Under the pieces are notes generated by a model, which saw nothing but the letters and a program-made list of their open reading frames with translations, made no database searches and was not told the origin of the DNA. The position numbers and the translations under genes are program-made. Positions 1-64,000 of a DNA stretch of 64,000 bases are shown here, in pieces. How positions within the stretch are numbered: the stretch's first letter is position 1; every line of letters begins with the position of its first letter. The stretch comes from Clytia hemisphaerica (Eukaryota > Cnidaria > Hydrozoa > Leptothecata > Clytiidae). The stretch spans positions 124,001-188,000 of the forward strand of contig CACVBU010001187.1 in NCBI GenBank assembly GCA_902728285.1. The letters are read 5' to 3'.

Positions 1-1137
1 TCAAAATGAGATTTCGAAAATTTCCGTTTGATCTTTAGATTTCTTCTCAGACAAATTAGCCTTTTTTCAATACCGCAACAAAATCGTCATTTTTTCGATT
101 TTTTTTCATAAGGCAATCAAACAGTCATAAAAGAATGATCGATTTTTTATTACGTCCCACGGGAACCCTTTTATTATGACATTCAAAAATCATAACAATT
201 ACTCTATTAGTCAGAATGGTCAATTTTTATTGTCGCTTAAATTGTTTAGGGGTATCAACTGTAGACAGACTCATCAAAAAATTCTCACGCATTTAAAATA
301 GTAGGGGGTAATGAACAATAGGTCAAAAAAGGGGGACCGAATTTTTTTGTATCTGTATCTGTAATTCCATTGAAGATTGTACGGATCAAGATATTTGATC
401 TTTATTTTGGAAAGTACCGCGTTTTTCACAACACACTGAAAGGACAGTTTAATTAGTCATATGTGATAATGGCTTATTTTAAAAAGAGGGAGATTTTAAA
501 TATTTTTTCACATTATTTATAATGTACTTAAGCTTATGTAGGGTTGATTTGTTTTGTATAAGTTCCGATATGTGTAAAAGAAAAAAAAAACTTGTAAATT
601 TGTTTTAGAAAATCTAAAAACCCCCTTGAAAGAAAGTGGTTAAAAGGTTGCTAAACCATTTATATTAAGGAGCTTTTGCCATCGAGGTTTACTTTTATCG
701 TCAACTCATCTCGTGAAAAATCAACGATTGTGTGTAAATTAGAAGGGGGAAAGAATTCTCTTAGTGAAAAGGATTAAGAAATTTAAGCTTCAATGAAAAG
801 TGTATTAGTGTATCATAAGATAGCTTTGTCTTGTCAATTGTATTTTAATTTGTGGTCATCATTTATAAACTTAATACTATTTACCGAATTGATATTTAAA
901 TGGGTGAAGAATGATCGGTCAGAAATCAGTTATTTGTCGACCAGCAGTAAACCAAGTCAAAGAAGGGAAGAAAAAGACATTCCAAGGTCAGTTGGCTTAA
1001 TCATATTAAGCGTTGGAAAGATATTGTGTTTGACGGTGACAAGATTGAAGTAAAAACATAATACCTGTGTGATAAGTCACCCTAGCCGTTAGGTGAACTC
1101 ACACAAACTTATAAATCGTAGAAATATATTCAGAAGA
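1..1137. other. 5' flank, no gene recognised
   Basis: AT-rich sequence with poly-T and poly-A runs. A short open frame at 793-1053 on the plus strand has no recognisable domain and no splice context I trust. It may hold the promoter or an untranslated first exon of the homeobox gene downstream, because a weak splice-acceptor-like TTAG ends at 1092 directly before the long coding exon. Nothing else is supportable. Confidence 0.4.
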
Positions 1138-2974
1138 ATGAAGATAGCTTATTCGTCAACTGAAATGCTTGGCACAATTAACCGTCGAAAGATGCTTGGT
1201 GATTTGACGTCATCTTGGAAAAACAAACCAACCTCACCTCCATTACCTGCATTCAAATCTTCTTGTTGGTGTCACAATGAGCGACCAAGTGAGCACTGCA
1301 TACCTAGCCCAACACATACGAAAGAAGATATACATCGCACCAGAAGCCCAATATATCATCATCGCGTACCAAGTCCCGACACACGGAGACATAATCAGAG
1401 TCCATTACACAGTCAACGAATGCTTCATACACAGAGTGAAGAGCCTAAACAAAAACCAGATTTAAACAGTCAAAAAGAAGAATACCGCCATTCTTATTCA
1501 ATTCAACGCCATCTTTCAAGTTCACATGCAAGCGATTTTTCCCGAAGATCACCAAAGTCTGAAACTCACGAAATCCCAAGCCCTACCCATACACAAGAGG
1601 AGATTCATCGAAAAAGTGCTGCGAGTCCATCACTATATCGTAGATCAATCGTCACTCCCGGTGCAACCAAAGAAGACTCGAAAAACAAACGAGAACTGAA
1701 ACAGCGATACCAACGCTCACGCTCGCGTTCACCAGTAACGAAAATGTCTGACAGATGTACAGTATCACCACGGCAACGCTTTACCCCATCACCACCTCAA
1801 ACCGCCAAAACAGCCCATGATGAAAGAGCTGAGATTACAAACATACATCGGAGACAAGCAACACCCATAAGTCGCTACAACTGCTACGAACGACCTTTAT
1901 CACCAACCCGCCCTACTATAGTACACCCACAATTCAATCGTAAACACGACTTAACTCCGCCCTTACAATCACCCATACCACCCTTACCAGCCCTACCTCA
2001 TCGGGTATTTGAACATAGCTGTAAAGATTGTTGCTGTATTGAACCTTCCCAACCCACCTACTTTCGTTACCCACCGCCTCCACCGCCCACACTTCCTCCA
2101 GCAATGCAAATCAAACATTCGTATTATCCAAATTTCTACCCAAGACCTTTCTATTATGGTAAGAATATTACTATTTCAAAAGCCTCCGAATAGGGACAAG
2201 CTGGAGTTTTTACAAGCTCTTATTTGATTTGGTTGGTCGTTGGGATGTAATAAAAGAGTCTTATTACTTTTTCTAAAGAACGCGTCATCTCTATCACTTT
2301 AAATGACCAATTAGTGAAGTATCTTGTAAAAACTCCAAGGCATCTCTCCGAATAAGGTTGAATATCCTACTTAATAGAAAAGAATCCAACTTTCATACCT
2401 CTGTCTTCTCGTTGTCATATAATCTTCATATCGCGAAACTGGAAAACGAAAAAAAACGTTGGTCATAACGAGTACATAGCCAATTCTCAACCAATAAAGC
2501 TGTTTCCTTAACAAAAAATATATCGCTGCGATTCCAGTGAGTAACATGCGACAGTGAACTTCTCTCAGGTGTCTTCAAAAAGCGGTTATTAGGCACCTAA
2601 AAATCTGAGAGTATAATGTGAGGCTCTTCAAAATTTGATTATTTGAAATTCAAACTTTTCTCTTCTATTTATATACAGATTTTCACTTCGACTATGATCG
2701 TGATGGTTTGAAGAGATTCCGTACAAGTTTCAATACAACACAACTTACGGAACTGGAACGTGAATTCCAATCCAATAAATATTTGACAAGACGCCGACGT
2801 GTCGAACTTGCTGTCGGTTTGAACCTGAGTGAAAAACAAGTCAAAGTATGGTTTCAAAATCGTAGAATGAAACATAAAAAACAAGTGCGTTTGGATAGCA
2901 GTGATGATGATGAAGATGAAGTGGCCGATAGACGGAATGAAATCAAAAGTCCTTCCGGACACCATGTAATCTAA
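1138..2974 (+). CDS. ANTP-class (anterior-Hox-like) homeobox transcription factor
   Basis: Two exons, 1138-2158 and 2679-2974. The donor G|GTAAGA and acceptor TATATACAG join in phase (G+AT gives Asp), predicting 438 residues. The homeodomain is residues about 351-410, with W48, F49, Q50, N51 and R53 all present, so it should bind TAAT-type DNA sites in the nucleus. Helix 1 reads QLTELEREF and is followed by NKYLTR, as in Hox1/labial. Helix 3 reads [16 protein letters not shown], closer to Hox2. No YPWM hexapeptide is seen. The first 340 residues are low-complexity, rich in Pro, Ser, Arg and His, with a duplicated IPSPTHT(K/Q)E(D/E)IHR motif and an SRSRSRSP stretch; Cys-rich and poly-Pro parts lie near the exon end. 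The tail is acidic. I chose the ATG at 1138, but the frame is open back to 1093 and upstream exons are possible. Gsx or another HOXL gene is an alternative. Confidence 0.85.
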
Positions 2975-2983
2975 AAGAATATC

Positions 2984-3195
2984 AAGATTTGTTTATCATG
3001 AACATGAGTACCTTAAGGGAAGAAACTTTGGCGGGAATCTAACTTGGCAGCGGCCGAAAAAGTGTTTCAGAGGGAATTTAATTTGGCGGATCGCTTGAAA
3101 AATTAAATTTTGCCGGAACTTGATTTGGCGAATTTTGACCAAATCCGCCAAAATTTCTTCCCTTAAGGTACTCATGTTCATGATAAACAAATCTT
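2984..3195. mobile_element. Foldback MITE directly after the homeobox stop codon
   Basis: A 212-bp inverted repeat with arms of about 50 bp and a single mismatch. Outer ends read AAGATTTGTTTATCATGAAC and its complement, and the inner part holds TACCTTAAGGGAAGAAA and TTTGGCGG. It begins nine bases after the TAA at 2972-2974, so it probably lies in the homeobox mRNA 3' end. A diverged relative of the inner end (CTAAGGTAG with TTTGGCAGATTT) is near 57365-57447. Confidence 0.75.
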
Positions 3196-3309
3196 TCGAG
3201 AAATTTTAAAAGGGATGGGACTAAGACTTTAGCGAAAAAAAATTATACCAACAATACCATTAAATATACATCAAGGTAGAGCAAAATAATTTTCAAATTA
3301 CTAGAAAAA

Positions 3310-4124
3310 TAGTCGACTTCCGCTAATTCGAACTTCTGTATTTCGATTTATAATTCGAATTAAACTTCCGCCCTCAACCAAAGTAAAAATTTACTAAAAA
3401 CTATCTATAATTCGAAGAAATAAGGTTTCCCAGGCTCGAATGAGACAGTACTGTAACACAAAATGGAAATTAAGTAAAAAAAAATGTTTGGAAAACTTTT
3501 GTGCTTAGGATAGAACAAGTTATTTCTGGAAACTAAATGAAAGTATTTAATAGTTCAGCTTTAATTTTTATATTTTTATTTGATTTTATATTGTGCATAA
3601 AATTGTAAATATTGTAAAAAATTGTATAGTGTCTACACCTTGTCATTTCAAGAATATTAAAATATAAAACATACCAAAAAGATAACAAACATCTACTTAA
3701 GAAATATTTCTACAAAAATACTAGAGTTGAAGGAATTGAAGAAAAGGAGTAAATCCTTCGAAAACATACGTGTAATTAGCAAAATCAAAATAATAATTTT
3801 CGTAACTTTTGATAATAACTGATATGCTGATAGATAAACAATGTTCTAAAAGTACACGAACACTGTATACTAAAACCCTAAAATGTAAACGACCATGACC
3901 ATGAGATTTGAAACGAAGCAAAAAAGCAAGAAAAATTTCCATACACCCTGTGTTAAAAATAATGGATCAAAACAATAACACTGGACTCACTCTAATTCGA
4001 ATATTTCAGTAATTCGAACTGAAATATTTGTCCGATTGGTCCGCTTCTCAGTAATTCCAATCTTTCCCTAATTCGAAGAAAGTTTTCAGTCTCATGAAGA
4101 TCGAATTAGAGACAATCAACTGCA
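3310..4124. mobile_element. Pogo/Tigger-like non-autonomous TIR element
   Basis: The ends form imperfect inverted repeats: left AGTCGACTTCCGCTAATTCG, right complement beginning TGCAGTTGATTGTCTCTAA. The interior is full of TAATTCGAA words. A shorter element with similar CTCGAA-rich ends lies at 11651-11826. No transposase frame was found. Assignment to the pogo group rests on the CAGTTGA-type end and is tentative. Confidence 0.5.
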
Positions 4125-4141
4125 CTTATTGTGACTGTTAT

Positions 4142-6385
4142 TTAATCATGAGGGGGGTCAGGTAAGGTCATAGAACCTCTCTCATAGTGGTAACCTAGTT
4201 CCTTGATATCCATAAGCTCATTCCTATTCAAGTATTTTCCTGCCTTCTTGAACGGGTACAAATTCGTATCTGCGGTTAACACTTCATTCCCAGTTTGGTT
4301 TGGACTGGGTCCTTGACCATATTTGGGTTGCTCCCCTTTATCTGGCTTACTCATACCCATATCTACGTTATGAGCCCATTTCTCATACCAAAGCCAAAAA
4401 ACGCGATCTACATTTGACATATGCAAGAAGAAAAGCGGATCGAAAGCCGCCATTTCGTTTGATCCTAAATCACCATGGGAACCAGCAATTAAGGAAAACT
4501 CACCAGTCCCACCTAACGCTTGAAGCATCTGGATACTGGCCAGCTCAACACTGTGATTACCTGACTGGATGTTTGAGAACTTGTTATATTTTTCAACTTC
4601 CAAGCAATCCTTATAACTCTTGTGGATGGAATGCTTTAACGCATGTGTGATATTTTCTTGCAAATAAAAAGTTGGACTTTTTGGGAGATTATGATTGACA
4701 TAATCATTTTGGATTTTGGCGTTGAAGGTTTCTTGAAGTGGATTTTCAGGCTTCCTGAGCCCTGAGTATGGGTAACGACATGTTGTATAACCTGCGGGTT
4801 TGACATATTTTGATGTTGCTTGGGATAAAGGTATTGCTTTAGGAAGAGTGAATCCGAGAAGAGGGTTTGAAATCGTGGTTCCATCGTCATCAATCTCCAC
4901 AAATTCTTTTACCAAGAGATTTGGCAAAGGTGGTTCACCCTTTTTGATTATCTCTTTCCATGTTTCATCCCAGTAATGCAAAGCAACTAAATCTCCATCT
5001 TCAGGGGCATTTCTCACAAGAGCCTCCTCAAGATGTAAAAGATAAGCTCTGTACCAGGGGAGGAAAAGAACATTTTGGTGTTGGCTGTCAGCGCCCCACA
5101 TTTTAAGTGATTCTGGAGGAGTTGTTCTTGGATGTGTAAAAGGCTGACCATTAAAGGACGCAATTTTCCAATAAGAGTCCTCGTTCTCAGGTGGAAGATT
5201 TTTGATGACGTGGAAAGCTTTCAAAAAAGCATATCTTCTCTTACGATGCTTATCTTCTTCCAAGTCTCTTATTGCCATCCTAGGACGATTAAAAGATAAA
5301 TGAATATTATTACTTTGAAGAAAAAGAAGCAAGTACCTTATCAGTAGAAAATTCTTAGGTAAAAAACATTCAAATTTCGTCACTTTTTACTGACGAACAG
5401 TTTTTGCCGATAAATTTTTTTCTGGCTTAACATCGGCCTTATAGAGAAATCAAGGCTGAAAAACAAAGATAAACTGAGCAATTATTGCAATTATTGTCCT
5501 TTAAGCAGGAATAATTTAACAAGAAAGTATTAAAAAATTTTTAAACAAAAAAATTTTCAAAGTAACCGATAATCATTTGGTAAAAAATATTAACCGGCAA
5601 AAATTATCGCGGGCAAAAAAAAACGTCAGCTATAAAATTTAACGGTAAAACGATTTTCAAATCAATTTTTGCCGACGATAAAGTATAAAATATAAGGTAT
5701 TTTGGAGTCAAAATCTATTAGGCTCGGTATTATATTATTTGTAAAGCCTCCCTTAAACTATCATTTTCCTCAACTTTAAAAAAACAGCCTCGTTCGCAAG
5801 ATTTCCAGGTCTTTCCTGATCAGTCTTCAATTAAAGATTTGGAAACTCAAAAACAAGGTTTGAAACATAGATCGTACCTCTTTCTGATAATTTTCTCTTC
5901 ATCACTTTTGCTCTGATTATTCTGTAAAAAAAGTAATATATATTTTTTTATACACTACACGTTTTTTTTTTAAGAAACACACTTTTAAGAAACATAAGGC
6001 TCAGAATGCCTAAAAACTAAAAAAAACATCTAAGAAACATGCTGAGGCTGAGAATGAGAAAATAACGATTTTTAATTCGGTTTTTTTAAGAACCTTCCAA
6101 TGCAGCCTTCCATGAGGCTGATTATGTCAAAAAGTTTAGAAACATGTTAGAAACATTTAAGGCTCAAAAGGCCGATTTCTTAAGAAACATTGAGGCTGCT
6201 TGGTAAAACTAGTTTCTTTAAAAAAAAAAAAAACGTGTACGTTACGGCTAGGTGAATGATAGAGGAATAAAGAATTTCTTAAAATCTATTTTCGTTTGTA
6301 GGATTTATGAATAGTTACTAAGACTAGTGTCACAGACCCCCCCCCCCGTTATTTAGGTACTCTTATAATGAGTTCGACTTACCAT
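4142..6385 (-). CDS. Tyrosinase-domain protein with a degenerate copper site (probable pseudoenzyme)
   Basis: Three exons on the minus strand: 6383-6385 (only the ATG), 5878-5921 and 4142-5279. All junctions are GT-AG and in phase, giving 394 residues with no signal peptide, as in cytosolic-type tyrosinases. The fold signature is intact: RKRMAIRDL, SYWKIASFNGQPF, HQNVLFLPWYRAYLLHLE and AAFDPLFFLHMSNVDR match the family's type-3 copper blocks. The ligands are mostly gone. Site A has N59 instead of His, H83 kept and Y92 instead of the His in WHR. Site B has S264 and L268 instead of the HxxxH pair and M303 instead of the second His of LHH. Ordinary phenol oxidation is therefore unlikely. The frame is clean and splicing looks normal, so this is not an obvious pseudogene. 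It is transcribed in the same direction as the GPCR upstream. Its first intron is largely a MITE. Confidence 0.85.
5958..6237. mobile_element. MITE with CACG(T)n ends, in tyrosinase intron 1
   Basis: A 280-bp element starting CACGTTTTTTTTTT and ending AAAAAAAAAACGTG, flanked by TA on both sides (5956-5957 and 6238-6239), as expected for Tc1/mariner-type target duplication. The interior repeats the words AAGAAACAT and AGGCTGA. It occupies most of the 461-bp intron. A decayed relative without clear ends is at about 10500-10680. Its ends resemble the CACGCTTTTTTTTATAAG family at 17503 and 60837. Confidence 0.75.
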
Positions 6386-6914
6386 TTTTGTGTCAAAAGA
6401 ATCTATAACAACAGTTTCGTATGCAGCTTTTCTCTATAGCACGACCAGCCAAGCCATTTACTATACTGATTAGCCAATATTTTCAATGAGGTTTTACATA
6501 TGCGTGTACGCATTTTCTCAATTAAAATGAGTACCAAGTTCTTTACCAGACTTCTCATTAATAATGTTTGACCATCTCACCAAAAGAGTCTGGGACTAAA
6601 GTTGCTAATTTACCAGAATTAATAGGATTATGATGATTCAACGATGAGGTTTTACTTCATTAGTGGAAGATTTCAACGAAAAATTGCTTTAAAATGACTT
6701 TGGAGGTTAACGAGTTTTTCTTGGTATTCATCCAAGTACATAGGAAGGAAAAACGTTCTAATTACAAAATTGATTACTCATTCAAAGTATCAAAATGGAG
6801 AACTTCAATCTCCAGATTTTTTGCTATATTTAAATAGACACGGAAAACAAATGTTTTGATATAATAGATAAGATCTCTCGAGAGTAATCGCATTTCAGGA
6901 AATAGGTTTCTAAA

Positions 6915-7012
6915 CCCAGACAGCACACAACGTCAAAACAACGTCCATGTGACATTCATAACGTCCAAATAACGTTATTTGAACGTTAAAACAACGTTGT
7001 GTGCCAGCTGGG
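6915..7012. mobile_element. Short AACGTT-rich hairpin MITE
   Basis: About 98 bp running from CCAGACAGCACACAACG to AACGTTGTGTGCCAGCTGGG. It is an imperfect palindrome built from ACGTT words (AACGTC, AACGTT). The same family appears intact at 52809-52907 with TA flanks, and as a degenerate copy near 33130-33230. Confidence 0.65.
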
Positions 7013-7295
7013 AAAGGCAGCATAATAATGGAGCTTAATCAGATAAAATACCTGCTGAGTACTAAAGATGATAACTGGATGGATTATCAATTAAAGATGT
7101 ATTTCGTGAATAGCAATAATTAAAAAAGGATTTCGTACAAACCAACTGCGCATAGTTTGGAAAATAAGAATCTCTTTAGAAAATATCTTAAAGCTTGAAG
7201 GAAATGATCGTCCCCTGACAATTCCGTAATTCTGCCAAAAGAAAGTTAAATTCAAGGAAAATAGGCTATCATATGGATTTCATCTTGGAATAATT

Positions 7296-9677
7296 TCACC
7301 TTGATCGTATACTGTCAAAAATTTCTTTTCGAAACGATTCTTTCGTATTTCGATCAGCTCGAAAATAAACGATAAATACCATATAACCAATTTTGAAGAT
7401 CACATCAAACGCGTTAAACAGGGCTAACGCAAACAGTCGTACGGAAGCGCGATCGAGATCGGTTTTCTGTCCATACCATATAGGAAAGTGTACGGCGAGT
7501 AGTACAAATTTTAGAAAGGACGAATACAAAATACGTTTAGATTCGTTCAGATTTTTCGGCAATTTTCGTGCACGAAAGCACTGTATGAAAGAACCCAAAA
7601 CGATCAACATTAAATAACAGTTAAGACCTTTCATTTGGATGGTTACGTTACAATAAATCTCACGTCGTTTAGTTTCAGGATATATTGTTTCTTTAATCCA
7701 CTCATTCTGCGACCATGATATAAAGACACAAGACACGATGTAGAGTAGCTGAAAAAATACCAACGAGGAATAATGCATGGTTTGAGTTTTCTTAACATGA
7801 TTCTGTGATAAACGTCTCATTTGCTTGAAAATGTAAACAAATTTATGGCTTCTAGTTAGAGTGATTGTATTTGCAAATATCAAGAATGAGCCGGTTGCAC
7901 TAAACATCGGAATACATTTTGAGACCGTTGGTTTGCCGATAAATGTCAGAGGTAGGTTTATAGAGACGATCAGATGAGCACAGATTTGCGTAAGAGTCAA
8001 CGGGAGGTCTGAGGATCGGACAAGAGGTGTATCTCGTTTAACGATGAAAATAACAAGAGCGATACATAGAAACAATGATACAGCTCCATTGCAAAATATA
8101 AAGATGTAGATACTGTGCCTATCGAAGTTCAAATAATAATTCGTGTAGGGATCAATGCAAAAGGTTTTATCAGCATTTGGCTCAAAATATTGGGTACAAG
8201 CCTTACAAGAGTGATTACTATGCGATGATTTTGCATATCCGGGTTCGCATGGGATGCATTTCCATGCAAATGAAGTCCGGACAGGTGATACTTCCGTTGT
8301 TTTCATGTAAGATTCGTAGCCGGGTAGGCAAGATTTCCGGTTATAGAGACCATCATTTTGTTTACGGATTCGATTCAGTTCAGAAATCGGTGTTTTAGAT
8401 CTTATCGATGTTAACCTGCCAGACTTTAACACTCTGTATAGTACTCCTGAACTGAGTCTATGTATGTGGGATCGAACACGGGAAAGGGGCCATCTGAAAT
8501 GACACAGACGACGAACAGCTTGAGACCACCAAATAGGTAAAATAATAGCTTGAGAAACCTCTGAGCGCATACTGGTAGAAATATCCAATTTTTCAAGAGT
8601 AGAATTCGGATGATATTTTCTGTATAAATTGAACCAAGGATCATTGACTACCCAATCATATAATTGCTGCACATAGATAAAACTCTGCATATCTGAGAAA
8701 GTATACTTTCTATTCAGTGATTGATAAGCAAATAAAGGGTTGTTATGAAACATATGGGTTACCAGAGATGGTAGAGAAATGTTGTGTTGAAAGAATAGGT
8801 TGAAGGAAGTTTCTGAATACCAATACCATAATCTATCATCAATGTCATCAACATATTTGATAAATCGATCTCTAGAATCAAAATCTGACCATACTATAAT
8901 GGTATCAATTTGTTTATCGTATTTTAAAGTGTCCACTACTTTGTGAATCTCACTCACATTCTGCATGTTTAAGATCCATTTCATGACGGTGATGCTTTGC
9001 AAATCTACCATTTGTTGCCAGATTAAGTTTTGATGATATCTAGGGATTTGGTTGACGAGGTCATTCTCGATCAGCAATAATAAGACATGCGTTGTTTTGG
9101 TGTATTGAATTTCTTGGATAGATTGCTCTATCTCTCTATTGATCAAGTTGTATGTCGATAGTCCAAGGACATTGTCATAACCTTTTTCTTCCGTATAGGC
9201 CAAGAATGGTATGTCATATTTAGATGCTTTTAAAAGCTGACCAGTCAGTACTGTTAAAGACATTGGCATGAATGAGACTACTGCGATTATGTTTGATTTT
9301 GATTGGTCACCATCTTGGTAATAAAACCTTGTACCGATCAGTATTTGAAGTAGGATGCTTGTTAGTTTATCATGGCTTCCACAAACATTATACGCAATGA
9401 AGCCAACAGGTGTCTGACAGTTGTTCTTAGTCTTCAGTATTTGATAACTTTGCAATTCTCTCGCAGCCATATATCTTACTCTCATATGGAATCGTAAAAG
9501 TTGCTCGGAGATTGGATTGTTCATTGATGAGTTAAAAGAGACAAACGATATAACATTGTAAGTTCCATATTGTGAGATTTGAACTGGTACACCGTCATTG
9601 GGATCACAACCGAAAGCGAAAGTAAAAGTGATAAGTGACAGTATGGTGACAATATGCTTTGACCGATCCTGCAACAT
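7296..9677 (-). CDS. Class C (metabotropic glutamate receptor-like) GPCR, intronless
   Basis: One uninterrupted frame of 793 residues from the ATG at 9677. It has, in order, a signal peptide (about 1-24), a Venus-flytrap ligand-binding region (about 25-420), a Cys-rich linker with CIPCEPGY (about 455-510) and a seven-helix region (about 515-765). Class C hallmarks are the TPLVRSSD loop after TM1, the SKC extracellular cysteine before TM3, LTRSHKFVYIFK after TM3, HFPIWYG in TM6 and GYMVFIVYFR in TM7, which parallels the PKxYIILFRPE of mGluRs. It should be a plasma-membrane receptor coupled to G proteins. The ligand cannot be read from sequence: mGluR, calcium-sensing and taste/odorant-type receptors are all possible. 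Lack of introns suggests a retrocopy or a lineage with intron-poor class C receptors. There is no frameshift or premature stop. Confidence 0.85.
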   Translation of the reverse strand: MLQDRSKHIVTILSLITFTFAFGCDPNDGVPVQISQYGTYNVISFVSFNSSMNNPISEQLLRFHMRVRYMAARELQSYQILKTKNNCQTPVGFIAYNVCGSHDKLTSILLQILIGTRFYYQDGDQSKSNIIAVVSFMPMSLTVLTGQLLKASKYDIPFLAYTEEKGYDNVLGLSTYNLINREIEQSIQEIQYTKTTHVLLLLIENDLVNQIPRYHQNLIWQQMVDLQSITVMKWILNMQNVSEIHKVVDTLKYDKQIDTIIVWSDFDSRDRFIKYVDDIDDRLWYWYSETSFNLFFQHNISLPSLVTHMFHNNPLFAYQSLNRKYTFSDMQSFIYVQQLYDWVVNDPWFNLYRKYHPNSTLEKLDISTSMRSEVSQAIILPIWWSQAVRRLCHFRWPLSRVRSHIHRLSSGVLYRVLKSGRLTSIRSKTPISELNRIRKQNDGLYNRKSCLPGYESYMKTTEVSPVRTSFAWKCIPCEPGYAKSSHSNHSCKACTQYFEPNADKTFCIDPYTNYYLNFDRHSIYIFIFCNGAVSLFLCIALVIFIVKRDTPLVRSSDLPLTLTQICAHLIVSINLPLTFIGKPTVSKCIPMFSATGSFLIFANTITLTRSHKFVYIFKQMRRLSQNHVKKTQTMHYSSLVFFQLLYIVSCVFISWSQNEWIKETIYPETKRREIYCNVTIQMKGLNCYLMLIVLGSFIQCFRARKLPKNLNESKRILYSSFLKFVLLAVHFPIWYGQKTDLDRASVRLFALALFNAFDVIFKIGYMVFIVYFRADRNTKESFRKEIFDSIRSR

Positions 9678-11304
9678 TTTCAATTCTTATTGGTCAAATA
9701 TTTATACGATAAAAACTTTATTGAAATAATGACATCCAGATTTCATAAATGCATTGAGATGAAAAACACGACCAAATTGTTCAATACAAAACCGCTGATT
9801 CTCTTTCCGTAAAAATAATTTTGTGCGAATAAATCCATAAAAGACAAAATAACAGTTGTGCTGATTTATTATGACTCTGGAGACTTCAAGTTTCACAGCA
9901 GCTTTAAAATATTTTACTTCATATAACACTCAATTCTTACTTTTCACTGTAAAAATAATGTTTAGGATGTGTATGCGAATTTCCAATATGAAATTGTTGA
10001 AAAATTAGATCATGTCTTTAATTTCCTGTTGTATGCTTATTAGCTCAAGGCGATAAATCCAATATGCGATGTGGTTAGTTTAATCAAAGGTCCAAAAATT
10101 TTAATCAAAAGAAATTCTAAATTAAAAATTTCCAATTTGATTCCTGCTTTATTTTCAATTTCATGAATATTCCTTTGTTATTATTTTGATTAAAGTCCCT
10201 ACAGAATTCCTAAAATTCAAACCATCACACAATTATTTCTTTAACAATGGGAATTTTAATAATTGAAGAATCGTATTTATTCAGTATTAATCAAATTAAA
10301 AACCTTGTTTCAAATTTTGGGCCAACAAACACAAAAAAGGTGTGAAGATAGTGGAATGGGATAACCTTGTATGGTGATTGAAGTAAATAAACTTAATTTT
10401 ATTACATTATGATAAGTCGCCACTGGTGTATCGATCTCGCTGTGAGAAATTAGGAACTTTTTTGTTCGATGATTTCTGATAAACTGTCATAAATACATTT
10501 TTTTCCTAAGAAATTTTTTTAAAAAAGATCAGGGAGGCTCAATTTTCGAAAGAAATACAAGAAAAATCTTAGCCTCAGATTTCAGAAATGACTGAATATT
10601 TAAGCCTAAAAATCACAAAAAACAAGAACAGAACTTTACTGGCTCAAAGTTTGCTGATTCTTAAAACAAAGCACGAGGTTCCGCTAAGAGTATCTGGAAA
10701 TTAATTTGAGACTTTATATATTTGAATTACAGATACTAATATAATATATTCAATCCTTGTTTTGTTTCTATATACAGATTTAAAAAATGATCAAATGAAA
10801 AAAAACATTTCGAAGATCAATATACAATTTCTAAAAATAAAATTTTATCAAAGCAAAAGAAATATCACTCCGTTTTTTCGAGTCAGTCCAATACCATATC
10901 CCTATGGTTCTAAATAAGGCAATTTAAATCGATGGTTCAAATAAAACATAGAAGTCTTTTCTAAATTCCAAATACGATGAAATAGAGTGTATAATGGCGG
11001 AATTAGATGATCAATTTTAATTCATGTTTGATAGTTTTGTATCGTCCCTATATCAGCTCTAATTTTTCGCTGCTTCAATAAATTCCGGTAATTTTCAGTA
11101 AATCTTTCCGGTACACATTCCATTTAGAAAGACATTTGTCACGAAATTGTTTAAAATGCTCATATGGGAGGTTTCAGTTCGTAAGTACTGTAATTTAGTA
11201 AGGACTGGCGTTGTTTTTGGAATCACACACCTTCAGTTTTCTTACACTTACGTTGTAAGCTATCGTCCTAACTCCAAAGGCAAAATTTTCCAGCATCGAC
11301 GTAT
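9678..11304. other. Intergenic, no gene recognised
   Basis: AT-rich spacer between two minus-strand genes, presumably including the GPCR promoter. The part at about 10500-10680 has AAGAAAT and AGGCTCA words like the element at 5958-6237, probably a decayed copy. Short frames at 9702-9929 and 11147-11374 show no domain. Confidence 0.5.
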
Positions 11305-14300
11305 TTATACAAAAACCTCCATAATGCTTCCCTTGATAATTTCACAAGCACATCCGATTGTTACTGGAACATGAAATTCTTGATAACCACCATCATTTTT
11401 CCATTTCAAAACAGGTTTGACGACAATGACTTTAGAGCAAACACCTTCACTGGTGAAACATGAAATATCTTCACCGTTCCCGCACGTGGTATGAATGAAG
11501 GATTCTGGGTAATGACTGAAAGAAAGAATAAGTGAAAGTAAAAAATATGGAAAGTAACAAGTCAAAATTATTTTTATAGAGAAACAATCCATAAAATAAT
11601 TTCAGAGCACACATGGTATACAAAATATATAAAGAAGAAGAGTCTGCAGAAGAGTCTCTTTAACTCGAACCTCTATAACTCGAATGTCTCCTCAATTCGA
11701 GCAAGTTTTCTCGTCCCTTCAGTTAACAATGACTTATAAACCTTACTTCATAATACGAAATTTCCTTAACTCGAACAAATTTGTGTTCCCCGTGCGTGTT
11801 CGAGTTATGAAGAGACTCAACTGTACTCCTTCGCAATTTTCCTGTTGCGGATCGGAGATTCTATTTCAGTAAACTATAATAATAAGAATCGATAGAAAAT
11901 GGGAGATCAAGGGGAGATGGGAGTCAAGTAAAATCACTAATATTTTAAAGGTTTTGTTTCTAAATAAGAGTCATATCGTTTGCTTACTCATTTTAATTCG
12001 CAAGCTTTTTAACATTGGCCAGAAAGAGGAAAAGAAAAACACTTTTCTGCTTATATCACCATAATATAACAATAGGGAGACATTTTAATGATATGAAATA
12101 TATGAAACGGGAACACTTATGTAAAGATAAAACCTTTAAGTGACTGGTCATGGAATAATGACTCAGCTTCCATGGAGCTGAACCATTGTCTCTCCCAGGG
12201 ACCACTGGTATTAAAAGATGAAATTAAACAATGATGGAGTAATCTACTGGTAAAAGAGTTTCTCAAAAAATACCTGGTTTAACAGAAGAATCTTTTCTTT
12301 AAACCTATTTTTTGCAAAGATCTTTAAAGAAACCTTGCACCATATAAGAAAGTAGTAAAGGCAACTTACTCGCTTGGTAGGTTGATATCATATTGACATG
12401 ATCGACACATGTTGACGGTGTTTCGGTCGTTCCCACTCCCCCTCTCCAGACAATTTGTTCTCAGTGTAGCACGTGCTCCCAAAGTGTTGTGAAGATTCAA
12501 TTCTTCAAGGACAGCTTGCTCTTCTTCCGTCATCCCTATGAGAAATGCACGAGATTTTAAAATAACGTTCACCGAAGTCGTTTTTATATCTATTAAGATA
12601 ATGTTTAAGCTGATATAACAATAGATCTTTATTGTTATAGAACAAAAGAGATTTAAGCATAAGTCCAGCCTCATCTCAAATGAACCCTATGCTTAAGAAA
12701 TAAAAAACATATAGCGTATTTAAGATATAAAGTATTCTTTGCAATTTAATGCGTATCGTTTAAGTACGATCTAGATGTAATGAATGTTATGAGACTCACT
12801 AAAAAAAAAGTACCATAATTCTTACCATTTGTAGAACGTCGTCTTCTGTAACGCTCATTGTTACTGCCAATTGAAGCATGTGGAGTTGATTCTGCTTCTG
12901 ATGCTATCAATGTTGCCGAGTTTTCACCAGAGATGTTCTCTTCTTGAGAAGAATGATCTGAAGTTTGAGGTGTGGTCATTTTTGCTGGAGTATTAGTTGT
13001 TGTATGAACATCTGTATCTTTTGAGGAAGTTGTTGCAGTAACAATACTCTCAGTCTCGGAAGATTTGGTGCTACTTGAAGCTATAGAAATTTGCTCACCA
13101 ATAAATGAAACATCATTGACACAAACACAGAATTGACAAAACCCACTCACGTTTTTCTTAACTGAAGGTTTACAACATTCATCGCAATCATATTTCCCAT
13201 TTCGATTACCAAAACATACTTGATTATCTTTTCGTTTAAATTGTTTGATTTGTCGTTTCAATGTCTTCAGTAATTTATCCGCAGCTGTTTTAACTGATTT
13301 TTCATATAATTTCGGACAAGCTTGGTACCGGACACCTGTCTTGATGACTTTCTTGATATTGTACGTGTTCAGAGCTGCAAAGATTTCGGTCAATGATTTA
13401 AAAGGAAGACCATAAAGATCTGAGAGTTTTCCGATCTTGTATTTGATGAATTTTGAAATGGTGAATGGTAGACTGTCGTCGGTCGGTATGGTTCTGATTG
13501 ATGTGGTTGTGGATGACTTATCTGTTGTAGGTGTTGATTGACCAGTCCCTTCTGTTGTTTCAGAAGTTGTTGTAGTAGTGTTTTTAGTGACGTTGGGGTC
13601 TTGTGTTGTTGTTTTCGTATTGTCTGTTGCTGGTCTTACTGTCGATTTTGTTGTAGAAATCGGTGCTTGAGTCTGTCTTGTTGTAGGTCGTGTCTTTTGC
13701 GTTGGGGTAGGTTGCCTTGTAGCAGGTTCTGCTGTAGTCGTCCTGGACGAGGATGTTGTTATTTCTGTATTGGGTGTTTGTTTTGTTGTTGGTTTTAGCT
13801 CAGTGTTTTCTGTTGCTGAAGAACGTAAAGTTGTTGTCATTTTCGTTGATCGTGGAGGTGTCGTGGGTGTTTTTGGTGACGTGGAATCAGTTGAAGATGT
13901 CTGTTTACTTGTCGTCGCTGTTGTTTGTTTAGTTGTTGTTGGTTGTGGTCTGTCTGATGTTGATCTCGTTGTAGCTGCAGTTTCAGTTTTGGGTGTTGGT
14001 TTTGTTGGTTGAGACGTAGTTGTAGTCGGTTGTGTTGTCGTGGAAGTTGTTGTTGTAATTGTCGTTGTAGATGTTGTTTCATAATCTGTGTAAGCGACAA
14101 CAGGTCGTGTCGGTCGTGTGGGTCGCGTAAACCAGCGAGGCCTGTTACTCGGTCGTACCTTCCAAGCGTTTGCATTCGCATTTGCATTTTGACTATGTAT
14201 TGTTGTTGCACATATTGTGAGTGTCAAGAAAACGACCAAGTGAAGATGCTGTGTGGGACGAAAATGTGAAGAAAAGACATAAGTAATATTACACTTAAAA

Positions 14301-14526
14301 GTATAGGTAACGATAACTATAAATATAGGAAGGAAGAGCTACCACTTCAAAAACTAATTTTTTGCTGTAACTATTTTTCCAAGAATTCTTATGAACCAAG
14401 AAACGAACATAACACAAAAAGAAGATGTTACGATATAATTAAAACTATCAAAAATAATCAAATTAAATTATCTACTTTCTTCGTTTCCATCCTTAAATTG
14501 AAATAGTATAGCAAGGAGCTCACCAT
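11305..14526 (-). CDS. Secreted mucin-domain precursor of an IL-17-like cystine-knot ligand
   Basis: Four coding exons: 14524-14526 (the ATG alone), 12826-14248, 12370-12535 and 11305-11515. All junctions are GT-AG and phase-consistent, giving 600 residues. Residues 1-20 are a signal peptide (HLHLVVFLTLTICATT). A long Thr/Ser/Pro-rich mucin-like stretch follows, likely heavily O-glycosylated, then a Cys-rich patch with DCDECC and CQFCVC, then another Ser/Thr-rich part. A perfect furin-type site RYRRRR ends at residue 472, releasing a C-terminal domain of about 128 residues with eight cysteines. Its features, MCRSCQYDIN, HYPESFIHTTC, VVKPVLKWK and VPVTIGCACE, recall IL-17 (paired Cys, YP, VLR and VxVGCTC blocks). 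Spätzle- or neurotrophin-type knots are the main alternatives. The gene structure is well supported; the family call is moderate. Confidence 0.7.
11651..11826. mobile_element. Pogo/Tigger-like MITE in an intron
   Basis: About 176 bp with inverted ends AGTCTCTTTAACTCGAAC and GTTCGAGTTATGAAGAGACT. The interior has CTCGAA words. It sits inside the last intron of the cystine-knot gene. The CAGTTGAGTCTCT end is typical of pogo-like elements; no coding capacity. Confidence 0.6.
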
Positions 14527-15168
14527 ATTTGTATAACTCCAAACTGTGATTCTTCTTCAAAAATGTTTCTATCGCTCGCTTGGATGTTGACGACTCAATG
14601 TCTGAACAACAATATATTGGAAGAACTTTTATATTTATGTATTATATTCATTGATTGAGTAAAGGAGCTACGTTGTTTATCATTAAACCAAATATGTCAT
14701 CACAATACTGTGGTCAAAACATGATTGCTTTCTAATTAATTAGAGAGATGTCTTTAAATCGAAGTTAGTTGCGGAGGAATTCGATAGAAAATGTGTTTCT
14801 AAGTGTCTCTTTATAAACAGCACGATCAGTTTCCGTACTCCATTCTTCTTTACCATGCGAATTAATTTACCAGAGTTTTTGTAGGTTTCCTTTATTGGTA
14901 GAACGATTGACGTCAAAGCAACGTCTGAAAGGATCTTCAATTGCAAATGAGAAGGTAATTGGTGACTGTTGGTGACCCACAACCTCAATTTCAGTTCAAT
15001 TCCGTATCTTCCATGTTTGGGATCGCGGAAAGTGTACAGTCACTTCAAATACAGTGTTTCCTAACCGACTCCTGCCTAACCTGTACCATCCATCCCATTG
15101 GTGGTTTTTTTTATATTATCGGTTTTTGGATGCGAAGAGTTTGGTACAGGCTAACCCCCGCCGAGCAC
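14527..15168. other. Spacer with one possible exon
   Basis: A minus-strand frame at 14740-14988 ends in a stop and is preceded by an acceptor-like CCTTTCAG, with peptide words such as KETYKNSGKLIRMVKK and KRHLETHFL. It might be the last exon of an undetected gene, but I recognise no family and cannot find its partner exons. The rest is AT-rich and likely includes the promoter of the cystine-knot gene. Confidence 0.3.
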
Positions 15169-15177
15169 CTTATTACC

Positions 15178-15644
15178 TAGACTAGTAAACTAGTCGTTGA
15201 AAACAGACCTATTATACAAAAAATCAAGCTCCAAATAGAAGTTGCGTCTCTTTTCTGAATTTCAACGACTAGAAGTTACTTCCCTCAAAAAACGTTGTTT
15301 AATTTTACAACTTTTTTTAGGTTTTTGAGAATCCATCCAACTTTTTTGACTGAATAATATTTCATAGTAACATTGAACATGGGAACATATAAATAAATGA
15401 GCATTTCTAAAAACGCAATAAACAGAAAGAAAAATAAATGCAATCCCGCACGGGTCAGACATACAGAAATCTGTATGTCTCTCCTTACGATTTTAGGTGA
15501 AGAAAAAAAGGCGTTGGAAGTAGCTTCTAGTCGGTTATTTTCCTTTTCTCTCACGCGCGCTGAATATTTAATTAGTGTTTACATTATTTGATTGACAGTT
15601 TTATTATAAGGTTTTAAGTAATAACCGACTAGTTTACTAGTCTA
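15178..15644. mobile_element. TIR element with TAGACTAG ends and a 9-bp target duplication
   Basis: 467 bp bounded by a 19-bp perfect inverted repeat TAGACTAGTAAACTAGTCG. The flanks are an exact 9-bp direct repeat, CTTATTACC at 15169-15177 and 15645-15653. A 9-bp duplication suggests a Mutator-like element. The TIR itself contains nested palindromes (ACTAGT). No transposase frame. A second family member is at 55646-55779. Confidence 0.85.
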
Positions 15645-15653
15645 CTTATTACC

Positions 15654-16326
15654 TGATTTTCCCATAAAGATTGGCGTTTGCCCTCTGTAAAGCTCTAAAA
15701 CAGCGGCCCTATTTCACATTGGAGATATTGTGAAGTTATAATACCGAAGTCTGAGATCAGGTGCGGTATTTTGAGTAAGCATGCCACCTGTGAGTCGCCC
15801 GTCAGCTTAACAAGAAGAAAGTAATTAAAATATAGGGAATGATAGCCGGCCTTGGAATGCCACCCAAGCATCCCAAGACATGTTCGACTACCTTTATGCG
15901 GGTAAGGCCTAAAATATTTCAGCTGAGCCGGCCAACATGGGGCCTCCCACTGTAATACTTGAGACGCTGTCAGGTGAAATCACATAATCTAAAACTTTCA
16001 GATGTTTTTAGTTATAATACTCTAAAGGCACATCTAGAAACAAATCTTGCGTCAAAATCTTTTTAACAGAGTCATAAGAGGAAAATTTAAACTTGGTAAA
16101 AACAAATTGTTTACAAACAGCATTTCCTTAACACTTGCCAGGAGAATCAATTAATTAATTGATTGATATTTCTAAATGACAGGCGTGTTTCCAACATTTC
16201 ATAAATCACTTTGTTTGCTTTAAGACGAAAATTAAAAAAAAAACATTTTACAAAATTCTTGTTTCCGATGTTGTAAAGATATGGTCTCTCGAAAATTTGG
16301 CAAAGACATTTGAACCTTAAGTAAAG
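15654..16326. other. GC-richer spacer left of the tandem array
   Basis: The part at about 15670-15990 is visibly richer in G and C than its surroundings, with two GCCGGCC words forming a potential stem around 15847 and 15926. No coding frame or known RNA was recognised. The part up to 16326 is ordinary AT-rich DNA. Confidence 0.4.
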
Positions 16327-16472
16327 ACTTAATGTGCTTAAGGGCACGCTACATGTATTTGTTTTTATTGACACTGAATTTAGGCTTTTTAAAACTCAAC
16401 ATGTCAAACTCTTTTTACAAACTTACGTCCACTTTACGTCCTCGAATTGAGGCTAACAATAAAATTTAAACG

Positions 16473-16755
16473 TAAGGCGAAAATAAAAAAAAGTGTAGTG
16501 CTTCCGGAATGCGGGTTAAGGAAAAAAGATCTCATGCGGCCGGCCGGAAAATTTTTTTTTGCTTTTTTTGATAACTTTAAGATCATTGAAATAGAACTTT
16601 AAAGATAACTTTTATGTACAAACAGTATGAAGTAAGCCCTGAATACTAATGTATCAACTACTAACAAACAAAACTTGATCTGCGGCCGGGTCAGAAAAAA
16701 CTTTTTGTTCACCCGGCCAGTTTCCGGAAACACTACATTTTTTTATTTTCGCCTA
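16473..16755. mobile_element. Foldback element with GGCGAAAATAAAA ends
   Basis: Inverted ends TAAGGCGAAAATAAAAA and TTTTTATTTTCGCCTA, with internal complementary blocks (GTGCTTCCGG, CGGCCGG and matching CCGGAAACA). The same element is at the corresponding place in copies 2 (about 20348-20630) and 3 (about 23934-24217), so it predates the amplification. Confidence 0.6.
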
Positions 16756-17213
16756 GAATGCATTTGTTATTGTTGATCCTCGGCTATTCTTATTTTTTAG
16801 TGAGTCTCATATCGTTAATGTCCTGGTTTTTATTTTAAGGGAGAAATTGTTTCTGTTAATTTGAACCTACTTTGCCCAAAATTAAGCTATTTTAAAATCA
16901 GGGTTGTTCTTAAAAGTTTTTTGCGTTTTTCGCTCCACTTGGGGCGCTTACACCCTAAATCGTGTGATTTGCTAACGTGACACTGTACTTTACTCAAAAC
17001 CTACATTCATTGAAGCAACTTGATTTACTCATCGTTTTTCGCAAATTTCATTAATTTCGCGGAGGCAAAATTTGCGCCACATATCTAATTAGCTACCCCC
17101 ACACACACACATAAACAAATTTATGACGTTTTGCTCTGTGTGCGTGACGTTGAAATAACAATAAACACAAACTCAATTTTGGGTAAAACGTATGTAATTA
17201 TTACAGTACTTAC

Positions 17214-18686
17214 GATTAAATTCCTGGCATAATTCACTTGTTTCCATGGAGATTGAATTCCTTTCTGTTACGTCATAGTTGAACCCACCTTTGAATGAAA
17301 AATAAACTATTATTCTTGTGATTTTGATATTCAGAGTATTAAAATCGACCAAGATAGAACAATTCACGATATTCATGACGTAATCTTAATCTTCCAAAAT
17401 ACACCAGACGTTTACTCTTAGGTTCCAAATAAACGGGCGGGGGGAACTAATTACCGGGGGGGTTGGAAATCGTGCTTCTGAAACCCAAAAGTAAGGTAAA
17501 TACACGCTTTTTTTTATAAGAATACACTTTATAAGAATGTCCATGATGAAAATGGGCAAAAAATTAAGAATATGGTAAGAATATCACCATCATTGAATTT
17601 AGCAACTGAACCTAAGAATGTCATTTTTAATGCATTTTAACCTGTAGATTGCCAATTTCGATCTTAACCTAAGAATACCGTAAGAATATTTTTGGATAAT
17701 TTTCGCCAAAAAGTTAAGAATATCCATGATGAAATGAAAAAACACCATTCTTGTAAAAAAAAAAGCGTGTATAGGCTAAAATCAGGCTATAAAATGAGGG
17801 GCCTTCTCTTTGACAGCTGATAATATTCTTAAAAATTAAGAAACGGGGGGAGGGGTCCTAATAAGGTCCAGGGGGGGGGGGTTGAAAAATTTTGGAACTT
17901 TTTTGGGTATTAAACAAAAGGATCACCAAGCAACAAACTGAAGTGCAGTAGCAGTAACATCTTAATTTCAACCTTCCATCAACCCCACGCAATTGTTACA
18001 TGATTTGAGGAGAATTCCCTCATATCAAATATATAATTTGGTCTTATATAAAAACTAGGTCATATATTTTTGTCTATAGTGATACCACAACGACCTTCAA
18101 CTATAGCCTAAATAAAACAGCCATAGCTTATATCTGACTGAGATCAGGGGGTAGGTCGAACGTTTAACAGAAAGTCGGGAAATCAAGATCGGGAGCCCAT
18201 TTATGTGTAAAATTCATTGCTAGTACCTTCGATCTACAAATAAGACGCTGTAGGCATGTTTTGCATAGCTTGCATATTTTGTCTTTGGATGAAGCACAGG
18301 GTGATATTTGAAGATACTTTTATTGTAAAACGGCAAGAGATGTGCAATCCACGATGCATACCTTTGCACGTTGTTTTCTTTATTTGGGTTTAAAGAGTGG
18401 CTTGTTGGTCTGAGTTGGTAAAAGATAGAAGGAAGTATTTAACGCTGAAAATTGCGTCGAATACCTTACTTCAATTTTGATAACTATCAGCCAAACAGGA
18501 AACCCATAGATAGTCATTAAATAAAGTTGATAATACCATCTTTTAGCTTTCGCATAAAGCATGTCGTGAAAACAGTAAAACAGTGAAACACTTTTCTTGG
18601 CAACTCTCCCAATGGCAGCAATCAACCCAGCAGTTATGTAATCCATCATAAAATACCACAAAACCACTTTCAAAATAAACTTCAAC
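17214..18686 (-). pseudogene. Unidentified membrane-protein gene, copy 1, with a mutated splice acceptor
   Basis: Exons at 18465-18686, 18227-18361 and 17214-17288 on the minus strand. The first two are identical in reading to copies 2 and 3: a two-helix hydrophobic segment (KFILKVVLWYFMMDYITAG, then YQLYLMTIYGFPVWLIVI), followed by YASWIAHLLPFYNK. In the third exon the acceptor that reads CATTCAG|AGG in the other copies reads CATTCAAAGG here. The first usable AG is two bases further on. Splicing there shifts the frame and meets a stop after a few codons. Copy 1 therefore probably encodes a truncated product. Upstream and downstream exons were not found, so this could equally be an incomplete gene fragment in all three copies. 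Confidence 0.45.
17503..17769. mobile_element. MITE with CACGCTTTTTTTTATAAG ends, copy 1 only
   Basis: 267 bp, starting CACGCTTTTTTTTATAAG and ending AAAAAAAAAGCGTG, flanked by TA (17501-17502, 17770-17771). Copies 2 and 3 read straight through as GGTAAATATAGGC, so the empty site is visible and the TA duplication is proven. The interior repeats AAGAAT, CATCATGG and complements. The same family is at 60837-61112. Confidence 0.9.
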
Positions 18687-19354
18687 CTATAAATAAAGAG
18701 GAAAAAAGAATTCTACTTAAAATGCATGATTCATTAATCAGTAATTTAGAGCAATCTTTATCGAACCATTTAGTTGAAGACAGTACAGATTCATACCGGG
18801 TGTGCCAAAGATACATCGAAATGTAAACTTGTTAAGCATGTTAAGCGTGTTAAACGTGACTTAAGAAAAAGAACGAGGGATGGGAAAATACTAGGGGCTA
18901 TAACCTGACAGTAACAAAAAAAGATACATCGTAGAATACCTGTTAATAACACGAAGTACGAATTAGACGGAAAGGTGATATGAGAAGGTTAGCTACAGAA
19001 TATTGTATTATGATGAATATTGTCATTTATATCTTTGAAGTAAGTTGTTTAAATTGTTGGTCCCGCCCCTTAACCGCGACCCACGCTAAGATTATAGCCC
19101 AACCGACCTTATCTAACTTTATCACCCTCAGATAAAAGTTCTATAATAATAAAAGGCCATTGAAGCGAAGGTCTTTAATTGTGAATTTAAATTTCACAAA
19201 TTTGGAAAATCTTAAAATAACTTACTAACTGTTAAGGGATATCTTCAGACGTTGTCATTTCTCATATTGTTATGTCTTTACTGCTGCGTGTGAAAGGATG
19301 AAATATACACATTAATACGAAGAAAAGACTTCAAAAATCGAGTGGGACATGATA

Positions 19355-20184
19355 CCGGGTGCGCCACAAAAAAGTTTCTCTCTTTAAAACTAATTTTCTA
19401 GGAATCTAAAAGCTTTAAAAGAACCATTCCTATTTCATTGGAAAGAAGAAAGATAAACTTAAATTTTGATGGGTCATTTATTGAATTCGATTCATTAGAT
19501 CAAAAGTTATGCTCAATTGAATAAAAAAGTTACTTTCAGAAAGTGCTCGAAAACGTCGAAAATCGACCTATCAAATTTTTAGATTAAAATTGGTAATTGC
19601 AATAGCCTTTACATGATTAAAAGCATTTTTCAGTAATTTAAACACATAAATTTCGAAACTGAAATGCCGAAAGGGTTTAAATCTTCATCAAAATCACTTT
19701 AATTTATTTTTACCGAAAATTTTCTCCGATTTTTGGTTTTAGATTGGATAAAGTTTATGTAAGGCCGGATATATCTCGAAAGCCATATTTCATGGATTTT
19801 TATGAATTTTACCAGATTTTTTGGCCTTTTTGAACAAATGTTCCTCCTTGTATTGAGATACAACCTTCCTTTACATAACAAAAGGTCATTTAGACAGCTA
19901 ATTATCATTTTTAATGACTGAAACGAAGATAATGATGTATTATGTAATTATGCTTCTGTTTAATTTGATAGGTAAAATTTTAACGTTTTTGAGCACTTTC
20001 AGAAAGTAACTTTTTTATTTAATTGAGCATAAATTTTGATCTAATGAATCGAATTCAATAAATGACCCATCAAAATTTAAGTTTATCTTTCTTCTTTCCA
20101 ATGAAATAAGAATAGTTTTTTTTTAATTTTTAGATTTCTAGAAAATTAGTTTTAAAGAGAGAAACTTTTTTGTGGCGCACCCGG
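19355..20184. mobile_element. 830-bp TIR element, in copy 1
   Basis: It begins CCGGGTGCGCCACAAAA and ends with the complement. Inverted arms are about 205 bp with few mismatches. It is flanked by TA on both sides. Copy 3 has the empty site (GACATGATAGTATAG near 26515-26530), which shows a two-base TA duplication as in Tc1/mariner elements. A 69-codon minus-strand frame at 19699-19908 shows no transposase motif, so it is non-autonomous. Confidence 0.9.
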
Positions 20185-21064
20185 TAGTATAGTAGGTCAA
20201 CTTAATGTGCTTAAGGGCACGCTACATGTATTTGTTTTTATTGACACTGAAGTTAGGCTTTTTACGAACTCAACATGTCAAATTCTTTTTACAAACTTAC
20301 GTCCACTTTACGTCCTCGAATTGAGGCTATCAATAAAATTTAAACGTAAGGCGAAAATAAAAAAAAGTGTGGTGCTTCCGGAATGCGGGTGAAGGAAAAA
20401 AGCTCTCATGCGGCCGGCCGGAAAATTTTTTTTGTTGCTGTTTTTGATAACTTAAGATCATTGAAATAGAACTCTAAAGATAACTTTTATGTAAAAACAG
20501 TATAAAGCAAGCCCTGAATACTAATGTATCAACTACTAACAAACAAAAATTGATCTGCGGCCGGGTCAGAAAAACTTTTTGTTCACCCGGCCGGCTTCCG
20601 GAAACAATGCATTTTTTATTTTCGCCTAGAACACATTTTTTTTTTGTTGATCCTCGGCTATTCTTATTTTTTGGTGAGTTTCATATCGTTAATGTCCTGT
20701 TTTTTATTTTAAGGGGGAAATTGTTTCTGTTAATTTGAACCTACTTTGCCCAAAATTAAGCTATTTCAGATTTAGGGTCACCCACTTGGGGCGCTCGCAC
20801 CCTACATCATATCATTGGCTAACGTGACACTGTACTTTACTCAAAACCTACATTCATTCAAGCAACTTCCTTGATTTACTCATCGTTTTTCGCAAATTTC
20901 ATTAATTTCGCGGAGGCAAATTTTGCGCCACATATCTAATTAGCTACCCCCACACACAAATGTGAACAAATTTATGACGTTTTGCTCTGTGTGCGTGACG
21001 TTGAAATAACAATAAAAACAAACTCAATTTTGGGTAAAACGTATATAATTATTACAGTACTTAC

Positions 21065-22272
21065 GATGAAATTCCTGGCATAATTCACTTGTTTCCATGG
21101 AGATTGAATTCCTTTCTGTTACGTCATAGTTGAGCCAACCTCTGAATGAAAAATAAACTATGATTAGATTCTTTTGATTTTGATATTCAGAGTGTTAAAA
21201 TCGACCAAGATAGAACAATTCACGATATTCATGACGTAATCTTAATCTTCCGAAATACACCAGACGTTTACTCTTAGGTTCCAAATAAACGGGCGGGGGG
21301 AACTAATTACCGGGGGGTTGGAAATCGTGCTTCTGAAACCCAAAAGTAAGGTAAATATAGGCTAAAATCAGGCTATAAAATGAGGGGCCTTCTCTTTGAC
21401 AGCTGAAAATATTCTTAAAAATTAAGAAACGGGGGGAGGGGTCCTAATAAGGTCCAGGGGGGGGGGGTTGAAAATTTTGGAACTTTTTTGGGGTATTAAA
21501 CAAAAGGATCACCAAGCAACAAACTGAAGTGCAGTAGCAGTAACATCTTAATTTCAACCTTCCATCAACCCCACGCAATTGTTACATGATTTGAGGAGAA
21601 TTCCCTCATATCAAATACATAATTTGGTCTTACATAAAAACTAGGTCATATATTTTTGTCTATAGTGATACCACAACGACCTTCAACTATAGCCTAAATA
21701 AAACAGCCATAGCTTATATCTGACTGAGATCAGGGGGTAGGTCGAACGTTTAACAGAAAGTCGGGAAATCAAGATCGGGAGCCCATTTATGTGTAAAATT
21801 CATTGCTAGTACCTTCGATCTACAAATAAGACGCTGTAGGCATGTTTTGCATAGCTTGCATATTTTGTCTTTGGATGAAGCACAGGGTGATATTTGAAGA
21901 TACTTTTATTGTAAAACGGCAAGAGATGTGCAATCCACGATGCATACCTTTGCACGTTGTTTTCTTTATTTGGGTTTAAAGAGTGGCTTGTTGGTCTGAG
22001 TTGGTAAAAGATAGAAGGAAGTATTTAACGCTGAAAATTGCGTCGAATACCTTACTTCAATTTTGATAACTATCAGCCAAACAGGAAACCCATAGATAGT
22101 CATTAAATAAAGTTGATAATACCATCTTTTAGCTTTCGCATAAAGCATGTCGTGAAAACAGTAAAACAGTGAAACACTTTTCTTGGCAACTCTCCCAATG
22201 GCAGCAATCAACCCAGCAGTTATGTAATCCATCATAAAATACCACAAAACCACTTTCAAAATAAACTTCAAC
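21065..22272 (-). CDS. Unidentified two-helix membrane protein, copy 2 (partial exon set)
   Basis: Three exons in phase: 22051-22272, 21813-21947 and 21065-21141, with GT-AG borders (acceptors TTTATAG|G, CAAAG|G, CATTCAG|A; donors AAG|GTATTC, AAG|GTACTA, ATC|GTAAGT). Together they encode about 144 residues: two membrane-spanning stretches, then a polar part with PFYNKSIFKYHPVLHPKTKY and VDRRGWLNYDVTERNS. The first exon starts in phase 2 and the last ends in phase 1, so more exons must exist on both sides or the gene is a fragment. I do not recognise the family. Clean frames in exons A and B across copies favour real coding sequence. Confidence 0.5.
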
Positions 22273-22940
22273 CTATAAATAAAGAGGAAAAAAGAATTCT
22301 ACTTAAAATGCATGATTCATTAATCAGTAATTTAGAGCAATCTTTATCGAACCATTTAGTTGAAGACAGTACAGATTCATACCGGGTGTGCCAAAGATAC
22401 ATCGAAATGTAAACTTGTTAAGCATGTTAAGCGTGTTAAACGTGACTTAAGAAAAAGAACGAGGGATGGGAAAATACTAGGGGCTATAACCTGACAGTAA
22501 CAAAAAAAGATACATCGTAGAATACCTGTTAATAACACGAAGTACGAATTAGACGGAAAGGTGATATGAGAAGGTTAGCTACAGAATATTGTATTATGAT
22601 GAATATTGTCATTTATGTCTTTGAAGTAAGTTGTTTAAATTGTTGGTCCCGCCCCTTAACCGCGACCCACGCTAAGATTATAGCCCAACCGACCTTATCT
22701 AACTTTATCACCCTCAGATAAAAGTTCTATAATAATAAAAGGCCATTGAAGCGAAGGTCTTTAATTGTGAATTTAAATTTCACAAATTTGGAAAATCTTA
22801 AAATAACTTACTAACTGTTAAGGGATATCTTCAGACGTTGTCATTTCTCATATTGTTATGTCTTTACTGCTGCGTGTGAAAGGATGAAATATACACATTA
22901 ATACGAAGAAAAGACTTCAAAAATCGAGTGGGACATGATA

Positions 22941-23770
22941 CCGGGTGCGCCACAAAAAAGTTTCTCTCTTTAAAACTAATTTTCTAGGAATCTAAAAGCT
23001 TTAAAAGAACCATTCCTATTTCATTGGAAAGAAGAAAGATAAACTTAAATTTTGATGGGTCATTTATTGAATTCGATTCATTAGATCAAAAGTTATGCTC
23101 AATTGAATAAAAAAGTTACTTTCAGAAAGTGCTCGAAAACGTCGAAAATCGACCTATCAAATTTTTAGATTAAAATTGGTAATTGCAATAGCCTTTACAT
23201 GATTAAAAGCATTTTTCAGTAATTTAAACACATAAATTTCGAAACTGAAATGCCGAAAGGGTTTAAATCTTCATCAAAATCACTTTAATTTATTTTTACC
23301 GAAAATTTTCTCCGATTTTTGGTTTTAGATTGGATAAAGTTTATGTAAGGCCGGATATATCTCGAAAGCCATATTTCATGGATTTTTATGAATTTTACCA
23401 GATTTTTTGGCCTTTTTGAACAAATGTTCCTCCTTGTATTGAGATACAACCTTCCTTTACATAACAAAAGGTCATTTAGACAGCTAATTATCATTTTTAA
23501 TGACTGAAACGAAGATAATGATGTATTATGTAATTATGCTTCTGTTTAATTTGATAGGTAAAATTTTAACGTTTTTGAGCACTTTCAGAAAGTAACTTTT
23601 TTATTTAATTGAGCATAAATTTTGATCTAATGAATCGAATTCAATAAATGACCCATCAAAATTTAAGTTTATCTTTCTTCTTTCCAATGAAATAAGAATA
23701 GTTTTTTTTTAATTTTTAGATTTCTAGAAAATTAGTTTTAAAGAGAGAAACTTTTTTGTGGCGCACCCGG
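22941..23770. mobile_element. 830-bp TIR element, in copy 2
   Basis: Essentially identical to the element at 19355-20184, at the identical position in the unit, so it was copied with the unit rather than inserted independently. TA flanks at 22939-22940 and 23771-23772. Confidence 0.9.
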
Positions 23771-23785
23771 TAGTATAGTAGGTCA

Positions 23786-26539
23786 ACTTAATGTGCTTAA
23801 GGGCACGCTACATGTATTTGTTTTTATTGACACTGAAGTTAGGCTTTTTACGAACTCAACATGTCAAATTCTTTTTACAAACTTACGTCCACTTTACGTC
23901 CTCGAATTGAGGCTATCAATAAAATTTAAACGTAAGGCGAAAATAAAAAAAAGTGTGGTGCTTCCGGAATGCGGGTGAAGGAAAAAAGCTCTCATGCGGC
24001 CGGCCGGAAAATTTTTTTTGTTGCTGTTTTTGATAACTTAAGATCATTGAAATAGAACTCTAAAGATAACTTTTATGTAAAAACAGTATAAAGCAAGCCC
24101 TGAATACTAATGTATCAACTACTAACAAACAAAAATTGATCTGCGGCCGGGTCAGAAAAAACTTTTTGTTCACCCGGCCGGCTTCCGGAAACAATGCATT
24201 TTTTTATTTTCGCCTAGAACACATTTTTTTTTTGTTGATCCTCGGCTATTCTTATTTTTTGGTGAGTTTCATATCGTTAATGTCCTGTTTTTTATTTTAA
24301 GGGGGAAATTGTTTCTGTTAATTTGAACCTACTTTGCCCAAAATTAAGCTATTTCAGATTTAGGGTCACCCACTTGGGGCGCTCGCACCCTACATCATAT
24401 CATTGGCTAACGTGACACTGTACTTTACTCAAAACCTACATTCATTCAAGCAACTTCCTTGATTTACTCATCGTTTTTCGCAAATTTCATTAATTTCGCG
24501 GAGGCAAATTTTGCGCCACATATCTAATTAGCTACCCCCACACACAAATGTGAACAAATTTATGACGTTTTGCTCTGTGTGCGTGACGTTGAAATAACAA
24601 TAAAAACAAACTCAATTTTGGGTAAAACGTATATAATTATTACAGTACTTACGATGAAATTCCTGGCATAATTCACTTGTTTCCATGGAGATTGAATTCC
24701 TTTCTGTTACGTCATAGTTGAGCCAACCTCTGAATGAAAAATAAACTATGATTAGATTCTTTTGATTTTGATATTCAGAGTGTTAAAATCGACCAAGATA
24801 GAACAATTCACGATATTCATGACGTAATCTTAATCTTCCGAAATACACCAGACGTTTACTCTTAGGTTCCAAATAAACGGGCGGGGGGAACTAATTACCG
24901 GGGGGTTGGAAATCGTGCTTCTGAAACCCAAAAGTAAGGTAAATATAGGCTAAAATCAGGCTATAAAATGAGGGGCCTTCTCTTTGACAGCTGAAAATAT
25001 TCTTAAAAATTAAGAAACGGGGGGAGGGGTCCTAATAAGGTCCAGGGGGGGGGGTTGAAAATTTTGGAACTTTTTTGGGGTATTAAACAAAAGGATCACC
25101 AAGCAACAAACTGAAGTGCAGTAGCAGTAACATCTTAATTTCAACCTTCCATCAACCCCACGCAATTGTTACATGATTTGAGGAGAATTCCCTCATATCA
25201 AATACATAATTTGGTCTTACATAAAAACTAGGTCATATATTTTTGTCTATAGTGATACCACAACGACCTTCAACTATAGCCTAAATAAAACAGCCATAGC
25301 TTATCTGACTGAGATCAGGGGGTAGGTCGAACGTTTAACAGAAAGTCGGGAAATCAAGATCGGGAGCCCATTTATGTGTAAAATTCATTGCTAGTACCTT
25401 CGATCTACAAATAAGACGCTGTAGGCATGTTTTGCATAGCTTGCATATTTTGTCTTTGGATGAAGCACAGGGTGATATTTGAAGATACTTTTATTGTAAA
25501 ACGGCAAGAGATGTGCAATCCACGATGCATACCTTTGCACGTTGTTTTCTTTATTTGGGTTTAAAGAGTGGCTTGTTGGTCTGAGTTGGTAAAAGATAGA
25601 AGGAAGTATTTAACGCTGAAAATTGCGTCGAATACCTTACTTCAATTTTGATAACTATCAGCCAAACAGGAAACCCATAGATAGTCATTAAATAAAGTTG
25701 ATAATACCATCTTTTAGCTTTCGCATAAAGCATGTCGTGAAAACAGTAAAACAGTGAAACACTTTTCTTGGCAACTCTCCCAATGGCAGCAATCAACCCA
25801 GCAGTTATGTAATCCATCATAAAATACCACAAAACCACTTTCAAAATAAACTTCAACCTATAAATAAAGAGGAAAAAGAATTCTACTTAAATGCATGATT
25901 CATTAATCAGTAATTTAGAGCAATCTTTATCGAACCATTTAGTTGAAGACAGTACAGATTCATACCGGGTGTGCCAAAGATACATCGAAATGTAAACTTG
26001 TTAAGCATGTTAAGCGTGTTAAACGTGACTTAAGAAAAAGAACGAGGGATGGGAAAATACTAGGGGCTATAACCTGACAGTAACAAAAAAAGATACATCG
26101 TAGAATACCTGTTAATAACACGAAGTACGAATTAGACGGAAAGGTGATATGAGAAGGTTAGCTACAGAATATTGTATTATGATGAATATTGTCATTTATA
26201 TCTTTGAAGTAAGTTGTTTAAATTGTTGGTCCCGCCCCTTAACCGCGACCCACGCTAAGATTATAGCCCAACCGACCTTATCTAACTTTATCACCCTCAG
26301 ATAAAAGTTCTATAATAATAAAAGGCCATTGAAGCGAAGGTCTTTAATTGTGAATTTAAATTTCACAAATTTGGAAAATCTTAAAATAACTTACTAACTG
26401 TTAAGGGATATCTTCAGACGTTGTCATTTCTCATATTGTTATGTCTTTACTGCTGCGTGTGAAAGGATGAAATATACACATTAATACGAAGAAAAGACTT
26501 CAAAAATCGAGTGGGACATGATAGTATAGTAGGTCAACT
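23786..26539. repeat. Tandem unit, copy 3
   Basis: 2754 bp, shorter because it lacks the 830-bp element. It ends with the same TAGTATAGTAGGTCAAC that closes the other units, after which unique sequence leads into the TTC14 3' end. Small private indels include loss of AT in CTTATCTGAC near 25302 and AAATGCATG near 25889. Confidence 0.95.
24653..25857 (-). CDS. Unidentified two-helix membrane protein, copy 3 (partial exon set)
   Basis: Exons 25636-25857, 25398-25532 and 24653-24729 on the minus strand, encoding the same peptide as copy 2 with an intact CATTCAG acceptor before the third exon. As in copy 2, the reading phases at both outer borders require further exons that I could not find. Those on the upstream side would lie to the right, toward 26540 and beyond, if the array is where the gene was amplified. 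The product contains two hydrophobic helices and a short Lys/Arg/Tyr-rich part. Function unknown. Confidence 0.5.
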
Positions 26540-26817
26540 CTTTTCACCACATAGTCCCATCGCCTGCTATTGAACATTATTTTTTTGGCGAAATTATTCT
26601 GACGCACACATTTCTACTCTCCTTAAAAACTGACAGAATAACAAACAGAGCTGTCATTGGATCGGTAAAGATCTTGCCCAGCCTGTTCATCTAATCATCC
26701 CAATAAAATTATAGATCCATATGTATTACCGAGTATCTATTACTGACAAGAATTGAGTTTTCAAATACATTTGTGTATGAAAAATTACGCTATAAAAGAA
26801 AATGTCCTAAAGAATGA
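26540..26817. other. Spacer between tandem array and TTC14
   Basis: Unique AT-rich sequence just downstream of the TTC14 stop codon on its strand, probably its 3' untranslated region and polyadenylation region. No other feature seen. Confidence 0.5.
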
Positions 26818-29800
26818 TTAATCCCTTTGATCATAGCTCGATTGTTTCGAATATTTCTCTCGTTTGGAATGTCTGTAGTCATCTTTTCGATCATATCGAT
26901 CTTCGTTTCTCCTCAAATCGTCTCGATTTCGACTAGAATACAAAGAAGATCGATAATCTCTTGTTGATTTTTCAGTATCACGGTAATTTCTCGGTGAATG
27001 TCTACTTTCTCGATAGCCCTTCGATTTTTCTTCAACTTTTCGATCATCCTTCGAAGTATTTTCTGCCGATTCGTTTTTCCGTAACATTTTCTTAACAATA
27101 TCGATTTCCTCGGAAGAAAAGTCTTTAAGTTTTCGTAAAATCTGTTTCGCATCCTTATCTAAAGCATTATTGTCTAACAAATTTGAAGCTCCACCAGGCT
27201 CGTGAGTTGACTTAAAATCTCTTTCTTTACGACTTGTTTCTGAAGTCTCGTATAGGTTCTTGCGAGAATGTCTCTCTGGAGATTGACTCGAAGATTTTCT
27301 CGACCGTTTACGATTCTTTCTCGATTTTGATGAATAATGTTTGTGATGACTCCTACGTTTGCGATCAGATACTCTTTTTCTTGACTTTGAGTTTGTTTTC
27401 TCGATCCAGTCCTCGCCCGATGATGAATTACTTTCACTTTCACTTTCCGATGACGAAGAGGATGAAGAAGAAGTTGAAGAAGAGCTAAGAAGAAGAAAAC
27501 AAAATGTGATAATCACTGACCTCTATAAAACCTTGCACTAAGCTATATCCACCTATTTCTTCATCGAATTTTTCAGAAAAGGGGTACCCACATTAAGAGG
27601 GGTAGATTTACTTTTCGTCGCGGATTTTGATGTAGCGCCGTTGAACGTAAGCAAGGGTTTCTTCCGAACAGATTCGTTAAGTTAGGATCGAGAACATGTC
27701 TCATGCATTATATAAAAATATTAATAATCACAATCAAATAACTCTATACAGCTGAATACCGATAAGGAGTACACTCGGGGAACCGGTAAAAAATAGTACT
27801 ACTTAGCCTACAGGCGTCGCGACACCGGGGGGCCAGTCGGGCCTTGGCCCAACCACATTTTTTCAAATCAAAAAAAAATTTACTAATCAAGCCAAAATTC
27901 TGTTTAATAACCTTAAAATAAGTCGCGGCCCCTGGCCTAAGAGACTGAAAAAGGACAAACATCATATGGTCGCAAACTTTCTTTCTTGCTTTAACGGAAA
28001 TAAAAAGCTTAAAAAAACTGCTTCAAAAGGGTGTTTGAAATGTTCGAGAATAAACAGTTAAAATACAATCCTTAAAAGGGGAAAATAAGAAATAAGATTC
28101 ATTAAACTATTTGACATTAACAAATCGAATAATTATCATTAAGGGTAAACGACTATTACTAAAGGGAAAATGAGAATTATTCACCTGACAGTGCAATTTT
28201 TTAAGGATTTTTCAATTTCATGATTTTTTTGGATGAATTATTAACGTCAAAAACCTTATTACAGGATGAACAGATTTCCGCAACATTATTAGATTTAGGA
28301 AGGATGCAAATTATATGGTATTGCTCAATACCGAAAAGTTTTATAATCATAGTGCGAAGCTCTGTAGCTCAAAAAAAATTTCCTGTCCCTTTAGCACACA
28401 AACGATTTAAACAAAATTTAGTGTTCTAGTTTAAATCCCAGTTCAGAATCATATGTCTTAAGAAATAGTTACTACACTTTTTTCCTAGAGGACCTCTTTC
28501 GAGGTAAAAATTAGTATCTGGCAGGACGAGGGCAGTCTTTGAGGTTCGAAAAAGAGCAAATGTTTGTTTAGCATCTCATTTTCTAAGGATGAAGTGAGAT
28601 GCGGAATCAATCTTACCTTGAGGAATTTTTGTTTGTATCTTCTTGTAGCAAACGTTTCAACTGTTCGATACGATCCTTCGTCTTGCTACTTGCACTGTTA
28701 CGACGATGGGAACTTGTCTCTTCATTTTTCGCTGCTTCTCGACCGCTTATAATCTCCACGTTTTACAGAAAATAAGTAATAAGTGTGGCGATAATGCATG
28801 GTGGAACCAAATTTTTGTATATATAGCGTAGATTTAGTTTGGGTTCCAGTGGAAATAATAAAGGATGTGACGTCATTGTTTGATTGGATTGAACATTATG
28901 TGATGAACATAATACCACATATTTCACACAGTTGGATATAGTTAATGGATAGAGTTGACAATGTTTAAAAAGTTAGGGATTAGATCATTATCAAAATACA
29001 AGCAAAAAATAGCAATTCATTTGTCAAATGATGAGTAAAAAGGTCCAATAAAAGTTTGAAATCGTTTGCAGTAAAATATCAATTAAAATAGAGAAATGAT
29101 AACATTGTACATTACAGCAATTCCAATGAGGTCACCAATCATCCAGTTGCAAATTGTATTGATATAGAAGTTTGATGGAGTTAAAGATATCAAATGATTT
29201 GTTGGAGATGAAACAGAATACAAGCCAAGGATTTATGAAAAGAGAAGAAGAATAGCAAATACGTTTAGTTAAACGTCTCCAACCATTCTAGAGCTGTTTG
29301 GCATTTAACATTTTTTCCAGGGGGAGGGGTCATGCAGTTGGTACCAGACATCATGACGGTTAGTACCGTGGTGGGTCATATTTCATTTTTGGAATTTGCA
29401 GTTAGTACCTTGTGGGTACTACTGTCTTCAAAGATCACGAAAGAGCTTTTAAAAAATTGTGGAAAATATGGTAAAAGTTTCTGTTTCCTGTCTTATAAAT
29501 TATAAATGTTTAAATACTTGGAATTTCGACAAAATAGATTTCTGTCAGAATAAGAGGGGTGTGAACTATCAGAAAAGAAATGTTAGAATTACAAAAAAAA
29601 TGAAACAAAGGCACAATGAAGCACTATTTTTTTTCTCAACATTTTCCTAGATTCCAAATCTAGATTAGGTTGGAGAAATTGGTTGCTTGATAGCGCCTAA
29701 TACCAAAACAAAACAAACTTGACATACAGAATTAAGTCACGTGACACCATTAAGATATGGATAGCGGTTACCTTAGAAGACAGTATTTGATGAATTTGAT

Positions 29801-32800
29801 GATATCTTTCTTTTGCTTCTTTATGATCTGGATCATGTTTCATAATCTCGTGATAACACTTTGAACTTTCTTTCCAACGCTTCTCTTTCTCGTGACTGTA
29901 AGGATTAGAAAAACTGTTTTTAATCAGACTTAGTGATGATACAACGAACCATTTGGGGATTGTTTTAATCACCCGTCGTTTGATTCTCATTATTGACCTA
30001 ACAGTTTTTACTGCCAATATACATGAAATAGATCTTATCGGAGTTTTTGATTTTTCTAAAAAAGCGATTCTTTGTGGGATTGTTTCGGGAGTATTACAAT
30101 AGAATTCCCTCGAGGAATTCCTAAGAGATTTCTATTGTAATACTCCCAAAACATCACTTTTTTAGAAAAATCAAAAACTCCGATAAGATCTATTGTATAT
30201 AATATATTGTATATCATTTTGTATATAGAACCTGACCTGCATTACAAATAACAAACATTTGTTCTACCACCAGTCACGAAGCTTTATCCAGCCGGATTCT
30301 TTTTAATCGTCTCATTTTACAAGACTACCTCATAGGTGCGTTTGCATGGTTAGGTGCTTTACTTTTTAGATTGGTAAAAAATTCATACAAAATTTGTCTT
30401 AGTTTTTAGGGCTTGTCCCCATTTCCAATTGGGCTTTATAACTAACCGTAATTAGTTTAAGCTCGCTTCAATCTTTTTTGATTTCAAAAAGGTGTACGGC
30501 ATTAATCTACCAGGGCGTGATACTTAATGAGAATGACGTTGTCAATTGTGCATGACGTATTTGATTATGGTATTTGATGAAATCTTTCTTAAGCTTTTTA
30601 TGTAAGCCATGACATTAAGTCCCGATTCCCAACTTTTTTCTTTTGTCTATTTTCATATAATAAGGTCATCACTTCTTTGCGTTTGTTTTTAAATGACTTT
30701 AAAGAACGACATTCGAAAGATATACTAATACTAAGAATATCTCACCCTCAGTTTAGGCAAGATTCCTGAGAATACTTAACCCTCAGCAAAAAAAAACTAT
30801 TCATAAAAAAAGAATGCGTGGCAGAAGAGCATATCAACATGACAATACTATTACCTTCGTGCTAAGGAGAGTGAAGTTTCAATCAAGTACTTCTTCCCAT
30901 TGCGATGATGTGGATTGACTTCTAACGCTTTACGAAAATCATCAATCGCTCCCTTCAAATCACTTTGATTAGCTTTCCTAAAAGATATAGATCTCGGATT
31001 TAACATTCATTTTCATAACATTTTTGTTTCTTTTCTTTCTACATAGTCTAGTACCTCTGGTGGTATAACTTTAAAGATCCTAGCGGGGAGGGATATCATA
31101 CATGTTTGTAGTGTTCGTTGCAATTGTTCGCTAATATTTGTTTTGTTCTGATAATGAAAAAAGATCTCGGATATTTGTAAAATCATTCTAGAACGTACCA
31201 TTCATGTATTCAAAAACAACGTTAACTAATGGTGGCTTTATATTTTGAATTTTTAAAAGGCCTTGTCTATATTTCTAGGTCATGGATTAGCCATCTTTAA
31301 GACTAATGTCTAACTCAAAACAGCAAAAATATAGCCTCATTTTATAAACTGCGAGTTTAAAATGTGCCGCAGGATTTGACTTACAATGCTCCTCTTGCCA
31401 CAAAACCTTCAACATTCTTCGGATAAAAGCTGAGAGCTTTATCCAAACATTTCTTTGCTTCCTTCAAATTCTTCTCACGAAAATGTTTCACACCAATCCC
31501 AACCCTGAAACACACATAATCAAAAGTTTTAAAAAGTTTAAAATACATTGAAAGTTTCGAACTTTCAGTGAAACTTTCAGTAACTATTTTCCAACTTGTG
31601 AACTCAAAAAAGAAATCAATTTGCATAGACCTTTTCATAAATTACGTCACAAACATCACTTGCCTCGTATTCAAACAATTACAATGGAGACTATGTCCCT
31701 TGAGACATTAAATTATTTTTTTATAAATAGAAAGTAGTTTTAATAAAATCCACTGGGAGTAGATCACCTTGGCAATAATTTCAAAACGAGGCAAGTATGA
31801 TGTTCGTGACGTAATTTATGAAAAGGTCAATTTTACTGGGTGTTACCTCGACTAAGACGAAAAATCAGCGTGACTCTGCAACACTGAAGACAATTTTATT
31901 CGTAATGTGGTTATTATCACGTGACTACTTACATGCTCATTGACCAATCAAGCATTTGTTTCTCTCGAAGCTCAAGAGCCGTTTCTTTAATCTTAAGCGT
32001 GTTACTGCGATGGAAAAAGTATATTAGTTTGTTATTGAGAGCCAATGATTGAAAGTAATGGAGATAAAATGTAAACTACCTTATCGGCCCTTTTTACACC
32101 GGCCTTTATTGGCGTTATTTTTGGGCTCGTGGCGTAATAAGGGCCGGCGTTAAATTAGGGCCAGCGTAAAAAGGGCCGATAAGGTGAACAAAAAAACATC
32201 AACAATGAAATTTAAAAGGTACTTTACACAAGTTATATTTCAAAATTCGGGAAGTGGTTTAAATGTAAAGTTAGGAGTAAATTTTGTCTCCAACAAATCA
32301 ATATTAGACTTACCATACAACAAACCCATGATGGTCTTGGTTGACATTAAAATGACTTGCCAGTAATGAAACACCGTGTGGATGATTGAAAAGTGAACTA
32401 TCGCGTATGTGTTCCAAATATGCTGAGTCATTTTCTTCATCAAATTCACGGCTTTCCAAAAGACTGCAAGTAAAGAAAGATCACGAGTTAAAAACTGTTC
32501 GAAAAATGTTCTGAAGAAACATTTATGCAGTGTCAGTTAAAAATCTTTGAGAGCACCGATAAGGAATTGTTTTTCAAGAGGGTTAATATAGTTAAAAAGA
32601 GAAATACTTTTGAGAAAGTTAAAGAAAAAAAACACGATCAGATTTTAAAGAGTAAAAAATGGGAGAGTAAAGTCAGTTATCTGTATTACTGTAAAAGAAT
32701 GTTAACTTACTACTCAACGGTATCTGGGTCCTGAATTTTGCCCTGTGAAAACAAAAACAATATTCCCAGCTTATTAAAAGAAACAAAAGGACTACCTCAG

Positions 32801-35032
32801 TTAAACGATCCTGCTACTTAACAGAATAATGCAACAGAGCTTAGTAACAAAAAGGATACAGTTATTATTACTAAGAGGGTTAGCCCAAAGATTTTTGTAT
32901 ATTGTAAAGCCCGAAGGGCTAGATGGCGTGCTTTAAGCTTTTCCAAGCAAAAAAAAGTGAATATTGGAAAAAGTATTGCTGCTATTGTTTTCGAAAACCC
33001 GCGAAGCTTCTGATTGATCAAGCGCTGAAATTTTATTGTAACGTCACGTGATCACACTTTTCAGCCAAAGCACTCTATCAACCCCTTCGGGCTTTTTGAA
33101 ATCTGCGAGTTAGCCATTTGGTGAATCCCCAGCTCCCCAGCTCGCACAGAGCATCGTTTCAACGTTCATCTAATGTTTTAAAAATGTTATGGACGTTGTT
33201 TTGACATTCTGTAACGTCATTGGGGACCTAAACACGGAAATAATAACGATGACTTTTACCAGCTTAGGCAATTGGTATTGGGATTTGGCAGCAACAGAGG
33301 GTTCCAGTGTCAACCATATATCTTTGGATTGTACATCAACTTTCTCCACAAGCGCTGAAAAAACAAGATATTATTAGCATCAGCTTGGTTTTCAATACAA
33401 CATTGGAGTTGTTAGCTTTATGAAAACATATGGAACAAATATATGCAGTTGATATCATTGATCAATGTGTAATTGTATGGAATGTGCAACTTTAAAACTT
33501 TTTTGTAGTTCAAGTAAACTTCTAGCCCAAGTTCATTATATTAGTACAGTAAATAATACAAATTGAATTCATATTAAGTGACGTTCTTTAAGAATAAAGG
33601 TATTCGGTGGATCCATGTAAGTGTTTTAGTTCTTTTGAAAATCATTCAATATTTTTCATGGCTTATCCGTACAAATCCATAACTTTGATTTATTATCTTT
33701 AAAAGACAAACCTTTGACAAGATCTCCAACTTCATAATCTTCATCAACATCATCATCATAAGACTTTGTGATCACCAATCGTGCCTGGAAAATAACAAAT
33801 TAAATTTGAAACATCTTCTGAGTAGATCAATAACGTTTTCTATTTGCTAAAAGCATCGTAAAGCTCTGAATTTAGGTTCAACCTTTTACAAATTTTATTT
33901 AGGATGTACAAAAATAAAAGCCCTGGAAAGATTCAAAATTCATTTAAAAGATCCAACGGAGAATGAGGAAAGACTTTACTTTACCGTGATTTGCAAATCT
34001 TTTATCCATCTTTTCTGACCTTCCATGACGCCTAGCAGTTTAACGGTCCATCCACTGGCAGAACATACAGCTAACTTTCCAATGATGACATTGTTGATTT
34101 TCAAATTCTATAAAAAGCAATGGGCAGTAAATTGAAGAATTATTACAAACATTTCGCTGAGAAAAGTATAAGAAGAGACAAGTGGACCGTGAGCAATACA
34201 ATTTGTAAGTCACTGTATAAAAATGATAACTTTGAAGAAAGAGCACAAACCTCAAAAAATGTTTGTTTCCGAAAATTTGAAGGACATTGCATGAACTGCT
34301 CCAAACATATTGGAGGATCTTCAATGTTGTTAAATGCTTTGATGTTTAACAATGTCTCTTCGTTTGTTTTGATCTCTCTGGTGCCAGCTTCACACAACAA
34401 TTTTGAAAATTTTGCTACTTTGTCTTGAAAAACACTAAAAGAATAAAAAAAAACTAATAGATTGAAGAGTGCCAGATTTAAGAAGTTTGTCTTCTATCGA
34501 AATAACGATAGCATCTGAAAGAATTGACATAAATTGGCGGCATGAAGAACATTCCTTAGACAAAGTGGTTCTAACAACAAAATATTTAACTATAAAAAAT
34601 AAGTAAACAAACACTTTATGTATATGATATGAAAACAAACCTGTCAGTAAATCCAGGATCATTCATCTAAAACACAATAAACAATGAAACAAAATGTAAA
34701 AAAAGCTTTAAAATTATCAGTGCCCACGCCACGGAATTGAAAGTAGGGGGCCATTGAATATAGAGTCTAAGGAGGCGCAACCAAAAATTTTTACTTTGCA
34801 AAAAAGTGGATGGGTCATGGCAAATAATTAATTTAATCCAGTTCTTTTGGTACTTGGATTTGGAGGCTTTGAATCAATACTATCATTTGAATCTACCGAA
34901 AAAAACAGGACAGGAAAAACAAAAAATTTGAAATGAACAACCAACTACCTCTGGTTGGTCTGTATTTTGCTTTCCATGCTTCATTTTCCAACCATCAATT
35001 TGACTGGATCTTTTCTTTGTTTCATTCTTCAT
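26818..35032 (-). CDS. TTC14: Tetratricopeptide repeat protein 14 (TTC14), complete
   Basis: Fourteen minus-strand exons, all GT-AG and in phase: 34949-35032, 34641-34666, 34251-34434, 33985-34107, 33712-33784, 33260-33354, 32711-32742, 32314-32463, 31933-32004, 31385-31504, 30855-30977, 29772-29895, 28617-28753 and 26818-27484. The product is 669 residues; human TTC14 is about 770. Order: LEQFMQCPS block, an S1-type RNA-binding domain (about 99-190, NNVIIGKLAV), an ELREKQMLDW linker, about three TPRs (about 265-400, e.g. ALSFYPKNVEGFVARGAL and GAIDDFRKALEVNP), a basic LKRLLQED stretch and a C-terminal Ser/Arg-rich tail starting with poly-Ser. The S1, TPR and RS layout is diagnostic. The protein is probably nuclear and linked to RNA processing, though its exact role is not established. 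The start of exon 13 uses a weak acceptor (GTGGAG|ATT). Confidence 0.93.
30027..30194. mobile_element. 168-bp hairpin MITE in a TTC14 intron
   Basis: Nearly complete palindrome with ends AATAGATCTTATCGGAG and complement. Inner arms ATTACAATAGAATTCC and its partner meet at a short CCTCGAGG centre. It lies in the intron between exons 12 and 11. Confidence 0.75.
31628..31828. mobile_element. 201-bp TIR MITE in a TTC14 intron
   Basis: Inverted ends GACCTTTTCATAAATTACG and complement, about 40 bp with few mismatches, extending into CTTGCCTCGT. It lies in the intron between TTC14 exons 10 and 9. No clear target duplication. Confidence 0.7.
32079..32184. mobile_element. 106-bp CCTTATCGGCC MITE in a TTC14 intron
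   Basis: Ends CCTTATCGGCCCTTTTTAC and its exact complement, flanked by TA on the left and TG on the right (a mutated TA). The interior is GGCC-rich. The CCTTATCGGCC terminus is shared with the larger element at 56504-56822. Confidence 0.75.
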
Positions 35033-35465
35033 ATGTCAATCTTTTCTGATTAAATAATTCTAAAAACATCTATCAAAACAAGCCAAATTTAGATTAAATC
35101 ATTAAATCATCTTAGACCTGCAAAATACCAATTATTTACCTGTGAGGCTCACAATTTCAAATCAAATCCCTGAGGTTTCATAATTGTCATTCAAAATTTC
35201 ATGGTTTACCTGCTATCAACAAACAACCAGTAATATTGCAGGGATAAATTTTTAAGAGAGAAATTCTTCTTTTTATGAAGATTTATTACTCAAGTGAGTT
35301 GCGGCATCTCCAAAGTCAAATAATTCCATTCACTTTCAAAATGTCAAACATGACTGGAAAGAAGCGCCACATGATGTAGATAAAGGCCATAGCTGATAGA
35401 AAAATCAATTTTGAGCCTATGTAAGAAGTTATAGACCAAAAACCTGTATTACGAAGTCATAAACA
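35033..35465. other. TTC14 upstream region
   Basis: AT-rich sequence 5' of the TTC14 start codon, presumably its promoter and 5' untranslated region. No coding frame or repeat recognised. Confidence 0.4.
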
Positions 35466-35469
35466 TTAA

Positions 35470-35690
35470 AGGGACATAAAAGTAGTAAAATGTAAACATT
35501 GCGAGAACCACGTGTTATTTAAGAGAACAATTAAAATCACGTGTCCAAAACAAACTTGTAAAACAATTGAACAATCAAAATTAGCCATATTTGGTTAGAT
35601 TTTTTATTTTGACATGTGATATTTGTTTTGATTTTGTATCCGCTGCATACAGTTTGTTTACTTGAATTTCGCAAGTACTGTTATGTCCCT
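35470..35690. mobile_element. TTAA-flanked MITE (piggyBac-like)
   Basis: Short inverted ends AGGGACATAA and TTATGTCCCT, directly flanked by TTAA at 35466-35469 and 35691-35694. The interior is AT-rich and non-coding. A TTAA target is the piggyBac hallmark; the ends are short, so this is moderate. Confidence 0.5.
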
Positions 35691-36262
35691 TTAAGTAAAT
35701 ATTACATTGTAAATCTAGAAATTTGAACATCTTGTTTTTAAAGTAAAAGTGGTATCAACGTCAAACTTTGACTATAGATAGATACTAGAAGGTTCCCGTC
35801 GTTATAAACGCCGGTTTAGCTTGCACATCAAAAGCCTTTAGAATGATAAAGATGGTCTTGTTGATACTCTTATTTGTGGTCAAAAAAGGTTTTTAATTTT
35901 GCATAAATTATGCAGATTGTGGGGAAATTCCCTGTTTTCCATCAGTTTTTGACCACAAACAGGCCCATAACTTTTGATCTAGAGAAGTTTGGACTTTGAT
36001 GTAATACATTTTTTTTGCTCAGTTTGAAGAGCTCTATCACATGGTTAGGTTTTTTTCTAAATTTGAAGACACCCCAAAAATTTTCAGGTCTTGCAATTGA
36101 ATTTTTCCTGGAAACGCAAAAAATCACAAATCACGCAAAAACTGCAAGTTTTCAAGCTTGGTAACATTCAAATTCGGATTCAGCACCCTAAAATTGACCA
36201 AAATCTTTTGCAAAAGATTGGTCACCGACATTTTGAATTTTTTCTTTGTTTTAAGCTTTTAA

Positions 36263-36758
36263 GGGGACCCGTCCATATTCATTTGACAACACATAACGTC
36301 TAATTGACGTTATCTTCTGAATCCCCCCACTCCCACAGATAACATCAAGCCATGTATACCAAAAGTTGTCGCCATTTTTTCATCAAAGTTTTCACGTTGC
36401 AAAGTCCGTACTTGGTTGTACCCGTGCGTGTATGTGTTCTTTTAACTAATGACCTTTATTTAAAAAGAAATTATGATGTGGTTCGCTCGATCGCGCAAAC
36501 AATAAAAATATGATGTAATGATATCATAGCGCGAACCAATGGGATTGTGCGAGCAAATTTTCATGTAATTCATACACAAATATATTTTTGACAGCTTAAA
36601 AAAAGTAAAGTGTGGTTGGTGGTAACAAATATTCGCGATTTTCACAAAAAGGTATATCTTTGATTTCTTATAACGTCAAACCTAACTTTTGAAAACCCCC
36701 ACCCCCTCATAACGTCAATTTGACGTTTTGCGTTGTCAAATGAATATGGACGGCTCCC
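36263..36758. mobile_element. 496-bp TTAA-flanked MITE (piggyBac-like)
   Basis: Inverted ends GGGGACCCGTCCATATTC and GGGAGCCGTCCATATTC (right end read inward), continuing through TTTGACAA and ACGTCAATTTGACGT for about 70 bp, flanked by TTAA at 36259-36262 and 36759-36762. Non-coding interior. Confidence 0.7.
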
Positions 36759-37990
36759 TTAACCATCCATCCACTGACCCCACGGGGAGAAGACAAACCG
36801 TGGACCCCTGATATGGACCCCCAATATGGACCCCTAATGGACCCCCTTTAAATAGCGAGAAAAGCATTGTGGGTATTTCCCAACATTAAAAAGGTAGCTA
36901 TTTGTGTTTTATTGCCGACCCAAAAAAATATCAGCGTTTTGATTGGTCGAGAGCATCGAGATATTTGCGATATTTCATATTTCTCTAGTATGGAAATATG
37001 ACCACGTTGACTTTTGAGGGACTGGGTAAGCGGCGGGAGAAAAATCAAAACAAACCAGCCGAAAAGAACTGACTTTCGGAGAAACTAACTTGGGAGTCAA
37101 AGGGAAAAATGCAACAAAAATATTTTCAGATTAACTTTTACTTTGGAGTTCTTCCATAAAAGACACTAAAATCAAATCTGATGAACTAAGAAATTATAAA
37201 ACTACTTGAGACCACCCAAATATTTTCAGCTTTTGGTATAAAATTCGTCCATGTGATAACCAAACAGTTTTTTATCAATGCATACAAAAAAAGATTCTTG
37301 AATGTTTGCCAATAAGATTTCTCATAACATAGCAAGGGAAGTGAAATGTCTTGTATTAAACCAAATGACGAGTGGTTTTTATAAAAGTTCTCTCTTAATT
37401 CTCGTTCTCGACGAGGTACATCCTTGAATTTTCAACTTAGTAACAATCATTACATCTTCCTTCTAAAATTCGAAACATTTAAAGCTTGACGATAATCAAG
37501 AAAGTTTCCAAATTGTTTTGCTCTTGAAAAAATGTTGTTCTTTAACCACTATTACAAGCATTTATTTCCATCGTGGAACTCCTTTCCTCTGATATTCTTT
37601 CCCATGCATCGAAACAAAAACATAGAAAAAGACTGAATGTTATCAATCTGATTAATCCAACGATGAAGGGTTTCTTCTCTATCGAAACAATACTGTACAC
37701 CATCTGCATTTTGAATTATCAATCTAGAAACTTTCAAATACATCTCTGAAAAATCTGCAACTCTTCAAAACAAAACTTCTGGATCGAAAATGATCGAAAA
37801 TACTTCTCTGTTTTGTTTTTGTGTGAATATTTTCGAATGTTTTATCGTTCGAATCTAACGTTCGAATTAGATTTTCGAATAAAAACATTCGAAACTACAC
37901 AGAAGAAAGAAGCAAGGCGGAAGTAAGTTTTAAAACAAAAACAAAAAGAAATTTATATCAGGACAATTTTTTTGAGTCGACAATAAATTA

Positions 37991-38144
37991 GTTATCACAT
38001 GACTTCTCGTGCAATACTCGATATTTTACTCGTTCCGAGATTTTACCGATATTTTTCCTCGCCTAAAGGCTCGGAAAAATATTACGGAAAAATCTCGGAA
38101 CTCGTAAAATATTTCTCGTATCGCACTCAAAGTCATGCGATAAC
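37991..38144. mobile_element. 154-bp hairpin MITE
   Basis: Ends GTTATCACATGACTT and AAGTCATGCGATAAC. Inner arms TTTTACTCGTTCCGAGATTTT pair with the opposite strand across a CCTCGCC loop region. Non-coding. Confidence 0.65.
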
Positions 38145-38339
38145 TAGTACATATTAGTCGTCCTATATAATATAAACATATTACAACAGTTATAGAGTTA
38201 CATGATACATTCTGTTTAGACATAAATTCAGTTCGTTCAGGGTGATTTGTTCTATTGTTGAAATGTTGACACAATGTTGATATTTGAGAAAAATATTGAC
38301 AGAATCATAAAATATGACGTCTCTAAAGACAAAAACATT

Positions 38340-39070
38340 CAAAATATTTATTATACCGAAAGTGATGTAGATAGTGTGAATGGATATAAAAAGACACCAA
38401 TCAGAAGCTTGTGACTTCTCAGAGAGGGTTGTTTTAGAGTGATGAGCTTGACCAGATAGTTTATTGTTATTTTCATGACAAAATGACATTTGCTAATCAA
38501 AATAATATTGAATTCTTTAAATATGACATCTGTTAAGACAAAATCACAAAATAATAGAACTATACCCAATGTGATGCTGGTAGTGTAAGCGGATATAAAA
38601 TGAAGTCAGTCAGAAGCTAATGAGCTCTCTCAGATAGTGGTTTTAGATTGATGGCACATGAGGCCCGAGCTACATTGAAGAGTTACATTTAGGAGTGTTC
38701 GAGTTGCTAGTATAACTTCCTCTAGAAAATAAAAGTTTATTATCATAGGAGGGACTTTTTATGTAGGTATCATCCACGAAATCTTTTTTCAGAGGCAAAC
38801 GATATGGGTAATATTATGAAAGTTTGAGTTACTTGAGTTGTAACTCGGCTCTTCATGTCTCAATCTATGGTTTGTTCAGCCAAAAAACATTGTTCTTGAG
38901 TATATCCATATTTATTTGGACTGAGCAGAGCAGCTCAAGTAAAAAATCAAACTCAGCAGAATGTTAAGTTCGAATAACTCAGAATAACTCGGAATAAATC
39001 TTAAAAAGACTTATCGTACTCAATGTGATATTGGAAGTGCAAATAGACATAAATTATTTCAAACTAGAGT
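38340..39070. repeat. Degenerate tandem repeat
   Basis: Three diverged copies of a block reading roughly AATGTGATGNNGGTAGTGTAA, then GGATATAAA, then a CAGAAGC and CTCAGAGAG part, at about 38355, 38568 and 39018. Spacing is uneven (about 210 and 450 bp). The two minus-strand frames here (38026-38569) probably have no meaning. Confidence 0.45.
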
Positions 39071-39119
39071 TGTTCAGAGCTGTTTTTGGTATTTCTTGCT
39101 GTTTTTGAGGGAGTCCATT

Positions 39120-40150
39120 CAGCCTAGACTAATGTTAAATTTCGTTTCTGCGCAAATTCGTCACATTTTGTCTCGATAGCCTCATACCTACGGAACCTAT
39201 CCTTAGAGGCAATCAAGCAAGAACAATAGAAAAAATCTTTATTTGGCTCTGTAGAAAAATTGAAAAATAGAAACTCGCTTAAATTCACAATACTGATTCT
39301 TTACCCCAAAGCGAAACTTTTCTATTTTGTAAATCTTTCTTACACTTCCCCATACGTAAAATAAAGAGTACTTTCGTTTTCCCCCCAAACCTACGAGGGA
39401 AAAAAGTTAAGACCGCGTGTTGTCCTCGCGGACTTTCCCAGCGTAATTTATTTGTGTGATGTCATAATGTTATTGTTCTCTTTCTCAGATTATTACTGAC
39501 GGCATTTCAATCGCTTACGGGATTGGACAATGGTTGACAATAGATCGTGACGTATAACAATCCAATGACGCGCGACGAATGAAAGTTCATTTTGGGTGGC
39601 TTGATAACACTCGTAATTTCTTTATTTTTCTAGTGTATTTTGTTTTTTCGTTTTAGAAGAAGGACTATACAGTAGAAAATAAGGTTTTATACTATTATTT
39701 TTAAATTTGATATTTTAAATGCCTATTTTAAAGAAAATTTCGTAAGTGGGCGGAAAATAAAAACGCCTTTGTTTTGAACGCCCGACTGCCAAAATCTCAG
39801 GATTCTGGGACTTCTTTTGAGACAGGGGCTAGACATGAAAACAAAGAACTAAGTAGAATCGACTTTTTGAAACTTGAAATACAATGTAAAATATTTTTGT
39901 AATCAAAAATTATATTTAACAATTATATTGAAAAGTAATAATTCGTTATAAGGAAAGATAACTTGTGCGGAAAAGAAATTCTTCATTTATTGACCCCCGG
40001 ATTTTTCATCGCATAATTTCTACGGGAAATCGAAAGTAATTTCATTTGGCTTGTGATGTTTGAGAGATTGGATGTTGGGAAGCTGCAAGGATAAAGGTAA
40101 ACAAATTATAGTCTTTTTTCTGAAAGAAAAATTAACATTAGTCTAGGCTG
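39120..40150. mobile_element. CAGCCTAGACTAATG TIR element, copy A
   Basis: 1031 bp with inverted ends CAGCCTAGACTAATGTTAA, flanked by the 5-bp direct repeat CCATT (39115-39119 and 40151-40155). It is the reverse complement of copy B at 41469-42514, with only scattered differences. It includes a CCGCGTGTTGTCCTCGCGG block. No transposase frame. Confidence 0.85.
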
Positions 40151-40235
40151 CCATTAGGGGTCCATATTGGTGGTCCATATTGGGGTCCATATTGGGGGTC
40201 CATATCGGGGGTCCACGGTTTGTCTTCTTCCGACC

Positions 40236-41251
40236 ACACGGCGCCTACTATTCTTGCCAGGATAACCGGCATGAGATTGGAAAGGGTTTGTTTCTAAACT
40301 AAAGGTACAGAAAAATCTTGTGTTTACTCACAAAACTGTCTAGCTAACTTTTTTTTCGAAGCTTATTTTTCAACTACCCAAAGTCGTGATCTTTTTCCGC
40401 TAGAAAAGTGGTAGTCCAGGAGCTGGAGCTCAACTACTTTTTGCCTTTGAAAATCTGATGGTGGAAAAAGTAGAGAGTCCGTATGCGTCGACCGAAATCG
40501 GCTGGAGGGTTCCTTCTGGTCCTATCGCAGCGCTATCATTCAAATCAGAAAGTGAAGATAGTATACGACAGATTCTCTGACTAGAATGTAGAAAAGTGGC
40601 AAAGAAATCTTAGTGCGGAAATGGGAGCCTTAATACAAACTGATGGTCCTGTTTTCATTCATAGACCAACCAAATAAGAAAATTATGGTCAAACTTTGAA
40701 ATATTTTCACCTATAGCTAGAGTGTTTAGAAGCGTTTTTTATAAGAACATGTTCAAACATTCTTTTTTTCTTCATTTTATGGGATATGAGGACATATGAT
40801 TCTTCATAAAAAGTATTCCTTAACCGTTAAAGGTTTACTTGTGAAAGTTCCCGTGAAAGTTAAATGGCAACCCATGGTTGCAATCTTGAGATAGATATCT
40901 TGACAAACACCTTTTCTTTCCTCTCTGTCAGTCTGTTACTGTTTGTCTTTTTATTATAGATTCTTTTATTTGTGTCTGTAAAGATAAAAACTGATTTTGA
41001 TCCGATAAAAAATTCAACTACTTCCACTATCTCTGTCCAAGCAGAAAAAATCTAGAAAACTTCGTAGATACCCCTGTTTGGTTTAAAAATGGAAAAACCC
41101 AATTCTACAACAAATCCTTTCCTATCTTCCTCCTGCTGCATGGGAGAGAGTTATATCGGATCGCCCAAAGTTACCTTCATTTTTTTACTTTATTTTTTTA
41201 TCCACGGATTGCTGATAGTCACCTTTCCGGGGGTTTTGTTGTTTGGAATTG
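40236..41251. other. Spacer, no gene recognised
   Basis: AT-rich sequence between the two CAGCCTAG elements. No long frame, RNA or clear repeat boundary seen. Confidence 0.4.
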
Positions 41252-42539
41252 ATTAACTACCGTGAGATTGGGTAACTTGCATCAGTGGAGGCTAAGATGC
41301 ATAGCCCCAAAATAAAAGACCTGGCTGGTCATTAAAATACAACTACGCAACTCCGCTCACAGCTCTACTCTACCATTTTTGTTTTGATTTAACTTTGTAT
41401 TTTAATGACCAGCCAGGTCTTTCATTTGAGGGCTATGCATGTTAGCCTCCACTGATGCAAGTTACCCACAGCCTAGACTAATGTTAATTTTTCTTTCAGA
41501 AAAAGACTATAATTTGTTTACCTTTATTCCTGCAGCTTCCCAACATCCAAGCTCTCAAACATCACAAGCCAAATGGAATTACTTTCGATTTCCCGTAGAA
41601 ATTATTCGATGAAAAATCCGGGGGTCAAAGAATGAAGACTTTTTATTTCCGAACAAGTTATCTAATTGCTTATAACGAAATATTACTTTTCAATATATTT
41701 GCTAAATATAATGTTTGATTACAAAAATACTTTACACTGTATTTAAAGTTTGAAAAAGTCGATTCTACTATTCTACTTAGCTCTTTGTTTTCATGTCTAA
41801 CCCCCGTCTCAAAAGAAGTCCCAGAATCCCGAGATTTTTGCAGCCGGGCGTTCAAAACAAGGCGTTTTTATTTTTCCACCCACTTACGAATTTTTCTTTA
41901 TAATAGGTATTTAAAATATCAAATTTAAAAATAATAGTATAAAACCTTATTTTCTACCGTATATATAGTATTTCTTCTAAAACGAAAAAACAAAATACAC
42001 TAGAAAAATAAAGAATTTACGAGTGTTATCAAGCCACCCAAAATGAACTTTCATTCGTCCGCGTCATCGAATTGTTGTATATACGTCACGATCAATTGTC
42101 AACCATTGTCCAATCCCGTAAGCGATTGAAGTGCCGTCAGTAATAATCTGAGAAGAGAACAATAACATTATGACATCACACAAATAAATTACGCTGGGAA
42201 AGTCCGCGAGGACAACACGCGGTCTTAACTTTTTCCCTCGTAAGTTTGGGGGGAAAACGAAAGTACTCTATATTTTACGTATGGGGAAGTGTAAGAAAGA
42301 TTTACAAAATAGAAAAGTTTCGTTTTGGGGTAAAGAATCAGTATTGTGAATTTAAGCGAGTTTCTATTTTGCAATTTTTCTACAGAGCCAAATAAAGATT
42401 TTTTCTATTGTTTTTGCTCGATTGCCTCTAACGATAAGTTCGGTAGTTATGAGGTTATCGAGATAAAATGTGAGGAATTTGCGCGGAAACGAAATTCAAC
42501 ATTACTCTAGGCTGACCCAATCGCACGGTAACAGTTAGG
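41252..42539. mobile_element. Foldback element split by a younger insertion
   Basis: The left arm (about 41252-41345: CCGTG(A/C)GATTGGGTAACTT, then CATCAGTGGAGGCTAA and GCATAGCCC) pairs with a right arm at 41400-41468 that resumes after the inserted element at 42515 (ACCCAATCGCACGG). The interruption duplicated ACCCA. A diverged relative with CAGTGGGGAGAAAC and GCATAGCCCTCAAATGCAT begins at about 45290. Confidence 0.75.
41469..42514. mobile_element. CAGCCTAGACTAATG TIR element, copy B (inverted)
   Basis: 1046 bp with ends CAGCCTAGACTAATGTTAA and the complement of a slightly mutated end (ACATTACTCTAGGCTG), flanked by the 5-bp repeat ACCCA (41464-41468, 42515-42519). It is inserted inside the foldback element around it and lies in the opposite orientation to copy A, 1.3 kb away. 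Confidence 0.85.
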
Positions 42540-42742
42540 TAGGGTCAGGGTTGCTAGTAACGGCTTGTCACTGTGCCGGGTGCATATACTTTGGCGCCTT
42601 GCTTGGGCCCCGCAGGGTTGCTAGTAACGGCTCGATATTTCAGTCAGGTTTAAAAAAGGGGTATTTTACCCATATTATAATAACATTACCCCCGTCTTTT
42701 GCCAGTTCGGTATAATATGTTGTTATGAATTGCATGATCTTG

Positions 42743-42850
42743 CTGTGCGACGATGGCTCAACGGATAAGGCTTAAGGCGTTGGTTTCCGAATCCAAAGGC
42801 TTCCAAAGGTCTTTCTTTGATGGAGGTTCGACGAACCCCGCACGGTGCGA
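42743..42850 (+). ncRNA. tRNA-like sequence (Arg-type, degenerate or SINE head)
   Basis: GGCTCAACGGATAAGGC resembles an A box and D arm. GTTGGTTTCCGAATCCAA resembles an anticodon arm with a CCG triplet, as in tRNA-Arg. GAGGTTCGACGAACCCC resembles a B box and T arm. The variable region is too long and stem pairs are broken, so a functional tRNA is unlikely. It is probably a tRNA pseudogene or the head of a SINE. Confidence 0.4.
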
Positions 42851-43612
42851 TGATGTGGTTGGTCAAAATATGATACAGGTATGTAAACTTAGTCAGAATT
42901 GAGAAACTAAGTCTCAGAAACTCAGACAGTCAGAAAAGAGAAAGACATGATCAGAGATAAGAAAATAAAATAAAAACATGAAGGTAACTTTGGGCGATCC
43001 AAGATTTCTTGTACAGTCGGGTCCCGACTAAAATAAAGCCAAGATCTTCCTTAATTGTCTATAACGGCTAGGCCCGACCAAAAATACTAGAAAACGAAAC
43101 TATTATAGCTTTAGCAAAGATCTCTAAAACTCCCATTTTCATTCAAAAGTAGCTAATATACTAGTCTATGGTTGCTCTTAGTAACGGGTAAATTAATAAG
43201 GGCGCCCGTGTTGCGAGATCAAAAAATCTCCTCTGTGTGACAAGGCGACAAGGTGATAGCCAGACTGTTTTTACTAGTTTGCTGACTTTTCTGATAAATA
43301 CAGTATCAAATTGAGTGAGGGTTGAATATTTTTTGATTAAAACTGAAAGAATAAAAGACTTTGATGAACTTGGCATCAGGGTTGCTTATTTAGCATGGTA
43401 TATAAAAAAGTGAGAGACAGAAGATTAAAGAAACAATAAAGATTGAAAGAAGTCAAAAGTTTGATCATATCAAGTGAAGAATCCAATACTTTTTCTGAAC
43501 ATTGATTGTTTTATTACGACCCACTATCTGCGCCACAAGATTTTCCTCTCTGAAATTCCCGGCCGAACGCGCCCGAAAAATGGGCGAGTTCGAGGAGAGA
43601 GCCCAGTTCCGG
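42851..43612. other. Spacer, no gene recognised
   Basis: Mixed AT-rich DNA. The words GGGTTGCTAGTAACGGCT occur twice just upstream (about 42547 and 42614), and a CATCAGGGTTGCTTA relative is near 43375. No coding frame with recognisable content. Confidence 0.4.
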
Positions 43613-44214
43613 GATCATGTATGACCCTCGACATGGCCCGAGAATTCTCGGGCCAAAACCTTTATTGGAATTCGCGTAAAGCCCGAGTATGGCCCAAGCT
43701 GGCCCGAGAATTCGGGCCATGTTCGGGCCACACGCGGGCCACGCACAGGCCACGCACGGGCCACACTCGGGCCAATTTTTGAAAACATGATTTAAACAGG
43801 CGTGTAATTTCAGGACTGAATTTTTTTAACATTTTCTTTGAGAAAAACTTGGTTTCTCTTAATTATATTAAATATATGAATGTTGTAAATTCATATAAAT
43901 ATTAAATGTCTTATTTGGTATGAAAACATAGTTATAAATATACTTAGGGTGGAAATATTTGCTAGTAAACTAAGCGTGTCCACGGGAAGCTCGTAAAGTT
44001 TTTTTGAGCGATATAAACAAAACAGACAAATCTTATTTTGTACTATTTTGTTTGACTGGACATGCTGAATCAATTTAACATTTAACATGGCCCGAACATG
44101 GCCCGAATGACTCGGGTCATGTTCGGGCCAAAAGAATTGATTAGGGTCTCTCGGCCCGAACATGGCCCAAAGAGGCCCGAGAATTCTCGGGCCATGTTGA
44201 GGGTCGTGATCATG
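43613..44214. mobile_element. GGCCCGA-rich inverted-repeat element
   Basis: The arms at 43613-43655 and 44173-44214 are complementary (GACCCTCNACATGGCCCGAG, AATTCTCGGGCC). Next to each arm are tandem GGCCCGA/TTCGGGCC words, strikingly GC-rich against an AT-rich interior. Non-coding; overlapping frames are artefacts of the repeat. Confidence 0.65.
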
Positions 44215-45285
44215 TTCAAGACTTTTTATTTTTTAAGTTCTAATTTTCCAATTGGCACAAAAAAAATCAGCCCATATTGATTGTGGTTTGGGGTTTAATC
44301 TTGGTTTATTTAGTTCAATACACCGTTTAGTAGTGTCAACTGCGCACGCGTCCAAACAATTTTCGATTGTTTTGATTTGAGCGACCGCTCTTTCCCGTAA
44401 AAACGGTAGGTAAAATCTCGGTTCTCGTAAAGGAAACCTAGCAGAGAAATAGTAGGTTCTCTTGATGAATTTTTGTGAAATTTTCAGGAAAGGTCCATAA
44501 AATTATCATTGTCATTGATATCATGTTCAAATATCTAAATCATTCTCTCTCATGGTGGAGATAGCAAGACTCCTAAACGATGTATTGCATCATAATTTAG
44601 CTAGAGATTCAGCCATTTAGATCTGATTTGATTGTTGAGGGAATTTCTGCTAGAAGAGCAATGTAGCCAGAGGTGATGCTTGGGCAGGCTTTTTAAAAAC
44701 AAGATGGCAGATGGAATCAATTCTTGCTGCTAGCTTATACAAATTTTTTTACCCCATATTCGACCAACCAAGTGTCTTTTTCAAAGTCGGGGTGACGGGG
44801 GAAACCAAGCTATTTTTTACGAATAGCCAATTTATTACTGAATGACAGTTTGTTATTTACCAATATGTTGCGTTTGGTATCAGAGAAATAAATAAGAACA
44901 AAATGTATTAAAGGGGTGAAGCCCAAACTTATCCTGTCACTATGCACCTAATTTGACATTTTAGGGAGTACAGTATATAGTGGCAGCCATTCTAATTCGC
45001 GTCAGCATTCGGGTATTGCCACAGAATGCCAACATAAATTTGGGTTTTGCCAACGTAAAAGTCAAAAGTGCTTACTGTACTATAGAACCCAGAATTTTTT
45101 GTCGACGCAGATTAATCTGAATTAGAAAGGCTGAGTGGGGGTTTTGCTGCTTGATGTTTAAAATCTTTGGAAAATGCTACTTTCTATTTCTATATACTTT
45201 TTAATGTCAAGACTCAAGTCAAGACCAAGCATTATAGCCATCTTCGAAACAAAAGTAGATCCACTGCTTATGTTGTGTATACCTT
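44215..45285. other. Spacer, no gene recognised
   Basis: AT-rich sequence without a domain-bearing frame, tRNA or clear repeat structure. Confidence 0.4.
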
Positions 45286-45449
45286 GAGATCAGGTAACTT
45301 GAATCAGTGGGGAGAAACCTGCATAGCCCTCAAATGCATGACCAACCAATGCAGCAAAATTTCAAAACAAATGTAATAGTGCAATGAACTACGCAGCTCC
45401 GCTTGCAGCTCTATTCTACAATTTTAGAATCTCATATTTGCTGCGCGAG

Positions 45450-45800
45450 TATTCTCACTAGTTTCCTATCCCTACATGGGGAATCAGCGCTTACCAGACA
45501 TTGTACTCTGTGCTCGCTGCACATCAGAGTCGTGCTGTATCGATGATGATGATAATACTCGCACAGTACTGGAGAACCTTGCGTATTCTTGCAGGTTCTG
45601 AATATATGAGTACTATCACCACACCACATTCGATGTTCGGCATATATCTCCCCATACTCTTGTATCAGAGTGATGGTAAACCTATTCCCCTCACATGCTA
45701 TGGGTTGACCCGGGCCAAGGTACATTCACTTGTCAAGTGAATCGTAGCATCGAGTGGGAATCGAACCCTGACCTCCTGCACGGAAGTCAGGAAACATAAT
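45450..45800 (-). ncRNA. tRNA-like SINE remnant
   Basis: On the minus strand, CAGGGTTCGATTCCCACT is a convincing B box/T arm, preceded by CCTGACTTCCGTGCAGG, which can form an anticodon-like hairpin. No good A box is present upstream. The following 300 bp is GC-richer than the flanks and could be a SINE body. It overlaps frames that look fortuitous. Confidence 0.35.
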
Positions 45801-45870
45801 TATGCATGATATCACTTTTATGAGATAGGAGATATACATTTTGTAAATCAGGTTTGTTTTGATTTGACTT

Positions 45871-46715
45871 CACTCAGGCACGGATTTTTCACTTATATCC
45901 TTAGGATCCTGAGCATCCTCAGGCTTTTAGAGGATATCCTCAGGATCCTCTGTTTTGCCTTGGTTTGATAAAACATCAATATTATAATTTCCCAAGGATC
46001 CTTAGGGTCCTCAGGCTTTTGCGAGGATAACCTGAGGATCCTCACCTTTTTTTCTTTTTTTCTCAAAATATGAACCTTAGGATTCTTAGGGTCCTCAGGA
46101 TATTGCAAGGATATCCTCAGGATCCTCAAAAATTTATTTTACGTCAATTATTTCTCATTAAAGAAAGTGAATCTTAGGATCCTTAGGATCCTCAGGCTTT
46201 CCCAAGGATATCCTCAGGATCCTCAAAAAAAGAATAAAAAAAGTGAGGATCCTCAGGATATCCTTGCAAAATCCTGAGGACCCTAAGGATCCTAAGGTTC
46301 ATATTTTGAGAAAAAAAGAAAAAAAAGTGAGGATCCTCAGGTTATCCTCGCAAAAGCCTGAGGACCCTAAGGATCCTAAGGTTCATATTTTGAGAAAAAA
46401 GAAAAAAAAAGTGAGGATCCTCAGGTTATCCTCGCAAAAGCCTGAGGACCCTAAGGATCCTAAGGTTCATATTTTGAGAAAAAAAGAAAAAAAAGTGAGG
46501 ATCCTCAGGTTATCCTCGCAAAAGCCTGAGGACCCTAAGGATCCTAAGGTTCATATTTTGAGAAAAAAAGAAAAAAAAGTGAGGATCCTCAGGTTATCCT
46601 CGCAAAAGCCTGAGAACCCTAAGGATCCTAAGGTTCATATTTTGAGAAAATACAAAAAAAGGTGAGGATATCCTCAGGATCCGGAGGATAAATGTGAAAA
46701 ATCCGTGCTTAGCTC
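45871..46715. mobile_element. TIR element with mirrored AGGATCCT tandem array, 8-bp duplication
   Basis: The ends include GCACGGATTTTTCAC and its complement. The flanks are the exact 8-bp repeat TTTGACTT (45863-45870, 46716-46723), which suggests a hAT-type insertion. Inside, a unit of about 83 bp (GAGGATCCTCAGGTTATCCT, GAGGACCCTAAGGATCCTAA, then TTCATATTTTGAG and a poly-A/G tract) is tandem at least four times at 46240-46660. Partial copies in inverted orientation occupy 45893-46220. The 140-codon open frame across the array is a repeat artefact. Confidence 0.8.
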
Positions 46716-46867
46716 TTTGACTTTGTATTTTAATGACCAGCCATTGACCATTCATTTACAGTATCTATTTGCCTTCTCCATTGCTAGCTTGTAATTTTGT
46801 AAAAGAACAACTTGATTTCGTCTGACTAAAATATTCTAAAATTCTATGATTTAGGGGAAATAATAAT

Positions 46868-49800
46868 ATGGGTGAAGTTAGTGTGGAAAGACCTCCAGGT
46901 AAGAAAGCATTATTTACTTTAATTCCAAAAAGTCAAAAGCAGCTAGAATTAACTAACAACAATTGAAAAGTACACTGTTTTGAACCTACTGTTTTTGACA
47001 AAGCTGATTTAACTTATTATCAGTACAATATTTACTGGACATCTTTCTCTTCCTTTAGTGCACAAATTTACAAAAACAGCTGAAAGGGAAGCCATTGAGA
47101 GAAGAAGGTTGGTCTTTTTGATTGATGTTACGGTATTGTGTCATGATTATTTCTTTTCTGACAACTGCAGTTAGCTTTTAATATATCTCTTTAATTATTT
47201 TTAGTAGGTTAATGTTGAGGTTATAGATTGAATTATCCCAAGGATCAAAAACCATCTTTTTCAAAACTTTTAGGCAGAGGTTCTCTCAACTAGCTACACC
47301 AAAAACATCAAAAACTATTTGGGCAACTGTCGAGTAAGTATATCAACAGAAATGTTTTCGTTTTCTCTTTTTTTAGTGCTGTCGCAACTAATACATCAAA
47401 TTTGAAAAAACTTATTATGCACTGCTCTTAAAGAAGAGGTGTCTGTTAGATTTGAGAAGACTTTCACAACTCTCAGAATTAGTCGTCTTGACGTTACAAT
47501 TGCAAAATAGATTTCAAAAATAAGGTTAATTTTCTTTTTAGTATTGACTATATTAAAGCCTGTATTGACTTTATTACATTCGTTACATTTAATTACATTA
47601 CAAAAATAATAATGATTGCATTTGATTCAAAAATCTTATTTTAAAGGCCTCCACTGACATGGGGCAACCAAGATCCAATGAGGCCCATAAGCACAGCTGC
47701 ATTGAATACAAACGCAAGTGAACGTTTGTCTGCTCTTGCTACACCAAAGAAGAATTTCCAATTCGATCACCCACAGAAATGTAGTCGGTATGGTATTGTT
47801 TGTATATTCTGTTTTCTTACCATTTTAGTCACACAGGGGAAACATTTTATTTTTTAATGACTTTTTATTGTAAAATTTTCACCGTGGTTGTTCAACAATC
47901 GGAAAAGTTTTTTCTTTTAGCTCAAAAATCGACGCATTGAGAGGAAAAAATCTTTGATGATAATTTTAAATGATTACTCTTTGCTGACAAAAGTTATCAT
48001 TCATTTCTAAGAATTTCGTTTTTTTTCAGCCATTGTTTTGTTTACTCTGCTGGTCGCTCATCTGTCATTTGGGATGTCAGTCCACTGGCTATGAAATCGA
48101 ACCCCAGTGAAAGAATTGAAGAACTTTCGAAACCAAAGAAATTAACAATGGGTTATTCAGAAGATAGGTAAGTGTAAGATGACACTTTTTCCTTTATCAA
48201 GGCAGTCTTTATATATAATCGAATTTCCTAGATTCCATTTATTGTTGCCGAGTTTAATTTTGGCACATCTTTTTTTATCAATTGATACTTATTTCTTATT
48301 TAGGACAAGAATCCAACAAAAGTGATTTTAAAGTAATGCTCTAAATGAGTTTCATTTCCGTCTCTTAGTTTAAAGAGTTCCGCCTCGAACTTGGGCAAAA
48401 AATCAATAAAGTATCATAAGTATCAAGAATCTTGTTTTTTTTTTTTGTGAAAAGTCTGATTTCTTTCTGAGAAGAAAAACCCTTCTGATAAATTAAATTA
48501 ATGACATTCCATATCATTTCCTATCGTAGGTCAAGTTACGTTCTTGGTTGTGGGCGATCCTCTCCCATTTGGGGTATCACTTCATCAGCAAAGAAAGCTG
48601 CCCTCAGTGATCGAGTAGAAGCTTTATCACACCCAAAGATTGCGCATAAAGAATATCAACCTCCTCGTGGTGTAAGTCATTAAAATAATTTTTCATGTTG
48701 TTTTCTTGAATATTTTAAATCGGTGCTTTTTTCAACCTTTATGCTCAATGTTGAGGAAACCTACATTTCCAGATTTTGATTTGCACGTTCCATTTCTGTT
48801 TCAACGGTTCATCATAGTCTAAATTTACAATTGACTTAGGAGGTTTTCACTACTTTTATCATCAACAATATGGAGCTTATAGCTTCTTTGATTAAAATAT
48901 TCTTTCTCTTAGGTTCAATGGCCAGTTTCCCAAAGTGCTAAAAGTGGAACCTTTCCGGATCACATCGAGACTTTGTCAAGACCCAAAGAACGTAATGACG
49001 GTGCCCATAGAGATTCTGTATGGAAAGTCAGCAAAGGTGCTAGAAGTACTCAAGCCTCCTCGCGTGTTCAGGTATTTTTCGTTCGTTTTGGTTGTCAGTC
49101 AATGACAAGCCTAGAAATCCATGTAATGATTTCTTCTTTTATATACTGTTGGCGAAATGAATAGCATGGTTTTGACTATGAGTTTGAATTTCACATCTCC
49201 AAACGACAGTCGAAAACACAGCCAATCAAATTTTGCTACTCTTTCACTGGTCACACTTTCTTAGAAAAAAAAACAAGTTTCTAAACTTGCTTTAACTATC
49301 TAATAAGTCAGAATAGTGCTAAATTCGAATTTCCTAATGTAAATTTTTGAAGCGAAAATCTGCCTCACAGGTCAAACTCGTCTTGTATTTATATCAGATT
49401 ATAAAAATACAGGAAGGGTCTCTTGTCTATGAGAAACCTTGATAGCATTAACAATACTCGAAATACCTCACATAGAAATTGGTATTTTCAACCATTTTTG
49501 CACGTACAGAAAGCTTATGCTTATTAGTTAGATTTTGAATTAAATAATACTAAACAGTTTATGCGACTCTTATAATTAATCCAAGCATCCCCTGATTAGT
49601 AGGTCAAAAATTGAATCTAACCTAAGGGCATACTTTGTATCCTCGTTTTGAAGACTTAGGAAAACTTCCTAAAAAAATTTACAAGCTCAGCGTATGCGGT
49701 GTGTACCTTTTTTTTCAAAATAAAGCAAAAATTATCAAGAACAAAAAATTTCATTTTGCGATAGGAATTAGCGCAGCCCAAGAAATATACTGACGGTTAT

Positions 49801-50022
49801 CAACCAAATCGCGAGGGAGAATCGAGAGTGGCTCGATCAGCGTTAAGGGCTGCTGCAACCGAGCGTTTAAAAGAACTTTCTAACCCAATCATCCGAGACA
49901 CTATGGATCATGTACAATTTGATCCCCTGGCTTTCCAAGTCAAAGAAACTGCACTGAAAGGCAGAGTTCCTGATCGAATCCATGACCTTGCTATTCCTGT
50001 TATTCGAGGTCCCAAAAATTAG
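46868..50022 (+). CDS. THEG: THEG (testicular haploid expressed gene) family protein
   Basis: Eight exons, all GT-AG and in phase: 46868-46898, 47059-47107, 47274-47333, 47647-47787, 48030-48167, 48530-48671, 48913-49071 and 49765-50022. The product is 325 residues. It is built from eight THEG repeats, each centred on an R(x)3L(S/A)xP motif: QRFSQLATPK, ERLSALATPK, ERIEELSKPK, DRVEALSHPK, DHIETLSRPK, SRVQELAQPK, ERLKELSNPI and DRIHDLAIPV. Spacers often carry an aromatic W-x-V/I-S block such as VIWDVSPLA. From exon 3 on, most exons correspond to one repeat. The family is a sperm axoneme/flagellum component in animals, so male-germline expression is expected. No signal peptide or membrane segment. 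THEG-like paralogues (THEGL) cannot be excluded. Confidence 0.9.
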
Positions 50023-50035
50023 TTTTTCTTTTTAT

Positions 50036-50067
50036 TTTGTTTGTTTGTTTGTTTGTTTGTTTGTTCG
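50036..50067. repeat. (TTTG)n microsatellite
   Basis: Seven or so tandem GTTT units about 15 bases after the THEG stop codon, in its 3' untranslated region. Confidence 0.8.
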
Positions 50068-52808
50068 TGTCTTGTGATATGTATTTTTTGATTTTTTGAT
50101 TTCTTTTTCTTTAACATGAAGGACTATCAGACGAGAGATCACTTACTTTAGCGCTTAAAAAAATGATAAAATTATGAACTTTGGATTTAAAAAGCTCTAA
50201 TTTCCGATCTCTTTATCTGATCTTTTTTCCTTTTTGCAATTTGATCTCCAATTTTCTTGGAATTGACAAAATCTCTCTAATTCGAAAGGCGATCTTTAAA
50301 TTTAAAGTATATATTTTTTTTATAATGATTGAATAATTTTTTGATAATACGATAATTTTTGTACATATTTTATACTGATCGGAACTTATTTTTTGATAAA
50401 TATAATATATAACAATGATTGAAATTACTAAATATTTACATTTTGTCTCTTTTCTCGACTCCACTTGGTCGAATCTAGTCAGTATTTCAGTCATTCTGAA
50501 AACTAATTTTTCCAAATCAATAAGCATAATTTAAAATACAACTAAAATTTTCATTTTTGTTGAAAAAGTAAATTATATTTGTCCAGAAAAGATAGGCTCA
50601 AAATTAGTCCAGTGGATTGCAATTATTATTTTTTTTAATTGGTGAGAGATGTCAATGAATCAAATTTCTTCTCAGAAAGCGTTGCTAATTTTGGATAAAA
50701 ATCAGGTGTAAGGTAAAAATCTCTACTCTAAGGGCCCCTAAAACGTCAAATTACTGCCTTGCAACCGGGTCGGTTTAACTGCAATTTTGGACATTTTCTA
50801 CAGACACCACCACCCTTGCAGTTATTCCATAGTGTACAAACTGATTTTACCCTCAAAATTGGTGTATACCACCCCCAAAAGTGCCAAATTTGACATTTTT
50901 TCACCGAATTCCTCATTTTTTATACCATTTTACTGGGTACGTCTTATTAACGACCGTTCAAGAGTTAAACATCTCAATCATTTTCCAAGTTTGTTAAAAT
51001 ATCTGTTTGTTAAAAAAAAAATGTTTTGAATTTTTTTGCTTCCGGAATTTTTAAAAACCTAAAATTTTAAGTGAAAAATTGAAAAATGTGCTCACTTAGT
51101 ACACCATATCCTACCAAAATCGACAATTTTGGGCTTAGGCACCACCCATGTTGCAGTTAGTCCACTGGTGGAGTAACTGTTTTCCCAAATTTTGGTTTAT
51201 ATACCACCACGGTAGTAATTGTCATAGTGTTTATATAATAACTGCATGACCCCCCCCCCCTGACCGGATCGGTTTTTACTTTCTGACTTTGACAAAGCCG
51301 TCCTTTACAAACAATGTGCTAGCTGATTTTTATAAGAATCAGTAATTTCTGATGAGTCTTCGTACTAGCCACGACTCGTTTTTATGATATTCTCATTTTT
51401 CTCCGGATGTTCTTTAACTTTTTGAGCTTTAAGCCAAAAAATGTTTTTAACATGTTCTTATTTTCACCATTTTGTAAGTATTTTTGTACATTTTCCTAAC
51501 AAACTGGGTGTTTTCGATTCTTCGAAGCCTTAAAATGTTCTTAAATTGCTCTTAATTTCGGCACTTTTAAACCTCGTTGTTCTTATAAAAATAAGAACTA
51601 ATTTATGGATTGTTTAAGACTATGAAATGTATCATTCTATGCAATTCCACTTAACCTATAATACGTAACTAAGAAGGACTGAAGATCTAACTCGATGCAT
51701 TATTCATCAGTTGAATATTTGTTGTCATGACAACATAATAGTGTGAAATAATGAAAATGAAGAAACTATTCTTCTCTTCTTTCTGATTTCTCATTTGAGA
51801 GATATGAGAGAGAGGAAAATGTTATATTAAGAATTAGTGAAAAATTGCGATGAGAAGAATAGAATTGATGAGGATAACAAAATTCTTCTTCGAATGTCTC
51901 AAAATAGAATGTGATAAATTGTAAACATCTAAAAATCAGTATGTGGCATATTATAGAACTATGTGTAGTGTGAGACTTGTGTTGAAGTTTTAAGGGAGTG
52001 AGGGGACAATTTTTATGTTTACTTTTCGAATTTGTCCTAAATTTGACCAAATTTTTAAATGTTTGTTGTTTTTTCAGTTATTTTTACAATTTATGTTTGT
52101 TTTGGTGGAAGTATTCAATGTGTTGGATTTTTGATTTAGCTCGTATTTGTGGTTCTGAGAGCTTATTATTTGTCCCAAATGAGAATGCAACAGTAATATG
52201 ATTTTTTAGTTTGCCTCGATTTTTTTCACCATCTTAGACATTTTAGATCATAGTATTTTTATCATGGTTTTGGGATTATTTTGAATTTTTGCAGATGTTG
52301 CTACTGAGGTTTCGAGGTTTTTTATCACCAAATTCTTGACTTTCTTCAAATGAAAATAAGTTTTTCTCCCTGATAACATCGTTGACGCCATCTTCCAATA
52401 TATCTTTCAAATTTAAAAATCATTTATTCATTTCATCGCAAGCAGTTGACATATTTGAAGCCTTCTCATTCAAGAAAAAGTCTTTTCACAACTTGTCACT
52501 GCCGCCGAAATGTGTCACAAATTTTCCGTTCCCATCATTTTGATTGATTCTTTTTGAAAAAGAATCTGTCGGAAATTGAAGGATAAATTTCTTAATCCAA
52601 TTAAAAATAGATGTTTCTTTATATTTTTAGAGATTAAATTTGCCATTGTCTTCGCAACTTTTCTTATTTTCCATGATTCCTGCCACCCCACTTTATACCG
52701 TTAGAGAAAATCAGAGACTCTGGCAGATCATTAGAAATAGATATTTATTTTTGATTGTTGTATACAACGTGCCTCATTTGAAACCTAGCCCAAATCTTAT
52801 TGTAAGAT
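50068..52808. other. Spacer, mostly AT-rich
   Basis: No gene recognised. The segment at about 50735-51290 contains CACCACC and GTAGTAATTGTCATAG words that also occur near 29310-29430 on the opposite strand, suggesting a decayed dispersed repeat. A poly-C run at about 51250 marks one end. The part at 51320-51600 has TTATAAGAA words like the CACGCTTTTTTTTATAAG family but no clear ends. Confidence 0.4.
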
Positions 52809-52907
52809 ACCCAGCCTGCACACAACGGTGTTTCAACGTTCATCTAACGTTATATGGACGTTATGAACATTAGATAAACGTTAAAACAACGTTGTGTACC
52901 AGCTGGG
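52809..52907. mobile_element. AACGTT-rich hairpin MITE, TA-flanked
   Basis: 99 bp from CCCAGCCTGCACACAACG to AACGTTGTGTACCAGCTGGG. Central arms GTTCATCTAACGTTATATGG and complement make it a near-complete hairpin. Flanked by TA on both sides. Same family as 6915-7012. Confidence 0.75.
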
Positions 52908-54869
52908 TAGACCCTCCTTTGATGTTTTGTGTTAGTTAAAGCCATAATTTTTGGTTATTGCTGCAGGGAAGTTTTTCGTTAGAATTTTATCAAACTGATT
53001 TCCATACCTGAATTTCTCTATTTCTATAGCTTCCTTTATTCACACAAGAAGAAGCTCCTTTTTTTACGATATTTTCCAGCTTGCTCTTATCTGAATTTAG
53101 TTTTGAGTGATAATTCACAACATTTCAAAGCCCTCATTCTAATATCTCTTTGACGTATAATGTTATGAAACTTGCTGTTGACTTGACTTTTGCACTCTTA
53201 AAAGAAGCTTGCAGAGAGGTTGGAATGAATGATGACAGTTTTTTCTCGATTAAACCATTTCATTTCACCAATATTGGGGCAATTCTTAACGGTGACTTAT
53301 TGGCAAGCTACTTTGATACACCCCCGTATCAGCGACCCAGGGAAATTCGTCTTATCCATGGAATTTTATATTCTATTATTTTCAGCTAAAAATAGCGAGT
53401 TTGGATTTTCAAAGTCTCTTCCAAGTGAGAATGAGAATACAATATTTTTCCAATAGGGATGTATTCAGGGTATTCTTCCAATCGGCACCGACTTTTCCTC
53501 GCTGGGTCTGTGATGGGTCTCTTCTCCTTTTTCAAGGAAGTATTGTAAACAAGAATTCAATCTCAAGACTGTGTTAATTATTTATCTAATTGGATAATTT
53601 TTATTCAATAGTATGTGTCAAATATACTTTATTCACCATTGCTAAGAATTAATTCTTGATATATTCAATTCATTTTTATTCCCAAGAGAAAATATTATGA
53701 TTTTTGCATTTGAGAAAAAATTTTGTGTGCCATGTTTAGCCAAAACGAGTTATTTCTTTCTGGTTTTGTTGCTTTGAAATTTTACGAAAGACTTATACCA
53801 AATAGTTTTCCAAGGTACTACACCGGTAAATTATTTTGTTGAAATTTTATCATCATGATTTCTTCAGTCCTGTCTCAGTGACCAGACGAGAAAGGGTGAA
53901 TAAGATTCTCACAGAAATGCGACGGCCATGGAACACCTATGTTTTTTTTCAGTTAGATTAGATGTGTGTTTTTCCCACATTTTCGAATCGTTATTAAATT
54001 TCTTAGCTACGTATCTCTTGTTTCGTGTCGAAAACTTTGTAATATAGAAAATGAGTTGATTAATATTTCGCAACCATCAGACTAGTTATATATCTTGAAA
54101 CCCAGACTTGTGCTAAACCGGGAATAAATCACAGTATAGAGATAATTTTTGGTCACATATTTGTGTTGCCATGCAAATCTGAAGATTTATTCTTTTCTTC
54201 TTCTTCAATTTCATAATCATAAAGCAGTTAAAAGTAAATATAATTTTCTTGGAATTTGTATTAGGTAATCTGAGATTCAAGCAAAGCATTCTTTGGAAAG
54301 TTTTTATCAGATTTTGTTTTACAAATTATTGTAGTAATGAATATTTGATAGCAAGATTTTGCATTTTTTGATAAAAGGAAAAACCTCTAAAGTTTGAATA
54401 TTTCATGTTTTTCAGTCTACCACTAAAAAAAGTATATTTGAACTAAACAAAAAGTTTGGTTACATCTTTTCCATTTTCAATGAGTAATCCTCGGTTCATG
54501 TTGGTAGACCCCTTTCTGATTTTATTTTCGAATCATTTATTCATACAGAGATAAACCCTCCCATGGAGAATGTTGGTCCTAAATTCAGAATTCTAATAAA
54601 TAAACGACACAGTTACTAAAGAAAACGAAATATTTTTCACAAGGGGTTTTTCCTCAATTTTATTCGAGAAGAAGAAAATTTTAACGAAGAAGAAAAGGGA
54701 TTATGGGAAAGGTTTAAAGGGTAAGGCTTCAATATCATAACGTTTGATGCTGGTTTGCCGTCCCTAGAATGCATTGGCGTAATATCTTTTGTTGAAGTTG
54801 AACTTATTGTTTTGGAGATGACCGAGCAGTTTTATTTCATCTTTCGTGTTACAGTGAAATAAATAGAAG
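52908..54869. other. Spacer, no gene recognised
   Basis: AT-rich sequence. A plus-strand frame at 53150-53389 has a plausible peptide composition but no recognisable domain or splice support, so I do not annotate it. Confidence 0.4.
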
Positions 54870-55345
54870 AGTGTGATTTTTTTCGTGCCTTGCGTGCCTT
54901 CGTGCCCTTCGTGCCTTTTGAAAAAAAGTTCGTGCCTTTCGAAAAAAAGTTCGTGCCTTTTAAAAAAAGTTCGTGCCTTTGAAAAAAAAGTTCGTGCCTT
55001 TCGAAAAAAAGTTCGTGCCTTTCGAAAAAAAGTTCGTGTCTTTCGAAAAAAAGTTCGTGCCTTTCGAAAAAAAGTTCGTGCCTTTCGAAAAAAAGTTCGT
55101 GCCTTTCGAAAAAGAAGTTCGTGCCTTTCGAAAAAGAAGTTCGTGCCTTTTGAAAAAAAGTTCGTGCCTTTGAAAAAAAAGTTTGTGCCTTTCGAAAAAA
55201 AGTTCGTGCCTTTCGAAAAAAAGTTTGTGCCTTTTTAAAAAAAATTCGTGCCTTCAAAAAAAAAGTTCGTGCCTTTTGAAAAAAAGTTCGTGCCTTTTGA
55301 AAAAAAATTCGTGCCTTTGATTTGAAAAGAAAGTTCGTACCTTTT
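54870..55345. repeat. 21-bp satellite array (left)
   Basis: About 20 tandem copies of AAAGTTCGTGCCTTTCGAAAA, with variants in the TTTCG/TTTTG part. It is preceded by a head TTCGTGCCTTGCGTGCCTT and GTGTGATTTTTT. All six-frame open frames here are repeat artefacts. Confidence 0.9.
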
Positions 55346-55645
55346 CAAAAATAGTTAATGTTAATGACAAACAAAATAACCAGCTAACCAGCAGCGATTT
55401 TTTGAGGTGGCGCCGAAAAGGAAGGGGCGCAAAAAAGGCTCTTCACAAAACACTGATTTCAGAGCCCCTTTCCCCTTTTTACCTCACAAACGACAGTTTT
55501 TAGCCCTATAAAATAGAGATATGTCGAAAAAAAATGTTTGCGCTTTTCGCTTGCCTTCATTTTTTACAATTTTTCCTAAGGGGCGCCAAATTGCCAATAT
55601 TTTACTATTTTGCCTCCATCCCTGCAGTGTTTGCCAAGCCACCAC

Positions 55646-55779
55646 TAGACTAGCAAGCGTCTGTCTTTCCTTGGACACAGGAACGCGGGAATAGTGCTTA
55701 TAATATGAACATATAGAAAAATAGATCCTATTGCAAGTTTAATCTTCAGCGAAATACAACGACGTGGTTTACTAGTCTA
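55646..55779. mobile_element. Short TAGACTAG element with 9-bp duplication
   Basis: 134 bp, ends TAGACTAG and CTAGTCTA, flanked by the exact 9-bp repeat AGCCACCAC (55637-55645, 55780-55788). Same termini and duplication length as the element at 15178-15644; the inner sequence is different. Confidence 0.8.
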
Positions 55780-55864
55780 AGCCACCACGCGACTGGTGGA
55801 GAGGTGGTATATACCGTATCTGTCTTCCTCTCACGTTCGATTGAGAAAAAAAAGAAGACATTGC

Positions 55865-56064
55865 CAGACGGTGTCAATCGAACGAATCGAACGCCGAATC
55901 AATCGAACGCAATCGAACACAATCGAATATTACCCAGGAATCGGCCGTTCGATTAAGATTCGATTACGTTCGACAATCGAATCGCAATTATTCGATCGCG
56001 TTCGATTACGTTCGATTGGTTCGATTGCGATTTTTGTTCGAAGTTGTTCGATTGACACCGTCTG
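55865..56064. mobile_element. hAT-like MITE rich in AATCGAACG
   Basis: 200 bp with ends CAGACGGTGTCAATCGAAC and exact complement, flanked by the 8-bp repeat GACATTGC (55857-55864, 56065-56072). The interior is made of AATCGAAC/GTTCGATT words in both orientations. An 8-bp duplication with CAG ends fits hAT. Confidence 0.85.
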
Positions 56065-56154
56065 GACATTGCATATTGACGAATGTACTTTCGAATGTTT
56101 AGTTCAAGATTCGAATGTTTTGTTTTGAAAAGACAGGAAAGACAAAAAAGGATA

Positions 56155-56501
56155 CTTTATTGGTATATATTTTCGCGTGTTACAAATTTTCGCGGGTACT
56201 TAATTTCGCGAGTTTTTTGGTTAATTTTCGCGAAATTTAATACTGTCTAAATTTTTCAAAATTACAAAATCGCGAAATTAAATACGCGCGAAAAGTTTTT
56301 TTCTTAGTATTTTGTTAGTATTTTTATATCAAAAACGTTGTGTTTCAAGCAAAATCAGTCTTTTTCTTGCTTTATATTCCCACTTTCTGAAAATACCTAG
56401 TTTAGTGAATCGCGAAATTTAATACACGCGAAACACGTTTTTTCGAAAAAATTTCGCGATTCGCGAAAAATTGTAACACGCGAAAATATATACCAATAAG
56501 G
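56155..56501. mobile_element. MITE with CYTTATTGGTATATATTTTCGCG ends
   Basis: 347 bp, inverted ends TTATTGGTATATATTTTCGC and complement, with internal TCGCGAAA words. TA at 56153-56154 and 56502-56503. The right TA is also the left TA of the next element. Confidence 0.8.
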
Positions 56502-56503
56502 TA

Positions 56504-56822
56504 CCTTATCGGCCAAAACTTAGTCGGCCTTAACGGGGCCTTAATTTTAGTCGGCCCCAATAATTTTAGTCACCTCACGATCAAAATTTAGTCACTATAA
56601 GGCGGGCCGACTAATAATTAAGACTGACTAACTAACTGTAACTTTGTTAAAGTAATACCGATATGAAAAGTGGGATAAAGAAAGCTTAATTATAAACTTT
56701 TAATTTTGCCCAAATTTTTAGTCGGCCCAAATTTTTGTCAGCTCTAATTTTTAGTCGGCCGTAATTTTATAGCCAAGCCAAAATTTACTCACTTAGGGCT
56801 GACTAAGTTTTGGCCGATAAGG
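56504..56822. mobile_element. CCTTATCGGCC MITE
   Basis: 319 bp, ends CCTTATCGGCCAAAACTTAG and complement, internal TTAGTCGGCC words, TA on both sides (56502-56503, 56823-56824). Terminal sequence shared with 32079-32184. Confidence 0.8.
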
Positions 56823-56929
56823 TATAAATATGAATTGTCGGGATAGAGAGAGAAGTCAACAACACATACAAATTAGCGCCGATGCAAAGAAGAAGTGAAA
56901 GAAGAGCTAGAAATTGTTTTCCCGAAGCG

Positions 56930-57290
56930 AAAGGCACGAACTTTTTTTCAAAAGGCACGAAATTTTTTTTCAAAGGCACGAACTTTTTTTCAAAAGGCAC
57001 GAACTTTTTTTCGAAAGGCACGAAATTTTTTTTCAAAGGCACGAACTTTTTTTCAAAAGGCACGAACTTTTTTTCGAAAGGTACGAACTTTTTTTCAAAA
57101 GGCACGAACTTTTTTTCGAAAGGCACGAACTTTTTTTCAAAAGGCACGAACTTTTTTTCGAAAGGCACGAACTTTTTTTCAAAAGGCACGAACTTTTTTT
57201 CGAAAGGTACGAACTTTTTTTCAAAAGGCACGAACTTTTGTTCGAAAGGCACGAAGGGCACGCAAGGCACGAAAAAATCACACTCAACTG
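56930..57290. repeat. 21-bp satellite array (right, inverted)
   Basis: About 15 tandem copies of GGCACGAACTTTTTTTCAAAA, the reverse complement of the array at 54870-55345, with the head (GGCACGCAAGGCACGAAAAA, TCACACTC) at its right end. The two arrays thus face outward 1.6 kb apart. Confidence 0.9.
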
Positions 57291-58416
57291 CTACACGGTG
57301 CTTCATGCTGGTACAATCTTCAGGCAATGCAGTGTATTGTAGATTTTGTTTCAATTTTATTTGGTGGGAACTTAATTTGGCAGATTTTGGCTAAATCTGC
57401 CAAATCCTCCAAATTTTCTTTCCGCAAAAATGTCCTCCCCTAAGGTAGCTATTTTTCTTTCGGTGTCTCTGTGCTTGAAGAAAAAAATGTATTCTGGTGC
57501 TGAATTTGACGCACAGCAAAAAATAAGGATTTTAGGAGTTTTCACTGTTGAAGTCATCGTTGATTTGAAAGATAATTTCCTAGTATTTTGCTGTTTGCAT
57601 TCCTTGTTCACCCTACGCCACCTTATTCGACTCGACAGTTGTCTTAGATCCGTATCTGGATTTAGCACCTCTATGTTGACAAGCGGGTTCATCAAGGTAT
57701 TTTTCGTGATATTGATTTTGTTGCTTTATCCATGTTGATAGAATATTGCACCCAAGTTTTCAAAAGGTAGTTGCCTTTGAGGTTTACTCTTATGTTTGTT
57801 CTCACTTTCACTTTCATAATACCTCTAGCATCAGATTACCTCTTATTAAAACCTTTGTAGGTAATTTGACTCCGCCATCCTAATCAAAACTTTACTCGAA
57901 GACAAGTCATAACAACTACTGCATCTTTAGACATTTCGGAAGTAACTTGTATTTTGTTTTGAGATTTTAATCATAATATTTGAAAATATGTCGATGAATG
58001 TTTGTAACTTTAATATACTCAAAAACCTGTAGCGATGTGCGAAGATTTGAGGCAATGGGTGACTTTAAGCAATGAGACGTCGAATTGTTTTATCTTTTAG
58101 TTTTATTAATCTTTAAGTTTGAAGATTTTCTAAAGTGGAGAAATTTTAAAGTATTCCTACTTGATTGCAGGTATTCTTAAAACGTTTTGAGTCTTTTGAG
58201 TTATTCGTATACTTTTTATATATCCTTCTCTTGAAAGAAAGCGACGCCAAAGCTAGTTATAAAATTCAAGACTATACTTCTTTACTACATAGGAAGTTAA
58301 AATAAAATAACCTGAAGAAAAAGACGAATCGGACCATGCACACAAGATTAAAATAAACGTCTAAAACAGAAGAGGAACTTGAAAAGGAAGAAATTGATGA
58401 GGAAAAATAATGAGCC
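57291..58416. other. Upstream region of the two-pass membrane protein gene
   Basis: Contains one end of a TACCTTAAGG-type foldback relative (about 57365-57447). A plus-strand open stretch ends in a donor-like AAG|GTATTT near 57697 and could be an untranslated or alternative first exon. Not firmly assignable. Confidence 0.35.
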
Positions 58417-61400
58417 ATGTTGAAGCACACTTCATCGAAATTAGAACTTCGTGGAGGAGGGGACACACAAAGTGATTTGGACGATTCACGTGATGACTTG
58501 CTGTTGAACATCAGTAGCAACACGCTGGATAATACTTTTACTGGTAAGAATAATTTGGTTTTCTTTTAAGAGATTCCCACCAAGGTTTGTAAGGATCCCT
58601 TTTGACACCTGGAAAGTTTCTCCCATTGTTACAAAACCAACTCATTCTCTGAATGGGTCACTAAATCTTAAGAATCCCAAATTTACCCCCTTAAAGGTTC
58701 GCTATTCTCGGAAAATTCAAACCAAAGCAAAATTGATCGAAATCTAAAAATCTTTCTTTTCTCTCTAAGGTTCGGATATACCCACTTCATCGCAAACCTA
58801 GTATCCCTCTCTCCGAGGCGTGACCTTTGATGTGTAGAGAAAAAGAGATTGCTTCAACATGTAGATTCAGCGACGGCCATTAGTAGATCTTGCTGGTATT
58901 AAAAGTATTATTTTCGGGTACCTAACAAGCGTCTCAAGACAAAGTCTCAGGCAAAGTTATCTATGTGTTTTGAAGTTACATTGTCCAGTCATTCGCTAAT
59001 CACTAGACTGCTTTCATCCGCAAACGGATTCGTACTATACCACCTGCGGTTTTGTAGATGTCTGTGGTTCGTACTAGTTACTCACGGAAGTTCCATAGAC
59101 AGAGATTATTTTGATTGAGAGCCTAGACATCTAGAGACACACAATATTGACCTTTTCTTGTCATTTTAGCCTTATTAGCCAAATCAAGTTTGTTCCGATT
59201 ATACTCTATAAATCAATTCAGTCGAAAGAAAATATCAAGTATATGCCCTGTAGAAATATTTTTGGGTGTCGTGATAAGATGGAAAGATATATCAATTATG
59301 AAAAACCTATATCAAATTTTTTTAAAAGAGCTATGTAAAAGGAGGTTGGGTTACAGAGTGTACCTAGATGGAAGATGTTAGTCCGAAAGTCGACATTTGA
59401 CGTCATTCGACCCTGGTAAACTCGAACGCAATTCCCTTGTGGCGTTCAAGTTAATTCCATATATTCTTGGCATGGCATCCCTTAAAAGTCATTTTTTGTT
59501 GCAAAAAGGATTATTCCTATGCAGGCTTTGTATGATAAGCAGCAATCCCGTTCTGGAAAACAAAGATAGAGTACAATATTTATGTTCGCCTATGTATAGA
59601 ATGTACATGTCAAAATTAAACAGTCTTTTTCTCGACAAGTTTGAAAGCTATATTCAATCGGTTGAAAAGACTTTTCTGAAAGGGGAGCGCGCAAATTATG
59701 AAAAAGATTTTTGATGACATGAAAAGCCAAGACAAACAGAATTGAACAAAGAAATTCTATGACTTACAAATTTTTTCAGTAATTTAAGAAGTTTTTCATA
59801 TGAAATTTTTTGTTAGTTATTTCTCGTGATTAAAAAGTAGAAGTGGGTAAGATAGAAAAGGGGTATAGAAATTTTTTTATTATGTTTTGAACTACATGTA
59901 CAAACTTGCGTGAAGTGTTGTGATTTGTTTTCATCTTATAGTACTGATATATATTATTGAGTGGATAAGTTGATGGTACTTTGCTGTGCTTTAAATAGTA
60001 TCAGACATCTTAGACATTAATCCGAGCGTTTAATCATGGAAAAAGAGTACTGGAACACCGAAGTTTTGCCTAGTGACATGTTGAATATATGTAGAATATT
60101 ATGTAGCCCCTGTAAGTGAGAATAAAAATTCATGACAGGGTTTTGATGTTCTTTAAAAGAAGCTCTGAATTTAAACCTCAGATTGCTCTCAATTTCAGTT
60201 TTTATTTTAAGATTTTAATGGTTAGTTTTTAGGTTAATATCCAGTGTCCAGTCTTTGGCCTTTCACCGTACTTTATCCTTTCCGGATCCCTTCAATACTT
60301 ACAAATCTATTATCTCCCATACTGAAAAGATTATTGTAAGATTTTTCTTTCTTATAAGTCTCGAATATGGAGACGTACATATGCAGTTATTCGTAAGACT
60401 TTTGTGAATTAAGAGACATTTGTATCACGACAAAAACTGGCATCACTTGAACCTGTAAATATTACTTACTTTGCCTCTCAAATCAAACACTGTCATATTT
60501 AAGTAAACATTTTCCCAAGTGATTGCCTCAATAGTATTTTGCAATCTGATCGTTTTGACAACCTTTTATCACTCCTTCATCCTTTATCCTTAAATTACAG
60601 CGGCTCAAACTCTGCTTTTCCTATCCATTAAACTTTATTTGGAAACACCTTAAAAACTATAGTCTGATTTGCAGACCTCTATAGTTCCTTATAGAAACTT
60701 TTTTATAAGAGGGAGCCTACAAAAAATGTTGTTTGAAAAATTATGATTTCGATCGTCTATTGATAAGCACCAAACCCAAATAATTCCTGAGCAAAGAACG
60801 TGTACGAATAAGCTAGTCTATATCTGAAAACCAATACACGCTTTTTTTTATAAGAATGGTGTAGATCCATTTCATCATGGATATTCTTAACTTTTTTGGG
60901 AAAATCATCCTAAAATATTCTTACAGCATTCTTAGGTTAGGATCCTAATTCAGACTAGATTTAACATTTAGTACATACGTCTCAAACATAAAATGGCATT
61001 CTTAGCTTTAGTAGCAAAATTCCATGATGGTGATATTCTTAGCATATTCTTAGTTTTTTGGCCATTTTCATCATGGACATTCTTACAAAGTGTATTCCTT
61101 AAAAAAAGCGTGTAAGCTAGTCTATATCTGGAAACCAATATGTTTTAGACATTTTAGGCAAAAAATATACCGTCTATCATATAACAATCTTTCGAAATTT
61201 GAATGAGTAATACTTTCACTAAACGGCAATCTTCAGTCGAAATGTATCAAGTTTAGAAATTATCAAATTTCATGTCTTTCATTCTTTCTTTGCATAGTTT
61301 TTTGACCATTTTTGATGAAAAATAGATTGATGAAGCGCCGAGTGAGAAACATTACAGCGCAAATAAGTCAGTATTAAATCATCAGGATTTTTATGAAAAG

Positions 61401-64000
61401 TTAGGAGCACAGGTTAAAGTAAGTAAGGCGAACACTAATTGCTGCATTTCAGACTTTCCTGAATTAAACACGCACATATCACAATCCAGTCTTGGAATTC
61501 AATTAGACTTTTGATAGTTCAAAAATAGTTGTGATAACAATGTAAGGTCAAACTTCTGTAGCAATAACAAATTTTATTCCTTTTGTATTTTAGGGAGAAC
61601 ATTAGAGACACCAAAATCAAGTGAGCGATGCTTGACAGATATTCTACCTAAACCAACAATACAAAAAATCATCGAACGACGAAAATCAGATTTCGCCTTA
61701 AAAGATCAGAAACCTCCATCACCACTGATAACCTCTGAAGAGCTACCTACCATTGCATACGAGCACAAGGAAAGAGCAGATTCAAAAGACAGTATCCAAT
61801 CAACTAAAGAAGTTATCGAGGAGGTACAACTCGATAATTCAACTTATTTGATACACAAACGTAAGAAAGCTGACCCGAAACAAAAACGTAATTTATCAGA
61901 CACCTCAACCGAGAGTGGAATAGCGTCGCAAGTCAGTGGTAGCACCAATAAACCGAATGACGATGAACAGGAACTGATAGCGAATGTCGATGCTCATAGT
62001 GATCTTATTGAAGAAAGTAAACAGTACTGGGAATCTGAGGAGGATAAATCAAATCCACCAGTTCCACCAATTCCTTTAAGTTCACCACCTACTTCATCCA
62101 GATACACTGACAGAAATAATAATTCAGCAAGAGCACCTAGTACTACCAACAGTTACGCGTCTTTAGAAATCAAAGAAATTTTTCGTCGACAAGAACAAGA
62201 AAGAGCGGATAATTTTGATGCTCAGTCACAACGTAGCCGGTACTCAGAGCGACCACGTCATTTACAACCACGGCAGTATCATATGTTAGGTAACCGACAA
62301 CCCCATATATACGTTGATACAAGATCAGGACAATATTTACGACCAACTAGTGCTCGGACGGACGTTTACTTAGACAATCGCCGATACGCAGGGAGTGTTG
62401 TCGGAAGCCGCTCCTTAGTTAGCTTAAATATGAAAGGCCGTCACCCGCAATACGCCCAGAGTTGTTGCACCCTTCCAACTAGAGGCGCTAATGGCCATTT
62501 GAAACGTAAAGATACTTTCCGCAGCATTAGCGCTGGGAGCTCAATAAGTAATATGCCTCCAAACTATAGTAGTGCATCACGGTCTGTGTGCTCTTGTGGA
62601 ACTTTGGGTCCTGGCTTAAGTGAAATTAAAGAAGAAATACCTGTCTTTCATGACGCTTTTCCGCATAAAATCCTGGCTAACGAGAACCGCGAACGAAAGG
62701 CGAAATATATCGCAATCTTTTTCATCATCGTTGCAGCAATTTGTTGCATTATTGGTGGATTCTTACATTTCTATGTTGGTTATTTTCCCGAGGATTTTGA
62801 TATGAACCAAGGTGATGTTAAACTGTTACCTTTTTCATCCATTTTCTGTCGAGGCGTCAAAGGATCTTCTGACAGTGGAGAAATACGTTTGATTGCTTTT
62901 GAGACAGGCTCTTCAGATACTCCTAAAACGAGGCGCCTCAAATATTCCAGAAGCAAAGAACAGTTCAAAGTGAATCCTAAACAGATATGGAAACGAGATT
63001 TTTACTTATTAGAAAGTAGTAAAATTAAAATCACTATAGAAACAGATTCCTTGATTGATATTTTTGTCTTTCAAGGTGAAAACAGTATGTCGATATGGGA
63101 GAGCCGTAAAGAATCTGAATCTTACATATTTTCTGAATCTTGTTGTTCCAATAAGAATCCACGTAGAGGAACGTTCGAATTTACAGCTTCCGTGACAGAT
63201 CGTTACTATATCGTACTTCATAACCGGGTTGAGATTATACCAGTTGCGATCAAGCTATTTCGTTTGGAGATTGACCGCCTTTCATACGATTTCAGTGATA
63301 CTGTAGCTTCTTGTAAGACTTTAAATGGTGGTGATTGTACAGTGGAATTCCCTTTGAGTGAATCCAACGAAGTCGCCGTTGAAGTTCCATTGGTGAAGAA
63401 TTCGAATGAAATTTCCTCTTCGATTTCGTTACGTTACATGTGCGTGCCGCGTGAGTGGATGTATTTCGTTTTCTTCACAGCCATGTTCATAATTTGTGTT
63501 TTGGTGATCGCTGCTGTGTATTACTTGGTCATTAAAGTATGTATTCCTTCTAAACAATGTTGTTGTTATCGGAACGACTTTAAAAAGAAGAACCGTGAGG
63601 TCGTGTATTATGACAATCACGGTCGCGCAACAAGCGAACTTTATCTAGATCAAAATTTCGATTCCGTAAGTCATGCGCGGTCGTATGCACCGAGTACTCG
63701 AAGATCAGAAGTTAAGTCTCTTTACAATGATACAATGAGCCAGGCTGCGCGTTATCCACCAAGCCGACATACATCACGATCTTCAGCCCTCCCAAGACAT
63801 GCGTACGATAATATGGGACATACAGGAAGTGTAGCCACTCTCTATAAAGACGATTATGTTGATTTTGAGACTGCCGATAGCGGGATTTCAATGATCCAAG
63901 AACAGTTAAGTCCTTCAGGGATATCTTCTGTCACAGCACAAGAGGCTTATAATCAGAAGTATAAAGACGCTCGGCAACACAGACAAATGCAACAACGAGC
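58417..64000 (+). CDS. Two-pass membrane protein with long cytosolic N-terminus (partial, runs off right edge)
   Basis: Exon 1 is 58417-58543, and an in-frame TGA two codons upstream supports this start. Exon 2 runs from 61594 to the window end; donor CTG|GTAAGA and acceptor ATTTTAG join in phase. At least 844 residues are encoded without a stop. Residues 1-410 are polar and probably disordered. TM1 is about 415-440 (IAIFFIIVAAICCIIGGFL). An ectodomain of about 220 residues follows, with ESCCSN, RYYIVLHNRVE and paired cysteines. TM2 is about 664-690 (WMYFVFFTAMFIICVLVIAA), then CCCY (possible palmitoylation) and a Ser/Tyr/Arg-rich tail. The ectodomain layout resembles DUF4792/DUF4793 proteins (APD-type), which often end in a RING domain. 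No RING is reached here, so this is tentative. Confidence 0.8.
60837..61112. mobile_element. CACGCTTTTTTTTATAAG MITE in an intron
   Basis: 276 bp, ends CACGCTTTTTTTTATAAG and AAAAAAAGCGTG, TA-flanked. Same family as 17503-17769. It lies in the intron of the two-pass membrane protein gene, between two copies of a direct repeat of about 28 bp (TAAGCTAGTCTATATCTG, then AAACCAATA) at about 60809-60836 and 61113-61141. Confidence 0.85.

Follow-up and report, generated by a model that had tools for sequence, protein, structure and literature searches.

In the anti-3.7 triplication of human alpha-globin, the middle copy is a hybrid. The passages of PMC10620506 that concern this rearrangement describe how two tandem copies become three by crossover between misaligned homologous segments. 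The array that we report here, from the hydrozoan Clytia hemisphaerica, also reads as a triplication by misaligned crossover, in the manner of the alpha-globin case as those passages present it (PMC10620506). The alpha-globin units, however, are genes with a dosage effect, whereas the unit here, seen in one assembly, yielded no gene that belongs to a known family. A second parallel is the Sdic array of Drosophila melanogaster, which PMC7475035 presents as young and tandem, with copy-number variation and differing transposon insertions, and as shaped by non-allelic homologous recombination together with widespread gene conversion. Sdic is a gene family studied across many strains, whereas our array lies in apparently non-coding DNA of a single assembly.

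The window, by which we mean the whole stretch of DNA that was analyzed, spans 64,000 nucleotides (contig C818, positions 124001-188000, in a genome of 417 Mb and 951 contigs). An earlier note on this DNA had described a tandem triplication within it, and a repeat search, a BLAST self-comparison and an alignment of the units with MAFFT, from which the 830-bp elements had been removed, all confirmed three tandem copies, at 16330-20202 (copy 1), 20203-23788 (copy 2) and 23789-26539 (copy 3). Each unit divides into two parts, L on the left and R on the right, all on the plus strand. Copy 1 has a divergent left part, La (16330-18047), followed by R1 (18048-19352); copy 2 has a left part of the type found in copy 3 (20203-21633), followed by R2 (21634-22938); and copy 3 consists of Lb (23789-25220) and R3 (25221-26521). 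One novel junction, GGTCAACTTAATG, occurs at both internal boundaries (20195 and 23781) and nowhere else in the window. The first duplication junction, GGTCAACT/TAATG, occupies 20195-20207 on the plus strand and recurs, within the window, at 23781 only, where the second junction (23781-23793, plus strand) is identical to it in sequence. The outer flanks of the array are single and differ from one another (left at 16323, right at 26532). The last bases of the left flank are AAAGACT and those of copy 3 are GTCAACT, after which the sequence continues CTTTT, so that the original join used a 3-bp overlap, ACT, which is found at 16327-16329, immediately 5′ of copy 1.

In the left part, copy 2 belongs with copy 3, as had been claimed. 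These two copies differ by 0 substitutions in 1433 bp and have in common the larger indels (27, 5, 4 and 2 bp) that the MAFFT alignment reveals relative to copy 1, whereas copy 1, over its left part to 18047, differs from copy 2 by 64 substitutions in 1421 bp and from copy 3 by 64 in 1422 aligned bp. The right part is nearly uniform: copies 1 and 3 show no substitution over 1301 bp, copies 2 and 3 show 1 over the same length, and copies 1 and 2 show 1 over 1305 bp. All of these substitution counts omit the 830-bp element and the flank columns before 16327. When R, the element and the tail are taken together, copies 1 and 2 show 1 difference in 2153 bp.

The minor differences among the copies number seven, and every one of them is private to a single copy. 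Copy 2 accounts for three: at 20569 and 20611 a homopolymer differs in length by one base, and at 22617 there is a substitution. Copy 3 accounts for four, which comprise a one-base difference in the length of a G run at 25044, in its left part, and three short right-hand indels that set copies 1 and 2 apart from copy 3 (TA at 18129/21715, and one A each at 18702/22288 and 18719/22305). The earlier note had seen copy-1 variants on the right of copy 2. The affinity itself stands on the identical 830-bp element, but the variants in question are the three indels, which can equally be read as losses in copy 3 and are no mark of copy-1 ancestry. Since each minor difference is private to one copy, only the 830-bp element ties the right end of copy 2 to copy 1. 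Copy 2 thus combines the left of the last copy with the right of the first, with one switch between them, its right end being assigned by the element. The switch must fall within R2; the narrower placement previously proposed, about 21640-21715, was drawn from the TA indel alone and is not upheld, the safe interval being 21634-22938, or 21634-21715 if the TA is trusted. A clean two-block pattern is broken at 20569, 20611, 25044 and 22617.

The 830-bp element is an inverted-repeat (fold-back, MITE-like) element with TA on both sides. It lies at 19355-20184 after copy 1 and at 22941-23770 after copy 2, the two being identical throughout the 834 bp compared, and copy 3 carries an empty TA target at 26522-26523, after which the tail runs to 26539. 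Its ends are 223-bp terminal inverted repeats, 92.4% identical as reverse complements, and its choice of a TA target presumably resembles that of Tc1/mariner elements. As single-stranded DNA it folds into a structure far stabler than those of 20 shuffles (z -33), as expected for an inverted repeat of such build. The family is dispersed in the genome: among the best 40 of 1558 first-look candidates, which were scored, 2 lie in the array and 38 elsewhere, the latter with 90-98% identity over about 800-850 bp. Full-length matches with flanking TA on both sides were found at 13 of 15 fetched family sites (11 of 13 outside the array), and the remaining two (L022 and L028) match in part only. The end of the element had no exact match in the viral contigs scanned. 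We also observed that CCGGGTGTGCCA, which occurs within R at 18796, 22382 and 25965, resembles the end of the element; in copies 1 and 2 it is followed by the start of the element about 560 bp downstream.

The two array elements are identical, whereas even the closest family member among the 38 scored outside the array departs from them by 18 mismatches, from which it follows that they descend from one insertion. Independent insertions after copies 1 and 2, which would have had to bring an identical 830 bp to the same TA, were rejected on this comparison. Given the empty TA in copy 3, the duplication came first and the insertion second, unless an element once present there was lost tracelessly.

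The order of left types and elements along the array is La with the element in copy 1, Lb with the element in copy 2 and Lb without it in copy 3. This combination, together with the repeated junction, is the expected product of a crossover between copies 3 and 1 of a two-copy array, and an unequal crossover of this kind is the simplest single event. In the series of steps that we propose, a segment of about 2.75 kb would have been duplicated in tandem through an illegitimate join at the 3-bp microhomology ACT, and the 830-bp element would next have inserted in the end of copy 1. Copy 1 would already have carried its divergent left half when copies 3 and 1 underwent a misaligned homologous crossover within their near-identical right halves, giving a three-copy array in which the middle unit would be Lb-R-element and the junction would occur twice. 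The 1.3 kb over which R1 and R3 are free of substitutions offer ample substrate for homologous crossover. We regard duplication, element insertion and then crossover between copies 3 and 1 as the best explanation of the array, and would give it about an even chance of being right. The sequence relations are observed; the order of the events, and their meiotic or sister-chromatid setting, we infer. The crossover between copies 3 and 1 that the earlier note had proposed is thus retained as an account of how left types and elements are combined and of the identical junctions, but its interval was too narrow, the right-hand variants cited for it are all private to copy 3, and a second exchange is needed.

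The need for a second exchange comes from an abrupt fall in divergence between copies 1 and 3, from 4.5% up to 18047 to 0 substitutions in the next 1301 bp, which the earlier note had overlooked. If sites are assumed independent, the chance of finding 0 substitutions in 1301 bp at the left-hand rate is ~1e-26, which rules out uniform divergence with a chance gap and requires a further exchange. Either two old copies had their R homogenized ahead of the crossover, or a young array acquired La from a divergent allele through an exchange in copy 1 that could predate or postdate the triplication. If La arrived after the triplication, the mosaic is copy 1 rather than copy 2; the drop at 18047 can let either copy pass for one, and an assembly that changed phase there would give the same picture. 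Selection over all 1.3 kb of R is unlikely to be the cause of its sameness, given the null Pfam, RNA-family, tRNA and structure searches described below, though it is possible for part of R. Judged by substitutions, the duplication appears no older than the triplication: R1 and R3 (0 substitutions) are no more diverged than R1 and R2 (1). The private differences in R, the extra exchange needed and the lack of visibly greater age for the duplication all count against the crossover account.

Further evidence on the history of L comes from the other elements that it contains. A 269-bp insertion peculiar to copy 1 lies at 17501-17769 and consists of an inverted-repeat-ended element at 17503-17769 with TA on both sides; it is absent from copies 2 and 3, and its family is 95-98% alike elsewhere in the genome. 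With copy 1 (R included) as the genome query, the matches outside the array among the best 40 of 5129 candidates were the 269-bp element and short adjoining pieces of L, and none of these best 40 was a match to R outside the array. Contigs C250 and C374 carry short relatives, 83-91% identical, of the L stretches that flank the insertion (17413-17508 and 17771-17897), close to members of the 269-bp family, and on C250 the two stretches adjoin without the insertion. When most of Lb was used as the query, the outside-array matches among the best 40 of 1561 candidates corresponded to an older inverted-repeat-ended element, which lies inside L of all copies at about 16475-16755 and has 37 other scored places in the genome, at 82-88% identity. 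Within this old element, 14 columns differ between La and Lb, and comparison with five family members indicated that Lb had changed at 9 and La at 3, with 2 unclear; this polarization does not decide between paralogue and allele.

These observations bear on an explanation in which copy 1, rather than copy 2, is the mosaic. A young array made up entirely of Lb-R units would have reached three copies, and La would later have replaced the left half of copy 1 along with the flank to its left. Either an allelic crossover of the ordinary kind or, if the primary assembly is a mosaic of haplotypes, a switch from one to the other would have brought about the replacement, whose right end would fall between 18047 and 18129. 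Such a history accounts, without gene conversion, for R1, R2 and R3 being equally close (0 or 1 substitution in ~1.3 kb) when La alone is 4.5% off; La also bears its private insertion, from a family 95-98% alike elsewhere, and La and Lb have both changed in the old element, as long-separated alleles or paralogues would. It requires, however, an allelic difference of ~4.5%, and a second haplotype of the locus was not found among the best 40 of the 5129 first-look candidates, which is a weak argument against it. On balance, we think it unlikely, if credible, that copy 1 is the mosaic.

We also weighed an assembly artefact, in which the true locus would have two copies (La-R-element-Lb-R) and the assembler walked the R-element-Lb loop once too often. 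A double walk would yield exactly this arrangement, with near-perfect copies, and the two left parts L2 and L3 and the two right parts R1 and R2 differ in all by three one-base homopolymer indels and one substitution. A plain re-walk would duplicate one copy, however, and the array has a private substitution (22617) and two one-base indels in copy 2 and three indels in R3, although the weight of this objection is slight; the contiguity of the assembly, 417 Mb in 951 contigs, moreover suggests long reads. We therefore find an artefact of this kind rather doubtful. False haplotype duplication as the whole explanation was rejected, since both internal boundaries bear the same new junction rather than repeated flanks.

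Replication-based mechanisms often leave microhomology, and the 3-bp overlap at the junction would be in keeping with a passage from two to three copies by template switching or break-induced replication rather than by reciprocal crossover; the second step needs no new junction, however, and the two junctions are the same sequence, as from homologous exchange, which makes such a mechanism very improbable here.

As for coding content, there are 32 open frames of at least 45 residues, 8 of which were scanned against Pfam. None of these 8 reached the cut-off, and four weak matches (E 0.047 to 0.19) were taken as chance. Searches of the window found no tRNA, and no RNA family reached its gathering score. 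Within R, the longest frame (110 residues, at 18380-18712 on the minus strand) recurs in copies 2 and 3, and by eye it has splice-like ends at about 18470-18686; it may be a candidate exon present three times. It had no Pfam match, and its two solved-structure matches (E 0.67) were taken as chance. In copy 3, a pyrimidine-rich stretch just upstream of this frame is one base shorter.

Elsewhere in the window, a frame with a tyrosinase domain lies at 4142-5386 on the minus strand, the best of its 40 solved-structure matches being tyrosinase 5zrd (E 5e-47). A single open frame resembling a class C receptor lies at 7296-9686, also on the minus strand (796 residues, 7tm_3), and its best solved-structure match is metabotropic glutamate receptor 1 (E 1e-16). 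The two frames suggest, in keeping with the source, that the DNA is that of an animal. Other repeats were seen as well: an inverted pair of about 1 kb at 39119-40150 and 41469-42515 (92.6% identical), a tandem array of ~85-bp units at 45899-46678 with inverted relatives adjoining, and two arrays with a spacing of ~21 bp, at 54908-55356 and 56930-57255, which are in opposite orientation with about 1.6 kb between them.

A fold-back element with hairpin arms of more than 220 bp might itself provoke breaks or fork stalling, and so drive expansion and homogenization of the array. We hold this to be improbable; if true, insertion of the element would have converted a quiet duplication into a growing array. 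The array is likeliest to represent a neutral copy-number change. It is a fresh instance of an already known and ordinary process, and it leaves the general view of tandem duplication unchanged. What it offers is a clean textbook case, to which the short indels add little, in which the passage from one copy to two and then to three can be read from a single sequence through one transposon insertion and the empty site in the last copy.
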